Positions 1-64,000 of a DNA stretch of 64,000 bases are shown in pieces. A model generated the notes under the pieces. That model was not told where the DNA came from, ran no database searches, and worked only from the letters and a program-made list of their open reading frames with translations. A program made the translations under genes and the position numbers. Source of the stretch: Xanthobacter sp. NM-59 (GTDB lineage: Bacteria; Pseudomonadota; Alphaproteobacteria; Rhizobiales; Xanthobacteraceae); the NCBI RefSeq assembly GCF_021401125.1, contig NZ_JACBFQ010000001.1, positions 806,001 through 870,000 on the forward strand, read 5' to 3'. Position 1 is the first letter of the stretch. Each line of letters opens with the position of its first letter.

Positions 1-106
1 CATGGTTCGATCTCCCCGATTTTCGGGGGCCCATAAATCATTTTTATATCATGTCATCGTGACTGCAAATCAATCTTCTATGCCCCTGGCGACGGAAGGA
101 CGCCAC

Positions 107-1228
107 ATGGCACGTATCGAGATTGACGGCATCGAGAAAAGGTTCGGGCGAACGCCCGTATTGCGGGGAATCGACCTTGATGTGAGGGCGGGCGAATTCC
201 TGTCCCTGGTGGGCCCGTCGGGCTGCGGCAAGTCCACCCTGCTGCGGATCATCGCCGGCCTGACGCGCGAGGATCGCGGCACCATCCGGCTCGCGGGCGC
301 AAGCGTGGACCAGCTGCCGGCACGTGACCGCGACTTCGCCATGGTGTTCCAGAACTACGCGCTCTATCCGCATCTGACCGTCGCCGAGAACATCGCCGTG
401 CCGCTCGTCATGCGCCGGCTGACCGCGGCGCAGCGGCTGCCCTTCGTCGGCCGCCATCTTGCGGGAAGCCGTGCCGCCCGGGCCGCGATCGAGGCCGACG
501 TGACGCGGGTGGCGGAGACGCTGGGCATCACCAAGCTCGCCCACCGCCGGCCGGGCGAACTCTCCGGCGGCCAGCGCCAGCGCGTCGCCCTCGGCCGCGC
601 CATGGTGCGGCGGCCGAAGGCTTTTCTGATGGACGAGCCGCTTTCCAATCTCGACGCCAAGCTGCGCGTCGAGATGCGCGCCGAGATCGCGTCGCTCCAC
701 CACCGGCTGGAGACCACCTTCGTCTACGTCACCCATGATCAGGCCGAGGCCATGACCATGTCCGACCGGATCGCGGTGATGATGGATGGAACAATCCTCC
801 AGATCGGCACCCCGGATGAGGTCTATGCCGACCCGGATACGCTCAGCGTCGCCGAGTTCGTCGGCTCGCCGAAGATCAACGTGATCGCCGCCGACGCGGA
901 CCTCGCCACGGCACTCGGCCTCGATATCGGGCGCGTTCCCGATCCGCAGGGGCTGCGCCTTGCCTTCCGCGCGGAGGCTGTGGAGCTCGTCGAGGCCGCC
1001 GGCGCCCAGCTCTCCGGTTCGATCGTCCACCTCGAGAATTTCGGCAGCGACCTGATGGTTCATGTGGCGACGGCGACCGCTACCGCGCCGCTCCTGGTGC
1101 GCCGCGATCCGCACGATCCGCGCCCGCGCATCGGCGAGACCTGGGGGCTCTCGATCCGCCCCGACCGGCTGCTCGCCTTCGACAAGGCCGGACGGCGGCT
1201 GCGCTCTGTGGTGGGGGGAAGGGCATGA
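107..1228 (+). CDS. ABC importer ATPase, UgpC/MalK type
   Basis: Cytoplasmic ATPase of a carbohydrate-class (CUT1) ABC importer, 373 aa. Visible motifs are Walker A GPSGCGKST (residues 36-44), the Q-loop around FQNYALYPH, signature LSGGQ (152-156), Walker B with D176/E177, the H-loop H210, and a C-terminal TOBE-like region. The ATG at 107 is chosen because GGAAGGA sits 7 nt upstream; the frame is open further upstream but lacks a ribosome site. It overlaps the next permease by 4 bp (ATGA), so both permeases should be translationally coupled to it. An oddity is an extra stretch of about 18 residues (roughly 108-128) between the Q-loop and the signature compared with the usual UgpC layout. Substrate is inferred only from the downstream phosphohydrolases. 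Confidence 0.92.
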   Translation: MARIEIDGIEKRFGRTPVLRGIDLDVRAGEFLSLVGPSGCGKSTLLRIIAGLTREDRGTIRLAGASVDQLPARDRDFAMVFQNYALYPHLTVAENIAVPLVMRRLTAAQRLPFVGRHLAGSRAARAAIEADVTRVAETLGITKLAHRRPGELSGGQRQRVALGRAMVRRPKAFLMDEPLSNLDAKLRVEMRAEIASLHHRLETTFVYVTHDQAEAMTMSDRIAVMMDGTILQIGTPDEVYADPDTLSVAEFVGSPKINVIAADADLATALGLDIGRVPDPQGLRLAFRAEAVELVEAAGAQLSGSIVHLENFGSDLMVHVATATATAPLLVRRDPHDPRPRIGETWGLSIRPDRLLAFDKAGRRLRSVVGGRA

Positions 1229-2160
1229 CCGAGATGTCACGCTCCGCCGCCCTTCCCCGTCAGCCGGTCGAGACCGAGCGCGTGCGCCGTCCCCATGAGG
1301 AGCGCGCCGCGTGGCGACTCGTCGCGCCGGCGGCGATGCTCATCATCCTCATCCTGGCGCTGCCCATGGCCGCCGTGGTGGCGCTCTCCCTCACCGATTA
1401 TCAGCTGGGCGCGGAAGCCTGGCGTTTCGTCGGTGCCGCCAACTATGCCGATCTCGCCGCCGATCCGGTGTTCTGGCGATCGATCGTGAACACCGTGGTC
1501 TATGTGGTCGAGGTGGTCGCCGGATCAACCGCCCTGGGCCTCGCCACGGCGCTGATGCTGCAAGGCAGCAGCATTCTCGCGCCCGTCTGGCGGACGGTAT
1601 TTTTCCTGCCCGTCATGGCCTCGCTGATCGCCATGGCCATCGTCTGGGAATTCATGCTCCATCCCACCTTCGGCCTCGTGAATGGGATGCTCGGCCTAGT
1701 CGGGATCGCCCCGGTCAACTGGCTGCAAAACAGCGCGACCGCGCTTCCCGCCCTCGCCGTCATCGGTATCTGGCAGCAGTTCGGCTTCGCGATGGTGCTG
1801 TTCCTGGCCGGCCTCTCGGGCATTCCCCAGGCGCTTTACGACGCCGCCGAGATGGACGGCGCGCCCTCCGCCTGGTCGCGCTTCCGGCTCGTCACCTGGC
1901 CGCTGCTCGCGCCGGTGACGCTGTTCGTCGTGGTCATCTCGACCATCCGCTCGTTCCAGGTCTTCGACACCGTGCATGCGCTGACCAAGGGCGGCCCCAA
2001 CAAGGCGACCGAGGTGCTGCTCTACACCATGTACGCGGAGGGCTTCGAATTCTTCCGCACCGGCCGGGCCGCGGCGATCGCCGTTCTCTTCGTCGCCGCC
2101 ATGCTGGTGCTGACGCTGACCAAGGTGGTTGTGGTCGAGAAGAGGATTCACCTGAAGTGA
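1225..2160 (+). CDS. ABC importer permease, UgpA/MalF type
   Basis: Inner-membrane permease of about 311 aa with six predicted membrane segments. The EAA-like cytoplasmic loop is seen around DAAEMDGAPSAWSRFRLVTWP, the region that docks on the ATPase. Start ATG overlaps the ATPase stop by 4 bp, and its stop overlaps the GTG start of the partner permease. Family assignment (MalF/UgpA, binding-protein-dependent inner-membrane component) rests on that loop and on gene order. It should form a heterodimer with the next gene product. Confidence 0.92.
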   Translation: MTEMSRSAALPRQPVETERVRRPHEERAAWRLVAPAAMLIILILALPMAAVVALSLTDYQLGAEAWRFVGAANYADLAADPVFWRSIVNTVVYVVEVVAGSTALGLATALMLQGSSILAPVWRTVFFLPVMASLIAMAIVWEFMLHPTFGLVNGMLGLVGIAPVNWLQNSATALPALAVIGIWQQFGFAMVLFLAGLSGIPQALYDAAEMDGAPSAWSRFRLVTWPLLAPVTLFVVVISTIRSFQVFDTVHALTKGGPNKATEVLLYTMYAEGFEFFRTGRAAAIAVLFVAAMLVLTLTKVVVVEKRIHLK

Positions 2161-3005
2161 GCCGGCTTCCAAAGCTCCCCCGCGGCCTGTCGGTCGCCTC
2201 CGTGCTGCGGAACGCGGCGCTTATCGCCCTCGCGGCCGTCACGCTCGCGCCCTTCGTGTGGATGGTCGCCACCTCGCTGAAGGCTCCCGACGAGATCCTG
2301 ACGCGCGACTTCCACCTCTGGCCGCACCGCTTCTGGGCCGCCGAGAACTATGCCAGCGCCTTCGCCGCGGTGCCCCTCGGGCGCTATCTCCTCAATGGCG
2401 TGGTCGTCACCGCGACGATCCTGGCGCTCCAGTTGCTGATCGCCGTCCCGGCGGCCTTCGCTCTGTCCAAATCGGAGTTCCGGGGCCGGCGCCTGCTCTT
2501 CGGCGCGGTGCTGTTCGGGCTGCTCGTTCCCTACCACGCCATCGCGGTGCCGCTGTTCGTGGGCCTCCACGCCCTTGGGCTGCTCGACACCTATGCCGCC
2601 CTGGTGACGCCCTTCGCGATCTCCGTCTTCGGCATCTTCCTGATGCGCCAGTTCTTTCAGGGTATTCCGGGCGAGCTTGTGGATGCGGCGCGGATGGACG
2701 GCATGTCGGAACTCGCGATCGTTTGGCGGGTGATGGTTCCGGCAGCGGGGCCGGCGATTTCGGCCTTCGCCATCTTTTCGGTGGTGGCCCATTGGAACGA
2801 CTATTTCTGGCCGCTCGTCGCGGTGTCCTCCGACACGCTCTTCACGCCGCCGCTCGGGGTCGTCGCTTTCCGCAACGACGATGCGGGGACCAGTTACGGC
2901 CCCCTCATGGCGGCCGCGACCGTAATCGTGCTGCCGCTCGTCGCCGCCTTTCTCCTCGCCCAGCGCCGCTTCCTCGAAGGCATTGCCTTCGCCGGGTTCA
3001 AGTGA
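2157..3005 (+). CDS. ABC importer permease, UgpE/MalG type
   Basis: Second permease, 282 aa from a GTG at 2157 that overlaps the preceding stop by 4 bp (GTGA). This start is chosen because the residues from 2157 onward match the family start (short basic stretch, then the first membrane segment ending in PFVWMVATSLK), whereas the longer open frame upstream is only antisense or shadow coding within the previous permease. The EAA loop is visible around ELVDAARMDGMSELAIVWRV. Six membrane helices are expected. It pairs with the UgpA-like subunit. Confidence 0.9.
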   Translation: MSRLPKLPRGLSVASVLRNAALIALAAVTLAPFVWMVATSLKAPDEILTRDFHLWPHRFWAAENYASAFAAVPLGRYLLNGVVVTATILALQLLIAVPAAFALSKSEFRGRRLLFGAVLFGLLVPYHAIAVPLFVGLHALGLLDTYAALVTPFAISVFGIFLMRQFFQGIPGELVDAARMDGMSELAIVWRVMVPAAGPAISAFAIFSVVAHWNDYFWPLVAVSSDTLFTPPLGVVAFRNDDAGTSYGPLMAAATVIVLPLVAAFLLAQRRFLEGIAFAGFK

Positions 3006-3070
3006 CGCGCCTTCCCTCCACATCCGCCACAGGGCGCCGGTCCATGCGCTCGCAACACGAGACCCCTCCG

Positions 3071-4345
3071 ATGCACGCGAAACTCTCGCTTTCCGTTCTC
3101 ACGCTCGGGCTGACGCTCGCCGGTGGCCCGGTCCTCGCCCAGTCGCCGACCGAGATCGTCGTCCAATATCCCTATGGGGACGTCTTCAACGAGACCCATC
3201 GGCGCATCGCCGAGGCCTTCGCCGCCGAGCATCCCGACATCAAGGTCACCTTCCGTGCCCCCTACAAGGACTATGAGGACGCCACCCAGCGCATCCTCCG
3301 CGAGGCGATGACGGGCACGGGGCCGGACGTCACCTTCCAGGCCTTGAACCGGGTGCGTGCGCTGGCCGACAAGAAGGTGGCCGTGCCGCTCGACGACTTT
3401 GTCGCCGCCGAGAAGAACTTCGATGCCGAGGGCTTCCACCAGGCCATGTTCGACGCCGGCTCCATCGGCGGCAAGATCTATGGCGTGCCTTTCGCGGTGT
3501 CGCTGCCCGTCGCCTACTTCAATTTGGATCTGGTGAAGCTCGCCGGAGGCGATCCCGCCGCGCTGCCGACCACCTGGGATGGCGTCATCAGCCTCGCCGC
3601 CAAGATCGAGGGGGTGAAGCCCGGCATTCACGGCATGGTCGCCGAATGGCCCATTTCCGGCAACTGGCTGTTCCAGGCTCTGGTTTTCGACAATGGCGGA
3701 ACCATGATGAATGGCGATGAAACGCGCGTCGCGTTCGACGGCGAGGCCGGTCGCAAGGCCATCGGCACGCTGGCCCGCATGGTGACCGAGACCAAGACGC
3801 CGAACATTTCCGGCAACGACATGCGCACCGCCTTCGCCGCCGGCCAGGTTGGCGTGCTCCTCACCACCACCGCTTATGTGAACACGCTGACCAAGCAGAT
3901 CGGCGACCGCTTCACCATGAAGACGTCGCCCTTTCCGGGGCTGGTGCCCGGTGTCTCTCGCCTCCCCGCCGGCGGCAACGTCATGATGATCACCGCGACC
4001 GATCCCGCCAAGCGCAAGGCGGCCTGGGGGCTCGTCAAGTTCTGGACCGGCGCCCAGGGCGGCGCGATCATGGTCGAAAACACCGGCTACATGGCGCCCA
4101 ACAAGAAGGCCGCCGACCGCCTAGCCGACTTCTATGCGCGCAACCCGAACCAGTTCACCGCCGTCGCCCAGCTTCCCTACCTCACCAACTGGTACGCCTT
4201 CCCCGGCGCCAATGGCCTGAAGATCACCGACGTGATCAAGGACCGGCTGCAGTCGGTGATGGATGGCAGCCGCACCAGCGAGGCAGACGCGGTCCTCACC
4301 GACATGGCGAGCGACGTCCAGGCCCTCTTGCCGGCAAAGAACTGA
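3071..4345 (+). CDS. ABC importer periplasmic solute-binding protein
   Basis: Extracellular family 1 solute-binding protein, 424 aa. A Sec signal peptide is clear (MHAKLSLSVLTLGLTLAGG, cleavage after VLAQ near residue 24). The mature protein has the usual two-lobe pattern: an early EIVVQYPYGD strand, then the GPDVTFQALNR and IYGVPFAVSLPVAYFN segments that line the cleft in UgpB/MalE relatives. ATG 3071 is preferred over an in-frame ATG at 3044 because the signal peptide then begins directly. The gene follows the permeases by 65 bp and is followed by a hairpin at 4354-4380, which may set its mRNA level apart from the downstream enzymes. Ligand unknown; phosphodiester or sugar-phosphate is an inference from context. 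Confidence 0.9.
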   Translation: MHAKLSLSVLTLGLTLAGGPVLAQSPTEIVVQYPYGDVFNETHRRIAEAFAAEHPDIKVTFRAPYKDYEDATQRILREAMTGTGPDVTFQALNRVRALADKKVAVPLDDFVAAEKNFDAEGFHQAMFDAGSIGGKIYGVPFAVSLPVAYFNLDLVKLAGGDPAALPTTWDGVISLAAKIEGVKPGIHGMVAEWPISGNWLFQALVFDNGGTMMNGDETRVAFDGEAGRKAIGTLARMVTETKTPNISGNDMRTAFAAGQVGVLLTTTAYVNTLTKQIGDRFTMKTSPFPGLVPGVSRLPAGGNVMMITATDPAKRKAAWGLVKFWTGAQGGAIMVENTGYMAPNKKAADRLADFYARNPNQFTAVAQLPYLTNWYAFPGANGLKITDVIKDRLQSVMDGSRTSEADAVLTDMASDVQALLPAKN

Positions 4346-4353
4346 CGCCGCAT

Positions 4354-4384
4354 CTCCCCCGGCAACCACCGCCGGGGGAGCTTT
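4354..4384 (+). terminator. hairpin after the binding-protein gene
   Basis: Perfect 10-bp stem (4354-4363 with 4371-4380), 7-nt loop, followed only by CTTTG. The poor U-tract suggests a leaky attenuator or an mRNA-stabilising 3' structure rather than a full terminator, which suits the high expression normally needed for a binding protein inside an operon. Confidence 0.6.
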
Positions 4385-4407
4385 GACCTCTCGCCCGGTT
4401 TCCTTTC

Positions 4408-5265
4408 ATGATCAAGATCGTCCATCTCAGCGACGCCCACATCGTCGCCGCGCCCCACCGCCTCTATGGCCTCGACCCGCGAGAGCGTCTCGCGCGCACG
4501 ATCGCCGACATCCAGGCGCGCCACGACGACGCCGACCTTTATGTGGCCACCGGCGATCTCGCCCATTGGGGTGAGGGGGATGCCTACGCCACCTTTGCGG
4601 CCGAGTGGGCGCGCGCCGGCCTGCCGGTGGTCTGCCTGATCGGCAACCACGATGACCGCGAGACCTTCAAACGCTCCTTTCCCGGTGCGATGGGCGATGA
4701 AAACGGCTTCGTTCAGGGGCATCGGCGGATCGGCGATCTCACCTGCCTCTTCCTCGACACCGTAACGCCGGGCAGTCACATCGGAAGCTTCTGCGAAACG
4801 CGTCAGGCGTGGCTCGCCGGCGCCCTTGAGGCCGCCGTCGGCGATGTCGCGGTCTTCATGCACCATCCGCCGCTTTCCGTCGGGGTGGCGCCCATGGACG
4901 CCATCGCGCTGGCCGATGCCGATGCGCTCGCCGCCGTCCTGGAGCCACACCGCGCGCGCATCCGTCATCTGTTTTTCGGGCACCTGCACCGGCCGATCTC
5001 GGGCTCATGGCGCGGCTGGTCGTTCTCCGGCACCCGCGGGCTCAACCACCAATTGGCGCTCGACGGGCATTTGCGGATCGACGGGCGGGCGGCCTCGGAC
5101 GACATCGTGGGCAGCCGTGAACCGCCGGGCTATGCGGTTATCCTCATCGACGATCAATCGCTCGTCGTCCATTTCGTTGACGTGACCGACGAGGATGCCC
5201 GGTTCTCACTCATTGCCGAAGAGACCGTGGGCCGCTCCTACGCGCTCGGCACGAGCGCCGAATGA
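4408..5265 (+). CDS. calcineurin-like phosphodiesterase
   Basis: Cytoplasmic dimetal phosphohydrolase of 285 aa. All metal-ligand blocks are present: D9-x-H11, GD at 49-50, GNHD 79-82, the HH pair at 152-153 and GHLH 191-194. This pattern is that of class III cyclic-nucleotide or glycerophosphodiester phosphodiesterases (CpdA/GpdQ group). There is no signal peptide. It is the fifth gene of the importer operon and overlaps the next gene by 4 bp, so a role in cleaving the imported phosphodiester is likely. A cAMP phosphodiesterase role cannot be excluded from sequence alone. Confidence 0.88.
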   Translation: MIKIVHLSDAHIVAAPHRLYGLDPRERLARTIADIQARHDDADLYVATGDLAHWGEGDAYATFAAEWARAGLPVVCLIGNHDDRETFKRSFPGAMGDENGFVQGHRRIGDLTCLFLDTVTPGSHIGSFCETRQAWLAGALEAAVGDVAVFMHHPPLSVGVAPMDAIALADADALAAVLEPHRARIRHLFFGHLHRPISGSWRGWSFSGTRGLNHQLALDGHLRIDGRAASDDIVGSREPPGYAVILIDDQSLVVHFVDVTDEDARFSLIAEETVGRSYALGTSAE

Positions 5266-6032
5266 ACCGGGCCCCCTCATTCTCCCAGCCCTCAACGCTT
5301 GAACAGGCCCGCGCGCGGATCGCCACTGCCCGCGTCGTGCTTTGCGATGTGGACGGCTGCCTGGTCGAGAGCGAGGCCCCCTGCCCGGGCGCGATCGATT
5401 TCGTCGCCCGGATGGGCGAGCGGCTGCGTCTTGTCACCAACAATTCGACGGACGTCGCTGTCACCCTCTCCGCGCGGCTGGCGGCGATCGGCCTGGACGT
5501 GCCGGCGGAACGCTGCTTCCTTGCCGGAGAGCTGGCGACCGAGCACGTGGCGCGGCACTATTCCGGCGCCCGCGTGATGATCCTCGCCACCGCCGCCATC
5601 CGCGCGGAGGCAGCGCGCCGCGGGCTTGCGGTAGCGAGCGTGCAGCCGGACGTGGTGCTGTTGTGCAACGATCCCGCCTTCGACGCCGGACATCTCCAGC
5701 GCGTCGTCGATGCCGCGCATCACGGCGTGCCGATCATCGTCGCGAACCCCGATCGCTGGCGCCCCGATCGCTCCGGCCGCCCCCTGATCGAGACCGGAGC
5801 CTTTCTGGCGGCCCTGCGCGCGGCAGTCCCGCATGCCGCGGTCACGGTCGTCGGGAAGCCTGAACCGACCATCTTCCACGCCGCCCTTGCCGGCGTCGAC
5901 CCGCGTGACGCCGTGATGATCGGCGACAACCGCGAAACCGATCTCGTGGGTGCCGAAGCGATCGGGACGATGGGGATCCAGATCGGACGCGGCGGCCACG
6001 CGGTCGCCGCCGATCTGGACGCTCTGCGATAA
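5262..6032 (+). CDS. HAD superfamily phosphatase, NagD-like (class IIA)
   Basis: 256-aa HAD hydrolase with motif I DVDG (29-32, nucleophile D29 and acid D31), motif II TNNS (59-62), motif III lysine in GKPEP (198-202) and motif IV GDNRETD (221-227). The class IIA cap between motifs II and III fits NagD/4-nitrophenylphosphatase/phosphoglycolate-type enzymes. It is coupled by a 4-bp ATGA overlap to the phosphodiesterase, suggesting that it removes the phosphate left after diester cleavage, for example from glycerol 3-phosphate. That substrate is inferred. Confidence 0.88.
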   Translation: MNRAPSFSQPSTLEQARARIATARVVLCDVDGCLVESEAPCPGAIDFVARMGERLRLVTNNSTDVAVTLSARLAAIGLDVPAERCFLAGELATEHVARHYSGARVMILATAAIRAEAARRGLAVASVQPDVVLLCNDPAFDAGHLQRVVDAAHHGVPIIVANPDRWRPDRSGRPLIETGAFLAALRAAVPHAAVTVVGKPEPTIFHAALAGVDPRDAVMIGDNRETDLVGAEAIGTMGIQIGRGGHAVAADLDALR

Positions 6033-6145
6033 GGGCGGAAGCACGCCTTCTCTCCGCGACCAAATGGATGCGCCAGCCCGCGGCCCGCAAGCGGGGGCCC
6101 CGACCGCTGGATCAATGGGTCAGCGGCGCCCGGGGCACTGAGCGG

Positions 6146-7159
6146 TCATAAAGGGAGGGGCGACCTCTCCGGGATCGGCACCGGCGGTGCCGCGACCGGA
6201 AGCGCAGCCGCGCTCGCATCGGGCCAAACGGTGACCACGCTGCCGTCCGCCCGCACAAACAGGGCGACAAGGCCGAGGCGCCGGGCCAGCGCGGGGCCGT
6301 GCTCCGCGCCCGTCACCAGAAGGGCTGTGGCCCATGCGTCGGCGGCCATGCAGGTTTCGGCCAGCACGGTGACAGCGGCGAGGTCCGCGTCAAGCGGCAC
6401 CCCGCGGCGCGGGTCCATGGTGTGGGAGGCGGTCCGCTCCCCCACCCGCGCCCGATGACGATAGCCACCCGAGGTGGCCACGGCCGCGCCCGAGAGCTCC
6501 AGGATGCCGAGGATCTCGCGTGCGCCGGCATCGGGCTTCTCCTGGGCGACCGTCCAGGGGCGGCCATCGGGCTTGCGCCCCTCAGCGCGCATCTCGCCAT
6601 CAATGCCCACCAGCCAGGAGGAGAGGCCCGCCGCGCCCATCACCCGCGCCAGCTCGTCCACCCCGAAGCCCTTGGCGATACCCGAGAGGTCGAGCCGCAG
6701 CGGGCCGAGACGCCGGGCCCGGCCGCCAAGGGGATCGAGCTGGAGCGTCTTGGGCGCCGCAAAGGCGGGGCGGCCTTCGCACGCGGCGATCCGGAGCGGA
6801 TCGGGGGTGCGCGCGCCGCCGCCGAAGCCCCAAGCCCGCACCAGATCGCCCACGCCAATGTCGAACGCCCCCTCCGACAGGCGGCCAATCTCCAAGGCGG
6901 TGGCGAGCACCGTCATGAGCGCCTTGGGGACCGGCATCCACTGGCCAACGGGCGCGGCGTTGAGGCGTTCGAGGTCGGAATCGGGGCGCCAGGTGGACAT
7001 CTGCTGCTCCACGCGGTCCACCGCCGCCTGCAGGTCGCGCCCGAGCGCTCCGGCATCGAAGCCTTCCGCGGCCCAGAAGACGCAGGACCAGCGCGAGCCC
7101 ATGGCGGGACCGTTCAGGGCATGGCGGCGCAAGGGGATGGGAGCCGTTTCAGTAGACAT
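6146..7159 (-). CDS. apbE: FAD:protein FMN transferase (ApbE family)
   Basis: Transfers FMN from FAD to a Ser/Thr of a target protein, forming a phosphoester-linked flavin. The 337-aa product shows the family blocks GSRW near the N-terminus, DLSGIAKGFGVD, ATSGGYR, SHTMDPRRGVP and TCMAADAWATAL; the Asp and Thr residues of the last two regions bind Mg-FAD. The start is taken at ATG 7159, which overlaps the upstream reductase stop by 11 bp; longer readings enter only shadow sequence. Unlike many ApbE proteins it has no lipobox or obvious signal peptide, so its compartment is uncertain. It is the last gene of an operon holding a protein with a flavinylation-like motif, which is its probable target. 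Confidence 0.93.
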   Translation of the reverse strand: MSTETAPIPLRRHALNGPAMGSRWSCVFWAAEGFDAGALGRDLQAAVDRVEQQMSTWRPDSDLERLNAAPVGQWMPVPKALMTVLATALEIGRLSEGAFDIGVGDLVRAWGFGGGARTPDPLRIAACEGRPAFAAPKTLQLDPLGGRARRLGPLRLDLSGIAKGFGVDELARVMGAAGLSSWLVGIDGEMRAEGRKPDGRPWTVAQEKPDAGAREILGILELSGAAVATSGGYRHRARVGERTASHTMDPRRGVPLDADLAAVTVLAETCMAADAWATALLVTGAEHGPALARRLGLVALFVRADGSVVTVWPDASAAALPVAAPPVPIPERSPLPL

Positions 7160-9338
7160 CTTCCACATACCGTCCATGGGTCTTGAGGGTGGCGAGGTCG
7201 AGGCCGAGCGGATGCACGATGGGATCGAGCGCCCGGCGCACCGCTTCAGCCATGTCGCGCCCGCCGCAAACCAGGATCTGGGCACCCTGGCGGATCAGCT
7301 CCCGCAGGCGCGGCGCATCGGCGGCAATGCGGTCCTGCACATAGGCGCTCCCGGCCGGAGCGCGCGAGAAGGCGGTGGAAAGCGAGGTGAGGCGCTTTTC
7401 CGCCAGATGCCGGGCCAGCTCGTGCTCATAGAGGAAGTCGGAAGACGGGCTGCGCCCACCCCAATACAGGTGCACCGGCCGCCCCGGCGCATTGGCCCGC
7501 ACGAAGCCAGCAAGGGGCCCGATGCCCGCTCCGGCGCCGATGAGGATGAGCGGCATGCGCCCTTCGGCGGGGTGGAAGGTGGGGTTGGTGCGGATGAAGG
7601 CATCAACCTCGTCGCCCGCCTTGAGCCCATGGAGGAAGCTGGAGCACAGCCCCCCTTCGCGCAGCCGCACACAGATCTCCGCCATGCCGTCCCGGGTGGA
7701 GGACGCCAGCGAATAGAAGCGCGGCATGGCGCTGCCCGGCGGCACGATGGCCAGAAGATCCCCCGCTTCGAACTCCGGCAGGGGGGACGCGTGCCCCCTG
7801 CTCTGAGGCATGCGGAAGCGCAGGATGGCCACGGGAGCCCCGACCGCCGCCCCGTAATCCTCGCGCTCCACCAGCGTCAAGGCCTGGGTCTTCGGTGTCT
7901 CGGCGATGTGCGTGAGGGTCAGCTCGTGGCCGAGCGCCGCGCCGAGGTCCTGCCCCCATTGGGCGAACTCCTGGGCCGAACGCCGATCGATGCGCTTCAT
8001 GGGCATAAGCAGTGGCCAGCCCTTGGCGTGCAGCGCGCCCGCCACATCCTCCGCAAAGGCGCAGAAACGCGGGAAGCTGCGATCGCCGAAGCCGAGCACG
8101 GCGACGGGCACCTTGCCCTCAAGCCCCGAGAGACGGGAGAGGAAGGCGGCAGCGGACGCGGGCGCCGCGCCGTCGCCATGGGTGGCGGCAAGGATCAGCA
8201 TGCGCTCAGCCTTCAGGTGCTCGGGCCCGATTTCACTCATGGTGGCGGTGTGGACACGGTGGCCGGCGGCCGTGAGGGCCTTGTGGAGCGTTCCGGCGAA
8301 GCCCCAGGTGGAATTGGCTTCACTGCCCACCAGGATCACCGTGTCGGCCGCGCGCGCGGGAACATTGGCCACGATGCGCGGCCGGGCCGCGCGCCTGCGC
8401 ACCCACATAACGATGCCGGTGCCGCTCAGCACAGGAACTGCAAGGGCCGAAAGGCCGAGAAGCAGCCCCAGCAGCCAGGCCCCGCCACGCCCCGTATGGA
8501 GCATGCGGAAAATGCCATCGAGGCGTTCCAGCACGGAAGCGGGGGTGAAGGCGAGCTGGTCGCCCGTCGCCGGATCGATCACGGCCTCGCCCGCAGCGGT
8601 GCGCAGCACATAAGTGCCGGTGGCATCTCCCGCAGCGGGGAATGTCAGCTCGCGAAGCTCCGAAAGCTTGGTGCCTCTGAGCGCCGAAAGGCTGCCCACG
8701 GGGGCCGGAGCGCCGCCGCTGGCGGTGACCTCAGCCACGGGCGCCTGCGGCTGCGGAATGAGGCCAAACGTTCCCGCGGACATCCAAAGGCCCGTCAGGG
8801 AAGAAACGATGAGGCCCACAGTCGCGAGGCGGCCCAATTCGCCATGCCAGCGCTGGGCTGGTGTGCCCCGGATGGGCCGCAACAGCGCCCGCGCCCCACC
8901 AAGCCGGCGAGCGAGCAGGACAAGGCCCGACACGCTCAGCGCCAGCATGGCGAAGGCACCGACACCGGCCGCCGCCCGCCCCGCGTCGCCCATGAGGAAG
9001 GCGCGGTGCAGATTGGTGATGAAGCGCGTGGTTTCCGACACCTGATAGGGCCCGAGCCCCGCCCCGGTGGCCGGGTCCAGCCGCTCGACGCCGCGCGCGT
9101 CCGCGTCCTCGAAGGCCACGGTGAAGGTCCCGTCCGCCCGCATGCGGATGGTATCGACAGACTGATGGCGCGCCGCCACGGCCTCGGCGAGGGCGGCCAC
9201 GCTCATATTCCCGGGGATGGCGGGCGCCGCCATCCGGTCCATGGCCGGCTGGACGGAGAGCACCACGCCCGTGATGGCGATGAAGGACAGGCCGAGCGCT
9301 AGCACAACGCCCGGCAGCCCATGAAGACGGCGTAGCAT
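7149..9338 (-). CDS. PepSY membrane protein fused to CysJ-like flavodoxin/FNR reductase
   Basis: 729-aa fusion. The N-terminal third is a PepSY-associated membrane domain: four hydrophobic segments (about 9-30, 122-144, 170-190, 286-312) each accompanied by a histidine (H6, H111, H165, H281), a pattern that could bind haem. Residues about 334-470 form a flavodoxin domain. Residues 485-729 form an FAD/NADPH reductase with RFYSLASS (540-547), the dinucleotide loop GAGAGIGPLAGF (601-612), CGGRDMA (691-697) and an aromatic C-terminus (YVEDVY) as in sulfite reductase flavoprotein. It probably passes electrons from cytosolic NAD(P)H through FAD/FMN across the membrane. Neighbours DUF2271 and ApbE suggest that the acceptor is a flavinylated periplasmic protein. 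Confidence 0.9.
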   Translation of the reverse strand: MLRRLHGLPGVVLALGLSFIAITGVVLSVQPAMDRMAAPAIPGNMSVAALAEAVAARHQSVDTIRMRADGTFTVAFEDADARGVERLDPATGAGLGPYQVSETTRFITNLHRAFLMGDAGRAAAGVGAFAMLALSVSGLVLLARRLGGARALLRPIRGTPAQRWHGELGRLATVGLIVSSLTGLWMSAGTFGLIPQPQAPVAEVTASGGAPAPVGSLSALRGTKLSELRELTFPAAGDATGTYVLRTAAGEAVIDPATGDQLAFTPASVLERLDGIFRMLHTGRGGAWLLGLLLGLSALAVPVLSGTGIVMWVRRRAARPRIVANVPARAADTVILVGSEANSTWGFAGTLHKALTAAGHRVHTATMSEIGPEHLKAERMLILAATHGDGAAPASAAAFLSRLSGLEGKVPVAVLGFGDRSFPRFCAFAEDVAGALHAKGWPLLMPMKRIDRRSAQEFAQWGQDLGAALGHELTLTHIAETPKTQALTLVEREDYGAAVGAPVAILRFRMPQSRGHASPLPEFEAGDLLAIVPPGSAMPRFYSLASSTRDGMAEICVRLREGGLCSSFLHGLKAGDEVDAFIRTNPTFHPAEGRMPLILIGAGAGIGPLAGFVRANAPGRPVHLYWGGRSPSSDFLYEHELARHLAEKRLTSLSTAFSRAPAGSAYVQDRIAADAPRLRELIRQGAQILVCGGRDMAEAVRRALDPIVHPLGLDLATLKTHGRYVEDVY

Positions 9339-9357
9339 TGAAAGTCTTCCCAGAAGA

Positions 9358-9828
9358 TCAGAAAGTGACGCTGAAGGAATTCACATAGCCCTTGCCGGCA
9401 ACAGGCTTGCCGGACGCGGCGGCCTCAAGGGGCACCACCACCTCGGAAGGATTGTCCATGCCGTCTTCCACGGCGGTGTCCACATGCACCTTGAAGCCCG
9501 CGTCGATCATGGCATCCGCGAGGTCGAGGCTGATCTTCAGCGTTTTCCCGGAGCCGATGCTGGCGCCGGTGATGCCGTCGATCTCCGTGGCCCGCCCGCC
9601 GGAGGCGCGCTGCCAGTCGGAGAGATGGCGATAGTATTTCGCCTTGTCGCCCGCCATCCAGAGCGTGCCCTTATAGGCCCCGGCAGCATCGGTAACGTAG
9701 AGCACCACATAGGCACCGTTGCCGCCATAATTCTTCAGCGTGGTCTCGAACGTGACCTGCCTGGCCTCGGCGAGCACCGGCGTCACGAGCGCGGCGGTGG
9801 CCGCCAGCGCGGGAAGAGCGAATTTCAT
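9358..9828 (-). CDS. DUF2271 exported protein with flavinylation-like motif
   Basis: 156-aa precursor starting at ATG 9828, with AAGGAA about 9 nt upstream. A Sec signal peptide (MKFALPALAATAALVTPVLA, cut after residue 20) exports it. The mature part is a beta-rich DUF2271 domain. Residues 84-90 read DGITGAS, closely matching the D-x-x-(S/T)-G-A-(S/T) pattern that ApbE modifies in NqrC, RnfG and FMN_bind proteins, here with serine in the acceptor position. It lies 19 bp upstream of the PepSY reductase and two genes before apbE. Most likely it is the periplasmic flavin carrier of this operon; that is inference. Confidence 0.85.
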   Translation of the reverse strand: MKFALPALAATAALVTPVLAEARQVTFETTLKNYGGNGAYVVLYVTDAAGAYKGTLWMAGDKAKYYRHLSDWQRASGGRATEIDGITGASIGSGKTLKISLDLADAMIDAGFKVHVDTAVEDGMDNPSEVVVPLEAAASGKPVAGKGYVNSFSVTF

Positions 9829-9866
9829 CGGGAATTTCCTTGAAGATGGGACGAACAGCCGAAGGC

Positions 9867-10220
9867 TCACTGCACCTCGACCTTGGGCCGGGCCTTGCCC
9901 TGGAACAGGCCATTGTCGGGCACCGGCGCGTTCGGATCGCTCGGGCCGCTCTGCGGCAGGGCGCTGCGACCGCTGTGGCCGTCGTCATCGTCATCGTCGT
10001 CGTCATCGTCGTGATGGCGGCGCTTGGACGAGGCATCGTCGCGATGCTTGCGGTGGTCGCTTTCAGCGAGGCGCTGCCAATGGCTGCCATCGCGCTCCCC
10101 GTGCTCGAAACGGCTCTCGGAATGGCGGGCGAAATGGTCAGCCCCAGCGGCGGCGAGGGCCACGCCCACGCCGGCGGTGGACAAAAGGATGGCTGCGCCG
10201 ATCAGCGTGCGCGTCTTCAT
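9867..10220 (-). CDS. small exported His/Asp-rich protein
   Basis: 117-aa product from ATG 10220, with GGGAG upstream. Residues 1-25 look like a signal peptide (cut near ALAAA). The mature part is very hydrophilic, rich in His and Arg, and has HH followed by ten consecutive aspartates (71-80) in the middle. No named domain is recognised. The low-complexity segment suggests binding of a divalent metal such as iron or calcium. It is the first gene of the DUF2271-PepSY-ApbE operon, 38 bp before DUF2271, so it probably acts in the same periplasmic redox or metal process. Confidence 0.7.
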   Translation of the reverse strand: MKTRTLIGAAILLSTAGVGVALAAAGADHFARHSESRFEHGERDGSHWQRLAESDHRKHRDDASSKRRHHDDDDDDDDDDGHSGRSALPQSGPSDPNAPVPDNGLFQGKARPKVEVQ

Positions 10221-10253
10221 TGGGGGGCTCCCGGTTCGTTTTGACCGGGCCAC

Positions 10254-11110
10254 GTTCCCGCACCCACCTGACGGCGACCTGAACCCAAGGCGGATCGGCG
10301 TTCAGCTTGGTGTCAGGTTCGCGCCAGCCCGCGTGAATGGCACCCACCGGCACCACTGCGACGGTCCCGAGGGTCGCTCCCGCATCCACCTCCTGGATTC
10401 GCGAGGCGAACAGCCCCAAGCGGCTGTGAGGCACTAACTGGGGTGAGCATTGTCCAGCTGAGGACATCCAGGTGGACCCTCGTTCTGGCAAATTCACGAC
10501 GACCAGAACACGAAGCGCCTGTTTCGACGTCCGATGACCCGGCGCCTTAGCGGCAATCTGGCAAGTTAGCGAGTCGTACAGCCGCTGATCCAGGTCGGGT
10601 ACGCACCCCCAAACCCCGGGCCACCCCAGGGAGCGCCCCGCCGAGACTGGGCTCTTTTTTATTTTCAAAGAGATATGGCGGGCAGCGCCCGACGAAGATG
10701 AGCACTACGAGATCGTGACAAGCATCTGACAACTATGCGGATACTCCATGTTATGCGGCTATCGGCGGGTTTCGGCGGCATTTGGGTGGCTAACGGCGGC
10801 CATTTCGGACGTTTGGCGGGGTTGCACCCTCATTTCCGTCGTTCACGAGGCTATCTTCGAATATCCGCTTCAGGCTCGAAACGCACCTCAGCTTGGCAAC
10901 ACGGCTACCGATTTCGGCAAGAGTTTCCCGCTCAAACCCCACAAAGAACGGGCCTGTTGGTCAGGTTCTGTGGCGGCTTCACGAACCAAATGCTTCGAGG
11001 CAGGTCGAGGACGTGACATACAGCGACCGCATCGATGCCCTGGCGCGAGCTTTCGGGCATCGATGGGCGGCGCAATATTGTCGCGCCACGAATTGCTCCG
11101 GATAGATGTA
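10254..11110. other. gene-poor degenerate stretch
   Basis: No reading frame here resembles a known protein, and codon bias is not that of the surrounding genes. Frames of 100 or more codons exist on both strands but give arginine- and proline-rich or low-complexity translations typical of non-coding GC-rich DNA. With the SDR fragment to its right it looks like decayed or rearranged DNA. Confidence 0.5.
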
Positions 11111-11114
11111 TTGG

Positions 11115-11600
11115 TGATCTTCTCGCTTCTGCGCCAAAGCTCTTCAGCGAAGTCCGGGTCGATCGCAAAGGCTTCGACACCGGTGCCGCGATTGGTACGA
11201 TCTTCGGTCAGATCGCGGGTACCGCCCTCCGGCAGTACGGGGGTGATATCGGAATCGGCGCAGAATACACCGCCCTTGCCGTCAAGCTGCGGATTGACCG
11301 CGCACCAGACGTGGGTGGCGGCGCCCTGCGGCACCGATTTCAGGTCACGGGCCAGATCGATGACGGGCCGGCCGTTCTCGTCGACGAACCCGGTGTTCTG
11401 CAGCATCTCCACCCCGACATGCGTGCCGAGATTGGTCCCCGCGATCCCGCCGGGATGGAGCGCGAACGCGCGAATGACCACCAGATGCAACCCCAATCCA
11501 TCTCGCGATTGCACGACCGAGATGGACGCGAAGCTGAATGTTCGCAGTCAGGCAACGAGCCAAGGTCCGCGCCTGGCGGAATGCTTCCGGTTTGGCGCAA
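11115..11600 (-). pseudogene. short-chain dehydrogenase fragment (C-terminal part)
   Basis: On the minus strand, about 11500 down to 11120 reads as the C-terminal third of a retinol-dehydrogenase-like SDR: a conserved FALHPGGI block, then PQGAATHVWCAVNPQL and GGVFCADSDI. A TANIQL segment, resembling the region just after the catalytic YxxxK, lies in a neighbouring frame near 11540, which implies a frameshift. The Rossmann N-terminus and the catalytic Tyr/Lys are missing. It lies between two unrelated operons in decayed DNA, so it is a remnant and not expected to be active. Confidence 0.65.
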
Positions 11601-11710
11601 CAGCAGATCCCGTCGCGCGTGGACGGTTGGGGCGAAAGCAGCCGGGGCGACCAGCGGAGCCCGGAGTGGGCGCACATCTGTAGGGGCCGCCAACAGGCAA
11701 GAGGGCGGGT

Positions 11711-12847
11711 CTATCTCGCGCTCGCCAGGGAGCGACGGAACAGCAGCATGCTTCCGGTGAGAAATGCGACCCCCATCACCAGCACGATCGCAAACTCCCG
11801 CCAGACGATCGAAAAATCCGCGCCGCGATAGACGATCGCCTGGGTGAAGCCGATGTAGTGACGCGACGGTAAGAGCCATGTCACATATTGAATCCACCTC
11901 GGCTGGCTCTCGATCGGGGTCATGCCTCCCGACAGCATCATCATCGGCATGACGGTCATCATCATCATCAATGCGAACTGCGCCATGGTGCGGGCGATGG
12001 TCCCGAGGAAAATGCCGATCGAAGCGGCGGCGAAAACGTAGATCACGGTGCCGAGGAGAAAAAGGAGGCGCGAGCCGGCGATGGGAACATCGAGCGCGCC
12101 TTCAACCACGAACAGCAGCGAGCACACGAACGCGACGATGATGACGAGACCGTTGGCCCAGACTTTCGCCAGCGCGATCTCGAACGCCGTGAGCGGCATC
12201 ACCAGGAGATGCTCGATGGTGCCGTGCTCGCGCTCGCGCAGCAGCGCCGCGCCGGTCAGGATGATGATGAGCATCGACAGATGATCCGCCAAGCTCACGA
12301 TGGCGCGGAACCAGGATTGAGTTCCATTCGGGTTGAAGGCCCGGCGGATGGCGAGATTTGAATCGAGGCCGGGCTCGTGCTCGAATTCCTGGCGGTATCT
12401 TTTCACCTCGTTGGCGACCATGTTCTGGATATAGCTCGACCCGATGGTCGCCTGCTCGACGGCGGTGGCGTCGATGCTCACCTGCACCTCGGCATTCCTG
12501 CCCCTCCGGACATCCGCCTCGAAGTGGGGCGGGATGGTCACGATGAAGGTGTAGCGCCCTTCATCCATGGCTCGATCGATATCCGCGGCGCCGATGGTCC
12601 TGGCCGCCTGGAAATAGGGAGGATAAAACAGCCCGGCGATGGAGCGGGACAGCCGGGAGTGATCTTCGTCCACGATGGCGATGGCGGCATTGTTGACCGT
12701 CTCCCCGGCGCCGGTCGCCTCGGTATAGATGCCGACGCCGAAGGCCCAGGCGATGAAGATGAGCATCATGGGGTCCTTGGCGAGCGCCCAGAGCTCCTTG
12801 GTGCCAAGCCAGAAGATGTTGGACAGGCTGCCCAGCAAGCCTCCCAT
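11711..12847 (-). CDS. yhhJ: ABC-2 type export permease, YhhJ-like
   Basis: 378-aa inner-membrane protein. It has one N-terminal membrane helix (about 26-45), a large periplasmic domain with AIVDEDHSRLSRSI, and five or six C-terminal helices, as expected for the ABC-2 family. It follows the rbbA-like gene by 2 bp. The gene order HlyD-like, dual-ATPase and ABC-2 permease equals E. coli yhiI-rbbA-yhhJ, so the three should form one export complex of unknown substrate. Confidence 0.88.
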   Translation of the reverse strand: MGGLLGSLSNIFWLGTKELWALAKDPMMLIFIAWAFGVGIYTEATGAGETVNNAAIAIVDEDHSRLSRSIAGLFYPPYFQAARTIGAADIDRAMDEGRYTFIVTIPPHFEADVRRGRNAEVQVSIDATAVEQATIGSSYIQNMVANEVKRYRQEFEHEPGLDSNLAIRRAFNPNGTQSWFRAIVSLADHLSMLIIILTGAALLREREHGTIEHLLVMPLTAFEIALAKVWANGLVIIVAFVCSLLFVVEGALDVPIAGSRLLFLLGTVIYVFAAASIGIFLGTIARTMAQFALMMMMTVMPMMMLSGGMTPIESQPRWIQYVTWLLPSRHYIGFTQAIVYRGADFSIVWREFAIVLVMGVAFLTGSMLLFRRSLASAR

Positions 12848-12849
12848 GG

Positions 12850-15588
12850 CTAACGCTCCTGCTTTCTCAGAAGGAGGGCCGAAAGCGCGAGAAAGGCGGG
12901 CGTGAAGAGCGCCAGGGCCAGGATGTCCGTCCGCATGTCGGCAAAGCCGAGGCCCTTGGTGAAGGCGCCGACGCTCATGTGCATGTAATAGGTGGTGGGC
13001 CAGAAGGTGCCCATGACGCGCGCGGCCCCTTCCAGGGTGGAGACCGGCTGCAGCATTCCCGAAAATTGCATGGTCGGCATCATGGACAGCACCGCCCCCG
13101 CGAAGACGGCGGCCACCTGGCTCCGGGTGAATGTGGAGATGACGAGGCCATAGCCCGTCGCTGCGGCGATATAGAGAAGGGCGCCGAGGGTCAGGACGAA
13201 GCCGTTTCCCTTCAGCGGGACCCCGAATAAGAAGACCACGGTCGCTGTCATGATGGCGAAATTCACCATGCCGACGCCGATATAAGGCAGCTGCTTGCCG
13301 ATCAGGAACTCCAGGCGCGTGGTGGGCGTGGCGTAGAAATTGGCGATGGTGCCGATCTCCTTCTCCCGGGCGACGCTGACCGCCATAAGAATGGCAAGGA
13401 ACAGCATCAGCAGCATGGCCGGCACGGAAGGGCCGATGGCATAAATGCTTTCGGCGGTCGGATTGTAGCGATTGCGCAGCACGATGGTGGTGCTTGCACT
13501 ACCGCTGGGGGCGCTCGAGGCTTCCCGCGCCCGCCGTTCGGCAAAGAGGCTATGCGCCTGTTGCACATAGCCCTCGATGGTCGCAGCCCTCTGCGTGTTC
13601 GCCCCGTCGATCCAGGCTGACACCTGCCAGTCCGAGCCCCACTTCACGTGGCGGCCGAAGTTCGGCGGGATCTCGATGGCGAGCGTGACGTCATTGGACT
13701 TCAGCCGCTGGTCCATCTCCGCGACGGAGCGGATCGGTGGACCTTCGCTGAAATAGCGCGAGTTCGCGAACCCCGCGAGATAGCTCCGGCTTTCCGGCGT
13801 GTGGTCGTGATCGAAGGCGGCAAACCTGATGTTCGTCACATCGTTCGACACCCCATAGCCGAAGATCAGAAGCATCAGGAAGGTGCCGAAGAAAGCGAAG
13901 GCGAGGCGCACGGGATCGCGCAGGAGCGAGCGCGTCTCGCATTGCGTATAGGCAAAGAGCCGCCGTAGGGACGTGAAACGCCGCCGGGACGGCGTCGCGC
14001 CGCTCTGTCGCGAAGCAAGGGGCTCGCTTTCCGTTGCGGGCGCCGCGGCCGGCGAAGTGTCGACCTCCTCGATATAGGAGATGAAGGCGGCTTCGAGATC
14101 CTTGGCGCCCTTGGATTCGATCACCTTCGCCGGCGTGTCGCACACCAGCACGCGGCCCGCATGCATGAGGGCGATGCAGTCGCAGCGCATCGCCTCGTTC
14201 ATGAAGTGGGTCGAGACGAAGATGGTCACGTTGTGATTGCGCGAGAGATCGGCGAGGAGCCGCCAGAAATCGTCGCGCGCCTCCGGGTCCACGCCCGAGG
14301 TCGGCTCGTCGAGGATGAGCAGCTCCGGATCGTGGACGATCGACACCGCAAGAGAGAGGCGCTGGCGCACGCCGAGCGGAAGGGACGAGGCATCGGCGTC
14401 CGCGTGATCCGCAAGCCCCACCTCCGCGATGAGCTGCTCCGTACGGCTCGCGGCATCCGCCTCGCTCAGATGGAACAGGCGCGCATGGAGCATCAGATTC
14501 TGCCGCGCCGAGAGCTCGCCATAGAGCGAGAAGGCCTGTGTCATGAAGCCGACCCGGCGGCGGATGGACAGGTCGTTGGCGTCCACCGGGCTTCCACAGA
14601 CGATCGCCTCGCCCTCGCTCGGAGCCAGCAGGCCCGTCAGCATCTTCATGGTTGTGGTCTTGCCGCAGCCGTTCGAGCCGAGGAAGCCGAAGATCTCGCC
14701 CTTTTCGATGGTGAAGCTCACGCCATCCACCGCCGTGAAGTCGCCGAAGCGGCAGGTCAGGTTCTTCGCCACGATCACCGGGCCATCCGTGCCCGGCTTG
14801 CGCGGCGGAATGACGAGCGGCGCCCGCGCGGCCCCGTTACTCGACCGGAGCGATACGAAGATGCGCTCCAGCTCCGTCTCGCCGGTCTGGGTCTTGAGCT
14901 CGGCCACGGTGCCGGAGGCCAGCACCTTCCCCTCGTCCATGACGGCGAGCCAGTCGCATTGGGCGGCCTCATCCATATAGGCGGTCGAGACCACCACGCT
15001 CATGGCCGGCCGCTCCGCGCGAAGGCTGGCGATCAGCGACCAGAACTGGCGGCGCGAGAGGGGATCCACACCCGTGGTGGGCTCGTCGAGGATGAGGAGG
15101 TCCGGGTCATGGATGAGGGCGCAGCACAAGCCGAGCTTCTGCTTCATGCCGCCGGACAGCCGGCTCACCAGACGGTCCATGAAGGGAGAAAGCCCCGTGG
15201 CTGCCGCGAGCCGGCGCGCGCGGCCTTCCTGCTCTGCGGCGGACAGCCCGAACAGCGTTCCGAAGAAGGCGAGATTCTCGGCGGCACTGATCTCCTGATA
15301 AAGATTCTTTCCCAGCCCCTGGGGCATGTAGGCGATGCGGGTGCACACCGCCCGGCGATGCCGCGCCTTCGCCATGCTGCCGCCCAGCACGTCCACTGTC
15401 CCCTTCTGCAGCTTGCGCGCCCCCGCCATCAGCCCGAGCAGCGTCGACTTTCCGGCGCCATCCGGGCCGATGAGCCCGATCATCTGGCCGCTCGGCAGTT
15501 CGAGCGACACCGCATCAAGCGCGCGGACCTTGCCATAAGCGTGGAAGACGTCGGCGATCCGAACGACAGGGCCAATGGTCGCCGGCAT
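12850..15588 (-). CDS. rbbA: RbbA-like fusion: two ABC ATPases plus ABC-2 permease
   Basis: 912-aa polypeptide from ATG 15588, with GGGGGAG 6 nt upstream. The first ATPase has GPDGAGKST, LSGGMKQK and ILDEPTTGVDP. The second has GSNGCGKTT, LPLGVRQRLSLA in place of a strict signature, and ILDEPTSGVDP. The last 360 residues or so are an ABC-2 membrane domain with a long periplasmic loop. This architecture is that of E. coli RbbA/YhiH, described as ribosome-associated ATPase or exporter. It is placed 2 bp from the adaptor gene and 2 bp from yhhJ. The export role is favoured by the neighbours. Confidence 0.9.
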   Translation of the reverse strand: MPATIGPVVRIADVFHAYGKVRALDAVSLELPSGQMIGLIGPDGAGKSTLLGLMAGARKLQKGTVDVLGGSMAKARHRRAVCTRIAYMPQGLGKNLYQEISAAENLAFFGTLFGLSAAEQEGRARRLAAATGLSPFMDRLVSRLSGGMKQKLGLCCALIHDPDLLILDEPTTGVDPLSRRQFWSLIASLRAERPAMSVVVSTAYMDEAAQCDWLAVMDEGKVLASGTVAELKTQTGETELERIFVSLRSSNGAARAPLVIPPRKPGTDGPVIVAKNLTCRFGDFTAVDGVSFTIEKGEIFGFLGSNGCGKTTTMKMLTGLLAPSEGEAIVCGSPVDANDLSIRRRVGFMTQAFSLYGELSARQNLMLHARLFHLSEADAASRTEQLIAEVGLADHADADASSLPLGVRQRLSLAVSIVHDPELLILDEPTSGVDPEARDDFWRLLADLSRNHNVTIFVSTHFMNEAMRCDCIALMHAGRVLVCDTPAKVIESKGAKDLEAAFISYIEEVDTSPAAAPATESEPLASRQSGATPSRRRFTSLRRLFAYTQCETRSLLRDPVRLAFAFFGTFLMLLIFGYGVSNDVTNIRFAAFDHDHTPESRSYLAGFANSRYFSEGPPIRSVAEMDQRLKSNDVTLAIEIPPNFGRHVKWGSDWQVSAWIDGANTQRAATIEGYVQQAHSLFAERRAREASSAPSGSASTTIVLRNRYNPTAESIYAIGPSVPAMLLMLFLAILMAVSVAREKEIGTIANFYATPTTRLEFLIGKQLPYIGVGMVNFAIMTATVVFLFGVPLKGNGFVLTLGALLYIAAATGYGLVISTFTRSQVAAVFAGAVLSMMPTMQFSGMLQPVSTLEGAARVMGTFWPTTYYMHMSVGAFTKGLGFADMRTDILALALFTPAFLALSALLLRKQER

Positions 15589-15590
15589 CG

Positions 15591-16595
15591 TCACTCCCCC
15601 GCATCGATGGGGTCGCCGGGGAAGCGCTTCTGCAGGAAGTCCGGCCATTGCGGCGGATCGGGATCAAGCCGGACATAGCCCATGCCCCGGGCTCCGGTCT
15701 TCACATGCTCGATATGGCGCTGGATGAGGCTCGGCGGGATACGCAGCTTGACGCGGAACACCAGCTTGTCCCGCTCGCTGCGGGTTTCGACTTGCTTCGG
15801 CGTGAACTGCGCCTCGGGAGACACGAAGCTCACCCGTGCGGGGATGACGAAATCGGCGCCATCCAGCTGGATGCGCGCCTGTGAGCCCAGGGGAACCCGC
15901 ATCGCCTGCTGCGACGGCAGATAGATCTCCATATAGACCTCGGACAGGTTGACGAGCGTCAGCACCTTGCCTCCGGCGCTGACCACTTCCCCCGGATTGG
16001 CGAGGCGGTAGAGCACGCGTCCTCGCACGGGGGACACCAGTGTCGCATCGGCGATCTGCGCATCGATCTGATGAACCAGGGCCTGTGCGGCCTCGACGGC
16101 CCGCTCGCGCGCCGTCACCGTCTTATTGGAGGCATCCAGGATGGCCTTAGCCGCATCTCGCTCGCTCTGCGCCCGGTCCAGGGATTGCTGGCTCACCGCG
16201 CCCGTCTTCGCCAGACGCTGCGCCCGTTCCAGATCGGCGTCCTTCAAGGTGAGCTCGGCCTGCCGCTGCACCACCGTCGCCTTTGCCTCGAGGGTCGAAG
16301 CCTCGTCGGCGGCGACATCGGCGAGATATTTCGCGCGCAGGGCCTGCAATTCGGTGGAATCGATCCTTGCAAGCACCTGACCGGGGGAAGCAAGATCGCC
16401 CTCCTGGACCTGTACCTCCATGACGCGTCCAGCCAGCTTCGCTGAAACATCAACCTGATCCGACTCGATCCGGCCGTTGCCCGACACCAGCCCGTCGGGC
16501 AGCCTTCCTTGCTGGCCCTGCCACCAAGACCAAATGCCGAAGGCGCCCGCGGCTGGGACCAACAACAGGAGGAGCAACCATCGCCTTCTCGTCAT
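15591..16595 (-). CDS. yhiI: HlyD/EmrA-family periplasmic adaptor, YhiI-like
   Basis: 334-aa membrane-fusion protein: N-terminal anchor (MTRRRWLLLLLLVPAAGAF), a biotinyl-lipoyl half motif (RVMEVQVQEGDLASPGQVLA), a coiled-coil hairpin at about 90-190, the second lipoyl half (SPVRGRVLYRLANPGEVV) and a beta-barrel. It begins at ATG 16595. Sequence upstream of about 16690 is IS debris, so the original promoter region may have been displaced. It links the RbbA/YhhJ pump to the outer membrane. Confidence 0.88.
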   Translation of the reverse strand: MTRRRWLLLLLLVPAAGAFGIWSWWQGQQGRLPDGLVSGNGRIESDQVDVSAKLAGRVMEVQVQEGDLASPGQVLARIDSTELQALRAKYLADVAADEASTLEAKATVVQRQAELTLKDADLERAQRLAKTGAVSQQSLDRAQSERDAAKAILDASNKTVTARERAVEAAQALVHQIDAQIADATLVSPVRGRVLYRLANPGEVVSAGGKVLTLVNLSEVYMEIYLPSQQAMRVPLGSQARIQLDGADFVIPARVSFVSPEAQFTPKQVETRSERDKLVFRVKLRIPPSLIQRHIEHVKTGARGMGYVRLDPDPPQWPDFLQKRFPGDPIDAGE

Positions 16596-16692
16596 ATGGA
16601 GTTTACTCCGGTCGCACTTGACACATTCCAGCAACCGACCGCCGCGCTTGCGCCCAAGGAGCCGGGATTCTTCCCCGAAAAAGTGGACGGGT

Positions 16693-17195
16693 TCAAGCCG
16701 CTCTGCGTTCCATGTCGGCTGGGCCGATGTAGCCCCGCGCAGAGCGCAGACGGCGGGGATTGTAGAAGCCCTCAGCGTACCCGAACAGATCCCGTCGCGC
16801 CTTGACCCAGGTGGTATGGAGGCGATGATGGACCCGCTTGGTTTTGAGGGTGTGGATGACGCGTTCCATCGGAGCGTTGTCCCAGCAATCCCCCTGCGGC
16901 TCGTGGATGGGACGATGCCAGCGGTGGCGAGCGCCCCCGCGGTAGGCTTCGCGGCGGATTGCACGCCTCGGTCTGTGGGGTGGATCAGCCGGATCTTGTC
17001 GGTGACCGCCCGGTTGGCAACTGCGCTCGAACGTTCCGGCCGGGTACGCCACGCATAATCGCCGATGGCCGACAACCCCACCGGGCTGGTTTTTCGGCAG
17101 ATGCGGTTCGATCGCAGCCCACGCCGCATCCGACAACCAGAACAACGCCATATCCCGCCCTCCGTGATCCACACCCCTGTGAATCAGGAAAACAG
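16693..17195 (-). mobile_element. chimeric IS3/IS5 remnant
   Basis: Two element families are fused. From 17151 down to about 17082 the frame gives an IS5-type transposase N-terminus (FWLSDAAWAAIEPHLPKNQP), preceded by an IS end-like stretch at about 17178-17195. Then the sequence changes to the C-terminal part of an IS3-family OrfB: LIHPTDRGVQ (16959-16988), SRRG, then after a frameshift near 16893 GDCWDNAPMER and EGFYNPRRLRSA. The first catalytic Asp region is degraded. Both parts are inactive fragments. Confidence 0.75.
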
Positions 17196-17794
17196 CTCCC
17201 GCTCAACCCACTGATTGGGTTTTGGCCCTAGGTGCTCCTTCATCTGCTGGTGGGCCTGCTCGCACATGCTGATGTCGTTGATGTTCCCGGCGCTGAGCAA
17301 TAGCACACGGGGCCGACCGCGCTCATCGACCAGGCCATGGAGCTTGGTGGTGCGGCCGCCCCGCGAGCGACCTATGGCTTGGCTGAAGGCCCCCCTTTTG
17401 CGCCGGCCGCCGAGCGATGCGCCTTGATGTGGGTGGCGTCGATGGCCGCTCCGTCGAAGATGCCGCTGTGCCCAGTCAACGCCTCGAATATCTGCAGCCA
17501 CAGCCCCTGGCGGCTCCAGCGGTTGAAGCGGTTGTAGACCGTTGTGTAGGGTCCAAACTCCAGCGGGCAGTCGCGCCACCGCGCACCGCTCTTGAGCATA
17601 TGGACGATGCCAGAGATCACCCGGCGATCGTCCACACGGTGAGCTCCCTTGCGCCCCCGCGGCAGCAGCGGCTCGATCCGAGCCCACTCCTCGTCGTTAA
17701 GCCACTGAACCTGCTTGGCCATCTTCAACGCTCCCTTCCAGAAGCCTTGAATCAGAAACCAGCGATCTCCACCACCGCCTATTGAGTACGGACC
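17196..17794 (-). mobile_element. IS5-family (IS427-like) element, truncated
   Basis: The transposase is split into two overlapping frames, as in the IS427 group. The first frame (17372-17722/17728) begins MAKQVQWLNDEEWARIEPLLP and runs to IDATHIKAHRS. The second continues QAIGRSRGGRTTKLHGLVDERGRP down to about 17200, where it stops before the final catalytic glutamate region. A probable terminal repeat with GGGTCCGTACTCAATAGG (minus sense) lies at 17777-17794, beside CTAG at 17795-17798. No matching copy is seen at the low-coordinate end, so the element is truncated there. Confidence 0.75.
17372..17728 (-). pseudogene. IS5-family transposase, first frame of a truncated element
   Basis: About 117 aa with the IS5/IS427 N-terminal domain: RIEPLLPRGRKGAHRVDDRR, then a TTVYNRFNRWSRQGLW block and DATHIKAH around the first catalytic Asp. 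In intact elements a programmed frameshift joins it to the second frame. Here the second frame ends early (near 17184) without the DDE glutamate, so no functional transposase can be made. Confidence 0.7.
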
Positions 17795-17923
17795 CTAGCA
17801 TCTGCCCCAGCACGAAACGCGACTTGGGGCGCCCTGGCGTGACCGCCAGTGACTAGAAGAGGGGAGATTTCCTTTGATGTCAAAGGGCCGGCGACCGTCG
17901 GCGACCGGCTGTGATGGGTGATT

Positions 17924-18013
17924 TGGCGGAAGGGGTGGGATTCGAACCCACGGTGGGCTTGCACCCACGGCGGTTTTCAAGACCGCTGCCTTAAACCACT
18001 CGGCCACCCTTCC
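17924..18013 (-). tRNA. tRNA-Ser (anticodon TGA)
   Basis: 90-nt gene including an encoded CCA (17924-17926). Acceptor arms GGAAGGG and CCCTTCC pair perfectly. The anticodon loop CTTGAAA holds TGA (complement of 17977-17979), the T arm contains GGTTCGAATCC, and there is a long class II variable arm, as expected for serine. IS remnants begin about 125 bp beyond its 3' end, a usual place for insertions. Confidence 0.95.
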
Positions 18014-18309
18014 TGCGCCGTGGTAAGCAGTCGGGCTCTTAGCAAATGCGTGGCGTATCCGTCGAGGCCTCGCCTCCGCGCACCCCCACTTTTGCCGTCT
18101 CGGGAGTGCCGGCGGCTCAGCTCGCGCCTTCGATCAGCCACGATCTGTTTACCATTCCGTCGCGCCCGCCCCATTTTCGCCGCCTTTCGTGTTCTTCTTT
18201 GCCCAGCGTGCGGGGTGTTCGACTGCGCCGCGCGAAGGTACTTGCCTCAGGCCTCTAGCTTTGTGGCATAGTGCGAAACGGCATGGCGATAACCGGGGGC
18301 AAGCCGCGG

Positions 18310-19443
18310 ATGAGCAAAAGGCGCGCGTCGAACGATCTGGCGAATGCAGCGGGCGGCCAGCCCATGGCACCCGTCGCAGCCTCTTCGTGGCGTGGCTTCA
18401 TGTTGCTTACCGGTGGCGCCTTGGTCGGCCTTTCGCTGGCAGGTTGCAGCGCGGTTGAAACGGCAAACAACCGACTCGACCCCACTTATGGCGTCGAGGT
18501 CAGTCCCAGGGTTGTCGCCGACGGGCAGCCTGTTCCAAAGGGCGGCGGCTCCTACAAGGTAGGCAAGCCCTACCAGGTGGCCGGAAAGACCTATTATCCG
18601 GCAGAAGATCCTGATTATGTCGCGGAAGGCACAGCGTCCTGGTACGGGCGGGATTTCCACGGCCGCAAGACCGCTAATGGCGAAGTCTTCGACATGGCTT
18701 CGATTTCCGTCGCGCATCGCACCCTGCCGATGCCATCCTATGTCCGCGTCACGAATCTTGCCAATAAGCGCTCCATCATCGCCCGAGTGAACAATCGCGG
18801 TCCCTACGTGAAGGGGCGTCTGGTCGATGTTTCCTACCACACCGCCGAACTCCTGGGCTTCGCCAAATACGGCGTGGCGAAGGTGCGGGTGGAATATGTG
18901 GGGCGCGCCCCGCTCGACGGCTCCGACGACACCAAGCTTGCCATGACACTGCGCCAGGATGGCGGCCCGGCCCAGGCCCCGGCTGATTCTGGCATCATGG
19001 TTGCCTCGGCCAAGCCGTTTGTTCCGAATATTCCTGAGGCGGTGCCCGCCACAGCGTCGGAAGCCCCGCTGCCGCTCAGCCGGCCCTATGACCTTGGGGC
19101 GGATGACCAGGTGCAAGTGGCCGCGGCCGAAGAGGAAGCAGCGCCGGTGCCCGCGCGGGCGGCCGCGACAAAGAACACGACGAACTCCAAGGGCGCGGCC
19201 GCCAAGCCGAACGGCTCCACCAAGGTGGCCGACGCGAAGCCCTCGTCGCACTCGGGCGCCGACAAGTCCGCGGCCGCGAAGCCCGCTCCGGCCCGCGCCG
19301 GCTCTGGAGCGATTTCGCCGTCGGCCGTCGCGGCCACGGTGCCGCAGCCGCGTGCGGTGAATGTCGCTTCCAACGGGTGGTCGACCGGGCCGGCTGCAGT
19401 CAGCGGTCTGGGATTTGCCGGCGTTTCGGCGTCTGGCAACTAA
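18310..19443 (+). CDS. rlpA: septal ring lytic transglycosylase RlpA family lipoprotein
   Basis: Outer-membrane lipoprotein that cleaves denuded peptidoglycan strands. A lipobox LAGC occurs in the segment LVGLSLAGCSAV. The double-psi beta-barrel is clear: GTASWYGRDFHGRKTANGE, SYVRVTNLANKRS, VNNRGPYVKGRLVDVSYHTA. The last 130 residues are Ala/Pro/Lys-rich and disordered, and the C-terminal SPOR domain found in E. coli RlpA is not seen. Start codon is uncertain: GTG 18271, ATG 18283 and ATG 18310 are in frame; 18310 is chosen for a G-rich stretch upstream and a short n-region. The gene is divergent from tRNA-Ser. Confidence 0.87.
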   Translation: MSKRRASNDLANAAGGQPMAPVAASSWRGFMLLTGGALVGLSLAGCSAVETANNRLDPTYGVEVSPRVVADGQPVPKGGGSYKVGKPYQVAGKTYYPAEDPDYVAEGTASWYGRDFHGRKTANGEVFDMASISVAHRTLPMPSYVRVTNLANKRSIIARVNNRGPYVKGRLVDVSYHTAELLGFAKYGVAKVRVEYVGRAPLDGSDDTKLAMTLRQDGGPAQAPADSGIMVASAKPFVPNIPEAVPATASEAPLPLSRPYDLGADDQVQVAAAEEEAAPVPARAAATKNTTNSKGAAAKPNGSTKVADAKPSSHSGADKSAAAKPAPARAGSGAISPSAVAATVPQPRAVNVASNGWSTGPAAVSGLGFAGVSASGN

Positions 19444-20125
19444 GCTCTTCTTCCCGGCTCCAGTCACGACAAGCAGGACTCATCGGAACGACGCATCCGG
19501 CGAGGGCCCTATCTGTTCGCCTTACCCTACATTGACAAAGGTGAAGGCTGCGCGCGGATAGCGCGCGCCGTTGATTGAGCGGCTTTCGCAGATGGCCGCG
19601 CGCAAAGGTCCCGGCAAAAGGGAGAGGCCTCTCCTCTCAACGCCGAGGAACCGAGACAGCCACCCTTCGAATCACGGTGCCCATCCCGACCCGCGGAACC
19701 GTGAGACGTGCTGACGCGCCTGCCCCTCGAAACACCTGCTCATCACGGCGGCCGCTGCGTGCCACGGCGCGGCCGCAGAACGCAGAGCCGGTGCGGGAAG
19801 GAAGCCCGCCAAAGCCATGATCGGGAGCACCTCCCCAATTCCGTGGAGTGGCGAAATGTTCTAGACAGCTGCGGTGATGGGGTTGCCGGCGGGGTCCCTG
19901 GCCGCATGCCACAAGCCAGCCATGCGCCGGGCGCCGCCTCCAACCGGGATCATGCGCCACCAACGTGTGATAAGGACGACGCGATCATTCCCGAAGACAT
20001 CGCATTTCCCGAGACATCGCACTGGACGCTGTCATCCTCCCGCCCATCTCCGTGCTCATGAGTTCGTCCCGCGCCGCTGGTGTCGCGGCAGTCTCTCTGT
20101 GGCCATCGTTGATAGAGCCCACCCC
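19444..20125. other. intergenic stretch without a supported gene
   Basis: About 680 bp between rlpA and the epimerase. Open frames on both strands give basic, low-complexity translations with no recognisable domain. A 14-bp palindrome GGAGAGGCCTCTCC is present at 19621-19634. The epimerase promoter should lie in the last 100 bp, but no clear -35/-10 pair could be assigned. Confidence 0.4.
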
Positions 20126-21136
20126 ATGCGCTTTCTGATCACCGGCACGGCCGGCTTCATCGGCTTTCACCTCGCCAGACGGCTGCTGGGAGAAGGGCAT
20201 CGGGTCGTCGGCTTTGACGGCATGACCCCCTATTACGATGTGCGGCTGAAGGAAGCCCGGCACGCCATTCTCGCCCGCTTCGAGGCGTTTCAGCCCGTGC
20301 TGGGCCAGTTGGAGGATGCCGAGGCCCTCGCCGCCGCGGCGGAACTCGCACAGCCGGAGGTGATCATTCACCTCGCGGCCCAGGCGGGCGTCCGCTACAG
20401 CCTTGAAAATCCCAAGGCGTATGTGGATTCCAATCTGCTCGGCACCTGGAATGTGCTGGAGGTGGCGAAGCGCTGGCAGGTGCAGCACCTTTTGAGCGCA
20501 TCCAGCAGTTCCGTGTACGGCGCCAGTCAGAAAGTGCCGTTCGAGGAAGCCGACAAGGTGGACGAGCCGCTAACGCTTTATGCCGCCACCAAAAAGGCCG
20601 GCGAGCTGATGGCGCACAGCTATGCCCATCTGTGGAAGATGCCCATCACCGCCTTTCGCTTCTTCACGGTCTATGGCCCCTGGGGGCGGCCGGACATGGC
20701 GCTGTTCAAGTTCGTCTCCGCCATTCTGAAGGGGCAGCCCATCGAAATCTATGGGCAGGGCCAGATGCGGCGGGATTTCACCTATGTGGACGACCTCATC
20801 GAAGCCGTTGTGCGCCTCATCCCCATCGCCCCTGGCGAGCACAACAGGGTGACCACGCCGGGCGTGAGCGATTCCCTTTCCCATCAGGGGCCCTATCGGG
20901 TGGTGAATATCGGCGGAGGCCAGCCGGTGGGGCTACTTCCCTTCATCGACACCATCGAGGCGGCCGTGGGCATCCCCGCCATTCGCAAGATGCTGCCCAT
21001 GCAGAAAGGTGATGTGCCACAGACCTACGCCTCGCCGGAGCTGCTTCGCGCACTGACACAGCATGTGCCCGCCACCAGCGTCGACCAGGGCGTGAAGTCG
21101 TTCGTTGCGTGGTACCGGGACTATTACGGCGTTTGA
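20126..21136 (+). CDS. NAD-dependent epimerase, UDP-glucuronate 4-epimerase-like
   Basis: 336-aa extended short-chain dehydrogenase. The NAD-binding GTAGFIG (7-13) is at the N-terminus, the catalytic triad has S127-129 in SSSVYG and Y152-x3-K156 in YAATK, and [17 protein letters not shown] is the hallmark of the UDP-glucuronate/galacturonate epimerase (LpsL/WbnF) branch. It provides nucleotide sugars for surface polysaccharide. ATG 20126 is chosen because the Rossmann strand starts at residue 2; the frame upstream is not protein-like. No glycosyltransferase cluster is next to it here. Confidence 0.88.
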
Positions 21137-21322
21137 ACGCCCTAGCCGGGCATAGAGCCGGGGGCTCTTCGCCCCCTTTCGGCAGGGCCTGAAATGTGCC
21201 AGGAAGCCCCGGATACCGGTGGCCGCCGCGCGGACACCCTGAGGGAAACCTGAAGCTCGCGGAACAGCGCCGATGGGGGACACGCTCGCCCACCGCCCCG
21301 CGCGCGCCAAGGGGGCGATGGC

Positions 21323-22195
21323 ATGAAGGATCCGTTCGCCCTCGAGCTGAAGGGATTGGTGGCCCGCCATCTCCATTTCGCCGGCCCCTGGCCGTTCGTT
21401 ACCTTCCGAAGCTATGTGCTGGCGGGGCGGCACATTATCTGGAAGGCGCGCCAGCACCGGAAGGGCTTGGTGCGCCGCGCCCGCGCGCTCGAAACGGCTT
21501 CCGTCCCCCTCTGGCAGACCCAGGGCTATAACTGGGCCACCGGCCTCATCTTCGCCATCGGCTCGTTCCTGTTCATGCTGGGAAGCGCGCTGGCGCTCAT
21601 CCCCGAGGGGCCGTGGCAGCCTTCGGCGCTGCTTGTGAACATCGTTTTCTTCGCCGGGTCCCTGCCCTTCACCACCGCCGGTTACATGCAGCATTTCCAG
21701 GCGGCGAATGCGGGCCCGTTCGTGGTGGACCCGGCAACGGTGCCGGCCCGCCGTATCGCGCTGATGGGCTGGCACCCGCGCAATGTGGGCTGGCTCAGCA
21801 CCTTTACCCAGTTCATCGGCACCGTGGCCTTCAACTTCAACACCTTCGACTCGATCGTCGATCCCCCCGGCTGGCTGATGCAGAACTTGGCCATCTGGGG
21901 CCCGGATATGATCGGCTCCGTGCTGTTCCTCGTGTCCGGCTATCTCGCCTTCATCGAGACCTGCCACCGCTATTGGAGCTGGAAGCCGCGGTCGCTGGAA
22001 TGGCAGATCGTGTTCACGAACCTGCTCGGCTGCATCGCCTTCATGGTCGCCGCGCTCCTGGCCTATGTGCCCCGGGGGCCGGAGGCGGCCTGGATTCCCA
22101 TGCTCGCGAATATGGGCCTCTTCCTCGGCGCACTGGGCTTCTTCGTGGGCGCGCTTTTGTCCATGAGAGAGAGCCGGGCCGCTGAGCCGGCCTGA
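21323..22195 (+). CDS. six-helix membrane protein of unknown function (possibly YrhK-like)
   Basis: 290 aa from ATG 21323, with AAGGGGG upstream. Six hydrophobic segments are visible (about 71-93, 101-121, 155-177, 190-212, 228-250, 258-281). The paired Gly-Ser-rich helices (GLIFAIGSFLFMLGS and later IGSVLFLVSGYLAF) resemble YrhK-type domains, possibly duplicated, but this is only a resemblance. The N-terminal 70 residues are basic and cytosolic. It follows the epimerase by 186 bp in the same direction and could be co-transcribed. No function is proposed. Confidence 0.75.
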   Translation: MKDPFALELKGLVARHLHFAGPWPFVTFRSYVLAGRHIIWKARQHRKGLVRRARALETASVPLWQTQGYNWATGLIFAIGSFLFMLGSALALIPEGPWQPSALLVNIVFFAGSLPFTTAGYMQHFQAANAGPFVVDPATVPARRIALMGWHPRNVGWLSTFTQFIGTVAFNFNTFDSIVDPPGWLMQNLAIWGPDMIGSVLFLVSGYLAFIETCHRYWSWKPRSLEWQIVFTNLLGCIAFMVAALLAYVPRGPEAAWIPMLANMGLFLGALGFFVGALLSMRESRAAEPA

Positions 22196-22435
22196 CTGCG
22201 GGTCGCGGAAATCAAATCACCGTTGCGTGTTCATGGCGCGATAACGGCCATTTGATACCTCCTGTGCGATATCACCGCTCATATTTCAATATTCGATTGC
22301 AGTGTACCGCACCGCGTTTCTCGGAAAACCACTTTCATCTAAGGAGAAATATTCGCGACTTAGTTCACAAACCCGACATCATGGCAGTTCTCACAAACAC
22401 ATGACCTGGAGAAGCTTGACCATGAGGGGCCACTC

Positions 22436-22467
22436 GGCTCCTTTTGCCGCGGCGGCGAAAAGGAGCC
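22436..22467 (+). promoter_or_regulatory. hairpin occluding the ribosome binding site of the GH18 gene
   Basis: A perfect 10-bp inverted repeat: GGCTCCTTTT at 22436-22445 pairs with AAAAGGAGCC at 22458-22467. The right arm contains the AAAAGGAG ribosome binding site of the ATG at 22471, and the GC-rich 12-nt loop can extend the stem. In the folded mRNA the start would be blocked. An ATG at 22422 with GGAGAAG upstream opens a frame across the hairpin, so leader translation could open it. Confidence 0.65.
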
Positions 22468-22470
22468 AGA

Positions 22471-24597
<2,127 letters not shown>

Positions 24598-24671
24598 ACG
24601 CGCGCCCCCCGGAGGGCCCCATCCCCGGGCGAGCCGGCAGCGCGCACGCCCGAGGATCACGCAGAACAGGA

Positions 24672-24702
24672 AGCGGCCGGCCCTCAGCCGGCCGCTTTTC
24701 TT
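24672..24702 (+). terminator. rho-independent terminator after the GH18 gene
   Basis: Perfect 10-bp GC stem (24672-24681 with 24687-24696), 5-nt loop, then TTTTCTTTT. Suitable for ending the plus-strand chitinase transcript. Confidence 0.85.
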
Positions 24703-24761
24703 TTGGCCATCCCCCTGCGCTGCCTTCGCGCCTAATAGGAGCCTCGGCGGGCCGCGGACAT

Positions 24762-24788
24762 GAAAATGCCCGGCACTGGGCCGGGCAT
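24762..24788 (-). terminator. terminator of the type I secretion operon
   Basis: Inverted repeat ATGCCCGGC (24766-24774) and GCCGGGCAT (24780-24788). Read on the minus strand the stem is followed by TTTTC. It lies 37 bp past the adaptor gene stop. Confidence 0.75.
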
Positions 24789-24824
24789 CGCCGATGTTTT
24801 GGACGAGGGATGCGGCTCGCGCCC

Positions 24825-26330
24825 TCACCTTTCTGTCATGGCGTGGCTCATGGCGTCGGTGAAGGGGCGCACCAGATAGCTGAGCACGGAGCGCTCGCCG
24901 GTACCGAAAACCACCTCCGCATTCATGCCGGGGCGAAGGCGGGCCTTCAGGTCCGGCGGAATGTCGGTGTCGGCCACCGCCACCCGGGCGAGGAAGAACG
25001 GTTCATGGGTGGTCTCGTCCATCAGCCGGTCGCGGGAGACCGATTGCAGACGGCCGAGCACCAAAGGCGTGCTGCGCGCGTGGAAGGCGGGGAACTTCAC
25101 CTCCACCTCATTGGTGTTTTCCAGCCGGTCGATATCCTGCACGGGCACCTGGGCGTCCACCACCAGGGGTTCGTGAACGGGCACGACCTCCAGCATGGTG
25201 TCGCCGGGGCGCACCACCGCGCCCACCGTGTAGATGCGCGGGTTGATATTCTGCACCGTGCCGGCGCGCGGCGCCCGGATTTCCACGCGATCGAGCACGC
25301 TCTGCGCCACCCGCGCGCGCTCGCGCAGATCATTGAGCTTCTGGCGCACGTCGAGGAGCTGCTTGCCGGCATCCTCCACCCGCTGCTGGCGCAGCTGCGC
25401 GATCTGCATCTTGATCTCGCTGATGGAGCCGTGCGCCTTCGCCGTATCGGCGATGTTGCGGCCCACCACGCCGTCCAGCCGCGCCTTCTCCCGCTCGAGC
25501 TGGGACACGCGCGACTTGTTCACCAGCCCCTTGCGCTCCAGCACGCGCACGGAATTCAGCTCATCTTCCACAAAGGAAAGCTGCTGCCGGGCGGAAGAGC
25601 GCTCCTGCGCAAGGCCCTCGATCTCCGTGTTGAACTGGGAGACGCGGCCGTCGAGAATCTCGATCTGGCTGTCGAAATTGGCTCGCCCGTCCTTGAACTG
25701 GGTGAGCTGGTCGATCATGGCCCGCAGCACGGCGGGGCGGTCCGTATGGTCGGAAAGCTCGGAGGGGAAGGTCACTTCCGTCAGGCCGTCGCGCTCGGCC
25801 AAAAGGCGCGATTCCATGGCCAGCGCCGCGCCGAGCTGCGCCAGCGCGGCGTCGTAATTGGCCTTCGGCAGCGTGTCCGTGAGGCGGAACAGCACCTGGT
25901 CCTTGGCGACCTCGTCCCCCTCCTTGACCAGGATCTGGCCGATGATGCCGCCCTCGAGATGCTGCACCACCTGCCGCATGCTTTCCACGGCCACCACCCC
26001 GGGGGCCATGACGGCACTGTCCACATTGCTGAGCGAGGCCCAGCCGCCGAGCCCCAGGAAGGTGAACGCGATCAACCCATAGCCGGCGCGGGCGAACACG
26101 CGGTAGTCACCCGAGGGCGGCGGCACGGCGCCGGGCGGAGGCGCTTCAACCGGCCCGAAGAGGGTGGCGACACGCTCGCGCGCCCAGCCCCCCACACGCA
26201 TGAGCGCGGTGTTCTCCCGCAGCCGGCGCGTGAGGTCGGAAAGCACCGGATGGCGTGCCAGCTGATGGCCGCGCGCGAGTCCCTGGCGCAGGATGGCGCC
26301 GACCTGACGCCCGTGATCGAGCATGGACAT
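24825..26330 (-). CDS. type I secretion membrane-fusion protein, HlyD/PrtE family
   Basis: 501-aa adaptor. It has an N-terminal cytosolic part, one membrane anchor near residue 80 (GYGLIAFTFLGLGGWASL), then the first lipoyl half (MRQVVQHLEGGIIGQILVKEGDEV), a long coiled coil (about 130-310), the second lipoyl half (IRAPRAGTVQNI) and a C-terminal barrel ending in GERSVLSYLVRPF, all typical of PrtE/HlyD. It starts 3 bp after the ABC gene stop and is probably translationally coupled. It bridges the ABC exporter to a TolC-type porin encoded elsewhere. Confidence 0.92.
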   Translation of the reverse strand: MSMLDHGRQVGAILRQGLARGHQLARHPVLSDLTRRLRENTALMRVGGWARERVATLFGPVEAPPPGAVPPPSGDYRVFARAGYGLIAFTFLGLGGWASLSNVDSAVMAPGVVAVESMRQVVQHLEGGIIGQILVKEGDEVAKDQVLFRLTDTLPKANYDAALAQLGAALAMESRLLAERDGLTEVTFPSELSDHTDRPAVLRAMIDQLTQFKDGRANFDSQIEILDGRVSQFNTEIEGLAQERSSARQQLSFVEDELNSVRVLERKGLVNKSRVSQLEREKARLDGVVGRNIADTAKAHGSISEIKMQIAQLRQQRVEDAGKQLLDVRQKLNDLRERARVAQSVLDRVEIRAPRAGTVQNINPRIYTVGAVVRPGDTMLEVVPVHEPLVVDAQVPVQDIDRLENTNEVEVKFPAFHARSTPLVLGRLQSVSRDRLMDETTHEPFFLARVAVADTDIPPDLKARLRPGMNAEVVFGTGERSVLSYLVRPFTDAMSHAMTER

Positions 26331-26333
26331 GGC

Positions 26334-28193
26334 TCACGCCTCCTTCTGGACGGCTGCGGGCATCGCCACTGCGGTGGGGCCCGGCGCCCAGCCGGCCGGC
26401 ATCGCCCCCGCGCCGCGCGCGGCGCCCGCCGCCGGCTTGGGCGCGAGCGGGACACGCTGGCGCACCGCCGCGTTGCCGCCATTGGCCAGCTTAGCCAGGG
26501 TCTGCTCGCGCGGGCCGAAGGCCTGCATGGTTCCGTCCTTGATTCCCAGGATGAAGTCGCACTGGCCCAGCCCCGCCGGGCGATGGCTGATGATGATGAC
26601 CGTGCGGCGCGCCGCCTTCAGCTGTCGCATGGCCTCCGCGAGGGCCTGCTCGCCCGGCGGGTCAAGGCTGGCATTGGGCTCGTCCAGCACCACCAGAGCC
26701 GGCATGCCATAGACCGCGCGCGCCAGCCCGATGCGCTGGCGCTGGCCGCCGGAGAGGGCGACGCCCCCTTCCCCAATCTGCGTATTGTAGCCCTGCGGCA
26801 GGCGCTGGATCATCTCATGAACCCCGGCGATGCGCGCCGCGCCCACCACATGGGCGTCGTCCGGCTCGGCGAAGCGGGCAATGTTCTCGGCCACCGTGCC
26901 GGAGAACAGCTCGACATCCTGGGGGAGATAGCCAACCTGCCGCCCCAGCTGCTCCTCATCCCAATGGGCGAACTCGGAACCATCCAGGCGGATGGAGCCC
27001 GCCGCCGCCGGCCACACCCCCACCAGCACCCGCGCGAGGGAGGACTTGCCCGCCGCTGTCGGCCCCACGATGCCGAGAGAAGCCCCGGCTGGGAGCTTGA
27101 AGGAGAGATTGCGGATCACCGGCACATCGCGCCCGGGTGCGCGGATGAACAGGGTCTCCGCGCTCACCTCGCCCCTCGCGTCGGGAAGTTGCAGGCGCGG
27201 GCCGGGTGCCGGCGCGGCCCGCAGCAGAAGCTGCACGCGCTCGTAGGCTGAGCGCATCTGCACCACGGACTTCCAGTTGGCCACCGCCTGCTCGATGGGC
27301 TGAATGCAGCGCCCGAGCAGGATGGAGCCGGCGATCATCATGCCCGGCGAGATCTCGCGCTCGATGGCGAGATAGGCGCCGAGCCCGAGCACCGCGCTCT
27401 GAACCAAGGCGCGGTTGAACTTGGTGAGGGCCACCAGAACAGCTCCCCGGTCGCCGGCCTGCCCCTGCCATCCCAGGGCATCGTCATGCACCTTGCGCCA
27501 GCGCCGGCGCAGCGGCCCGGCCATGCCCATGGCCTTCAGCACCTCCGCATTGCGGAAGGTGGCGGTGGCCGCCGCGGTGGCGGCGATGCTGGCCCGGTTG
27601 GCCTGTTCCAGCGCGTGCCGGGTGCTGCGATTATTGAGCACGGCAATGACGCCGGAAAACACGCAGCTCGCCACCGCCAGCACCCCATAAAGGGGGTGAA
27701 GCACAGTGGCGCAGGCAATGTAGATGGGCACCCACGGCACATCGCAAAGCGAGGTGATGCCGGCGCCGGCGAAGAAATCGCGCACCGTCTCCAGATCACG
27801 CAAGGGCTGGGCCTGGCCGGAGCCGGGCTGGCGCGCGGCAAGGCGCAACACCGCATCGAACACCGGAGCGTTCACCGCCTCGTCGAAGGCGACGCCGGCC
27901 CGCGCCAGGATGCGGGCGCGCAGGCTCTCCAGCGCCGCCCACACCGCATAGAGAAAGGCGGCGATGAGCGTGAGCACCACCAGCGTCTCAAGGTTCCGGC
28001 TCGCCAGGACGCGATCATAGACCTGCATCATGTAGAGCGGCCCGTTGAGGGCCAGGATGTTGATGAAGAAGCTGAAGACCACCACCGTCACGAATGCCGG
28101 ACGGATCGTGTCCATGCCGGCATCCAGGGGCGTGGACCCCAGGGCTTGTGACGACGCGCTCGACGACCTCCCCGCCGCGGGTGGAGTGACCAT
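26334..28193 (-). CDS. type I secretion ABC transporter (permease-ATPase), PrtD/HlyB-like
   Basis: 619 aa. Six membrane helices lie in the first 330 residues, with the PrtD-type INILALNGPLYMMQVYDRVL start and no C39 peptidase domain. The ATPase has Walker A GPTAAGKSS, signature LSGGQRQRIGLARA, Walker B ALVVLDEPNASLD and H-loop ISHRP. It faces the GH18 gene convergently, which makes that protein a candidate cargo. An inverted repeat, ACCTCG-N9-CGAGGT at 28294-28314, lies about 100 bp upstream and may be an operator. Confidence 0.92.
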   Translation of the reverse strand: MVTPPAAGRSSSASSQALGSTPLDAGMDTIRPAFVTVVVFSFFINILALNGPLYMMQVYDRVLASRNLETLVVLTLIAAFLYAVWAALESLRARILARAGVAFDEAVNAPVFDAVLRLAARQPGSGQAQPLRDLETVRDFFAGAGITSLCDVPWVPIYIACATVLHPLYGVLAVASCVFSGVIAVLNNRSTRHALEQANRASIAATAAATATFRNAEVLKAMGMAGPLRRRWRKVHDDALGWQGQAGDRGAVLVALTKFNRALVQSAVLGLGAYLAIEREISPGMMIAGSILLGRCIQPIEQAVANWKSVVQMRSAYERVQLLLRAAPAPGPRLQLPDARGEVSAETLFIRAPGRDVPVIRNLSFKLPAGASLGIVGPTAAGKSSLARVLVGVWPAAAGSIRLDGSEFAHWDEEQLGRQVGYLPQDVELFSGTVAENIARFAEPDDAHVVGAARIAGVHEMIQRLPQGYNTQIGEGGVALSGGQRQRIGLARAVYGMPALVVLDEPNASLDPPGEQALAEAMRQLKAARRTVIIISHRPAGLGQCDFILGIKDGTMQAFGPREQTLAKLANGGNAAVRQRVPLAPKPAAGAARGAGAMPAGWAPGPTAVAMPAAVQKEA

Positions 28194-28293
28194 GTCTCAT
28201 CCTCATTACCGACCCTGGAGCCCCCGGATCGAGAAGGGGAGAGGCTGCATGTTCCCGCCCAAGGCGGAGGCCCTGATGCCCCGCAGAAACGCG

Positions 28294-28314
28294 ACCTCGA
28301 CAGTTGGCCGAGGT
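28294..28314. promoter_or_regulatory. inverted repeat upstream of the type I secretion operon
   Basis: ACCTCG (28294-28299) and CGAGGT (28309-28314) separated by 9 nt, about 100 bp upstream of the ABC exporter start on the minus strand. Its size fits a dimeric regulator site; no regulator can be named. Confidence 0.3.
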
Positions 28315-28440
28315 ATCCCCTCACTTCACCCCCCGGTTCAAATCACGAGATGCGGCGTGCCGAACACGGACGCGCGATCAGCCCGCACGGCGCAGGAACC
28401 GGGCGCGAGAACACGGCTGGATCGTCACTCGCTCTCCGCC

Positions 28441-30726
28441 TCAGTGGCGGGCGGCGCGCGAGGATGAGGCCAGCGCCGCCATTTGCCCGTCCGGCTGCGG
28501 CAGCGGAGCCGATGCCAGGAATCGGCGCAGGTCCGATGCGAACGCCGCCTGCCGTTCCCCCACGGGCAGATGGGTCAACAGCCGGTCGAGCAGCTCCACC
28601 AGATGCTGGCGCTCACCCAGGCTGTGCAGCAAGGCGGGCAGGGTCGCCAAAGCCTCGTCGGGTGCGTGATTGACGATGATGGCCTGGCGTCGCACCAGGG
28701 CCTGGGCCTCATCCGCCGGCAGGGCGATAAGGCCCACCTCGTCGCCCACAAGCTCGCGAATCTGCTTTAGGGCCGACAGGCGCTGGATACCGGCGCCGAG
28801 CCGGCGCGCCAGCAGGGCGACGCGCACCGCCGCCTCGGTGAAGCCGCCCTCCCCCATGGCCGCCATGGCCGAAGCGACCTCCGCCGGCGGCTCTTCCACC
28901 AGGTTTGGATGGGCCGGCGCCGTCAGGTCAGGATCCAGCATGGCAAGGCTGCCATAGACCCGGAAGAACTCGGTTTCCACGCTCGCGTCCCGCATCCGCT
29001 GGTAGAAATCCCAGCCGGCCGTGGCGGACGCCGCGAAAAAGCGCTCCCACGCCGCGAACACTCCGGCCTCGTCGCGCCGCGTCCTCTGGCTGCGGGCGAA
29101 CTCCGCCAGCGGCGCCAGCGCAACGAGCCACGGATTGAGATCGGAGAAGGCCCAGCGGGCGACGCGCAGCGGGTGGAAGGCGCGCAGCGCGGCCCCCATT
29201 TCCGGCGTCACCAGCCGCGAAAGAGCGGGGTGCACCAGGGCCTCATAGGCCCGGGCATTGGCGTCCGACACATTAGCCACCACCTCGAAGGGGATCTCAT
29301 CCCTGCGGCCATATTTCTGCAGCTGGGCGAGGTCCTCCACCTTGCGCTCGGTGAGGGTGACGTCATAGGTCACCGCGCCGTCCTCCTGGATCTCCTCGAT
29401 CCGCATGCCATAGAGGCCGGGCGGCAGCGCCTCCACATATTCCAGGAGATCGACGATCTGCGCATGCTCACGCCGCGCCACGGCGCCCGAGACGAAGATG
29501 CCCAGATGGCCGACGCTTTCGTGCATCAGCCCCACGATCACCTGCCCCGCATCCTTCAGCGCCTGGGTTGTGGGGTAGAGGTCCGCCACCCAGTTGATGG
29601 CCTGCTGCGGAGGCGTGATGTTGTCGCCCAACGAGGCAAAAACGATGATGGGCGAGCGCACCGCGCGCAGGTCAAAGGTCCGCCCCTCGGCCCAGGCCGC
29701 CTTGCCGGCGGCCAGCTTGTTGCCCACGAACAGGTTCTCGACGATCCACTTGATCTCGGCCCGGTTCATCAGGAAATAGCCGCCCCACCAGCGCTCGAAC
29801 TCCAGGAAGCGCGGCGCCTCGGTATCGATCCGCGAATAAAGATTGTAGTATTTGGTGAAATACGTGTTGGCCGGATTCAGATACTCGAAATTGTCCACCA
29901 GACAGGCCCCATCGAAGACCCCGCCGCCCAGGTCGCTGGCCAGCAGCGCCGGCCAGGTGCCGCCCAGCACGCCGCCCGCATAGCGCATGGGGTTTTCGGC
30001 ATCGTTGCCCGCCCAATAGGACATGGGCGCGCCATTCACCACGATGGGGCCCACATTGTCCGGATCGAGCGCGGCCACCAGCATCGCCGCCCAGCCGCCC
30101 TGGCAGTTACCGATCACCACCGGCTTGTCCGTCGCCGGGTGGCGCGCGTGGACAATGCGCAGGAACTCGGCCTCGGCCAGCGAGACATCGGCCAGGGTCT
30201 GGCCCGGCTCCGGGTCCGGAAAGAAAATGACCACGTAGACCGGGTGCCCCGCCCGCAGGGCGAAGCCCACCTCCGAATCCCGCTTGAACCCGCCGATGCC
30301 GGGCCCGTGCCCCGCCCTGGGATCGATGATGAGGAAGGGCCGCTTGCCCCCGGCGGGCGTCAGGCCCTCCGGCGGCAGGATGCGGGCGAGCGCGTAATTC
30401 GCCGGGCGCTCGAAAGTGCGCGCGTCGGCAACGATCTCAAAGTCGAACGCGAGCAAGGGGGGCTTGCCCGCCTTTTCATGGGCGAGCCAATTATTGCCGC
30501 GCTGGCGCAGCGTATCCCAGAACAGCAGCCCGCGTTGCGCGGCGTCAAACCCATAGGAGACCGCCTCCCGCCAGACTTCCGCCGGATCCTTCGGCGCCGC
30601 GGAGCCGGCAAGGCTTGATGCGGCGCCGCGCAGGGCCTCCCCATACTCCGCCACCGCCTGGCCAATCCGCGCCCGGTAGACCTCGCCCACGCGGGCGTAC
30701 ACCTTCATCATGTCCATGGGGTGCAT
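28441..30726 (-). CDS. DUF3141 protein, PHA-synthase-like alpha/beta hydrolase
   Basis: 761 aa from ATG 30726, with GAGGAGG 6 nt upstream. The central alpha/beta-hydrolase fold has a lipase-box variant GNCQG (206-210) with cysteine as nucleophile, as in PhaC polyhydroxyalkanoate synthases. Later the acidic residue occurs in SLGDNITPP and the histidine in HESVGHLGIF. The N-terminal helical region and a C-terminal helical extension of about 280 residues are typical of the DUF3141 family. Biochemical role is unknown; an acyl-thioester or polyester substrate is inferred from the Cys nucleophile. It is monocistronic and divergent from the FIST receptor. Confidence 0.87.
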   Translation of the reverse strand: MHPMDMMKVYARVGEVYRARIGQAVAEYGEALRGAASSLAGSAAPKDPAEVWREAVSYGFDAAQRGLLFWDTLRQRGNNWLAHEKAGKPPLLAFDFEIVADARTFERPANYALARILPPEGLTPAGGKRPFLIIDPRAGHGPGIGGFKRDSEVGFALRAGHPVYVVIFFPDPEPGQTLADVSLAEAEFLRIVHARHPATDKPVVIGNCQGGWAAMLVAALDPDNVGPIVVNGAPMSYWAGNDAENPMRYAGGVLGGTWPALLASDLGGGVFDGACLVDNFEYLNPANTYFTKYYNLYSRIDTEAPRFLEFERWWGGYFLMNRAEIKWIVENLFVGNKLAAGKAAWAEGRTFDLRAVRSPIIVFASLGDNITPPQQAINWVADLYPTTQALKDAGQVIVGLMHESVGHLGIFVSGAVARREHAQIVDLLEYVEALPPGLYGMRIEEIQEDGAVTYDVTLTERKVEDLAQLQKYGRRDEIPFEVVANVSDANARAYEALVHPALSRLVTPEMGAALRAFHPLRVARWAFSDLNPWLVALAPLAEFARSQRTRRDEAGVFAAWERFFAASATAGWDFYQRMRDASVETEFFRVYGSLAMLDPDLTAPAHPNLVEEPPAEVASAMAAMGEGGFTEAAVRVALLARRLGAGIQRLSALKQIRELVGDEVGLIALPADEAQALVRRQAIIVNHAPDEALATLPALLHSLGERQHLVELLDRLLTHLPVGERQAAFASDLRRFLASAPLPQPDGQMAALASSSRAARH

Positions 30727-31179
30727 GGAACCCTCCTCGGCCAGCAACGACCCGACGTTCCGCCCCCCGCGCGCCCGCGCAATGCACATTTCCTTATGGA
30801 TTTACCGCGAGCGCGCCCGCGAATACCACTCTTCCTCAAGTATACTTGAATACAAACTGGCCCGCACGAACAACCCGCCAACAATTGACGCCTGATCCTC
30901 CGCCCGCCTGTCCCCGGCCACCGGAAGAGCCAGCGGAATGCGCGCCTCAGCCCCCATTGGCCATGCGGATGCGCCATTTGTGTCAGTTGTATCCTGCCAC
31001 CACTGAACTATGCTCTGGTCAGCCTGCCCGGTGCACAGCCCGGAAGGGCGCGACTTTTTTGTGCTTATGGCCGCGCCTCATGTTCTTCGGGGCCGCTCAC
31101 GTCCGGGAAAAACTCTGGAATACCGGCGAACGCCGCCCGCATTGCCGCCCTTGCCGCCACGCACCGACAGGAGCCTCGC
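30727..31179. other. divergent promoter region between DUF3141 and FIST-MCP genes
   Basis: About 450 bp without a gene, more AT-rich in its left part. It holds the 14-bp palindrome at 30836-30849 and the promoters of both flanking genes. No further gene is supported. Confidence 0.5.
30836..30849. promoter_or_regulatory. perfect palindrome TCAAGTATACTTGA, candidate operator
   Basis: A 14-bp perfect palindrome about 110 bp upstream of the DUF3141 start, followed by a partial repeat GAATAC. The TATAC core resembles sites of GntR (FadR/FCD) regulators. It lies in an AT-richer patch where the minus-strand promoter is expected. Confidence 0.4.
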
Positions 31180-33198
31180 ATGTCCCCTCCTCCGCAGGCC
31201 GCCGCGACACCCGACGCCGTTTCGTCTGCGGGCGGCGTGCAGCCCACGGGCGCGCAGGGAGCGGCGGCCCAGCTGATCCGGGTGATCGAGACCGACGAGG
31301 CGCTCCGGCGCATAGAACGCGCGCACCTGCGCTTCCCGACGGGCGATGCGGCCTTGGTCCTGGCCTTCGTCTCCCCCCACGTGGATTTCGCGGCGGTGAG
31401 CGCCCGCCTGAAGGCATTGGCGGGCGCGATTCCGGTGGTTGCGGTGTCCGGCGCTGGCGAGCTTTGCTCGGGCCAGGGCGGCCCGCTCTACCGCCCCACG
31501 GGAGAGCGCTGGAACACCCTGACCCTGCAGATTTTCCCGCCCGATCTCATTGCCGCCGTCGATATCCACTCCGTGCCGCTGCATAATGAGGATATCCGCG
31601 CCGGCGCGCCCGCCCTGGCGCACCACGCACGCGTGGCGCGGATCACTCAATCCCTGGGCCTCGTGCATCCGGTCTTTCCCATTCATGCACGGGACGTATT
31701 CGCCCTCACCTTCATCGACGGCCTGTCGGCAAGCGAGAATTACTTCATGGAGGCGGTCTACCGGTCCGGCCGCTTTCCCTGCCTGTTCGTGGGCGGTTCG
31801 GCGGGCGGCACGCTGGACCTGCGCTCGACCTCCATCTTCAACGGCGAGCAGGTGCTTGAGAACCACGCCGTGGTGGTGTTCGTGAAGATGGCGCCGGGCC
31901 GGCGCTATGGCGTCTTCAAGAGCCAGAACTTCACCAAGAGCGGCACCGCTTTCCTGGTCGCGGAGGCGGATCCCGAACGGCGCACGGTGGCGGCCGTGGT
32001 CAGGCCCGGCGGCGATCAGGTGGAGCCCTTCGTTCCCGCCCTCGCCACCATGCTGGGCGTGGCGCCACAGGAGGTGGAAGGCGCGCTGGCGGGCCGCACC
32101 TTCGGCATCGAGATCGATGGCGAGCTGTTCGTGCGCTCGGTCGCAGCCATCGATGTGGAGCGGGAGCGTGCGTCCTTCTTCTGCGACGTCAATGCGGGCG
32201 ATGAACTGCTACTGCTCCAGGCCACCGACTTCGCAGAACAGACCCGCAGCGACCTCCAGGCCTTTCTCGCCCAAAAGCCCCGCCCCCTCGGCGCGATCCT
32301 GAATGATTGCATCCTACGCCGGCTCAACAATCTGGCAGACCTCTCCGGAACTGATGGGCTTTGGCCCTGCCCGGCGGCCGGCTTTTCCACCTTTGGCGAG
32401 CTCTTCGGTATCAATGTCAATGAAACGCTGAGCGCCATCGTCTTCTTCGACGCCAGCGCGGGCGACTATGTGGATGACGTCGTGGATACGTTCCCGATCC
32501 ACTATGCGCGTTTCCGCACGTCCTTCACCAGCAGCGCCCTCAAGCGGGCCGAGATGCTGAACGCCCTTCGCTCGCGGATCATCGACCAGCTGGCGGGGCA
32601 TCTGGATTTCATCCACCATATTGAAGGGGCAGTGGAGCGCAGCGGCGAAATGCGCGAGGTGGTGGAAGCCATTCGCGGCACCCTGCTCGCCGCCTCCGGC
32701 GAGGCGGCCGGAGGAGGCGCGGAACGCGATGCCGCCGCCCTGTCCACGGAATTTCAGGCCCTCGGCCAATCCATGAAAGAACTCCGCGAGGTGCTGGCGG
32801 TCATCGACACCATTGCGGGGCAGACCAATCTCCTCTCCTTCAATGCCACCATCGAGGCGGCGCGGGCGGGGGAGGCCGGACGTGGCTTCGCGGTGGTGGC
32901 CAGCGAGGTGAAAAAGCTGGCCGGCGATACCAAGGCCACCCTTTCCGAAACCCGCGAGGCCATCGGCGGCATGGAAGAGACCCTGCTGCGGCTCGGCTCC
33001 ATCATCGATGCCACCCACGCCCGCTTCGGCGCCGACGATGCGCGGCACCGCGAGATCATCGGCAAGCTGGAGCAGCTGTTCGAGCAGTCCGGGGTCATCG
33101 ACCAGACCCTGGACGAGCTCGGCACGGCCGCCGCGGCACAGCGCGCCGTCGCGGCCGACATCGACCGGCAAATGACCCGCCTGAAGCAGCTGGAGTGA
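31180..33198 (+). CDS. soluble FIST-domain methyl-accepting sensor
   Basis: 672 aa from ATG 31180, with CAGGAG 7 nt upstream. The N-terminal 390 residues or so match FIST_N/FIST_C sensory domains (GNT-like [56 protein letters not shown]). The C-terminal part is a coiled-coil MCP signalling domain with the hairpin tip [20 protein letters not shown] and [16 protein letters not shown]. No transmembrane segment is present, so it is a cytoplasmic receptor expected to act with CheA/CheW. FIST domains are thought to bind small ligands such as amino acids. It stands alone between divergent and convergent neighbours. Confidence 0.9.
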
Positions 33199-33258
33199 CG
33201 GCAGGGCGCTGCCTTCAGGCTTCACACAGCCACCGCGCGGCGCCCCTCGGACAGATCC

Positions 33259-33930
33259 CTAGCCGCGCGCCGCCCGCAAGGCCGCCGCGGCCGCCACCGG
33301 CCCAAGCACCACGGCGAACAGAGCGAGGCCCATGAGCACCCGGAACGGCGTGCCGAACGGCACCGGCCCCGTTACGGCCGAGGTGGTCGCCGCAACCGCG
33401 AAGATCAGCACCGGGATGGTCAATGGAATCACCAGCACGGCGATGAGCAGCCCCCCGCGCCGGAACGCCCCCGCGAAGGCCGCGCCCACCAGGCCCAGGA
33501 AGGTGACTGCGGGCGTGCCCACCAGCAGCGTTGCCACCACGGCGCCGATGGCCGCCGGCTCCAGGTTCAGCATCAGCGCCAGCGCCGGCGCTGCCACCAC
33601 CAGTGGCAGACCGGTTGCAATCCAGTGTGCGAGCCCCTTGGCGGCCGCCGTCAGCTCCAGCGGCATGGCTGAAAGGCTGAGCGCATCGAGCGAGCCATCC
33701 TCCGCATCGGCCGCGAACAGCCGCTCCAAGCCGATCAGGCTCGCCAGCAGGGCGCCAATCCACAGGATGGCGGGGCCGATTCGGGCCAGCAGCACCAGAT
33801 CCGGCCCCACGGCGAAGGGAACCACCGTGATCACCGAGAGGAAAAACACCACGCCGAGCCCCGCCCCGCCGCCGGAGCCGAGGGAAAGGGCGATATCGCG
33901 CCGGACCACGGCCAGAAAAGCCCCCATCAT
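33259..33930 (-). CDS. ccmB: haem exporter protein CcmB
   Basis: 223-aa integral membrane subunit of the CcmABCD cytochrome c maturation complex. About six helices are visible. It starts MMGAFLAVVRRDIALSLGSGG and has ERLFAADAEDGSLDALSLS, a family block. It overlaps ccmA by 4 bp. Normally ccmC follows; here the next gene is the convergent FIST receptor 60 bp on, so ccmC must be elsewhere. Confidence 0.93.
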   Translation of the reverse strand: MMGAFLAVVRRDIALSLGSGGGAGLGVVFFLSVITVVPFAVGPDLVLLARIGPAILWIGALLASLIGLERLFAADAEDGSLDALSLSAMPLELTAAAKGLAHWIATGLPLVVAAPALALMLNLEPAAIGAVVATLLVGTPAVTFLGLVGAAFAGAFRRGGLLIAVLVIPLTIPVLIFAVAATTSAVTGPVPFGTPFRVLMGLALFAVVLGPVAAAAALRAARG

Positions 33931-34580
33931 GCCTCAAGCTCCTCATCAACCGTCGTGATGGCCCGCCCGGAAAGGCTGAGTTCGTCGGTCTCGCCCAGAT
34001 CCAGGGGCGCATGGGTGGCGGCCACCAGAATGCCGCCCGCTTGAAGGTGAGCGCGTCCGAATGCCGCGAAGCGGGCCTGCGCCCGCACATCGAGCGCCGT
34101 GGTCGGCTCATCCAGGATCCAGACCGGCCGTTGCGACACAAGGAGCCGGGCAATGGCCAACCGCCGCTTCTGCCCCGCCGAAAGCACGGAGGCGCGCAGC
34201 CGGCCAAGCCCCCCCAGCCCCACCTCCTCCAGCGCTTCCTCAACGGAAAGCCCGGTGGGGCCGAGCACCTGGCGCCAGAAGTCGAGGTTGGCGGCCACCG
34301 CCAGCGCCCCCTTCACTGCGTCATCATGCCCAAGATAATGCAAATGCTCACGCAATCCGCCTTCCTCAGGGCCACCCTGGAGGCGTACATTGCCGCCGCT
34401 GGGAGTGAGCAGGCCAGAGAGAATCCGCAGCAGGGATGACTTGCCGGCGCCATTGGGCCCCGTCACCACCAGCGCGCGCCCGGCTTGGGCTGTGATATCA
34501 AGGTCTTGGAAAAGTTGCTTGAATCCGCGTCGGCAGCTGAGCTTTTCGCCGGTGAGGGCGGTGATGGAAAAACCCGTCAT
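33927..34580 (-). CDS. ccmA: haem exporter ATPase CcmA
   Basis: 217-aa ATPase that drives release of haem-loaded CcmE. Motifs: Walker A GPNGAGKSS, signature LSAGQKRRLAIARL, Walker B WILDEPTTALD, H-loop ATHAPLD. ATG 34580 gives the usual CcmA length; an in-frame start at 34607 is possible but too close to its GAGGG. It is divergent from acnA, a neighbourhood common in Rhizobiales. Confidence 0.92.
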   Translation of the reverse strand: MTGFSITALTGEKLSCRRGFKQLFQDLDITAQAGRALVVTGPNGAGKSSLLRILSGLLTPSGGNVRLQGGPEEGGLREHLHYLGHDDAVKGALAVAANLDFWRQVLGPTGLSVEEALEEVGLGGLGRLRASVLSAGQKRRLAIARLLVSQRPVWILDEPTTALDVRAQARFAAFGRAHLQAGGILVAATHAPLDLGETDELSLSGRAITTVDEELEA

Positions 34581-34745
34581 GACCCCTGCTTTGGATGCAT
34601 TGCGCATTCCCTCTTCTTAGCGCATGACCGCGCTTTGAAATGGCTCTATAAAGCCGCCGAACCGCACCTTTCGAGGTGGTGGGGTGCCGCTCCGACCACC
34701 TTTGCATATTGGCGTTGATCGTCATTACAACGGAGAGAACGCGCC

Positions 34746-37442
<2,697 letters not shown>

Positions 37443-37462
37443 GGCTGACGCTACGCAAATGG

Positions 37463-37493
37463 CCGGCCCGGAGCGATCCGGGCCGGTTTTTTT
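37463..37493 (+). terminator. rho-independent terminator of acnA
   Basis: Ten-bp perfect stem CCGGCCCGGA / TCCGGGCCGG (37463-37472 with 37477-37486), GCGA loop and seven or eight T residues. Confidence 0.93.
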
Positions 37494-37655
37494 GTGCCTT
37501 CAGCAGTGTTTAGGGGTGCATTGAGCGCGCCTGTGAACCGTCCGCACCGCCATTTGTGACAATGCCGGCGGACGTGACACCCCATTGTGACTGGTCCCGC
37601 GGCACCGCGTCCGCTATTCCGGACTGGCCCCGTTTCAGCACCGATCCCTGCGAAG

Positions 37656-38423
37656 ATGATGTTCACCCGCACAGCTCTCGCCTTCGCCCTTTCCCTTGCC
37701 GCCCTGCCTGCCTGGGCGCAGAGCCAGCCGAAAGCGGTGGTCGAGCTGTTCACAAGCCAGGGGTGCGCCTCCTGTCCGCCGGCCGATGCGCTGGTGGCCG
37801 AGCTTGCGAAGGATCCGAACCTGATCGTCCTGACGATGCCCGTGGACTATTGGGACTATATCGGCTGGAAGGACACGCTGGCCCTGCACGGCCACTCCCT
37901 GCGCCAAAAGGCGTATGCGGAGAAGCGGGCGGATCACAAGGTCTTCACCCCCCAGGCCGTGGTTGACGGGGTGCACGCGGTGAAGGGAAGCGATCGCGCC
38001 GCCCTCCAGCGTGCCATTCTTGCCGGCCCGGGCACCGCTGGCAGCCTCAAAGTCCCCATCAAGGCGCACCGCAGGGGCGAGGTGATGGAAATCGAGATTC
38101 CCGAATCGGCGGCGCCGCCCGAAGGGGCGGAAGTTTGGGTCTGTCCGGTGGCCAGCGAGAAATCCGTCACCATCAGCCGGGGGGAGAACAGCGGCCGCAA
38201 CGTCACCTATTCCAACGTGGTGCGCGGGTGGGTGCGGCTCGGCCAATGGAACGGCACCAAGCAGCGCCATGAGCTCAAGCTGAGCGACATCAAGGGCGAG
38301 GCAGTGGACCAGGTCGCCGTTCTGCTCCAGGCAGGCACCGCGGCGGCGCCGGGTCCCATTCTCGGGGCGACAATCGTTGCCGTGCAAGAGACGCCGCCGG
38401 CATCCCCACCCGCGGCGAAGTAA
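37656..38423 (+). CDS. DUF1223 exported thioredoxin-like protein
   Basis: 255-aa precursor with a Sec signal peptide (MMFTRTALAFALSLAALPAWA). The mature protein begins AVVELFTSQGCASCPPADALV, a thioredoxin-fold start with a CASC motif that could be redox active. The remainder (VDYWDYIGWKDTLA, FTPQAVVDG) is characteristic of DUF1223. Function is unknown; periplasmic thiol chemistry is plausible, and dsbB and Ccm genes are nearby. The start is at the first of two adjacent ATGs. Confidence 0.88.
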   Translation: MMFTRTALAFALSLAALPAWAQSQPKAVVELFTSQGCASCPPADALVAELAKDPNLIVLTMPVDYWDYIGWKDTLALHGHSLRQKAYAEKRADHKVFTPQAVVDGVHAVKGSDRAALQRAILAGPGTAGSLKVPIKAHRRGEVMEIEIPESAAPPEGAEVWVCPVASEKSVTISRGENSGRNVTYSNVVRGWVRLGQWNGTKQRHELKLSDIKGEAVDQVAVLLQAGTAAAPGPILGATIVAVQETPPASPPAAK

Positions 38424-38489
38424 GCGCCCCGCCAGAGAGTCCGCGCACGCCGTCCGCGTGTGCGGCGGTCTGTGCGCCCTGCTCCGGGC

Positions 38490-38515
38490 AAAAAAGAAGC
38501 CGCCCGAAGGCGGCT
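38490..38515 (-). terminator. rho-independent terminator on the minus strand
   Basis: Read on the minus strand: AGCCGCC, TTCG loop, GGCGGCT, then TTCTTTTTT. Stem 38498-38515, T-tract complement 38490-38495. No minus-strand protein gene is upstream, which supports a non-coding transcript ending here. It may also stop DUF1223 readthrough from the other side. Confidence 0.75.
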
Positions 38516-38645
38516 CAACTTGGGGGTCGAATATCGATGCGTAGCAGTGGCCGGTTCGGATTCACCCCGGGGGGCTGGGGGGGCTGGGATAGACCGGAGC
38601 GCCTCACGAACCGGCCCTGCTACGAGAAGAAGCTTCTCTCCGCCC
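38490..38645 (-). ncRNA. candidate structured small RNA
   Basis: Between DUF1223 and DUF2794 the minus strand has an 18-bp near-perfect stem: 38540-38558 pairs with 38607-38624 with a single bulged T at 38548. The 48-nt apical part is C-rich on the minus strand. About 25 nt further is a canonical terminator (38490-38515). Stem, spacing and terminator give an RNA of roughly 130-160 nt. No protein frame explains this. It could be the 6S RNA, an alpha-proteobacterial anti-Shine-Dalgarno sRNA, or new. The 5' end is not defined by sequence. Confidence 0.5.
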
Positions 38646-38834
38646 AGCGGCGCGCGATAGGCCGAAATCCGGCGAGACTGTGATTTTACTAACGTTGACG
38701 TGATCGCCCTCGGGCCGAAAACGCACTCCATACTGCAGTGCCGGCTATGGATCCCCTTGAAACGGCGAGCGGTGCCGGTGATCATGGCCAACCTGCATCG
38801 CCGCAGCGCAACAGCCCGTGCGAAAGGAGAGGCT

Positions 38835-39182
38835 ATGGGAGATATCGAGCCCATAAGCTTGGCCCGCGTGACAACCCCTGCGGCTGCCGTGCGGGTGACT
38901 TTCGATCGGCGGGAGCTGGACCGAATCCTCGACCTCTACGGCCGCATGGTCGCCCTCGGTGAGTGGCGGGACTATGCGCTGGATTTCACCCGCGACAAGG
39001 CCATCTTCTCCATTTTTCGCCGTGCGATGGATGTGCCCCTTTATCGGATCGAGAAGGACCCCCGTCTCGCCCGCAAGCAAGGAGCCTATGCGGTGGTGTC
39101 CCAGACCGGGCTCATCCTGAAGCGCGGGCACGAATTACAGCGCGTGCTCGCGGTGCTCGAAAAACCGCTCCGGGCCGTGTGA
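38835..39182 (+). CDS. DUF2794 protein
   Basis: 115-aa cytoplasmic protein from ATG 38835, with AAAGGAGA about 6 nt upstream. It contains VTFDRRELDRILDLYGRMVALGEWRDYALDF and LYRIEKDPRLARKQGAYAVVSQTGLILKRG, the conserved DUF2794 core found across Rhizobiales. Function unknown. Monocistronic, in front of the candidate small RNA. Confidence 0.87.
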   Translation: MGDIEPISLARVTTPAAAVRVTFDRRELDRILDLYGRMVALGEWRDYALDFTRDKAIFSIFRRAMDVPLYRIEKDPRLARKQGAYAVVSQTGLILKRGHELQRVLAVLEKPLRAV

Positions 39183-39508
39183 GGCGCGGGTTCGCCGCCC
39201 CCGAACGCATCCGCGCGAAGGCCGGACGGGTTCGCGCGAAAGAGGCGTGGAACTGCATAAGGAGGGCGCACGTCGGCGCTTCACTGAAGCGCTGAAACGA
39301 TCAAGCGCCCAAGCCGTCGCCCGCAAACAAAAACGCGCGCCGTAGAGCCCCTGTCCCCGAGGGCGTTACGACACGCGTTCATTGGACTCAGCTTGGCAAG
39401 AGCCGCCGTGTATGAAGGCGAGGCTTCTCGCCACCCACCTGCGCGGCCGCAGCAAACACCCATGCGCGGAGCACCTGCTGCGCGCGCCGTCATGAACGAT
39501 CGGAGAGA
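39183..39508. other. intergenic stretch, nothing supported
   Basis: About 325 bp between convergent DUF2794 and irr. A small hairpin GCGCTTCACTGAAGCGC is at 39279-39295. No gene or clear terminator is seen. Confidence 0.4.
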
Positions 39509-40054
39509 TCAGGACGGGCGATTGCTCTTGCGGCGCAGGCGCACCACTACATCCACGCGCGCCACCTCGTAACCCTCCGGCGGCTCGGGCAGAAGATTCA
39601 CCGCCACGTCGCTGGCGGGAATGTCTACCAGATCATTCTGGCCTTCGAGGTAGAAATGGTGGTGGTCGGTGGAATTGGTGTCGAAATAGGTCTTGGAGCC
39701 GTCCACCGCCACTTCGCGGAGCAGCTGTGCTTCCGTGAACTGGTGCAGGGTGTTGTAGACGGTGGCGAGCGACACCGGGAAGCGGGCCTTGATGGCCTCC
39801 TCATGCAGAATTTCGGCGGTCACATGCCGATCGCCCTTGGCGAACAGCAGCCAGCCCAAGGCCAGACGCTGGCGGGTCGGCCGAAGGCCCACCTCCCGCA
39901 GCATCTCGCGCACATCATGGAAGGGGCAGCCCGTGCGGCGCGCCACCGTAATGTCGCGGAGCTGGGCGACAGGAAGCACAGGCTCGGCAAGGCTTTCGCT
40001 GCTCGGGGCAACGGAAATACCGAAGGCGGATCGGGATCGGGGCATCTCGTTCAT
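39509..40054 (-). CDS. irr: iron response regulator Irr (Fur family)
   Basis: 181-aa global regulator of iron and haem metabolism in Rhizobiales. It has an N-terminal extension with a haem-regulatory GCPFHD (C43-P44), the winged-helix DNA-binding domain (LRPTRQRLALGWLL, SLATVYNTLHQF) and the HHH haem/metal motif at 131-133, which together distinguish Irr from Fur. Start is ATG 40054; a TTG 12 nt upstream is less likely. It would sense haem status and repress or activate via ICE boxes. Neighbouring ccm, acnA and the redox operon are plausible targets, but no ICE box is assigned here. Confidence 0.95.
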   Translation of the reverse strand: MNEMPRSRSAFGISVAPSSESLAEPVLPVAQLRDITVARRTGCPFHDVREMLREVGLRPTRQRLALGWLLFAKGDRHVTAEILHEEAIKARFPVSLATVYNTLHQFTEAQLLREVAVDGSKTYFDTNSTDHHHFYLEGQNDLVDIPASDVAVNLLPEPPEGYEVARVDVVVRLRRKSNRPS

Positions 40055-40338
40055 TTCGGTCTGCAATCTTCGTAGCTACCACCAAAATATGCCGGCGGAG
40101 GGGAAACGCAATGCGAATGCCTCCGAAGACGACTAGCAACTTATACCTCATGTTGCGCTGCGGAGCCATAGCCGGCTGCTGAGTAGGAATAACTCTAAGG
40201 TGCGGCGCGGGCGCGCCATCACGCCCTCGGCATCGCCGCATCCACCCGTGGACAGAGGCGCGCCGCAGGTTTATCGCCTTGCGGCGCATCACACGGCGCG
40301 CGCGGTTCGCCGCGTTTTCGAGAGCAAAGAGATACCGC

Positions 40339-40848
40339 GTGGCAGCCCTCCCCCTTCTTTCCCTGCGTTCTCCGGCCACCGCAGCGCTGCTGGTGGCGCT
40401 TGGGTCTGGCGCCGCCTTGGCCGCCGCCTGGTTTTTCCAGCTGGTGGTGGGCCTGGCGCCCTGCCCGCTGTGTCTCGACCAGCGGATTCCTTATTATATG
40501 GCGCTGCCGCTGGGGCTGGTCACGCTGGCGGTGCTGGCCGCCGGAAAGTTGCGGACGGGACGCGTGCTGCTGGCGCTGCTGGCGGTGATGATGCTCGGAA
40601 ACTTCGCCCTCGCGGTCTTTCACGCAGGCGTGGAATGGCGCTTCTGGGCGGGGCCCACCTCATGCACCGGCGCGCCGGTGATGGTCACGGGCGACATTCT
40701 CTCGGCGATCAAGGGCGCCAACGTCCCGCGCTGCGATGAAGCGGCGTGGCGCCTGTTCGGCCTGTCCATGGCGGGCTGGAACGCCATCGTCACGGCCGCC
40801 CTAGCCCTCATTGTGGGACGCGCAGCGGCAACCGGTCGCACACTGTGA
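40339..40848 (+). CDS. dsbB: disulfide bond formation protein B
   Basis: 169 aa from GTG 40339, with AAAGAGA upstream; longer in-frame starts would add a basic, non-conserved extension. Four membrane helices. Redox cysteines CPLC (C42, C45) lie in the first periplasmic loop and C109/C132 in the second. It reoxidises DsbA-type thiol oxidases and passes electrons to quinone. Confidence 0.92.
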   Translation: MAALPLLSLRSPATAALLVALGSGAALAAAWFFQLVVGLAPCPLCLDQRIPYYMALPLGLVTLAVLAAGKLRTGRVLLALLAVMMLGNFALAVFHAGVEWRFWAGPTSCTGAPVMVTGDILSAIKGANVPRCDEAAWRLFGLSMAGWNAIVTAALALIVGRAAATGRTL

Positions 40849-40874
40849 TGCACGGCCCCGCCGCGGGCGGGGCA

Positions 40875-41432
40875 TCAGGGATCGAGCTCGGTATCCCAAT
40901 AAAGATAATCGAGCCAGCTCTCATGCAGGTAATTGGGCGGGAAGTGGCGGCCGTTCTGGTGCAGGTCCTGGACGGAAGGCTGATACGGCATCTGTGCCGG
41001 CCACATGCCCAGGTCCCCCGGCATGTCACTGCCCTTGCGCAGATTGCAGGGGGAGCAGGCAGTGACGACATTTTCCCAGGTGGTCTGTCCGCCCCGGGAA
41101 CGCGGAATAAGGTGATCGAAGGTCAAATCATCGCGCGATCCGCAATATTGGCAGGAAAAGCGGTCGCGGAGAAAAACGTTGAAGCGCGTAAAGGCCGGCT
41201 GCCGCGTGGGTTTTACAAAAGTTCTTAAGGAAACGACACTCGGCAACCGGATCTCGAAGCCGGGACTTCGGACCGCTTTATCGTAGTATTCTACGATATT
41301 CACGCGATCCAGAAAAACCGCCTTTATGGCATCTTGCCATGACCAGACCGAAAGCGGGTAGTAGCTCAACGGGCGGTAGTCCGCGTTGAGCACGAGCGCT
41401 GGCCAGGCACCTGGTGACAAAGCAGTGGTCAA
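40875..41432 (-). CDS. HNH endonuclease family protein
   Basis: 185-aa protein. The HNH fold is seen at 94-133: CxxC zinc knuckle C94/C97, D106-H107 in FDHLIPRSRGG, N121 and the second CxxC C126/C129. The N-terminal 80 residues (WPALVLNADYRPLSYYPLSVW) are strongly conserved in alphaproteobacterial relatives, known as a stand-alone HNH protein of unclear role. The start is a TTG at 41432 with AAGGACGAGGAG upstream, as no ATG is available before the conserved block. Confidence 0.9.
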   Translation of the reverse strand: MTTALSPGAWPALVLNADYRPLSYYPLSVWSWQDAIKAVFLDRVNIVEYYDKAVRSPGFEIRLPSVVSLRTFVKPTRQPAFTRFNVFLRDRFSCQYCGSRDDLTFDHLIPRSRGGQTTWENVVTACSPCNLRKGSDMPGDLGMWPAQMPYQPSVQDLHQNGRHFPPNYLHESWLDYLYWDTELDP

Positions 41433-41556
41433 GGACCGAACTCCTCGTCCTTACCCATCGAATCGAGCCGATCGATCCCGATGCGCGGCGATACTGTATA
41501 TTCACCATGTCACTCTTGTGAAGGCGAGCCGGTGCCGCACCGGGCATCGCCCCGAA

Positions 41557-42273
41557 TCATTCCTTCAGGGACTGCGCCAGGAATGCGCCGGCAATGGCGA
41601 GCTCCGCTTCGTCGATGCCGTGGCCAAGACCGGTGCTAAGGTGCCATTCCACCGGCACCCCAGCGGCGGCCAGCGCTTTTGCGGAGCCGAACAGGGCCTG
41701 CGCCGGGATCACCTCGTCATCCTCCCCGTGCAGCAGCAGCACGGGCGGTGGCGCTTGAATGGGCGCGGCCGGGGCAGCGCCCGCATCCACCCACATGCCG
41801 GAGAACGCCACCACCGCGGCCGGCCGCAGCCCTTCCCCGAGCCCCACCTTCAAGGCCATCATCGCCCCCTGGCTAAAGCCGACGAGGGCCAGGCGTTCCG
41901 GCGGCAAAGCCAGCTTTTCCAGCTCAGCCTCCAGGAACGCGCGCAGCAGCGGGGCGGCGGCCTCCGCCCCACGGGGCAGCTCATGGGGATCGCGGAAGGT
42001 GAGCGGGAACCACTGGCGGCCCACCGGTGCCTGCTCGCATGGGTCCAGCGCGTGGGGTGAGACGAACGCAGTGCGCGGCAGCAACTCGGACCAGGCGTTG
42101 CCGAGGTCGATCAGATCGCGTCCATCGGCGCCATAGCCGTGCAGCAGCACCACCAGGGAATCCGGCTGCCCGCCCATCCTCGGGCGCAGGCGCGGACCAT
42201 CGAGAAGAGGCGCATCCAGGGAAACGCCGTCGAGGGGAAAGGACATGCCGCGGGGCCCCCAAGCTTGTGTCAT
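41557..42273 (-). CDS. phospholipase/carboxylesterase (alpha/beta hydrolase)
   Basis: About 238 aa. Hallmarks: LVVLLHGYGADGRDL oxyanion block, nucleophile GFSQGAMMAL, acidic HGEDDEVIP and histidine LGHGIDEAEL, as in Abhydrolase_2/YpfH-type carboxylesterases. Cytosolic, no signal peptide. ATG 42273 lies 1 nt beyond the upstream stop, giving tight coupling to the glycosylase gene; ATG 42246 is an alternative. Substrate unknown, probably small acyl esters or lysophospholipid. Confidence 0.9.
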   Translation of the reverse strand: MTQAWGPRGMSFPLDGVSLDAPLLDGPRLRPRMGGQPDSLVVLLHGYGADGRDLIDLGNAWSELLPRTAFVSPHALDPCEQAPVGRQWFPLTFRDPHELPRGAEAAAPLLRAFLEAELEKLALPPERLALVGFSQGAMMALKVGLGEGLRPAAVVAFSGMWVDAGAAPAAPIQAPPPVLLLHGEDDEVIPAQALFGSAKALAAAGVPVEWHLSTGLGHGIDEAELAIAGAFLAQSLKE

Positions 42274-42274
42274 G

Positions 42275-42925
42275 TCAGGCCGGAACGCCCGCTCGGGCGC
42301 GCCGGGCACCATAATAGGCCCACAGGAGGTGCGCGGCCACGCCCCTGAGGGGGCGCCAATCCTCCGCGATGGCGCGCAGCCCCAGCTCTGTGCACCGCCC
42401 GCCGAGGTCGAAGCCCTCGCCCAGCGCCACCTGTAGCGCCAGATCGCCGGCGGGAAAGGCGTCGGCGCGGCCCAGGCAGAACAGGAGATAGAGCTCCGCC
42501 GTCCACCGGCCCACGCCCGGCAGCCGCACCAGCTCGTCCGCCGCCTCCTCCAGAGCCAGCGAGGACAGGTGGTCAAGACCCACGCGCCCCGTGCCCACCG
42601 CCTGCGCGAGTCCAGTGAGGGTGCGGATCTTCGGCGCGGAAAGCCCTGCCTGCCGCAACCGCTCCGGGCCAAGCGCGAGGAAGGTGGCTGGGGTCACCTC
42701 GCCGTTCAGCGCCGCCTCGAGGCGGGTCCAGATGGCGCGGGCGGCGGCCACGGAAAGCTGCTGCGCCACCACCATGGCGCAAAGGCCCGCGAAGCCCGCC
42801 GGGCGCCGTCGCAGCCGGGGCGTTCCCGTGAGCCGCGCCAATGGCTTCAGGCGCTCGTCGAGGGCGAGAAGATCCGCGAACGCGGCCTCGAACGCGGCCT
42901 GGTCGGGCAGCAGCGGGCCGGTCAT
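42275..42925 (-). CDS. DNA-3-methyladenine glycosylase II (AlkA-like)
   Basis: 216-aa base-excision repair enzyme. The helix-hairpin-helix LPGVGRWTAELYLLF and the catalytic aspartate in FPAGDLALQ place it in the HhH-GPD/AlkA family. It removes alkylated bases. It lacks the N-terminal domain of E. coli AlkA, as do many alphaproteobacterial forms. It is co-transcribed with the esterase and divergent from gluQRS. Confidence 0.9.
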   Translation of the reverse strand: MTGPLLPDQAAFEAAFADLLALDERLKPLARLTGTPRLRRRPAGFAGLCAMVVAQQLSVAAARAIWTRLEAALNGEVTPATFLALGPERLRQAGLSAPKIRTLTGLAQAVGTGRVGLDHLSSLALEEAADELVRLPGVGRWTAELYLLFCLGRADAFPAGDLALQVALGEGFDLGGRCTELGLRAIAEDWRPLRGVAAHLLWAYYGARRARAGVPA

Positions 42926-42967
42926 GGGCGCCCCGGCGGGCGGCTAAGCGTGGTAAGCCAAGGCATT

Positions 42968-43867
42968 ATGAGTCTCCTTCCCGGCCCCTTCGTCTGCCGC
43001 TTCGCGCCGAGCCCCAACGGGCGCCTGCATCTTGGCCACGCCTTTTCCGCCCTGCTGAATGAGTCCGCCGCCCGCAAGGCCCGCGGCACCTTCTTGTTGC
43101 GCATCGAGGACATCGACACCACCCGATGCCGCCCGCAATACGAAAGCGGTATTCTGGAGGACCTCGCCTGGCTCTCCATCGTTCCGGACGCGCCCTTCCG
43201 GCGGCAGTCGGAACACTTCGCGGACTATGCTGCCGCCCTTGGCCGTCTGGAGGACATGGGGCTGGTCTATCCGGCCTTCGAGAGTCGTGGCGACATTCTG
43301 CGGGCGGTGCGCGCACGGGAAGAGGAGAGCGGGCGAGCCCATCCGCGCGATCCCGATGGCGGCCCCCTTTTCCCCTTTGCGCGGGCGGCGATCCCCGATG
43401 AGGAACGAGCGGCCCGGCGGGCGGCGGGCGAACCTTTCCTCCTGCGGCTCGACATGGCACGCGCGCTGAGCCGCCTGGATACGCCCCTCTCTTGGCTGGA
43501 GGCGCGCGGCGCGCCCGACGGCCCGCTGGAAGAGATGTTTGCCGACCCCTCCGCATGGGGCGACGTGATCCTGGCGCGGCGGGACGTGCCCACCTCATAC
43601 CACCTGTCGGTGGTGGTGGATGACGCGGCCCAGGGCATCAGCCATGTGATCCGGGGCATGGACCTGTTCCACGCCACCTCGGTGCATCGGCTGCTGCAGC
43701 ATCTGCTGCGGCTGCCGCCCCCGGTCTACCACCACCACCGGCTGATTCTGGACGAAAGCGGGCGCAAGCTCTCCAAGAGCAACGACGCCGTCAGCCTCGC
43801 CAGCGTGAGAGAGGCGGGCGTGACGCCGGACGAGATCCGCCGCCGCCTGGACCTGCCGCCCGGTTGA
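42968..43867 (+). CDS. gluQ: glutamyl-Q tRNA(Asp) synthetase
   Basis: 299 aa. It attaches glutamate to queuosine in tRNA-Asp. N-terminal FAPSPNGRLHLGHAFSA (HIGH-type motif), IDTTRCRPQYESGILEDLAWL and the KMSKS-type KLSKSND are present, while the anticodon-binding domain of GluRS is absent, as expected. The four-residue zinc site of E. coli YadB is not evident in the insertion after YPAF. The ATG at 42968 is preferred because the conserved block starts at residue 10; the upstream open frame is a shadow. Confidence 0.93.
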   Translation: MSLLPGPFVCRFAPSPNGRLHLGHAFSALLNESAARKARGTFLLRIEDIDTTRCRPQYESGILEDLAWLSIVPDAPFRRQSEHFADYAAALGRLEDMGLVYPAFESRGDILRAVRAREEESGRAHPRDPDGGPLFPFARAAIPDEERAARRAAGEPFLLRLDMARALSRLDTPLSWLEARGAPDGPLEEMFADPSAWGDVILARRDVPTSYHLSVVVDDAAQGISHVIRGMDLFHATSVHRLLQHLLRLPPPVYHHHRLILDESGRKLSKSNDAVSLASVREAGVTPDEIRRRLDLPPG

Positions 43868-43873
43868 AACGCC

Positions 43874-44812
43874 TCAGCCCACCCCCAGAACCAGCAGCCA
43901 GAAGGCGACGCTGACCACCGCGCAGGCGGTGGAGAGGGAGACCGCGCTGGTGGTGGTGCTCACCGCCACGCCATAGCGCTGGGCCAAAAGATAGCCGTTG
44001 ATGCCTGAGGGCATGGCCGCGAACAGCACCGCCACGCCGGCCCACACCCGCGGCATGGGCAGCACCATGGCGAGCAGGAACACCGCCGCCGGATGCACCA
44101 TGAGCTTGAGGAACGTGATGAGCATGGGCGGGCGTACATCACCACTGATACCGTAATGCCGCAGCGACAGGCCGAGCGAGACCAGCGCGCACGGCGTTGC
44201 CGAGGCGCTCAGCAGGTCCACCATCTGGCGGGGAATGCCGGTGGCGTGCACCCCGGTGAGCTGGGCGAGCCCACCGGCATAGATGCCCACCAGCACCGGA
44301 TTGAGCGCCAGCAGCTTCAGCAGCCGCATAACGGTGGCCCGCGAGAATCCGGCGCTGCCCTCCAGCAGGACGGTGGCGGCGATCATCATCACCGGCAAAT
44401 GGATGGCGATGAGCAGGAAGAGCGGCACCGCGCCTTCCTCTCCATAAGCCTTCAGGATCAGCGGGACGCCGACGAACACCGTATTGGCCTGCCCCGCCGC
44501 GAAGCCATGGATGACCGCTTCCTGGTGGTTGCGGTGGAACAGGCGGCGCGCCGCCAGCATGGCGAGGCCGAACACCAGGAACGCGCCGGAGAAATAGGCG
44601 ATCCAATAGCCCCAGGGCTGGGCATCCGGCAGCCGGGCCTCGGAGAGGGTGCGGAAGATGAGCACCGGCACGGCCAGGCTGAAGACATATTCGGCCAGCC
44701 CGTCGGAGGCCTTCTCGCTCACCAGTCCGATGCGCGCGGCGGCATAGCCGATGGCCACCATGCCGAACACCGGAAGGACGATGACGGCGATGTCGGCGAT
44801 GGTGGTCAGCAT
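43874..44812 (-). CDS. AEC-family transporter
   Basis: 312-aa inner-membrane carrier with about ten helices, pfam Mem_trans: start VIVLPVFGMVAIGYAAARIGLV, the AVPVLIFRTLSEA block, and AGQANTVFVGVPLI, the conserved broken-helix region. Members export auxin in plants and malonate or other carboxylates in bacteria; substrate unknown here. It ends 6 bp from the convergent gluQRS stop. Confidence 0.9.
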   Translation of the reverse strand: MLTTIADIAVIVLPVFGMVAIGYAAARIGLVSEKASDGLAEYVFSLAVPVLIFRTLSEARLPDAQPWGYWIAYFSGAFLVFGLAMLAARRLFHRNHQEAVIHGFAAGQANTVFVGVPLILKAYGEEGAVPLFLLIAIHLPVMMIAATVLLEGSAGFSRATVMRLLKLLALNPVLVGIYAGGLAQLTGVHATGIPRQMVDLLSASATPCALVSLGLSLRHYGISGDVRPPMLITFLKLMVHPAAVFLLAMVLPMPRVWAGVAVLFAAMPSGINGYLLAQRYGVAVSTTTSAVSLSTACAVVSVAFWLLVLGVG

Positions 44813-44843
44813 GGCGTTCGGTTCGCTCGCGCGGGGTGGCGGT

Positions 44844-45209
44844 TCAGGCGGCGGCGCTCACGTCCATCCCCTCGCCCGGCTCCTCGTCGCGCAATTCCAG
44901 CACGGCGCTGCGGGTGATCGGCATCACCGCAAGCCGCATCTTCAGCCGCTCGGCCAGATCAGGCGAGGCACGGAAGGTGATGGCAAGGCGCAGGTCCTCG
45001 CCCTCCGCGCGGCTGTCCAAATGAAGCGGCAGCACGTCGTGGATGACGAAGGGCTCCAGCAGGCGGAGCAAGGCATTGGGGTTCGGCTCGGCCGCGACGA
45101 CGAGACGGTGGAGGGGCACGCCGGCAGGCATGGGGGCGGCGGAAAGCATGATGGAATGTCCGAACGGAAGGGACGCCAGAGCGTCATTGACCATGGGTGG
45201 TCGCGCCAT
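44844..45209 (-). CDS. small ACT-like protein
   Basis: 121-aa cytosolic protein upstream of the AEC transporter gene in the same direction (31 bp gap). The segment HRLVVAAEPNPNALLRLLEPFVIHDVLPLHLDSR has the beta-alpha-beta outline of ACT domains (compare IlvM/IlvN regulators), but glycines are replaced, so ligand binding is doubtful. Start is uncertain (ATG 45209 or 45194). It might sense an amino acid related to the transporter substrate. Confidence 0.55.
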   Translation of the reverse strand: MARPPMVNDALASLPFGHSIMLSAAPMPAGVPLHRLVVAAEPNPNALLRLLEPFVIHDVLPLHLDSRAEGEDLRLAITFRASPDLAERLKMRLAVMPITRSAVLELRDEEPGEGMDVSAAA

Positions 45210-45513
45210 CGCGGATCGCCTGAGACAGGCGACCGCCGACGCGTCATTTTACCCGGCCGACCCAGTCGACCGGGCCACGAATTCGCCGCGCTGCGGGAGC
45301 GAACGCCGTGCCATGGTTTCCGATAACAAACATGCCGCAATTGTTACGGCTCCACTCCCCGGGCGTCAACAGCCCGACTGCCCCTGCGGGCTACCACCCA
45401 TGCAGCTGGCGGTGGCCGCGCGAGTTGCCGCGCACCGCGGCCCGCATCTTGGCGCCAGGCGGCCGCGCGTATAGTCTTGCCACTCCTGCAACGCGCCGCT
45501 TCGCGCTTCGGAC
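45210..45513. other. intergenic stretch, nothing supported
   Basis: About 300 bp between the divergent ACT-like gene and the small membrane-protein gene. It presumably holds both promoters; no structured element or gene is evident. Confidence 0.35.
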
Positions 45514-45741
45514 ATGAGCATGCACCCCACCGGCCAGAGCACCAGCACCGCTCTTCCTTCCCGCTCCGGGCCGGCCCGCGCCCCGGTGGCGGGCGCGCGC
45601 CCTTGGGTGGGGCGTGTCAGCGTGGTGGTGGCCGTGGTCCTGGCAGGCGCCCTGTTCGCGGCGGCGCTGCTGCTGTGGGCGCGGTACGGCGCGACGGTGT
45701 TCTTCGATACCCTGTCCGCCGGCATCGCAGCGTGCATGTGA
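45514..45741 (+). CDS. small single-pass membrane protein
   Basis: 75 aa. It has a Ser/Pro/Ala-rich cytosolic start, one clear membrane helix (about 33-55, VSVVVAVVLAGALFAAALLLW), and a short C-terminal tail RYGATVFFDTLSAGIAACM. It lies 57 bp before the Sco gene in the same direction, so a role near cytochrome oxidase assembly is possible but unproven. No recognised domain. Confidence 0.6.
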   Translation: MSMHPTGQSTSTALPSRSGPARAPVAGARPWVGRVSVVVAVVLAGALFAAALLLWARYGATVFFDTLSAGIAACM

Positions 45742-45798
45742 TGCGCGGGGATTTCCGCGGCCCGTTGCGCCCGCTTATCCACGATGACCGGTAGAGCC

Positions 45799-46392
45799 AT
45801 GTCCCCCCGCACCAAGCTTCTGACCCTTTTCGGCGCCTTTGCCGCCGGCGCCCTGCTCCTCGTGGTGGGCGTCACGGCGCTGATCCCCGGCGCACCGCCC
45901 ACGCAGACGAGCGGTGCGGCGGTGGGCGGCCCCTTCAAGCTGGTCGACCAGAATGGCGCGCCAGTCACCGAGAGCACCCTCAAGGGCAAGCCGAGCCTCA
46001 TCTTCTTCGGCTTCACCCATTGCCCCGACGTGTGCCCCACGGCGCTCTACGAGATGTCGGAGATCTTCCGCGCCCTCGGGCCCGATGCGGACAAGGTGCA
46101 GGCCCTGTTCGTATCGGTTGATCCGGAGCGGGACACGCCGGAGGTTCTCAAATCCTATCTCTCCAGCTTCTCGCCCCAGCTTCGCGGTCTGACCGGTACG
46201 GCGGACAATATCGAGACCATCAAGAAGGAATATCGGGTCTATTCCCGCAAAGTGCCCCTGGCCGATGGGGACTACACCATGGACCACACGGCCGTGGTCT
46301 ACCTGATGGACAAGAACGGCACCTTCGTCGCGCCCTTCAACTCCAAGCAGGCGCCCGAGGCCGCGGCAGCCGAGCTCAAGCGCTATTTCTGA
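45799..46392 (+). CDS. SCO1/SenC copper chaperone
   Basis: 197 aa. N-terminal membrane anchor (TLFGAFAAGALLLVVGVTAL), then a periplasmic thioredoxin fold with copper ligands C75 and C79 in THCPDVCPT and H163 in MDHTAVVY, the exact Sco set. It delivers or reduces the CuA site of cytochrome c oxidase. ATG 45799 has AGAG close upstream; an ATG at 45784 is possible. Its last 17 bp overlap the end of the convergent glycosyltransferase gene. Confidence 0.93.
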   Translation: MSPRTKLLTLFGAFAAGALLLVVGVTALIPGAPPTQTSGAAVGGPFKLVDQNGAPVTESTLKGKPSLIFFGFTHCPDVCPTALYEMSEIFRALGPDADKVQALFVSVDPERDTPEVLKSYLSSFSPQLRGLTGTADNIETIKKEYRVYSRKVPLADGDYTMDHTAVVYLMDKNGTFVAPFNSKQAPEAAAAELKRYF

Positions 46393-48382
46393 CCACCCGC
46401 GAGCGCGGGGCCTGACGGCGCGTGGAGATTCCATGCGCCGTCTTCTCCCAGTGGTGCGGACGGCGGACAAGGTCCGTCACGGCACGCCAGGCAGCGAGAG
46501 ACAGCAGCAGCCAATAGAAGGGAAAGCTCAGGAGCAGCCCCGCCCGCAGCGCCATGCCGCGCCGCCTGAGGCCGGTGTGCAGGGTGAGCGCGGCGCTGCC
46601 ATAGCCCACCACGAGGGTGACATAGGTGAGCGCGGAAATGCCCACCTCCACCCAGTTTGAGCCTGGATCCCAGAAATCCCCCCGAGCGAGGTGCCAGAAC
46701 AGCAGCCCCACGCAGATGGGGTGCAGCAAGGTCGAGGCGAACGGGCCTGCGGTAAGCACCAGCACCGCCGCCGTTCCGCCCCAGCCGAGATCCGCCAGCA
46801 AGGCCCCCGGGTGGCGGCCGTGCACCAGCAGCGTCTGGGCCCAGCCCTTCAGCCAGCGGGTGCGCTGCCCCAGCCAGGCCTTGAGCGTGACCGGCGCCTC
46901 TTCAAAGGTACTTGAGGCAATGACCTCCGTGCGCCAGCCCGCACGGGAAAGGCGAACGCCCAGGTCCGCATCCTCCGTGACGTTGAAGGGGTCCCAGCCC
47001 CCCAGCTCCTCGAGAATATCGCGGCGGAAGTGGTTGGAGGTGCCGCCCAGCAGGATCGGCATGTTCAGCGCGCTGAGCGCCGGCAGGAGAACATCAAACT
47101 GGCCTGCATATTCGGCGGCGAAATGGCCGCTGATCCAGCATTCCGCGCCATTGTCCACGCACAGCCGCGCCTGGACGCAGGCCACCCGTGGCCCGCCGGC
47201 GCGAAACGCCGCCAACGCCCGCCTCAGCTGGTCTTCCTCGGGCTGGTCCTCCGCATCGAACACCGCCACATAGCTGCCCCGGGCGAAGGCGAGCGCCGCA
47301 TTGAGCGCCTTCGGCTTGGTGCGTGGCCCCACATCGGCCACCACCACTTCTTCCATATGCGCGGGCAGGCCCACCGCGGCGATGGCCTCGCGGGTCTGCC
47401 GGTCATCGGCCTCCACGACCAGTTTGATGTCGAGCTTTTCCGGCGGATAGTCGAGCGCCCGCATGGCCGCCACCAGCCGGGGTACGCTGGCCGCCTCCTT
47501 ATAGAGCGGGATCAGCAGGCTATAGACGGGCAGATGCCGGTCATCGAGATCCAGCTCCGGCTCATCGCCAGACGGATCATAAAGGCACCCCGCCAGGCGC
47601 AGGGTGGTCCAGGAGAGGAAGACCGCCGAAAGCAGGGCCTGGACGGCGAGCAGCGCCACTTCCCCTGACACCAGCCAGACCATCGCCGCCGCCATCGCAC
47701 CCGTCGCAGCGAGCAGCAGCAATACCCGCTTTGAATCCAGCGTGCCGGCCGAGGAGGCCGGGGCCTTGTCCCGGAACGCGAACGCCGCATCGCGTGCGAT
47801 CGCTTCACCCGCCTGCTCCATCACCTGCCGCCGCAGAGCCCCCGGGGCGATCAGGCGCATGCGCGCCCGCAATGGCGGATCCGCCCGCAGCGCCCGTGCC
47901 AGACGAGACATGGAGCGGCCCCGCGCGGCGAGCGTAAAGACCACGCGCCCACCCGCATCGAGCCCCGCATGGACACCGGTGCGCAGCAGCCCCCTGGCCC
48001 AGTCTGCTACCTCACCCGGCGCCGGCGCCTTGGGCGCGGCGAGATCGGCGACGCCCTCCACCACGGGCAAGCCAAGCCGCCGTGCCATGGCCTGGGCCGC
48101 CTGCGCGTCGCTCACATGCCCGCCACAGCACAACACCTCGTCGGCACCCACGCCCAGGCGGCGCGCGCGGCGCCACGCCCGCTGAAGCAGCGCGGCGGAG
48201 AGAGAGCCCTCGAACGCCGCCAGCTCGAAAGGCAAGGGCGGCGGCTCGTCCACGGGCTGCAGCGGCGCCGGCACCTTTTCGCCAACCGGCTGGGCAGGCC
48301 GCGCTTCCGAAACCGCGCGGAAGGGCTTATTGGAAACCCCGCTGGGCACACCCTTGCGGGCATGCGACGCCCCCGTCACCAT
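46376..48382 (-). CDS. GT2 membrane glycosyltransferase with GspE-N-like N-terminal domain
   Basis: About 668 aa. The N-terminal 200 residues are soluble; SDAQAAQAMARRLGLPVVEG resembles the GspE/MshE N-terminal domain. Then come two membrane helices, a GT2 catalytic domain with VFDAEDQPEEDQ, TEDADLGVRL and the processive QRTRWLKGW motif, and three or four C-terminal helices. Such enzymes make extracellular beta-linked polysaccharide. Start is uncertain: ATG 48382 is chosen because longer reading would overlap the divergent gene. Acceptor and product unknown. Confidence 0.87.
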   Translation of the reverse strand: MVTGASHARKGVPSGVSNKPFRAVSEARPAQPVGEKVPAPLQPVDEPPPLPFELAAFEGSLSAALLQRAWRRARRLGVGADEVLCCGGHVSDAQAAQAMARRLGLPVVEGVADLAAPKAPAPGEVADWARGLLRTGVHAGLDAGGRVVFTLAARGRSMSRLARALRADPPLRARMRLIAPGALRRQVMEQAGEAIARDAAFAFRDKAPASSAGTLDSKRVLLLLAATGAMAAAMVWLVSGEVALLAVQALLSAVFLSWTTLRLAGCLYDPSGDEPELDLDDRHLPVYSLLIPLYKEAASVPRLVAAMRALDYPPEKLDIKLVVEADDRQTREAIAAVGLPAHMEEVVVADVGPRTKPKALNAALAFARGSYVAVFDAEDQPEEDQLRRALAAFRAGGPRVACVQARLCVDNGAECWISGHFAAEYAGQFDVLLPALSALNMPILLGGTSNHFRRDILEELGGWDPFNVTEDADLGVRLSRAGWRTEVIASSTFEEAPVTLKAWLGQRTRWLKGWAQTLLVHGRHPGALLADLGWGGTAAVLVLTAGPFASTLLHPICVGLLFWHLARGDFWDPGSNWVEVGISALTYVTLVVGYGSAALTLHTGLRRRGMALRAGLLLSFPFYWLLLSLAAWRAVTDLVRRPHHWEKTAHGISTRRQAPRSRVVRNSA

Positions 48383-48421
48383 ACGCACCCCAACCCCACC
48401 GCGATGCAGCCTGTAGGTACT

Positions 48422-49342
48422 ATGCGCACCATGGCACAACGAAGTCACGACAACCTTTGGCTGTCGGCGGGCCGCTGGGCGGCGGGACTGGCTCTGCTCC
48501 TGGCGGTCTTTCTGAGCGGCGCGGCCGGCGCGGAATCCCCGCGGCCGGACGCGCCGACACGGGGCCTTTCCGGCCCGGTCGTGGTTCCGAACTTCTGGAA
48601 CGTGGAGCGCCGGCTGGAGCGGCCCGACGCGGCCGATCTGCCCAAGGAGCTGCGGATCGTCACGTCAGACGACTATCCGCCCTTCAATTTCATGAGCGCC
48701 GAGGGCGTGCTCACCGGTTTCAACGTGGATCTCGCCCGCGCCATCTGCGCCGAGCTCCAGGTGGCCTGCGCCATCCAGGCGGTGGCGTTCGACGGCCTGC
48801 TGGAGGCCATGGAGCAAGGGCGGGCCGACGCAGCCATTGCGGGCCTTGCCGCGACGCCCGCCAACCGCGCGGCCCTGGACTTTTCCGAGCGCTATCTCGG
48901 CACGCCGGCACGCTTCGTCGCCCGCAAGGGGAACGCCCCCTCCACCGCCATTCCGGAAACCGTGGCCAGCAAGCGAATAGCCGTGGTGTCCCGCACCGCG
49001 CACGAGGCCTATCTGCGCTCCTTTTTCAACGAAGCCGCCATCCGCCCCTATCCGGACCTGAAGAGCGCGCAGGCGGCGCTGCGCAATGGTGACGTGGACC
49101 TGCTGTTCGCGGACGGCATCACCCTGTCGCTGTGGCTGAACGGCACGGATTCCGCCGGTTGCTGCGTGTTCGTGGGCGGCGCCTTCACGGACAGCCGCTT
49201 CTTCGGCGAGGGCTTCGCCGTGGCGGTGAAGGCCGGAAACGACAAGCTGCGCCACGCCATGGACTATGCCCTCCAGCGCATCTGGGAAAAGGGCGTCTAT
49301 ACGGATCTCTACCTGCGCTGGTTCCCCATCGGCTTCTATTGA
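48422..49342 (+). CDS. periplasmic solute-binding protein, amino-acid type (PBPb)
   Basis: 306-aa precursor with a signal peptide (core AAGLALLLAVFLSGAAGA). Family 3 SBP hallmarks are LRIVTSDDYPPFNFMSAEG, GFNVDLARAICAEL, FDGLLEAMEQGRADAAIAGLA and the lobe-2 block DVDLLFADG. No permease or ATPase gene is beside it, so it may serve an orphan transporter or act as a sensor partner. ATG 48422 or 48431. Its end overlaps the convergent TetR gene by 7 bp. Confidence 0.88.
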   Translation: MRTMAQRSHDNLWLSAGRWAAGLALLLAVFLSGAAGAESPRPDAPTRGLSGPVVVPNFWNVERRLERPDAADLPKELRIVTSDDYPPFNFMSAEGVLTGFNVDLARAICAELQVACAIQAVAFDGLLEAMEQGRADAAIAGLAATPANRAALDFSERYLGTPARFVARKGNAPSTAIPETVASKRIAVVSRTAHEAYLRSFFNEAAIRPYPDLKSAQAALRNGDVDLLFADGITLSLWLNGTDSAGCCVFVGGAFTDSRFFGEGFAVAVKAGNDKLRHAMDYALQRIWEKGVYTDLYLRWFPIGFY

Positions 49343-49968
49343 GGCGATCCGGCCAGGGTGCGCGCCACCGTCTCGATGCCCTGCGGATCGTCCGCAATCG
49401 TATCGGTGAGAAGGCGCACCCAGTTGAAGCCGATATAAAGCGCAAGCAGATGCGGCACCGCCTCGCCCCGGATCTCCCCCCGCGCGGCGGCCTCATCAAA
49501 CATGGCCCGAACATCCTTGAGCCGCTCGGGAAGGAACTTGTCGCGCAGGGCGGCCAGCGCCGCTTCGCTGGTCTGCGCCTCGGCGATCAAGGCGCGGAAG
49601 GTGCGGCCCGAAGGCGTGGTGCGCCAGAACGTCCATAGCGCCCGCGTGTAGGCCAGAAGGTCGCTCCACAGCGCCCCGGTTTCCGGCGGCACAAGGGCGG
49701 CGCTCTTCTCGGCGCTGTACACGTCGATGAAAAGATCCGTCTTGGTGGGCCACCAGCGGTAGATGGTGGGCTTGCCCGCCCCCGCCCGCCGCGCCACCTC
49801 GTCGATGGAAAACCCGGAATAGCCCTTCTCCGCCAAAAGGCCGCGGGCCGCTTCCAGGATCGCCGCCTCTGCCTCGGGATTACGCCGGGCCCCGATGGAC
49901 GCCCGGCGGCGCCCCTCCCCGGCATGGTCTTGGTGCGGGCCCTCGACCCGTGATGCGTCGCGCGTCAA
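49336..49968 (-). CDS. TetR/AcrR-family regulator
   Basis: 210 aa. Helix-turn-helix at about 35-75 (AAILEAARGLLAEKGYSGFSIDEVARRAGAGKPTIYRWW is the family block, shown here by its extremes AILEAAR and KPTIYRWW). The C-terminal ligand-binding half is helical. It probably represses itself and the small membrane-protein gene through two palindromes in the 87-bp gap between their starts. Confidence 0.92.
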   Translation of the reverse strand: MTRDASRVEGPHQDHAGEGRRRASIGARRNPEAEAAILEAARGLLAEKGYSGFSIDEVARRAGAGKPTIYRWWPTKTDLFIDVYSAEKSAALVPPETGALWSDLLAYTRALWTFWRTTPSGRTFRALIAEAQTSEAALAALRDKFLPERLKDVRAMFDEAAARGEIRGEAVPHLLALYIGFNWVRLLTDTIADDPQGIETVARTLAGSPQ

Positions 49969-49993
49969 ATCCTCGCTCCTCAGGCACCTCTTG

Positions 49994-50015
49994 ATAAACG
50001 ATACGGCTCGTTTAT
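49994..50015. promoter_or_regulatory. operator-like inverted repeat 1
   Basis: ATAAACGA (49994-50001) and TCGTTTAT (50008-50015), perfect 8-bp arms with a 6-nt spacer, in the TetR intergenic region. Contains the AAACG/CGTTT half sites shared with repeat 2. Confidence 0.6.
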
Positions 50016-50027
50016 ATATAACTCAAT

Positions 50028-50044
50028 CGAAACGGATCGTTTCG
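50028..50044. promoter_or_regulatory. operator-like inverted repeat 2
   Basis: CGAAACG (50028-50034), GAT, CGTTTCG (50038-50044): perfect 7-bp arms with a 3-nt spacer, just before the start of the small divergent gene. Same AAACG/CGTTT half sites as repeat 1 but different spacing. Confidence 0.6.
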
Positions 50045-50055
50045 GAACTGCAAGG

Positions 50056-50301
50056 ATGCCCACGATGCCCCGCTTGCGTACTCTCTTTCACCTGCCCACC
50101 CTTGCCCACCTGCGATTTCTGGGCCTGATGATGGTTGGCGCCTATCTTCTCATCAACCTCATCCTGGCCCTGCTGTCTCCCCTCACCGTCGATTGGCCGG
50201 TGTGGGCCACCACTTTGTGCGCGGTGCCGCCCATGGTGGTGGGCATGGTGCATGTTGTTCTGCCCCTGTCGCGGGGCCGTGGCGCGTCTCGTGCGCGTTG
50301 A
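50056..50301 (+). CDS. small two-helix membrane protein (DUF2798-like?)
   Basis: 81 aa. Two hydrophobic segments (about 21-42 and 49-70) are separated by a short VDWPVW turn, with a basic N-terminus and an Arg-rich tail. It resembles small DUF2798-type proteins only loosely. It is divergent from tetR with operator-like palindromes directly upstream, and is the likely regulated target. Possible role: a small membrane stress or efflux accessory protein, not established. Confidence 0.65.
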   Translation: MPTMPRLRTLFHLPTLAHLRFLGLMMVGAYLLINLILALLSPLTVDWPVWATTLCAVPPMVVGMVHVVLPLSRGRGASRAR

Positions 50302-50352
50302 CGCAACCCTCGCGCCTTCCTAAGTATCGCGCTCCATTTTTTGGAGTTTGTC

Positions 50353-52026
50353 ATGACTGAAGCCTCGTCCGCCCTTGCTGCCCCGGCCGAACTCGCCGGT
50401 GAGCTGAAGCGCGTCGCCGAGACGGCCACCGCCTGGCCGTTCGAGGAGGCACGCAAGCTGGTGGAGCGGCTGAAGCGCAAACCCAAGGATGAAGTGCTGT
50501 TCGAGACCGGCTACGGCCCCTCGGGCCTGCCGCATATCGGCACCTTCGGCGAGGTGGCCCGCACCACCATGGTGCGCCACGCCTTCCGCATCCTCACCGA
50601 GGACAAGGTGAAGACGCGCCTGCTGTGCTTCTCCGATGACATGGACGGCATGCGCAAGATTCCGGAAAACGTGCCGGATCCGGCGGCCCTGAAGCCCTAT
50701 CTTCAGATGCCGCTCACGCGCGTGCCCAATCCCTTTGGCGGCGACTATCCGAGCTTCGGCGACCACAACAACGCCATGCTCCGCCGCTTCCTCGACACCT
50801 TTGGCTTCGATTACGAGTTCGCCAGCGCCACGGACTATTACACCTCCGGCAAGCTTGATCCGATCCTGCTGAAGGCCACGGAAAAGTATGATGACATCAT
50901 GGCCATCATGCTGCCCACCCTCGGCGAGGAGCGCCAGGCCACCTATTCCCCGTTCCTGCCCATCTCGCCCACTTCCGGGCGGGTGCTCTACGTGCCGCTG
51001 AAGGACGTGAATGCCAAGGCCGGCACCATCACGTTCACCGACGAGGACGGGCAGGACAAGACCCTCCCCGTCACCGGCGGCCATGTGAAGCTGCAGTGGA
51101 AGCCCGACTTCGGGGCGCGCTGGGCCACGCTCGGCGTCGACTTCGAGATGTTCGGCAAGGACCACCAGACCAACGCGCCGATCTATGACCGCATCTGCGA
51201 GGTTCTCGGTGGAACCGCGCCCGAGCATTTCGTGTATGAGCTGTTCCTTGACGAGAAGGGACAGAAGATCTCCAAGTCGAAGGGCAATGGCCTGACCATC
51301 GACGAGTGGCTGACCTATGCCAGTCCGGAGAGCCTCGCGCTCTACATGTTCCAGTCGCCGCGCTCGGCCAAGAAGCTGCATTTCGACGTCATTCCGAAGG
51401 CGGTGGACGAGTATTTCAACTTCCTCGCCCGCTATCCCCAGCAGGATTGGAAGCTGCGCTTCGGCAATCCCGTGTGGCACATCCATTCCGGCAACCCGCC
51501 CAAGGTGGATATGCCGGTGTCCTTCACCATGCTGCTGAACCTGGCCTCCGCCTCCAATACCGAGGACGAGGCGGTGCTGTGGGGCTTCCTCAACCGGCAC
51601 GTCGCCGGGGTTTCCGCCGACACCCACCCCAAGCTCGCCGAGCTGGTGCGCTATGCAGTGAAGTATTTCCACGACTTCGTGAAGCCCAACAAGGTGTTCC
51701 GCGCGCCGGACGAGGTCGAGCGGGCGGCCCTCGCGAGCCTTGATGCGGCGCTCGCCGCCCTGCCCGCCACCGCCACCGCCGACGACATCCAGACCGCGCT
51801 TTACGACGTCGCGCGCCCCATCCCGCGCTATCAGGATCTGAAGGCCAAAGGTGCGACGCCGGAGCGCCCCGGCGTCTCGGTGGAGTGGTTCAATACCCTG
51901 TATCAGGTGCTGCTGGGCCTGGAGCGCGGCCCGCGCTTCGGCTCGTTCGTGGCGATCTATGGCGTTCCGGAGACCCGCGCCCTCATCGCCAAGGCGCTTA
52001 CGGGCGACCTTGCCGGCGCGGCCTGA
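50353..52026 (+). CDS. lysS: lysyl-tRNA synthetase, class I
   Basis: 557 aa. Class I LysRS, the archaeal-type enzyme found in alphaproteobacteria and spirochaetes. The HIGH-type motif is in [13 protein letters not shown] and the KMSKS-type is KISKSKG. Insert and C-terminal helical anticodon domain follow. ATG 50353 has GGAG 8 nt upstream. Monocistronic with its own terminator. Confidence 0.96.
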
Positions 52027-52050
52027 AGCCTTGCCCCAAACGTATTGAAA

Positions 52051-52086
52051 AGGGGCCCGTGAGCTTGCTCGCGGGCCCCTTTTTTA
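52051..52086 (+). terminator. rho-independent terminator of lysS
   Basis: Stem AGGGGCCCG / CGGGCCCCT with an inner GAGC/CTC extension and TTG loop, followed by TTTTTT. Confidence 0.93.
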
Positions 52087-52180
52087 TGTCTCTCGGGCGT
52101 TCGTAAAGAGGCCGCCGGGTCACGTGGGAGGCCGCGCGGGGAACGAAGCAAACGGCCCCGCTCCTTCCGTGGCAGCGACC

Positions 52181-53611
52181 TCAAGGCGGAGACAGCTGCA
52201 CGCCTTTGTCGAGCCGCGCGGGATCCGCGCCCCGATCCGCGGGCCCGGGGCTTCCCGCGATGACATAGCGGTTTCGCCCGCCTTCCTTCGCCAGATAGAG
52301 GGCCCGGTCTCCCTCGCGCAGCAGCGCCCCGACGCTGCAGCCCGCCGCGACCAGCTCCGGGCTCGCCACGGCGATGCCAACGCTGAGCCCCACTTCCACA
52401 ACGGTGCCCTGGCAGGGAATCGGCTGCCCGGTAAGCTCGATCAGGCGGGAGGAAAGGCGCTCCGCGCGCTCCTGCGGATCCGCTCCCGCCGCCAGCACCA
52501 CCACGAACTCATCGCCCCCCAGCCGCGCCACGAGATCGTCCTTGCCGCCAGCCTGCAGAAAGCGATCAGCCACCGTCCGCAGGACGACATCGCCCGCCTC
52601 ATGACCGCGCGTGTCATTGATTTGCTTGAAGCGGTCCAGGTCGAGGCAGAGCAGGGCGAAGCCCGAGGCCGTGCGCTGGGCGCGCGCCAGTTCCATGTCC
52701 AGGCGCTCCTGCAGCAGGCTGCGATTAGCGAGGCCCGTCAGCGCATCGTGCGCGGCGAGATAAGCCAAGCGGGCCTCGGCGGCCTTGCGCCGGGAAATGT
52801 CGCGCACCGACACGACATAGCCGTCCGGCTGCGCGGTCCTGCGGTCATAGGTCAGGCGGATGAAGGCCTCGATCCACACCCAGCTGCCATCTTTGTGGCG
52901 CTGGCGCTGCTCGCTGCGCCCCTGCTCCAGGCGCCCTTCACGGACCTGCCGCATCAGCTCGCGGAATTCAGGAAGATCGTCGGGATGCACCAGCTCTATG
53001 GCGCGCCGCCCCACCAGTTCAGCAGGCTCGTAACCCAACAGTGCCCGAACCGCCGGCGACACATAGAGGCGTACGCCGTCCAGCGTCCCACGCACGATGG
53101 TGTCGGTCGAATGGTCGGCGAGCAGCCGGTAAAGGTCCGCCTGCTCGCGGGCCCGGCGCGCCGTCGCCTCCACGCGGAATTGAGCTGCGGCCAGGGTGCC
53201 AAAGGCGCCAAGGCGCTGGCGCATGTCCGGTGGAAAGGGCCGCGCCTGCGTATCCACCAGCACCAGAGCAGCCGGGGCGGTCTGGGCTTGGGGCTCATCG
53301 CCACCCTCCACGAGGGCCACGGCAGCGCAGAACCCTGCGTCGGTACATTGCGAAGGAAAGGCACCCGTGAGGTCGGGCGCCATGGCCTCCACGTCCTCAA
53401 TCACCTCCACGGCGCGGGTCTGCCCGGCGCGCCTGCGCATCTCCTCCAGTCCGTCGGCAAGCGGCGCGGCACCGCTTTCGTCACGAGCGCGGACCACAGT
53501 GGCACAGCTCACGCCAAAGACCTCGCGCGCGAGCTGGCACAGCGCGTCGTCAGCGCGCGCGAGCTGCGCTTCCAGCTCGTCCCTGGCCACACCGGGCGCT
53601 GCCACGGTCAT
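52181..53611 (-). CDS. GAF-PAS-GGDEF diguanylate cyclase
   Basis: 476 aa, no membrane helix. A GAF-like region is at about 25-150, a PAS/PAC domain at about 158-280 (LYRLLADHSTDTIVRGTLDG, RRKAAEARL), and a GGDEF domain at 285-460. The active site RLGGDEF is intact (GGDEF 365-369), so c-di-GMP synthesis is expected. The allosteric RxxD I-site, normally five residues before, reads GKDD (356-359), lacking the arginine. ATG 53611 has a G-rich ribosome site. Divergent from the peroxiredoxin gene. Confidence 0.92.
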   Translation of the reverse strand: MTVAAPGVARDELEAQLARADDALCQLAREVFGVSCATVVRARDESGAAPLADGLEEMRRRAGQTRAVEVIEDVEAMAPDLTGAFPSQCTDAGFCAAVALVEGGDEPQAQTAPAALVLVDTQARPFPPDMRQRLGAFGTLAAAQFRVEATARRAREQADLYRLLADHSTDTIVRGTLDGVRLYVSPAVRALLGYEPAELVGRRAIELVHPDDLPEFRELMRQVREGRLEQGRSEQRQRHKDGSWVWIEAFIRLTYDRRTAQPDGYVVSVRDISRRKAAEARLAYLAAHDALTGLANRSLLQERLDMELARAQRTASGFALLCLDLDRFKQINDTRGHEAGDVVLRTVADRFLQAGGKDDLVARLGGDEFVVVLAAGADPQERAERLSSRLIELTGQPIPCQGTVVEVGLSVGIAVASPELVAAGCSVGALLREGDRALYLAKEGGRNRYVIAGSPGPADRGADPARLDKGVQLSPP

Positions 53612-53792
53612 CGGCACTTCACCCCCTCCCCAACGCAATGGCGCACTGCCGCCGCATCATAGGGTCACCGACCAGCCGACGCACCTCCCGCTCCGCCCTT
53701 GCTGCACCGCGACACATTATTTGCCAATATCCATCGACTTAGTTATATATTATCGCCAACGCCGATCGATGGCTGAATCATTGGAGTGAGAC

Positions 53793-54428
53793 ATGAGTCT
53801 GCGCCTTGGGGACGTCGTTCCCGACTTCACCGCCGAAACCACCGAGGGGCCCATCTCCTTCCATTCCTGGCTCGGGGACAGCTGGGGCATCCTCTTCTCC
53901 CACCCCAAGAATTTCACGCCGGTGTGCACCACCGAGCTGGGCCAGGTGGCTCATCTCAAGGGGGAGTTCGACAAAAGGGGCGTGAAGGTGATCGGCCTTT
54001 CGGTCGACGCGGTCGAGAACCACCCGGCATGGGTTCAGGACATCAAGGACGCCACCGGCGCCACGTTGAACTTTCCCCTCATCGCCGATGCGGACCGAAA
54101 GGTCTCGACCCTTTATGACCTGATCCACCCCAATGCCAGCGACACGGCAACGGTGCGCTCTGTCTTCATCATCGGGCCGGACAAGAAGCTCAAGCTGTCG
54201 ATCACCTATCCCGCCTCCACCGGGCGGAACTTCCAGGAAATCCTGCGGGTGATCGATTCTCTCCAGCTCACCGCGCACCATTCGGTGGCGACCCCGGTGG
54301 ACTGGAAGCCAGGCGACGACGTCATCATCGTGCCGTCGCTGTCCGACGCTGCGGCGAAGGAGAAGTTTCCCGAAGGGTGGAAGGCCGTGAAGCCCTATCT
54401 GCGGCTGGTGCCGCAGCCTGGCAAGTGA
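53793..54428 (+). CDS. 1-Cys peroxiredoxin (Prx6/AhpC-TSA)
   Basis: 211 aa. Peroxidatic C45 in PVCTTE; there is no second cysteine, and the long C-terminal domain with PVDWKPGDDVIIVPS is typical of the Prx6 subfamily. It reduces peroxides in the cytosol. TTGGAGTGAG gives the ribosome site. An AT-rich promoter patch lies upstream (53735-53760). Confidence 0.95.
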   Translation: MSLRLGDVVPDFTAETTEGPISFHSWLGDSWGILFSHPKNFTPVCTTELGQVAHLKGEFDKRGVKVIGLSVDAVENHPAWVQDIKDATGATLNFPLIADADRKVSTLYDLIHPNASDTATVRSVFIIGPDKKLKLSITYPASTGRNFQEILRVIDSLQLTAHHSVATPVDWKPGDDVIIVPSLSDAAAKEKFPEGWKAVKPYLRLVPQPGK

Positions 54429-54485
54429 CGGGCCGGGCCGCGCGCCTCGCCGTCCGGTCGGCCCCAGGGCCGACCGGAACCCGTT

Positions 54486-54908
54486 TCAGGCCGACATGAT
54501 GTAGTCGCGCAGGGCCGCGTGCTCGCGCTCCATCTCCTCCACGCGGTACTTCACCACGTCGCCGATGGAGATGATGCCCACGAGGCGGTCCCCATCCACC
54601 ACGGGCACGTGGCGGAAGCGGCCGCGCGTCATGCGCTCCATGATCATGGGAATGGTTTCGTCGGCTGTGCAGGTCACCACCGCCCGCGTCATCACCTGCT
54701 CGAGCGGCAGCGACAGCGCTTCGGTTCCCCGCTCTCCGAGCAGGCGCACAACGTCGCGCTCCGAGATGATGCCTTCCACACCCATGTGCCCGTCCACCAC
54801 CACGATGGCGCCGATGTGATGGCGCGCCACCGCCTCACTCACGGTCGCCTGCGGAGAGATGGTGACGATATCCCCGCCCTTATGCTGCAGAATTCTGCTC
54901 ACGGTCAT
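54486..54908 (-). CDS. two-CBS-domain protein
   Basis: 140 aa from ATG 54908, with AGGGAGAGGA upstream. Two CBS motifs: the first with IGAIVVVDGHMGVEGIISERDVVRLL, the second with FRHVPVVDGDRLVGIISIGDVVKYR. Such stand-alone pairs bind adenine nucleotides. The first motif is shorter than usual between TVSEAV and RHHIGAIVV, lacking about one helical turn. Convergent with the peroxiredoxin gene. Confidence 0.9.
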   Translation of the reverse strand: MTVSRILQHKGGDIVTISPQATVSEAVARHHIGAIVVVDGHMGVEGIISERDVVRLLGERGTEALSLPLEQVMTRAVVTCTADETIPMIMERMTRGRFRHVPVVDGDRLVGIISIGDVVKYRVEEMEREHAALRDYIMSA

Positions 54909-55080
54909 TGGCGTCCTCTCCCTTTCGGAATCCGGCCGGGGTCCGGTGTGGCCCGGTTGCTTTTGCCCGTGCCGGCCTGCTCCAAGGGAAAGGATCACTC
55001 GCAATGGCCGCCGACGCAAGTGCGCTTCGCACTCGCGCAACGTCAAGCTGTAGCGATATACCGGATGTTGGGATTCCGCC

Positions 55081-55824
55081 TCAGCGCCCCCGGGGACGCG
55101 CCACGGGATCGAATAGGCCGAATAGCAGCAGGCCGGCGGCAAAGCCGCCCACATGGGCCTGCCAGGCCACTTCCGCCCCCTCCGTTCCCGGCATGGAAAC
55201 ACCCAGGCCGAACAGCAGGTTGAGGCCAAACCAGATGGCGATGAAAATGAGCAGCTGCGGGTTCTTCAGGCTTTGCAGCAGGGATTCGGCCGGGTGGTGG
55301 TCGCCCGCCCCCATTCCGCCGGCCAGGATGCCCCCGGGCGACACGGCGAACCGCATCGCCGCCGCCATGGCCCCCGACACCGTCGCCGAAGCGCCGATCA
55401 GGGGCGCGATGCCGTCCGGATAAGCCAGATAGTGCGCCCCGGCGCCCGCGGCCGCGGTGACCACGCAAAACAGCAGAAAACGCAGGGTGCCGAACCGGCG
55501 CGCCACCGGTGTTCCGAACGCCAGGAACCAGATGAGGTTGACGCCAAGGTGCATCCAATTGGCGTGGAGCAGCGCATAGCTCACCACGGACCACACCTTC
55601 GGCCCCCAGCCGCCCGGCAGATAGAACATCGTATCTGGCAGGCTGTATCGCGCCGGGATGAAGGCGAAATAGGTCAGCACCTCCAGGTCCGCCGCCTGGC
55701 TGAGGATGAGCACACGCACTGCATGGATCATGATCAGCGTGAGCGCCACGCTGACGATGCTCGCAGGCAGATTAAAGACCGGCTCGCGAGCCGGCGCGGG
55801 GGGGAGAGGCGGACGGTACAGCAC
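55081..55824 (-). CDS. rhomboid-family intramembrane serine protease
   Basis: 247 aa from GTG 55824; a TTG at 55947 is an alternative but would add a non-conserved extension. Six membrane helices. Hallmarks: LLHANWMHLGVN (His/Asn of helix 2), catalytic S146 in IGASATVSG and H224 in AHVGGFAAGLL. The usual glycine after the Ser (GASG) is alanine here. Substrate unknown. Confidence 0.85.
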   Translation of the reverse strand: MLYRPPLPPAPAREPVFNLPASIVSVALTLIMIHAVRVLILSQAADLEVLTYFAFIPARYSLPDTMFYLPGGWGPKVWSVVSYALLHANWMHLGVNLIWFLAFGTPVARRFGTLRFLLFCVVTAAAGAGAHYLAYPDGIAPLIGASATVSGAMAAAMRFAVSPGGILAGGMGAGDHHPAESLLQSLKNPQLLIFIAIWFGLNLLFGLGVSMPGTEGAEVAWQAHVGGFAAGLLLFGLFDPVARPRGR

Positions 55825-55990
55825 GCTTCCGACATAGGCAGGCGCACCGCCCTCGGCAAGGAAAATCCCCCGCCCCGCGCGCGCCGCGATAGCGGGCCCT
55901 CCACAGGGCTTCAGGCCGTTAAGGTTAATAGAAGGTTGACGAAGCAATTGCGGCCGAGGTGAGGCATTATCATTTTGTTAACTTCTGCGG

Positions 55991-56659
55991 ATGCCCGCGA
56001 TGTCGAAGCGTTTGCCCCGGACCCTGCTGCAGATTCTGCTCTCCATGGCGCTGCTGTGTGCCGGCCTCGCCACGGCTGGGGCCCAGGAACAGCGCTTCGC
56101 CAATCTCTCGGCGGCGTTCGCACCCCGCCACCTGGGCGAAGGGCGCAGCACCAGCGCGCCGGCGGGCTACACCCGCTTCTGTGCCGAGCACCCCCGTGAC
56201 TGCGGCAACTCAGGCCCGGCGGTTGCCGTCATCCATCTCGATAACAACAAGGCGGCCGAGCTCGACCGCGTGAACCGCGGCGTTAACGCCCGCATTCAGC
56301 CGGAGACCGATCTCGACCACTATGGCGAGACCGAGCGCTGGGCCTATCCCGACGACGGCAAGGGCGACTGCGAGGACTATGTGCTGGAAAAGCGCCGCAC
56401 GCTGCTCAACCTCGGTTGGCCGGGCTCTGCGCTTCTGATCACCGTTGTGCGCGACCGCGAGGGCGACGGCCATGCGGTGCTCACCGTCATCACTGATCGT
56501 GGTGATCTCATCCTCGACAACCAGGAAGACGACATCGTGTCCTGGAAGGACACCGGCTACCGCTTCGTGAAGCGCCAGTCCCAGGCGCGTGCCACCGATT
56601 GGGTGTCTCTCGGCGACACACTGGTGCCGCCCCCGCCGGTGGTGGGTGGCGGGCGCTGA
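55991..56659 (+). CDS. bacterial transglutaminase-like cysteine proteinase (BTLCP)
   Basis: 222-aa precursor with a signal peptide (LLQILLSMALLCAGLATAGA). Catalytic C127 in GDCEDYVLEKR, H161 in GHAVLTVIT and D176 in LDNQ are all present. The family (peptidase C93, LapG-related) cleaves periplasmic parts of surface adhesins under c-di-GMP control in systems with LapD. No lapD is in the window. Start ATG 55991 or 56000. Confidence 0.9.
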   Translation: MPAMSKRLPRTLLQILLSMALLCAGLATAGAQEQRFANLSAAFAPRHLGEGRSTSAPAGYTRFCAEHPRDCGNSGPAVAVIHLDNNKAAELDRVNRGVNARIQPETDLDHYGETERWAYPDDGKGDCEDYVLEKRRTLLNLGWPGSALLITVVRDREGDGHAVLTVITDRGDLILDNQEDDIVSWKDTGYRFVKRQSQARATDWVSLGDTLVPPPPVVGGGR

Positions 56660-56693
56660 GGCGCCCTGCCCTCCCCTTCGGCTGCCCTCCGCG

Positions 56694-57224
56694 TCAGTCG
56701 ACCCGCACGAAACCCTCGGCATAGCGCCGGCCATTGCGCTGGTAATTGGCCGCGCTCTTGGCGAGCCCTTCCACCGCCGCATCGTCCAGCGCGCGCACTG
56801 CCTTGGCCGGCGAGCCCACGATGAGGGAGCGCTCGGGAAAGGTCTTGCCCTCGGTCACCAGCGCGCCGGCGCCCACCAGGCTGTTGGCGGGGATGACGGC
56901 GCGGTTGAGCACGGTGGCGCCCATGCCCACCAGGCTGTTGTCACCGATGGTGCAGCCGTGAAGGATGACATTGTGGCCCACGGTCACGTTCGTGCCGATG
57001 GTCAGCGGGCAGCCGGGATCGGTGTGGAGGACGCTGTTTTCCTGAATGTTACTGCCCTCGCCCACCACGATGGGCTCATTATCGCCGCGCAGGACGGCGC
57101 CAAACCAGATGCTCGCCCCCTCCTTGACGATGACCCGGCCGATGAGCACCGCCGTGGGCGCGATCCAATAGTTTCCGGAAGTGGGAAGCTCGGGGGCGAC
57201 ACCGTCGAGCGCATAAAGCGGCAT
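56694..57224 (-). CDS. gamma-class carbonic anhydrase-like hexapeptide protein
   Basis: 176-aa left-handed beta-helix trimer protein. Hexapeptide repeats run from residue 20 to 130. Zinc ligands H67, H84 and H89 lie in LHTDPG and GHNVILHG. AGGAGG is the ribosome site. Related proteins (YrdA, CaiE) are not always active carbonic anhydrases. Confidence 0.92.
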   Translation of the reverse strand: MPLYALDGVAPELPTSGNYWIAPTAVLIGRVIVKEGASIWFGAVLRGDNEPIVVGEGSNIQENSVLHTDPGCPLTIGTNVTVGHNVILHGCTIGDNSLVGMGATVLNRAVIPANSLVGAGALVTEGKTFPERSLIVGSPAKAVRALDDAAVEGLAKSAANYQRNGRRYAEGFVRVD

Positions 57225-58190
57225 GGCTGATCCTCCTGTCGGGCCGGTTCTCGCCCTCCCCTACAGCCAAAGACCGGACGAGGCTAGGGACCGGGCCCCG
57301 CGATGAAGGCCAGGCGGCGTGCGCAGCCGCGCGGATGGCGGGCATGGAGGTGGAGGCGCATCATGCCGCGCGGCCGCACGGCACCACCGGTCAGTCTGGC
57401 GAAAGGGGTTTCGACCTTACTGCGTGGGCGACGGAATATGCAGCGATAGCGCTCATGCCGATAGCGGCATTCCGGTGATGGACACGCCACGCTCTTTCCT
57501 TTGCGCCGTCGATGGCAGCGCCAAGCAACGCATGGCCAACGCGCTCATCGGCCGATGGGGCGCGGCCGACATCGGCTGCAACGCGTAATGCCTACCCTCG
57601 GCCCCGGGGGCATTCCCCCCGGCGGTCGGTCCGTCACATAACGATATGCGCCCGTTTATCCCTCACGCGCGGCACGTCATTTCCAGTCCAAATGGACCAT
57701 AGCGCACCCCGACACGTCCGGCACTACTATTGAGAACGCTGTATATCCCTGTTGGACACGCATTGTCCCACCACTCGCTCAGCCGACACAGCTCACGCCT
57801 CGCGCTTCCATAGTCAAGACCATCGCTCAACCTGATCGAAACCAACGGTAGAGCCCATCACAACAACAATAGGCACACCACGGGAGACACCGCGATCTCG
57901 CCCCTCATTCCCACTCGATGATTAACCGGAGTGATAAGTATTTTAATTTTTTATGATTGTAAGACGGAGAATTCTACAATTTCCGCCAGATATACCGTCA
58001 GATTCATACGAAATTGTTTTTCCACAATAAATGTGACGCGGTACGCGGCGTCAATCTCTTCGTTCGTATTATATACGAAGTGCAGGAGAAATATCTACAG
58101 CCGATCGAAAACGTCCGCGATTGACTGCGATACGTGGCGAAACCGATTCTGCCGCGCGCGCATTGCTCGCTACCCTCCAGGCTACGCATC
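57225..58190. other. gene-poor stretch with an AT-rich half
   Basis: About 970 bp without a supportable gene. The right half (57900-58140) is clearly less GC-rich than its surroundings and translates poorly in all frames. It borders the AbiE/type III restriction remnant and probably is the left end of an imported segment. No tRNA or direct repeat was found at the border. Confidence 0.5.
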
Positions 58191-59105
58191 CTAGCCGGCA
58201 TCCGATGCCCTCCAACCTTCACCAGACTTCCAACGCTCATCCTTTTCAGCAGGCTCGATCAGGGGAAGCAGAAATCCGGCGAGGTCGGAGACAACGACAG
58301 CCAGGTCGGCCGGCGCCGAGGCCATTCGCTCTCGCCCCAGAAAGGCCCTCCACTGTCGCCCCCAAGCCTCCACGTAAGCCTCGCTCAGACCGATCGGCTT
58401 CTCGGTTGGAAGCATGGTCTCGCGCCGTGCAAAGGTCTGGCGGATGGCCTCGGCAAGCGATGCCCGGTCAAACTCGAACGTTTGCGCGATCAGCCAGAGG
58501 TCGTAGAAATCCTTCAGCCGGCTATTCGCGATGCCGAGCAGCACGAGCGCCTGGAATTTCTCGGCCACGACGGTCGTCGCCGGATAGGCGCGCAGGCGGG
58601 GCGCCGGCGCGTCGAGCAGTGACGGATAGACGATCTCGACCGGTCCCGGCGTGACGGCATCACCGAAACCGATGTCGACCTGGATCGGAATGCGGGCGCC
58701 TGCGATCGTCGCGGAGGTGCGCACACGAATGCCGCCGTATTCTACGTCTTCCCGGATCGGAACAGCCATGATCGCTCCGATATCGAACTCCACGCCATCA
58801 TCATCGACCGGTTGCCCACAGATCTCGCGGAAGGCCCCGCCGATCGACTCCGGGCTGTTTTCGCCATAGCCGAGCAAATCGAGATCGCGTGTCGGCCGGA
58901 ACGGGTCTTCCACCCAGGTCACGAACAGCATCGCCCCTTTCAGAACGAAGCGGTCGCGATGGGGTGATTGGCTCAGCCGGTAGAGAAGCCGCTCCAGCGC
59001 GTAGCGCGTCAGCAGAATCTGAAAGTCCGTGCGTTCGACGCGAGCCCGGTCGAGCAGACGAGCCCGGACCGAAGCGCCGACATTTTTTCTCGGTTCACGC
59101 GCCAT
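58191..59105 (-). CDS. AbiEii/AbiGii-type nucleotidyltransferase toxin
   Basis: 304 aa. The family core is visible: RFVLKGAMLFVTWVEDPFRPTRDLDLLGYG with the DxD metal site, then QVDIGFGDAV and VVAEKFQALVLLG, and RLKDFYDL. AbiE toxins are type IV toxins that block growth and abort phage infection by modifying tRNA. ATG 59105 overlaps the antitoxin stop by 11 bp, the normal coupled arrangement. Appears intact. Confidence 0.9.
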   Translation of the reverse strand: MAREPRKNVGASVRARLLDRARVERTDFQILLTRYALERLLYRLSQSPHRDRFVLKGAMLFVTWVEDPFRPTRDLDLLGYGENSPESIGGAFREICGQPVDDDGVEFDIGAIMAVPIREDVEYGGIRVRTSATIAGARIPIQVDIGFGDAVTPGPVEIVYPSLLDAPAPRLRAYPATTVVAEKFQALVLLGIANSRLKDFYDLWLIAQTFEFDRASLAEAIRQTFARRETMLPTEKPIGLSEAYVEAWGRQWRAFLGRERMASAPADLAVVVSDLAGFLLPLIEPAEKDERWKSGEGWRASDAG

Positions 59106-59706
59106 CGGCCACCATCGCCTCCACATAGGGCTTCATGGTCGACCAGACCTTGCCTTTGGTCCCATAGGTCCAGAGCTGGTCACTCGTGACTTTTCGCTGT
59201 CGAAGCCCCTCGCGCAGACCTTCCAGTGCGACATCCAGCCCGACCTTCGCCCGATAGCGAAAGCAATCGACGATCGTCCGCGCTGGATTTGTGATCGCCA
59301 CCTCGACGCCATCGATGGAGTGTCGCTCCACACCTTCTGTCAGCGAGGGGCCGGTGAAGCGCACGAAGCGAATGGGTGGATAGTCGATCTTGGGACGCCA
59401 GGCGGTGCGATCGATGGCCATCCAAACGGCCGACGGCATTTGCAGAGTCAGCTCATGGAATTGCAGCGCTGAGATCAGGCAGATGACGCCTTTGGGAACG
59501 AGGGCAGACGCTTCTGCCAGAATACGCGCCGCATTGCCCGAGCTATCCGCGAGTTGGTAGAGGCCCCGCGCGGGGCGAACGACTGCCCCGTCCCGAACAA
59601 GACGCGCCAGCGTTTCCGGGCCGATGCCGTGGGCGGCAAAGTCCTTCAGCCGCATCATCGGGCACGTATTCAGCAGCTTGAGCGCTTGAGCGCGTTGAGA
59701 ATCCAT
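59095..59706 (-). CDS. AbiEi-type antitoxin/transcriptional regulator
   Basis: 203 aa from ATG 59706. A winged-helix N-terminus (LKDFAAHGIGPETLARLVRDGAVVRPARGLYQL), then the AbiEi_1 domain with ICLISALQFHELT and ITNPARTIVDCFRYR. It neutralises the toxin gene product and usually represses the operon through inverted repeats. None was confirmed upstream. It overlaps the toxin start by 11 bp. Confidence 0.9.
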   Translation of the reverse strand: MDSQRAQALKLLNTCPMMRLKDFAAHGIGPETLARLVRDGAVVRPARGLYQLADSSGNAARILAEASALVPKGVICLISALQFHELTLQMPSAVWMAIDRTAWRPKIDYPPIRFVRFTGPSLTEGVERHSIDGVEVAITNPARTIVDCFRYRAKVGLDVALEGLREGLRQRKVTSDQLWTYGTKGKVWSTMKPYVEAMVADGA

Positions 59707-59931
59707 GGCCGTAGCGATGTGATGTTTCCTCGGCAAGTCCAGAAGATAGCAGAGGTTTTATCACATTTTCAGGAAGCAGCAATCCGTTGCGCTTGCCCCT
59801 CGAAGCGGCCGCCTGCGCGCCGGCACCGCCAAAGCGCAGGCTCTGACTTTGCCCCTGGTGCCGGCATATGTTCGCCGCTCTCCAGGGGGCAAGGCAATTG
59901 ACGGGCGGCAGTCCTCGTGAAGGAGAGCGCC

Positions 59932-61950
59932 TTACGTGTGATCCATCAGGTCGTCGACCGTTCTGGCCTTTATGTATCGAGCCGGGTTCGGTCCGGAGGC
60001 GAGCGCGCTGAAGTGCGCCTCCCCGCACGCGATCTTGCCGGCTTCGATATCGCGCAAGTCGTCCACGAAGAGGCTGCTTTTGGTCTCCACGACGAAATAG
60101 AGGCGCTCTTCGCCGCTGACTTCGACCAGAACCGCCCAATCGGGATTGTAGGTACCGAGCGGAGTCGGCACTTTGAACCACGCGGGCAGCTTGGCGTAGA
60201 TCTTCACAGCTTCGTTCTTTTCGAGCTGCTCGGCGAATGTCCGCTCGACACCTCCGGAATCATAGACGACGTGCTCGAAGACCGACTTCTGCGCGTCCTT
60301 GAGCATGTTGCGCAAATAGCCGGTCAGTTCCTCCTGCGCGAAAAGCTCCTGCGCGTAATAGTGCTCGTCGCCGATCCGCTGATATTTGATGCCGTCCACA
60401 ATGGCCAAGCGCTTCGTCCGGTTGATCACTTCACCGGCGATTTCGATGAACGCCTGTGGATTGCGCTTGAAGTCAGCCAAGCGGCCGCACTCGGTGAGAA
60501 TGCGGACAAGGCTCTTGCGGGTGAGTTGGGTTCGGTCCTGAAGATCGGTCAGCACGTCGGGCAGGACAATGTCGCCTTCGTCGATCGTGATGATGGTTCC
60601 GCTGTTCTTGTCGTGCTCCTTCGCCTCAACGCCGCCCTGTCCAATGGAAAGATCGGCCTTCCTGACCCGCACGCGAGCTTTCGACACCGGTGGGCCATTG
60701 GTGATGGCCTTGGCACAATCGGTGATCAGCTTCTCGTTGTCGAAGTGAACGCGATACGTCGTCTTATGTTTGATGCGATCCCAAAGCGCCTGGAATTCGG
60801 CGCTTTCGAGAATGGCCTGCCGTGTCTTGACGGTGACGCGCTCGTCGGCGTTCTTGATGTCGAGCTTCCCGGCGACCTTCTTCAGCACGTCACGAACCGC
60901 GCCAAGGTGGGCGGCGAGCGCCACCGGCAGCGCGAGCGTTCCGTCCTTCAAAGCGGTGCGCAGCTTATCCTGCACCTCGCCCTTGGTGTCGACGAAGCCT
61001 TCGGCCTTCAAGTGATCGAAGATGGCGGCCGATTCCTCGAAACCCAGCATTCCGGTCGAGCCGTCCGGGTTGACCACGGGGATTCTCGCGAACTGGTGCT
61101 TCTCGACAATGCCGAACTTGATGCCGGTGTCCTTTTCGATTTCCTTTTGCAGGTTCTCGGCGAAGTCTTCATAGCTTTCGGTGGCGATGACGGTCAGCGT
61201 GTTGATGTCGAAGCCGCGCAGGCGTTCGCCACCCTGGTTCACGCACAGCCTGAGGCCGCGGCCGATGGTCTGCCGCCGCTCGCGTTCGGTGCCGATCTCG
61301 CGGAGTGCGCAGATCTGGAATACGTTGGGATTGTCCCAACCCTCCTTCAGGGCGGAGTGCGAGAAGATGAACTTTCGCTTCGTATCGAAGCTGAGCAGCT
61401 TCTCCTTGTCCTTCATGATCAGGTTATAAGTGTCATTTTCCGGTGCATCTTTCGCCGACGATTTTTTGAGCTCGTATGTTTCAAACGGCGTCACAACACG
61501 CTTATCTATTGAAAAATAGCCATTATGCACCTCTTCGGCTTCCGACGTAACGTCGACCTCCCTGAACAGGCTGACGAAGTCGGGAAGCTTCGCCGCGCGG
61601 CGATACTCCTCTTCAAAGATGCGGGCATATTTGCCCTTCACGGGATTTCCGTCGGCATCGTAGGACCGATAGTGCTCCACCGCATCGATGAAGAACAGGC
61701 TCAACACCTTGATGCCGAGCGGCGCCAAGCGCTTTTCCTTTTCCAGATGCTCGTGGATCGTGCGGCGGATCATCAGGCGCACCGTGTCGCCGGCGGCGAC
61801 TGGACCAGCGCCGACCAGCGTTTCGCCGGGCTGCAAGGCGATGTCGGTGATCTGACCGGGCGCGGTGTAAACTTGATAGAGCGCGCCATCGACGAAGGGA
61901 TAGACCTGGATGGCGTTGATGAAGCCGTTCCTGACCGGCGGCGCTGCGAG
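59932..61950 (-). pseudogene. type III restriction enzyme Res subunit, 5'-truncated
   Basis: About 670 codons of the C-terminal two thirds of a type III Res protein. Helicase domain 2 is present (KVLSLFFIDAVEHYR, FSHSALKEGWDNPNVFQIC motif V, RRQTIGRGLRL motif VI) and so is the C-terminal PD-(D/E)xK nuclease (NPDWAVL ... FVVETKSS). The N-terminal Walker A and DEAD motifs are absent, and no Mod methyltransferase gene lies upstream, so the enzyme cannot work as a restriction system. At about 61950 it abuts a stub of another gene out of frame. Confidence 0.82.
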
Positions 61951-61951
61951 C

Positions 61952-62005
61952 ACCATTGGCGAGGAGCCGGGCATAGAGTTCGTCGGTGATGAGCACTGCG
62001 GTCAT
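61952..62005 (-). pseudogene. DUF2958 N-terminal stub
   Basis: Starting at ATG 62005, the first 18 residues (MTAVLITDELYARLLANG) match the start of DUF2958 proteins, common cargo of conjugative elements and plasmids. After codon 18 similarity ends and the frame continues nonsensically across the Res fragment. It marks a deletion or recombination junction. Confidence 0.5.
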
Positions 62006-62214
62006 GTCGGCCTCCATTCGATGTCACCCTCCGATCGAGGGCGAGGAGGCGTTCGGCCGGCGCAATCGAGCGGCGCGGTCAGGCCCTACACGGTCCGGTA
62101 CGGGCCGGGCTTGAGCGCGCCGCGGCGGCGGCCAGCGTTATCGGAGCTCGTTGAGAGGGGAAGATCGAACCGGCCGCTACGAAGCGCTCCTGCGAATGGA
62201 CTCGTGTTGCTGGT

Positions 62215-63135
62215 TCACTGCGCTTCGGCTTTGCAGGGCAACGGTTGCGGATAGCGCAGCAGGTTCTCGGCCATGAACGAGACGAAGGCGGACAGCTTCG
62301 GCGACGGGTGGCGGCTTGCCGGCCATAGGATATGGAAAGCGCCCACATCGCGGATGTAGTCGTCGAGCACGCTGACGAGCGTGCCGCGTGAAAGCTGAGT
62401 GCGCACGGCGAACTGCGGCAGACAGACGAGGCCAAAGCCTTCCTCGGCCAGACAGATCTGGGGTTCCAGCGTGCTCGCGACCAGCGTGACCGGCAGGGCC
62501 ATATCGAGATCCACCCCGTCGCGCGCAAGCGGCCAGCGCTCAAGCTTGCCGGTCGAGGGATATTTGTGATGCAGGCAGGCGTGGCCGGCGAGGTCTTCCG
62601 GCACCTTCGGCACGCCATGCACGGCGAAATAGTCCGGTGAGCCGACGATGCGGTGGGAGAAGGCGCCGACGCGGCGCATCATCAGCCGGCTGTCGCGCGC
62701 CTCGCCGGTGCGGATCACTGCGTCGAAGCCTTCGTCGATCACATCCACCAGCCTGTCGGTGAAGTCGAGATCGAGCTCGATCTCGGGATAGGCGCGCATG
62801 AAGGCCATCACCGCCGGCATCATCAGCATGCCGATGAGTGGCAGGCTGACGCGGAGTTTCCCCCGCGGCGCCGCGCGGGTCTGCGACAGTTCGAGTTCCG
62901 CCGCCTCGATCTCGCAGAAGATGCGACGGCAGCGGTCGCGGAAGAGCTCGCCCTCAGGCGTGAGGGTCAGCGACCGGGTCGAGCGGTGAAACAGGCGGAC
63001 ACCGAGCCGTTCCTCGAGCCGGGCCACCGCCTTGCCCACTGCGGAGGCCGAAATGCCGAGCTTGATTGCTGCGGCGGCAAAGCTGCCGGCCTCGGCCGTC
63101 TGAACGAAGGCATTGAGCGCGCCGAGATGTTCCAT
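62215..63135 (-). CDS. LysR-family transcriptional regulator
   Basis: 306 aa. Helix-turn-helix at about 20-60 (SFAAAAIKLGISASAVGKAVARLEERLG), then a PBP-like effector domain (GKLRVSLPLIGMLMMPAVMAF, FDAVIRTGEARDSRL). Divergent from the MFS gene across 92 bp, the standard arrangement for regulation of the transporter. Confidence 0.93.
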   Translation of the reverse strand: MEHLGALNAFVQTAEAGSFAAAAIKLGISASAVGKAVARLEERLGVRLFHRSTRSLTLTPEGELFRDRCRRIFCEIEAAELELSQTRAAPRGKLRVSLPLIGMLMMPAVMAFMRAYPEIELDLDFTDRLVDVIDEGFDAVIRTGEARDSRLMMRRVGAFSHRIVGSPDYFAVHGVPKVPEDLAGHACLHHKYPSTGKLERWPLARDGVDLDMALPVTLVASTLEPQICLAEEGFGLVCLPQFAVRTQLSRGTLVSVLDDYIRDVGAFHILWPASRHPSPKLSAFVSFMAENLLRYPQPLPCKAEAQ

Positions 63136-63227
63136 GGCGTCTTCCGAGATTGCGGACTCATGAGTCCGATATAAATGGAATTCTAGCCTGATTATTCCGC
63201 ATCGGCGATACCGCTAGTCTCGTGGGC

Positions 63228-64000
63228 ATGACAAAGACATGCTCCCACGACGCGGTCGGCCGCGTCTCGCCGACCTCGGCTCCATTCCCGTGGCCGAACC
63301 TTTTGGCGCTCGCGATGGCCGGGTTCATCACCATCCTGACCGAGGCGCTTCCGGCCGGTCTGTTGCCACAGATCGGCACGAGCCTGAGCGTTTCCGAGGC
63401 GTTCGCCGGGCAGCTCGTCACGCTCTACGCCATCGGTTCGCTCGCCGCGGCCATTCCCCTGACCACCGCGACGCAAAGCATGCGGCGACGGCCGCTGCTT
63501 CTCATCGCCATTTGCGGATTTGCGGTGGCGAACACGGCGACGGCGCTGTCGGATAGTTATGGACTGACACTCGTCGCCCGGTTTGTCGCGGGTGTTTCCG
63601 CAGGACTGCTCTGGGCACTGATCGCCGGCTATGCCGCGCGGATGGTGCCGGAAGGATCGAAGGGACGCGCCATCGCCGTTGCGATGATCGGCACTCCGTT
63701 GGCGTTGTCGCTCGGCATTCCGGCAGGAACATACCTGGGCGCTGCGATCGGATGGCGGGCTTCGTTCGGGGTCATGAGCGGCCTGACCCTGATCCTGATT
63801 GCCTGGGTGGTGATGAAAGTCCCCGACTTCCCGGGACAGACCGAGGACGAGCGGCTTCCGCTCAGCCAAGTCTTCGCCTTACCAGGAATCCGGCCGGTTC
63901 TCTTCGTCACCCTGACTTTCGTGCTCGCGCACAACATCCTCTACACCTACATCGCCCCTTTGCTCGGCAGTGCTGGCGGAGCCACCAGGACCGATCTTGC
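63228..64000 (+). CDS. MFS transporter, partial at window end
   Basis: 257 codons seen, open to the window end. Eight membrane helices are visible, with the family signature around VARFVAGVSAGLLWAL and the loop motif SMRRRPLLL. The pattern is that of DHA1-type sugar or drug efflux pumps (AraJ/YdhP-like). Start ATG 63228. The remaining four or so helices lie beyond the window. Probably controlled by the divergent LysR gene. Confidence 0.88.
   Translation, partial: MTKTCSHDAVGRVSPTSAPFPWPNLLALAMAGFITILTEALPAGLLPQIGTSLSVSEAFAGQLVTLYAIGSLAAAIPLTTATQSMRRRPLLLIAICGFAVANTATALSDSYGLTLVARFVAGVSAGLLWALIAGYAARMVPEGSKGRAIAVAMIGTPLALSLGIPAGTYLGAAIGWRASFGVMSGLTLILIAWVVMKVPDFPGQTEDERLPLSQVFALPGIRPVLFVTLTFVLAHNILYTYIAPLLGSAGGATRTDL

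Follow-up and report, generated by a model that had tools for sequence, protein, structure and literature searches.

The minus strand of the window, the 64,000-nucleotide stretch of Xanthobacter sp. NM-59 analysed here, carries at 10220-6146 four closely spaced genes for flavin electron transfer, which raises the question where their electrons would go and what a His/Asp-rich exported peptide does among them. Open reading frames and Pfam matches confirmed the four genes of the initial annotation, all on the minus strand, in the order peptide, DUF2271, PepSY_TM fusion and ApbE. Peptide and DUF2271 genes are separated by 38 bp, DUF2271 and fusion genes by 19 bp, and fusion and ApbE genes overlap by 11 bp.

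10268..10316, no strand: putative palindromic operator CTGAC-N6-CTGAA-N17-TTCAG-N6-GTCAG, 49 bp, lying 48-96 bp before the start of the peptide
9867..10220, minus: His/Asp-rich exported peptide (ORF, 117 aa) from a family of small exported proteins, here without PepSY_2
9981..10010, minus: Asp10 tract of the peptide, residues 71-80 (sequence); tract length differs among relatives
9870..9947, minus: conserved C-terminal tail of the peptide, GPSDPNAPVPDNGLFQGKARPKVEVQ; its P, N-G, F and P-K..V columns do not vary in alignments A1 and A3
9358..9828, minus: DUF2271, predicted exported flavoprotein (PF10029, 1.2e-36; signal-like N-terminus, 2.01)
9559..9570, minus: T87-G-A-S90, ApbE target motif in DUF2271, invariant in alignment A2 (16/16)
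7149..9338, minus: PepSY_TM-flavodoxin-FAD/NAD(P) fusion, 729 aa (Pfam; model pLDDT 89.8)
8394..9332, minus: PepSY_TM membrane domain of the fusion, FoxB-like, four TM helices (PepSY_TM 5.3e-37), invariant H6, H111, H165 and H281
7977..8336, minus: flavodoxin (FMN) domain of the fusion (PF00258, Flavodoxin_1, 5.1e-12)
7236..7838, minus: FAD-/NAD(P)-binding reductase part of the fusion (PF00175, NAD_binding_1, 8.6e-11; PF00970, 5.4e-4, just below its cut-off); CPR/CysJ/NOS relatives
6146..7159, minus: ApbE (PF02424, 1.3e-73), an FAD:protein FMN transferase apparently without a signal peptide

The PepSY_TM gene adjoins that of ApbE (PF03929, PF02424), as fits a PepSY-like flavinylation cluster, and the core of the operon belongs to this already known class. 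Such clusters have been described as electron exporters and connected with iron reduction (Meheust et al., 2021, PMC8238504), and the core of the PepSY/DUF2271/ApbE electron-export chain that had been read from the gene order was already published. With the operon the published clusters share ApbE, DUF2271 with [ST]GA[ST] and PepSY_TM, which 1077 genes combine with an NAD-binding domain in one fusion; in the passages that describe them we found neither a two-component system nor an operator nor a small acidic protein of the PepSY_2 type, and the loci of the present subtype, set against them, gave no DUF4198 or TonB receptor match among the best 80 of 413 relatives. In Caulobacter CC_3059-3063, too, DUF2271 and ApbE occur together with a protein of the PepSY family and with a flavoprotein that carries a sulfite reductase annotation, but this set is under Fur control, includes DUF4198 and represents a separate subtype (PMC3751524). 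A description of this island was not found in the open-licence literature, and PADLOC gave no defence-system match for the peptide and DUF2271.

The gene order is kept in 20/20 subtype loci with upstream DNA from 16 genomes; a 21st near-relative locus, L038, ends at a contig edge and stands outside this count. Chance or an artefact as its source is rejected, because the order was found again in all 20 loci. The peptide together with a CysJ-type fusion, initially regarded as less usual, is in fact standard in the subtype (20/20), and PMC8238504 lists 1077 PepSY-like genes that include an NAD-binding domain. The wider counts given below come from the best 80 of 413 relatives, 75 of them with upstream DNA, and therefore hold for this subtype only. 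Genes were called by simple ORF rules, not by a gene finder, and profile matches are from single-sequence phmmer.

An NAD(P)H-FAD-FMN reductase fused to a four-helix membrane part had been proposed, and Pfam, the diflavin relatives and a FoxB-like fold support it. The fusion shares the flavodoxin plus FAD/NADPH module with CysJ and cytochrome P450 reductase; unlike in these, the module is joined to a predicted membrane cytochrome, and the NCBIfam cysJ equivalog cut-off is missed (148 vs 668 bits). FoxB, the Pseudomonas siderophore reductase (7ABW), is the one significant profile match of the membrane domain (2.2e-9). With the full-length model FoxB is absent from the 50 matches listed, and since diflavin matches fill this list, the membrane part was modelled alone; Foldseek then returned only FoxB below 0.001 (chains 7abw_B and 7abw_A; 5.6e-9 and 7.9e-9, TM ~0.5). 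H6, H111 and H281 align with FoxB histidines, and the LHR of FoxB (197-199) is paired through an internal repeat; at TM ~0.5 and 18-19% identity, FoxB has neither a fused diflavin reductase nor a flavinylated partner in the alignment. All four histidines are invariant in 61/61 aligned fusions. The description as one histidine per helix is approximately right: the models place H6 and H165 where TM1 and TM3 begin, and H111 and H281 in short helices that directly precede TM2 and TM4. Very likely the operon carries electrons out of the cytosol, through the inner membrane, to an external flavin protein. Cytosolic NAD(P)H would reduce FAD and then FMN of the CPR/CysJ-like diflavin module, from which electrons may run over two b-haems, with H6/H165 and H111/H281 as presumed ligands, in the FoxB-like domain to an FMN that would be covalently bound to exported DUF2271. 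From DUF2271 they would reach an acceptor in the periplasm, for which a metal such as Fe(III) is the likeliest candidate.

That DUF2271 is secreted and has an ApbE target motif is supported, the motif by T87-S90 and by [ST]GA[ST] in 80/80 relatives (best 80 of 413). ApbE itself is present at 71/75 loci with upstream DNA (best 80 of 413; 61/64 after removal of near-duplicates). Judged from hydropathy alone, without a signal-peptide predictor, the relatives' DUF2271 proteins have N-terminal values of at least 1.67 (80/80), whereas those of their ApbE proteins do not exceed 1.15 (69/75 scorable; best 80 of 413 for both); for the first 45 residues of ApbE in the window the value is at most 0.75. 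New here is that ApbE appears to have no visible signal peptide and DUF2271 appears to have one, a pairing that the initial annotation had missed. A signal-less ApbE and an exported DUF2271 sit badly together, which counts against the reading that we prefer below.

The 117-aa peptide has no match in Pfam or NCBIfam and an N-terminal hydropathy of 2.13. That it is a standard part of this subtype, at 20/20 near-relative loci with upstream DNA, is new here. A small exported protein is found at 73/75 loci with upstream DNA (best 80 of 413; 62/64 after removal of near-duplicates). Proteins with its tail occur at 61/75 or 64/80 loci (best 80 of 413), depending on the pattern, and in certain relatives, according to the family alignment, this tail follows a PepSY_2 domain. 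By its tail the peptide is thus akin to PepSY_2 proteins, probably as a PepSY_2-less cousin; this kinship had been overlooked. A tail profile found only two matches in 385 genomes of the class, one of them in the own genome; this search under-detects and was not used as a census, because the neighbourhoods reveal more tailed proteins. The longest D/E run ranges from 2 to 18 among the relatives' small proteins, with a median of 9 without PepSY_2 (n=45) vs 5 with it (n=31) in related, not independent species. The Asp10 tract is therefore unlikely to be the functional core, since run length varies while the tail stays. The small acidic protein may bind metal and/or act through its invariant tail as an adaptor for a sensor or the reductase.

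A PmrA/QseB-like two-component system lies alongside in 68/75 relatives with upstream DNA (57/64 without near-duplicates) and is not adjacent at the other 7/75 (best 80 of 413). This linkage is new. In the window no such system adjoins the operon; in the same genome it is found on another contig, C1, with a kinase that is 75% identical, and there, as in relatives, a small PepSY protein stands beside it. The soil strain Xanthobacter autotrophicus Py2 has a plasmid copy of the operon, Xaut_4963-4966. On pXAUT01, a rubrerythrin gene is located near a second two-component set. The proteins of one relative, L046, miss the NCBIfam cut-offs for PmrA (206.5/330), QseB (185.6/345) and QseC (148.7/475 bits). 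ExxE follows TM1 directly in 66/80 anchored kinases (86 kinases in total, counted among these only), and the kinase of the own genome has REIDD instead. BqsS detects Fe2+ via ExxE (PMC12666569), and the small PepSY protein DbfQ binds the kinase DbfS, whose system DbfRS answered outer-membrane damage, not iron; PA2658/PA2659 adjoin BqsRS (PMC12714742). PmrA/QseB-type systems with small exported PepSY proteins are thus common to DbfQRS, BqsRS and the present loci, which differ in that the system is proposed to govern a flavin electron-transfer operon and that the window peptide lacks PepSY.

Also new is the putative 49-bp operator that precedes the operon; neither it nor the two-component system had been noticed initially. 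In relaxed form it gave 91 matches in 964,161 bases, vs 0 when the sequence was reversed, and is missing at 14/75 loci (best 80 of 413). When 297 genomes were searched blind with the strict form, 19 of them contained sites, 21 altogether, vs 0 in the control, and all 19 loci examined sit at this system. Within the own genome only two places have the double operator, one before the operon and the other behind the kinase. It does not match the BqsR site TTAAG-N6-TTAAG (PMC4682146): both have two pentamers 6 bp apart, but the pentamers differ and the spacing alone agrees.

The sensor pair, the common DNA switch and the small acidic exported protein of the relatives point to metal handling at the cell envelope. 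In our preferred reading, to which we give an even chance of being correct, a two-component system like BqsRS/DbfQRS (PmrA/QseB/BqsR kind) has the operon as its effector arm, and the operon would reduce a periplasmic metal, probably iron, for homeostasis and not for TonB uptake; its physiological role would be envelope metal homeostasis or stress, not Fur-type uptake. The neighbours lean the same way: a P-type ATPase is found at 17/80 loci, in 14 cases with an ATPCP motif and in 11 of these directly downstream of ApbE, and, in a minority of loci, VIT1 (17/75) or a ferric-reductase-like protein (11/75) is nearby, while queries for TonB receptor, ExbB, ExbD, DUF4198 and short PepSY matched at 0/80 loci (best 80 of 413 for all). 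Evidence that speaks against the preferred reading is that the window has no two-component system next to the operon, that the own kinase has REIDD, that the pentamers are not those of the BqsR site, that some loci lack the operator or the adjacent system, that few loci have the metal-related neighbours, that iron did not trigger DbfRS, and that other PepSY proteins serve copper or lanthanides.

The absence of TonB-type matches weighs against iron acquisition, in which periplasmic reduction of ferric iron or a ferri-siderophore would serve its uptake, a role that has been suggested for DUF4198-type clusters and FoxB: the same queries matched at 4 to 7 of 7 DUF4198-type loci (TonB receptor 5/7). 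The FoxB-like fold would suit such a role, and Caulobacter DUF2271/PepSY/ApbE clusters are Fur-repressed and important under EDTA (PMC3751524, PMC12004947). However, the present loci have the two-component system and its putative operator instead, and in a crude scan the upstream region had no box resembling those of Fur, Irr or RirA (9, 7 and 5 mismatches, respectively; 2 for a loose 8-base Fur pattern), so that we regard uptake as unlikely. Slightly less likely still is that the operon donates electrons to a periplasmic repair or respiratory enzyme, e.g. for sulfoxide or peroxide reduction, with metals being secondary. At L057 and L058 a paralogous DUF2271 (42% identical) with a PepSY-flavodoxin-ApbE fusion comes immediately after a molybdoenzyme-like gene of TAT type, in the downstream direction, which leaves room for an acceptor other than a metal; cytochrome b561 at 15/80 loci (best 80 of 413) and the rubrerythrin of pXAUT01 would fit as well. 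Yet no oxidoreductase of such kind recurs at the subtype loci, where gene clusters present in at least four loci within 6 kb flanks comprise only the P-type ATPase, b561 and a generic ABC ATPase.

A similarly low probability applies to copper, a lanthanide or another ion as the metal in place of iron. VIT1 and P1B ATPases are not restricted to iron and handle other metals, too. Other PepSY proteins act on such ions: CrpH (PepSY_TM) supports copper enzymes (PMC13038864), and LanP, with two PepSY domains, binds lanthanides (PMC11845868). Against this, VIT1, the ferric-reductase-like neighbours and the ExxE of iron-sensing kinases lean to iron.

Envelope metal homeostasis under the two-component system, as preferred here, could be extended to a more far-reaching reading, which we offer tentatively and consider rather doubtful. 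The operon would then be a self-contained, partly plasmid-borne metal-redox island of the envelope, whose small PepSY_2/acidic-tail protein couples the periplasmic metal/flavin redox state to its own kinase, and DUF2271 would obtain its FMN from the signal-less ApbE in the cytosol before export. Where DUF2271 gains its flavin if ApbE stays in the cytosol is a question that can be tested. For the family, a conserved small protein so far annotated as hypothetical (e.g. Xaut_4963) now has a name, and the putative operator offers a marker for spotting the system in genomes and a handle on its regulation. Moreover, the locus joins two fields that the papers considered here keep separate, PepSY-assisted two-component sensing, as in DbfQRS and BqsRS, and flavinylated electron export.

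The four genes that the initial annotation had placed in one operon are consecutive on the minus strand in the order proposed, with a putative operator, a 49-bp palindrome, upstream of them:

6146-7159, minus strand, ApbE
7149-9338, minus strand, PepSY_TM-flavodoxin-FAD/NAD(P) fusion of 729 residues
9358-9828, minus strand, DUF2271 protein
9867-10220, minus strand, His/Asp-rich peptide of 117 residues
10268-10316, putative operator CTGAC-N6-CTGAA-N17-TTCAG-N6-GTCAG
11711-12847, minus strand, ABC-2 permease

Peptide and DUF2271 genes are separated by 38 bp, DUF2271 and fusion genes by 19 bp, and fusion and apbE overlap by 11 bp. DNA similarity between the window and its relatives stops near 10,323, beside the operator. 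Five ORFs were tested between the operon and the ABC-2 permease (region 10324-11710), namely 10138-10668, 10888-11514, 11035-11760, 11340-11897 and the peptide, and none matched a Pfam family. Downstream of the operon, on the plus strand (4408-6032), a calcineurin-like phosphoesterase and a HAD hydrolase adjoin a solute-binding protein and a permease.

The reductase half of the fusion belongs with the cytochrome P450 reductase/CysJ proteins; identity with CysJ itself was ruled out (148 bits vs. a cut-off of 668). In the membrane part H6, H111, H165, and H281 are invariant among 61 aligned fusions, and the profile of this part matches the siderophore reductase FoxB (7ABW) at 2.2e-9, the next match having E = 1. 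H6, H111, and H281 pair with FoxB histidines in the profile alignment. Through an internal repeat, the FoxB LHR at 197-199 falls opposite the H6 region; this makes it a putative counterpart of H165. When the membrane part was modelled (pLDDT 92.9, pTM 0.85) and the model compared by Foldseek, only the two FoxB chains scored below 0.001 (5.6e-9 and 7.9e-9, with TM-scores near 0.5). The ApbE-like target motif previously ascribed to DUF2271 is borne out as TGAS in the window, and as [ST]GA[ST] in all DUF2271 proteins of the best 80 of 413 relatives; a motif of this type is reported as experimentally flavinylated in one DUF2271 protein (PMC8238504). The reductase kinship, the invariant histidines, the FoxB match and the TGAS motif with its published precedent are good grounds for the predicted chain NAD(P)H-FAD-FMN-haem-haem-FMN(DUF2271).

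Signal-like hydrophobic N-termini are present in the peptide (12-residue hydropathy 2.13) and in DUF2271 (2.01); the N-terminus of ApbE has no such stretch (at most 0.75). Since the apbE start overlaps the 3' end of the fusion gene (7149-7159), there is little room for a missed start. Among the loci of the operon's subtype, 69 of 75 ApbE proteins could be scored and hydropathy ahead of the ApbE domain never exceeded 1.15, while DUF2271 reached at least 1.67 in 80/80 (best 80 of 413 relatives). Many ApbE proteins of other DUF2271 types have no obvious signal either, and a few score higher, up to 1.92. This leaves two possibilities: attachment of FMN prior to export, or exit of ApbE from the cell interior by another route. 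By eye, a common short N-terminal R-V-[LA]-[IV]-P stretch was spotted in ApbE of the DUF4198-type, a separate DUF2271 cluster subtype (L031-L037, several of L076-L134).

The peptide is present in 20/20 near-relative subtype loci with upstream DNA (16 genomes), a count that leaves aside L038, which is cut by a contig end. An alignment of 16 peptides revealed a conserved tail, P-x-N-G-[LF]-F ... P-K-x-x-V, and a variable acidic run. In the proteins of loci L056 and L074 a PepSY_2 domain (PF13670; 2.3e-25 and 1.2e-27, respectively) sits between signal and acidic run, and many others were matched by phmmer, which makes the window peptide a PepSY_2-less member of a family. The paralogous DUF2271 sets L057 and L058 have no peptide. 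There (L057:5694-11745, L058:5493-10911), DUF2271 and a PepSY_TM-flavodoxin-ApbE fusion without the FAD/NAD part immediately follow a TAT-type molybdoenzyme-like gene, probably BisC/TorZ-like, with a MobB-like ORF in between at L057.

Regulation was surveyed in the best 80 of 413 relatives, 75 of which have >4 kb upstream. Among these 75, response regulator and kinase occur together in 68, a small exported protein in 73, ApbE in 71, and the operator in 61 (relaxed) or 36 (strict); the adjacent two-component system is thus missing from 7, the small protein from 2 and the operator from 14. With near-duplicates removed (n=64), the numbers are 57, 62, 61, 51, and 29, respectively. The regulator is closest to PmrA and the kinase to QseC, both far below the cut-offs. 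Another contig of the own genome, C1 (L073:8100-12796), carries a two-component pair, a PepSY_2-type protein, a tail-less peptide-like gene and a ferric-reductase-like gene together with the same 49-bp operator, and the exact double box occurs in this genome only at the operon and behind the C1 kinase. Within the window, single boxes with up to one mismatch gave 5 matches vs. 2.7 expected, which alone would prove little; the double box is the telling element. The relaxed operator gave 91 matches vs. 0 in reversed sequence. A blind DNA search of 297 genomes of the order found 21 sites in 19 genomes and none with the reversed pattern; system genes were present at 19/19 of the loci examined among these 21 sites, with DUF2271 within 1.5 kb at 14. 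The site described for BqsR, TTAAG-N6-TTAAG, has the same spacing of two pentamers six bases apart, but a different sequence (PMC4682146).

Relatives of the fusion were found by tblastn on 175 plasmid records, 92 of them covering at least 80% of the fusion, and 90 of the 175 were typed as conjugative. Gene layouts were read from four records. A Sulfitobacter plasmid bears a compact island of kinase, regulator, two PepSY proteins, ferredoxin reductase family protein, DUF2271, fusion, ApbE, P-type ATPase and VIT. One copy lies on pXAUT01 of X. autotrophicus Py2, where the peptide is annotated as hypothetical; a second cluster on this plasmid (L263:1163-6955) comprises rubrerythrin, a hypothetical protein, cytochrome b561, a two-component system and a heavy-metal P-type ATPase.

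The seven DUF4198-type clusters have uptake-type neighbors (DUF4198 and a short PepSY protein 7/7, TonB receptor 5/7, ExbB and ExbD 4/7), and queries for these five found no match at the 80 subtype loci (best 80 of 413 relatives). Minorities of the subtype instead have a P-type ATPase (17/80), VIT1 (17/75), a ferric-reductase-like protein (11/75) or cytochrome b561 (15/80). Fourteen of the ATPases contain ATPCP, and 11 of those 14 immediately follow ApbE. The TPC motif is associated with P1B-5 ATPases. Transport of Ni2+ and Fe2+ has been reported for the P1B-5 ATPase Nia (PMC4932525). ExxE, described as a mark of iron-sensing kinases (PMC12666569), follows TM1 in 66/80 anchored kinases, counted from kinases of this system alone, whereas the own-genome kinase has REIDD. 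The small PepSY protein DbfQ is reported to be able to bind the sensor domain of its own kinase, and the DbfQ-like PA2658 and PA2659 adjoin the Fe(II)-sensing BqsRS; DbfRS is described as unresponsive to iron (PMC12714742). The core of the operon is already known; what is new is the variant in which it forms part of a regulated island and comes with this peptide family. Given the neighbors, the DbfQ and BqsRS precedents, the ExxE counts vs. REIDD and the iron-blind DbfRS, we consider metal homeostasis a moderately probable role of this island, and the chances that iron is the metal to be modest.
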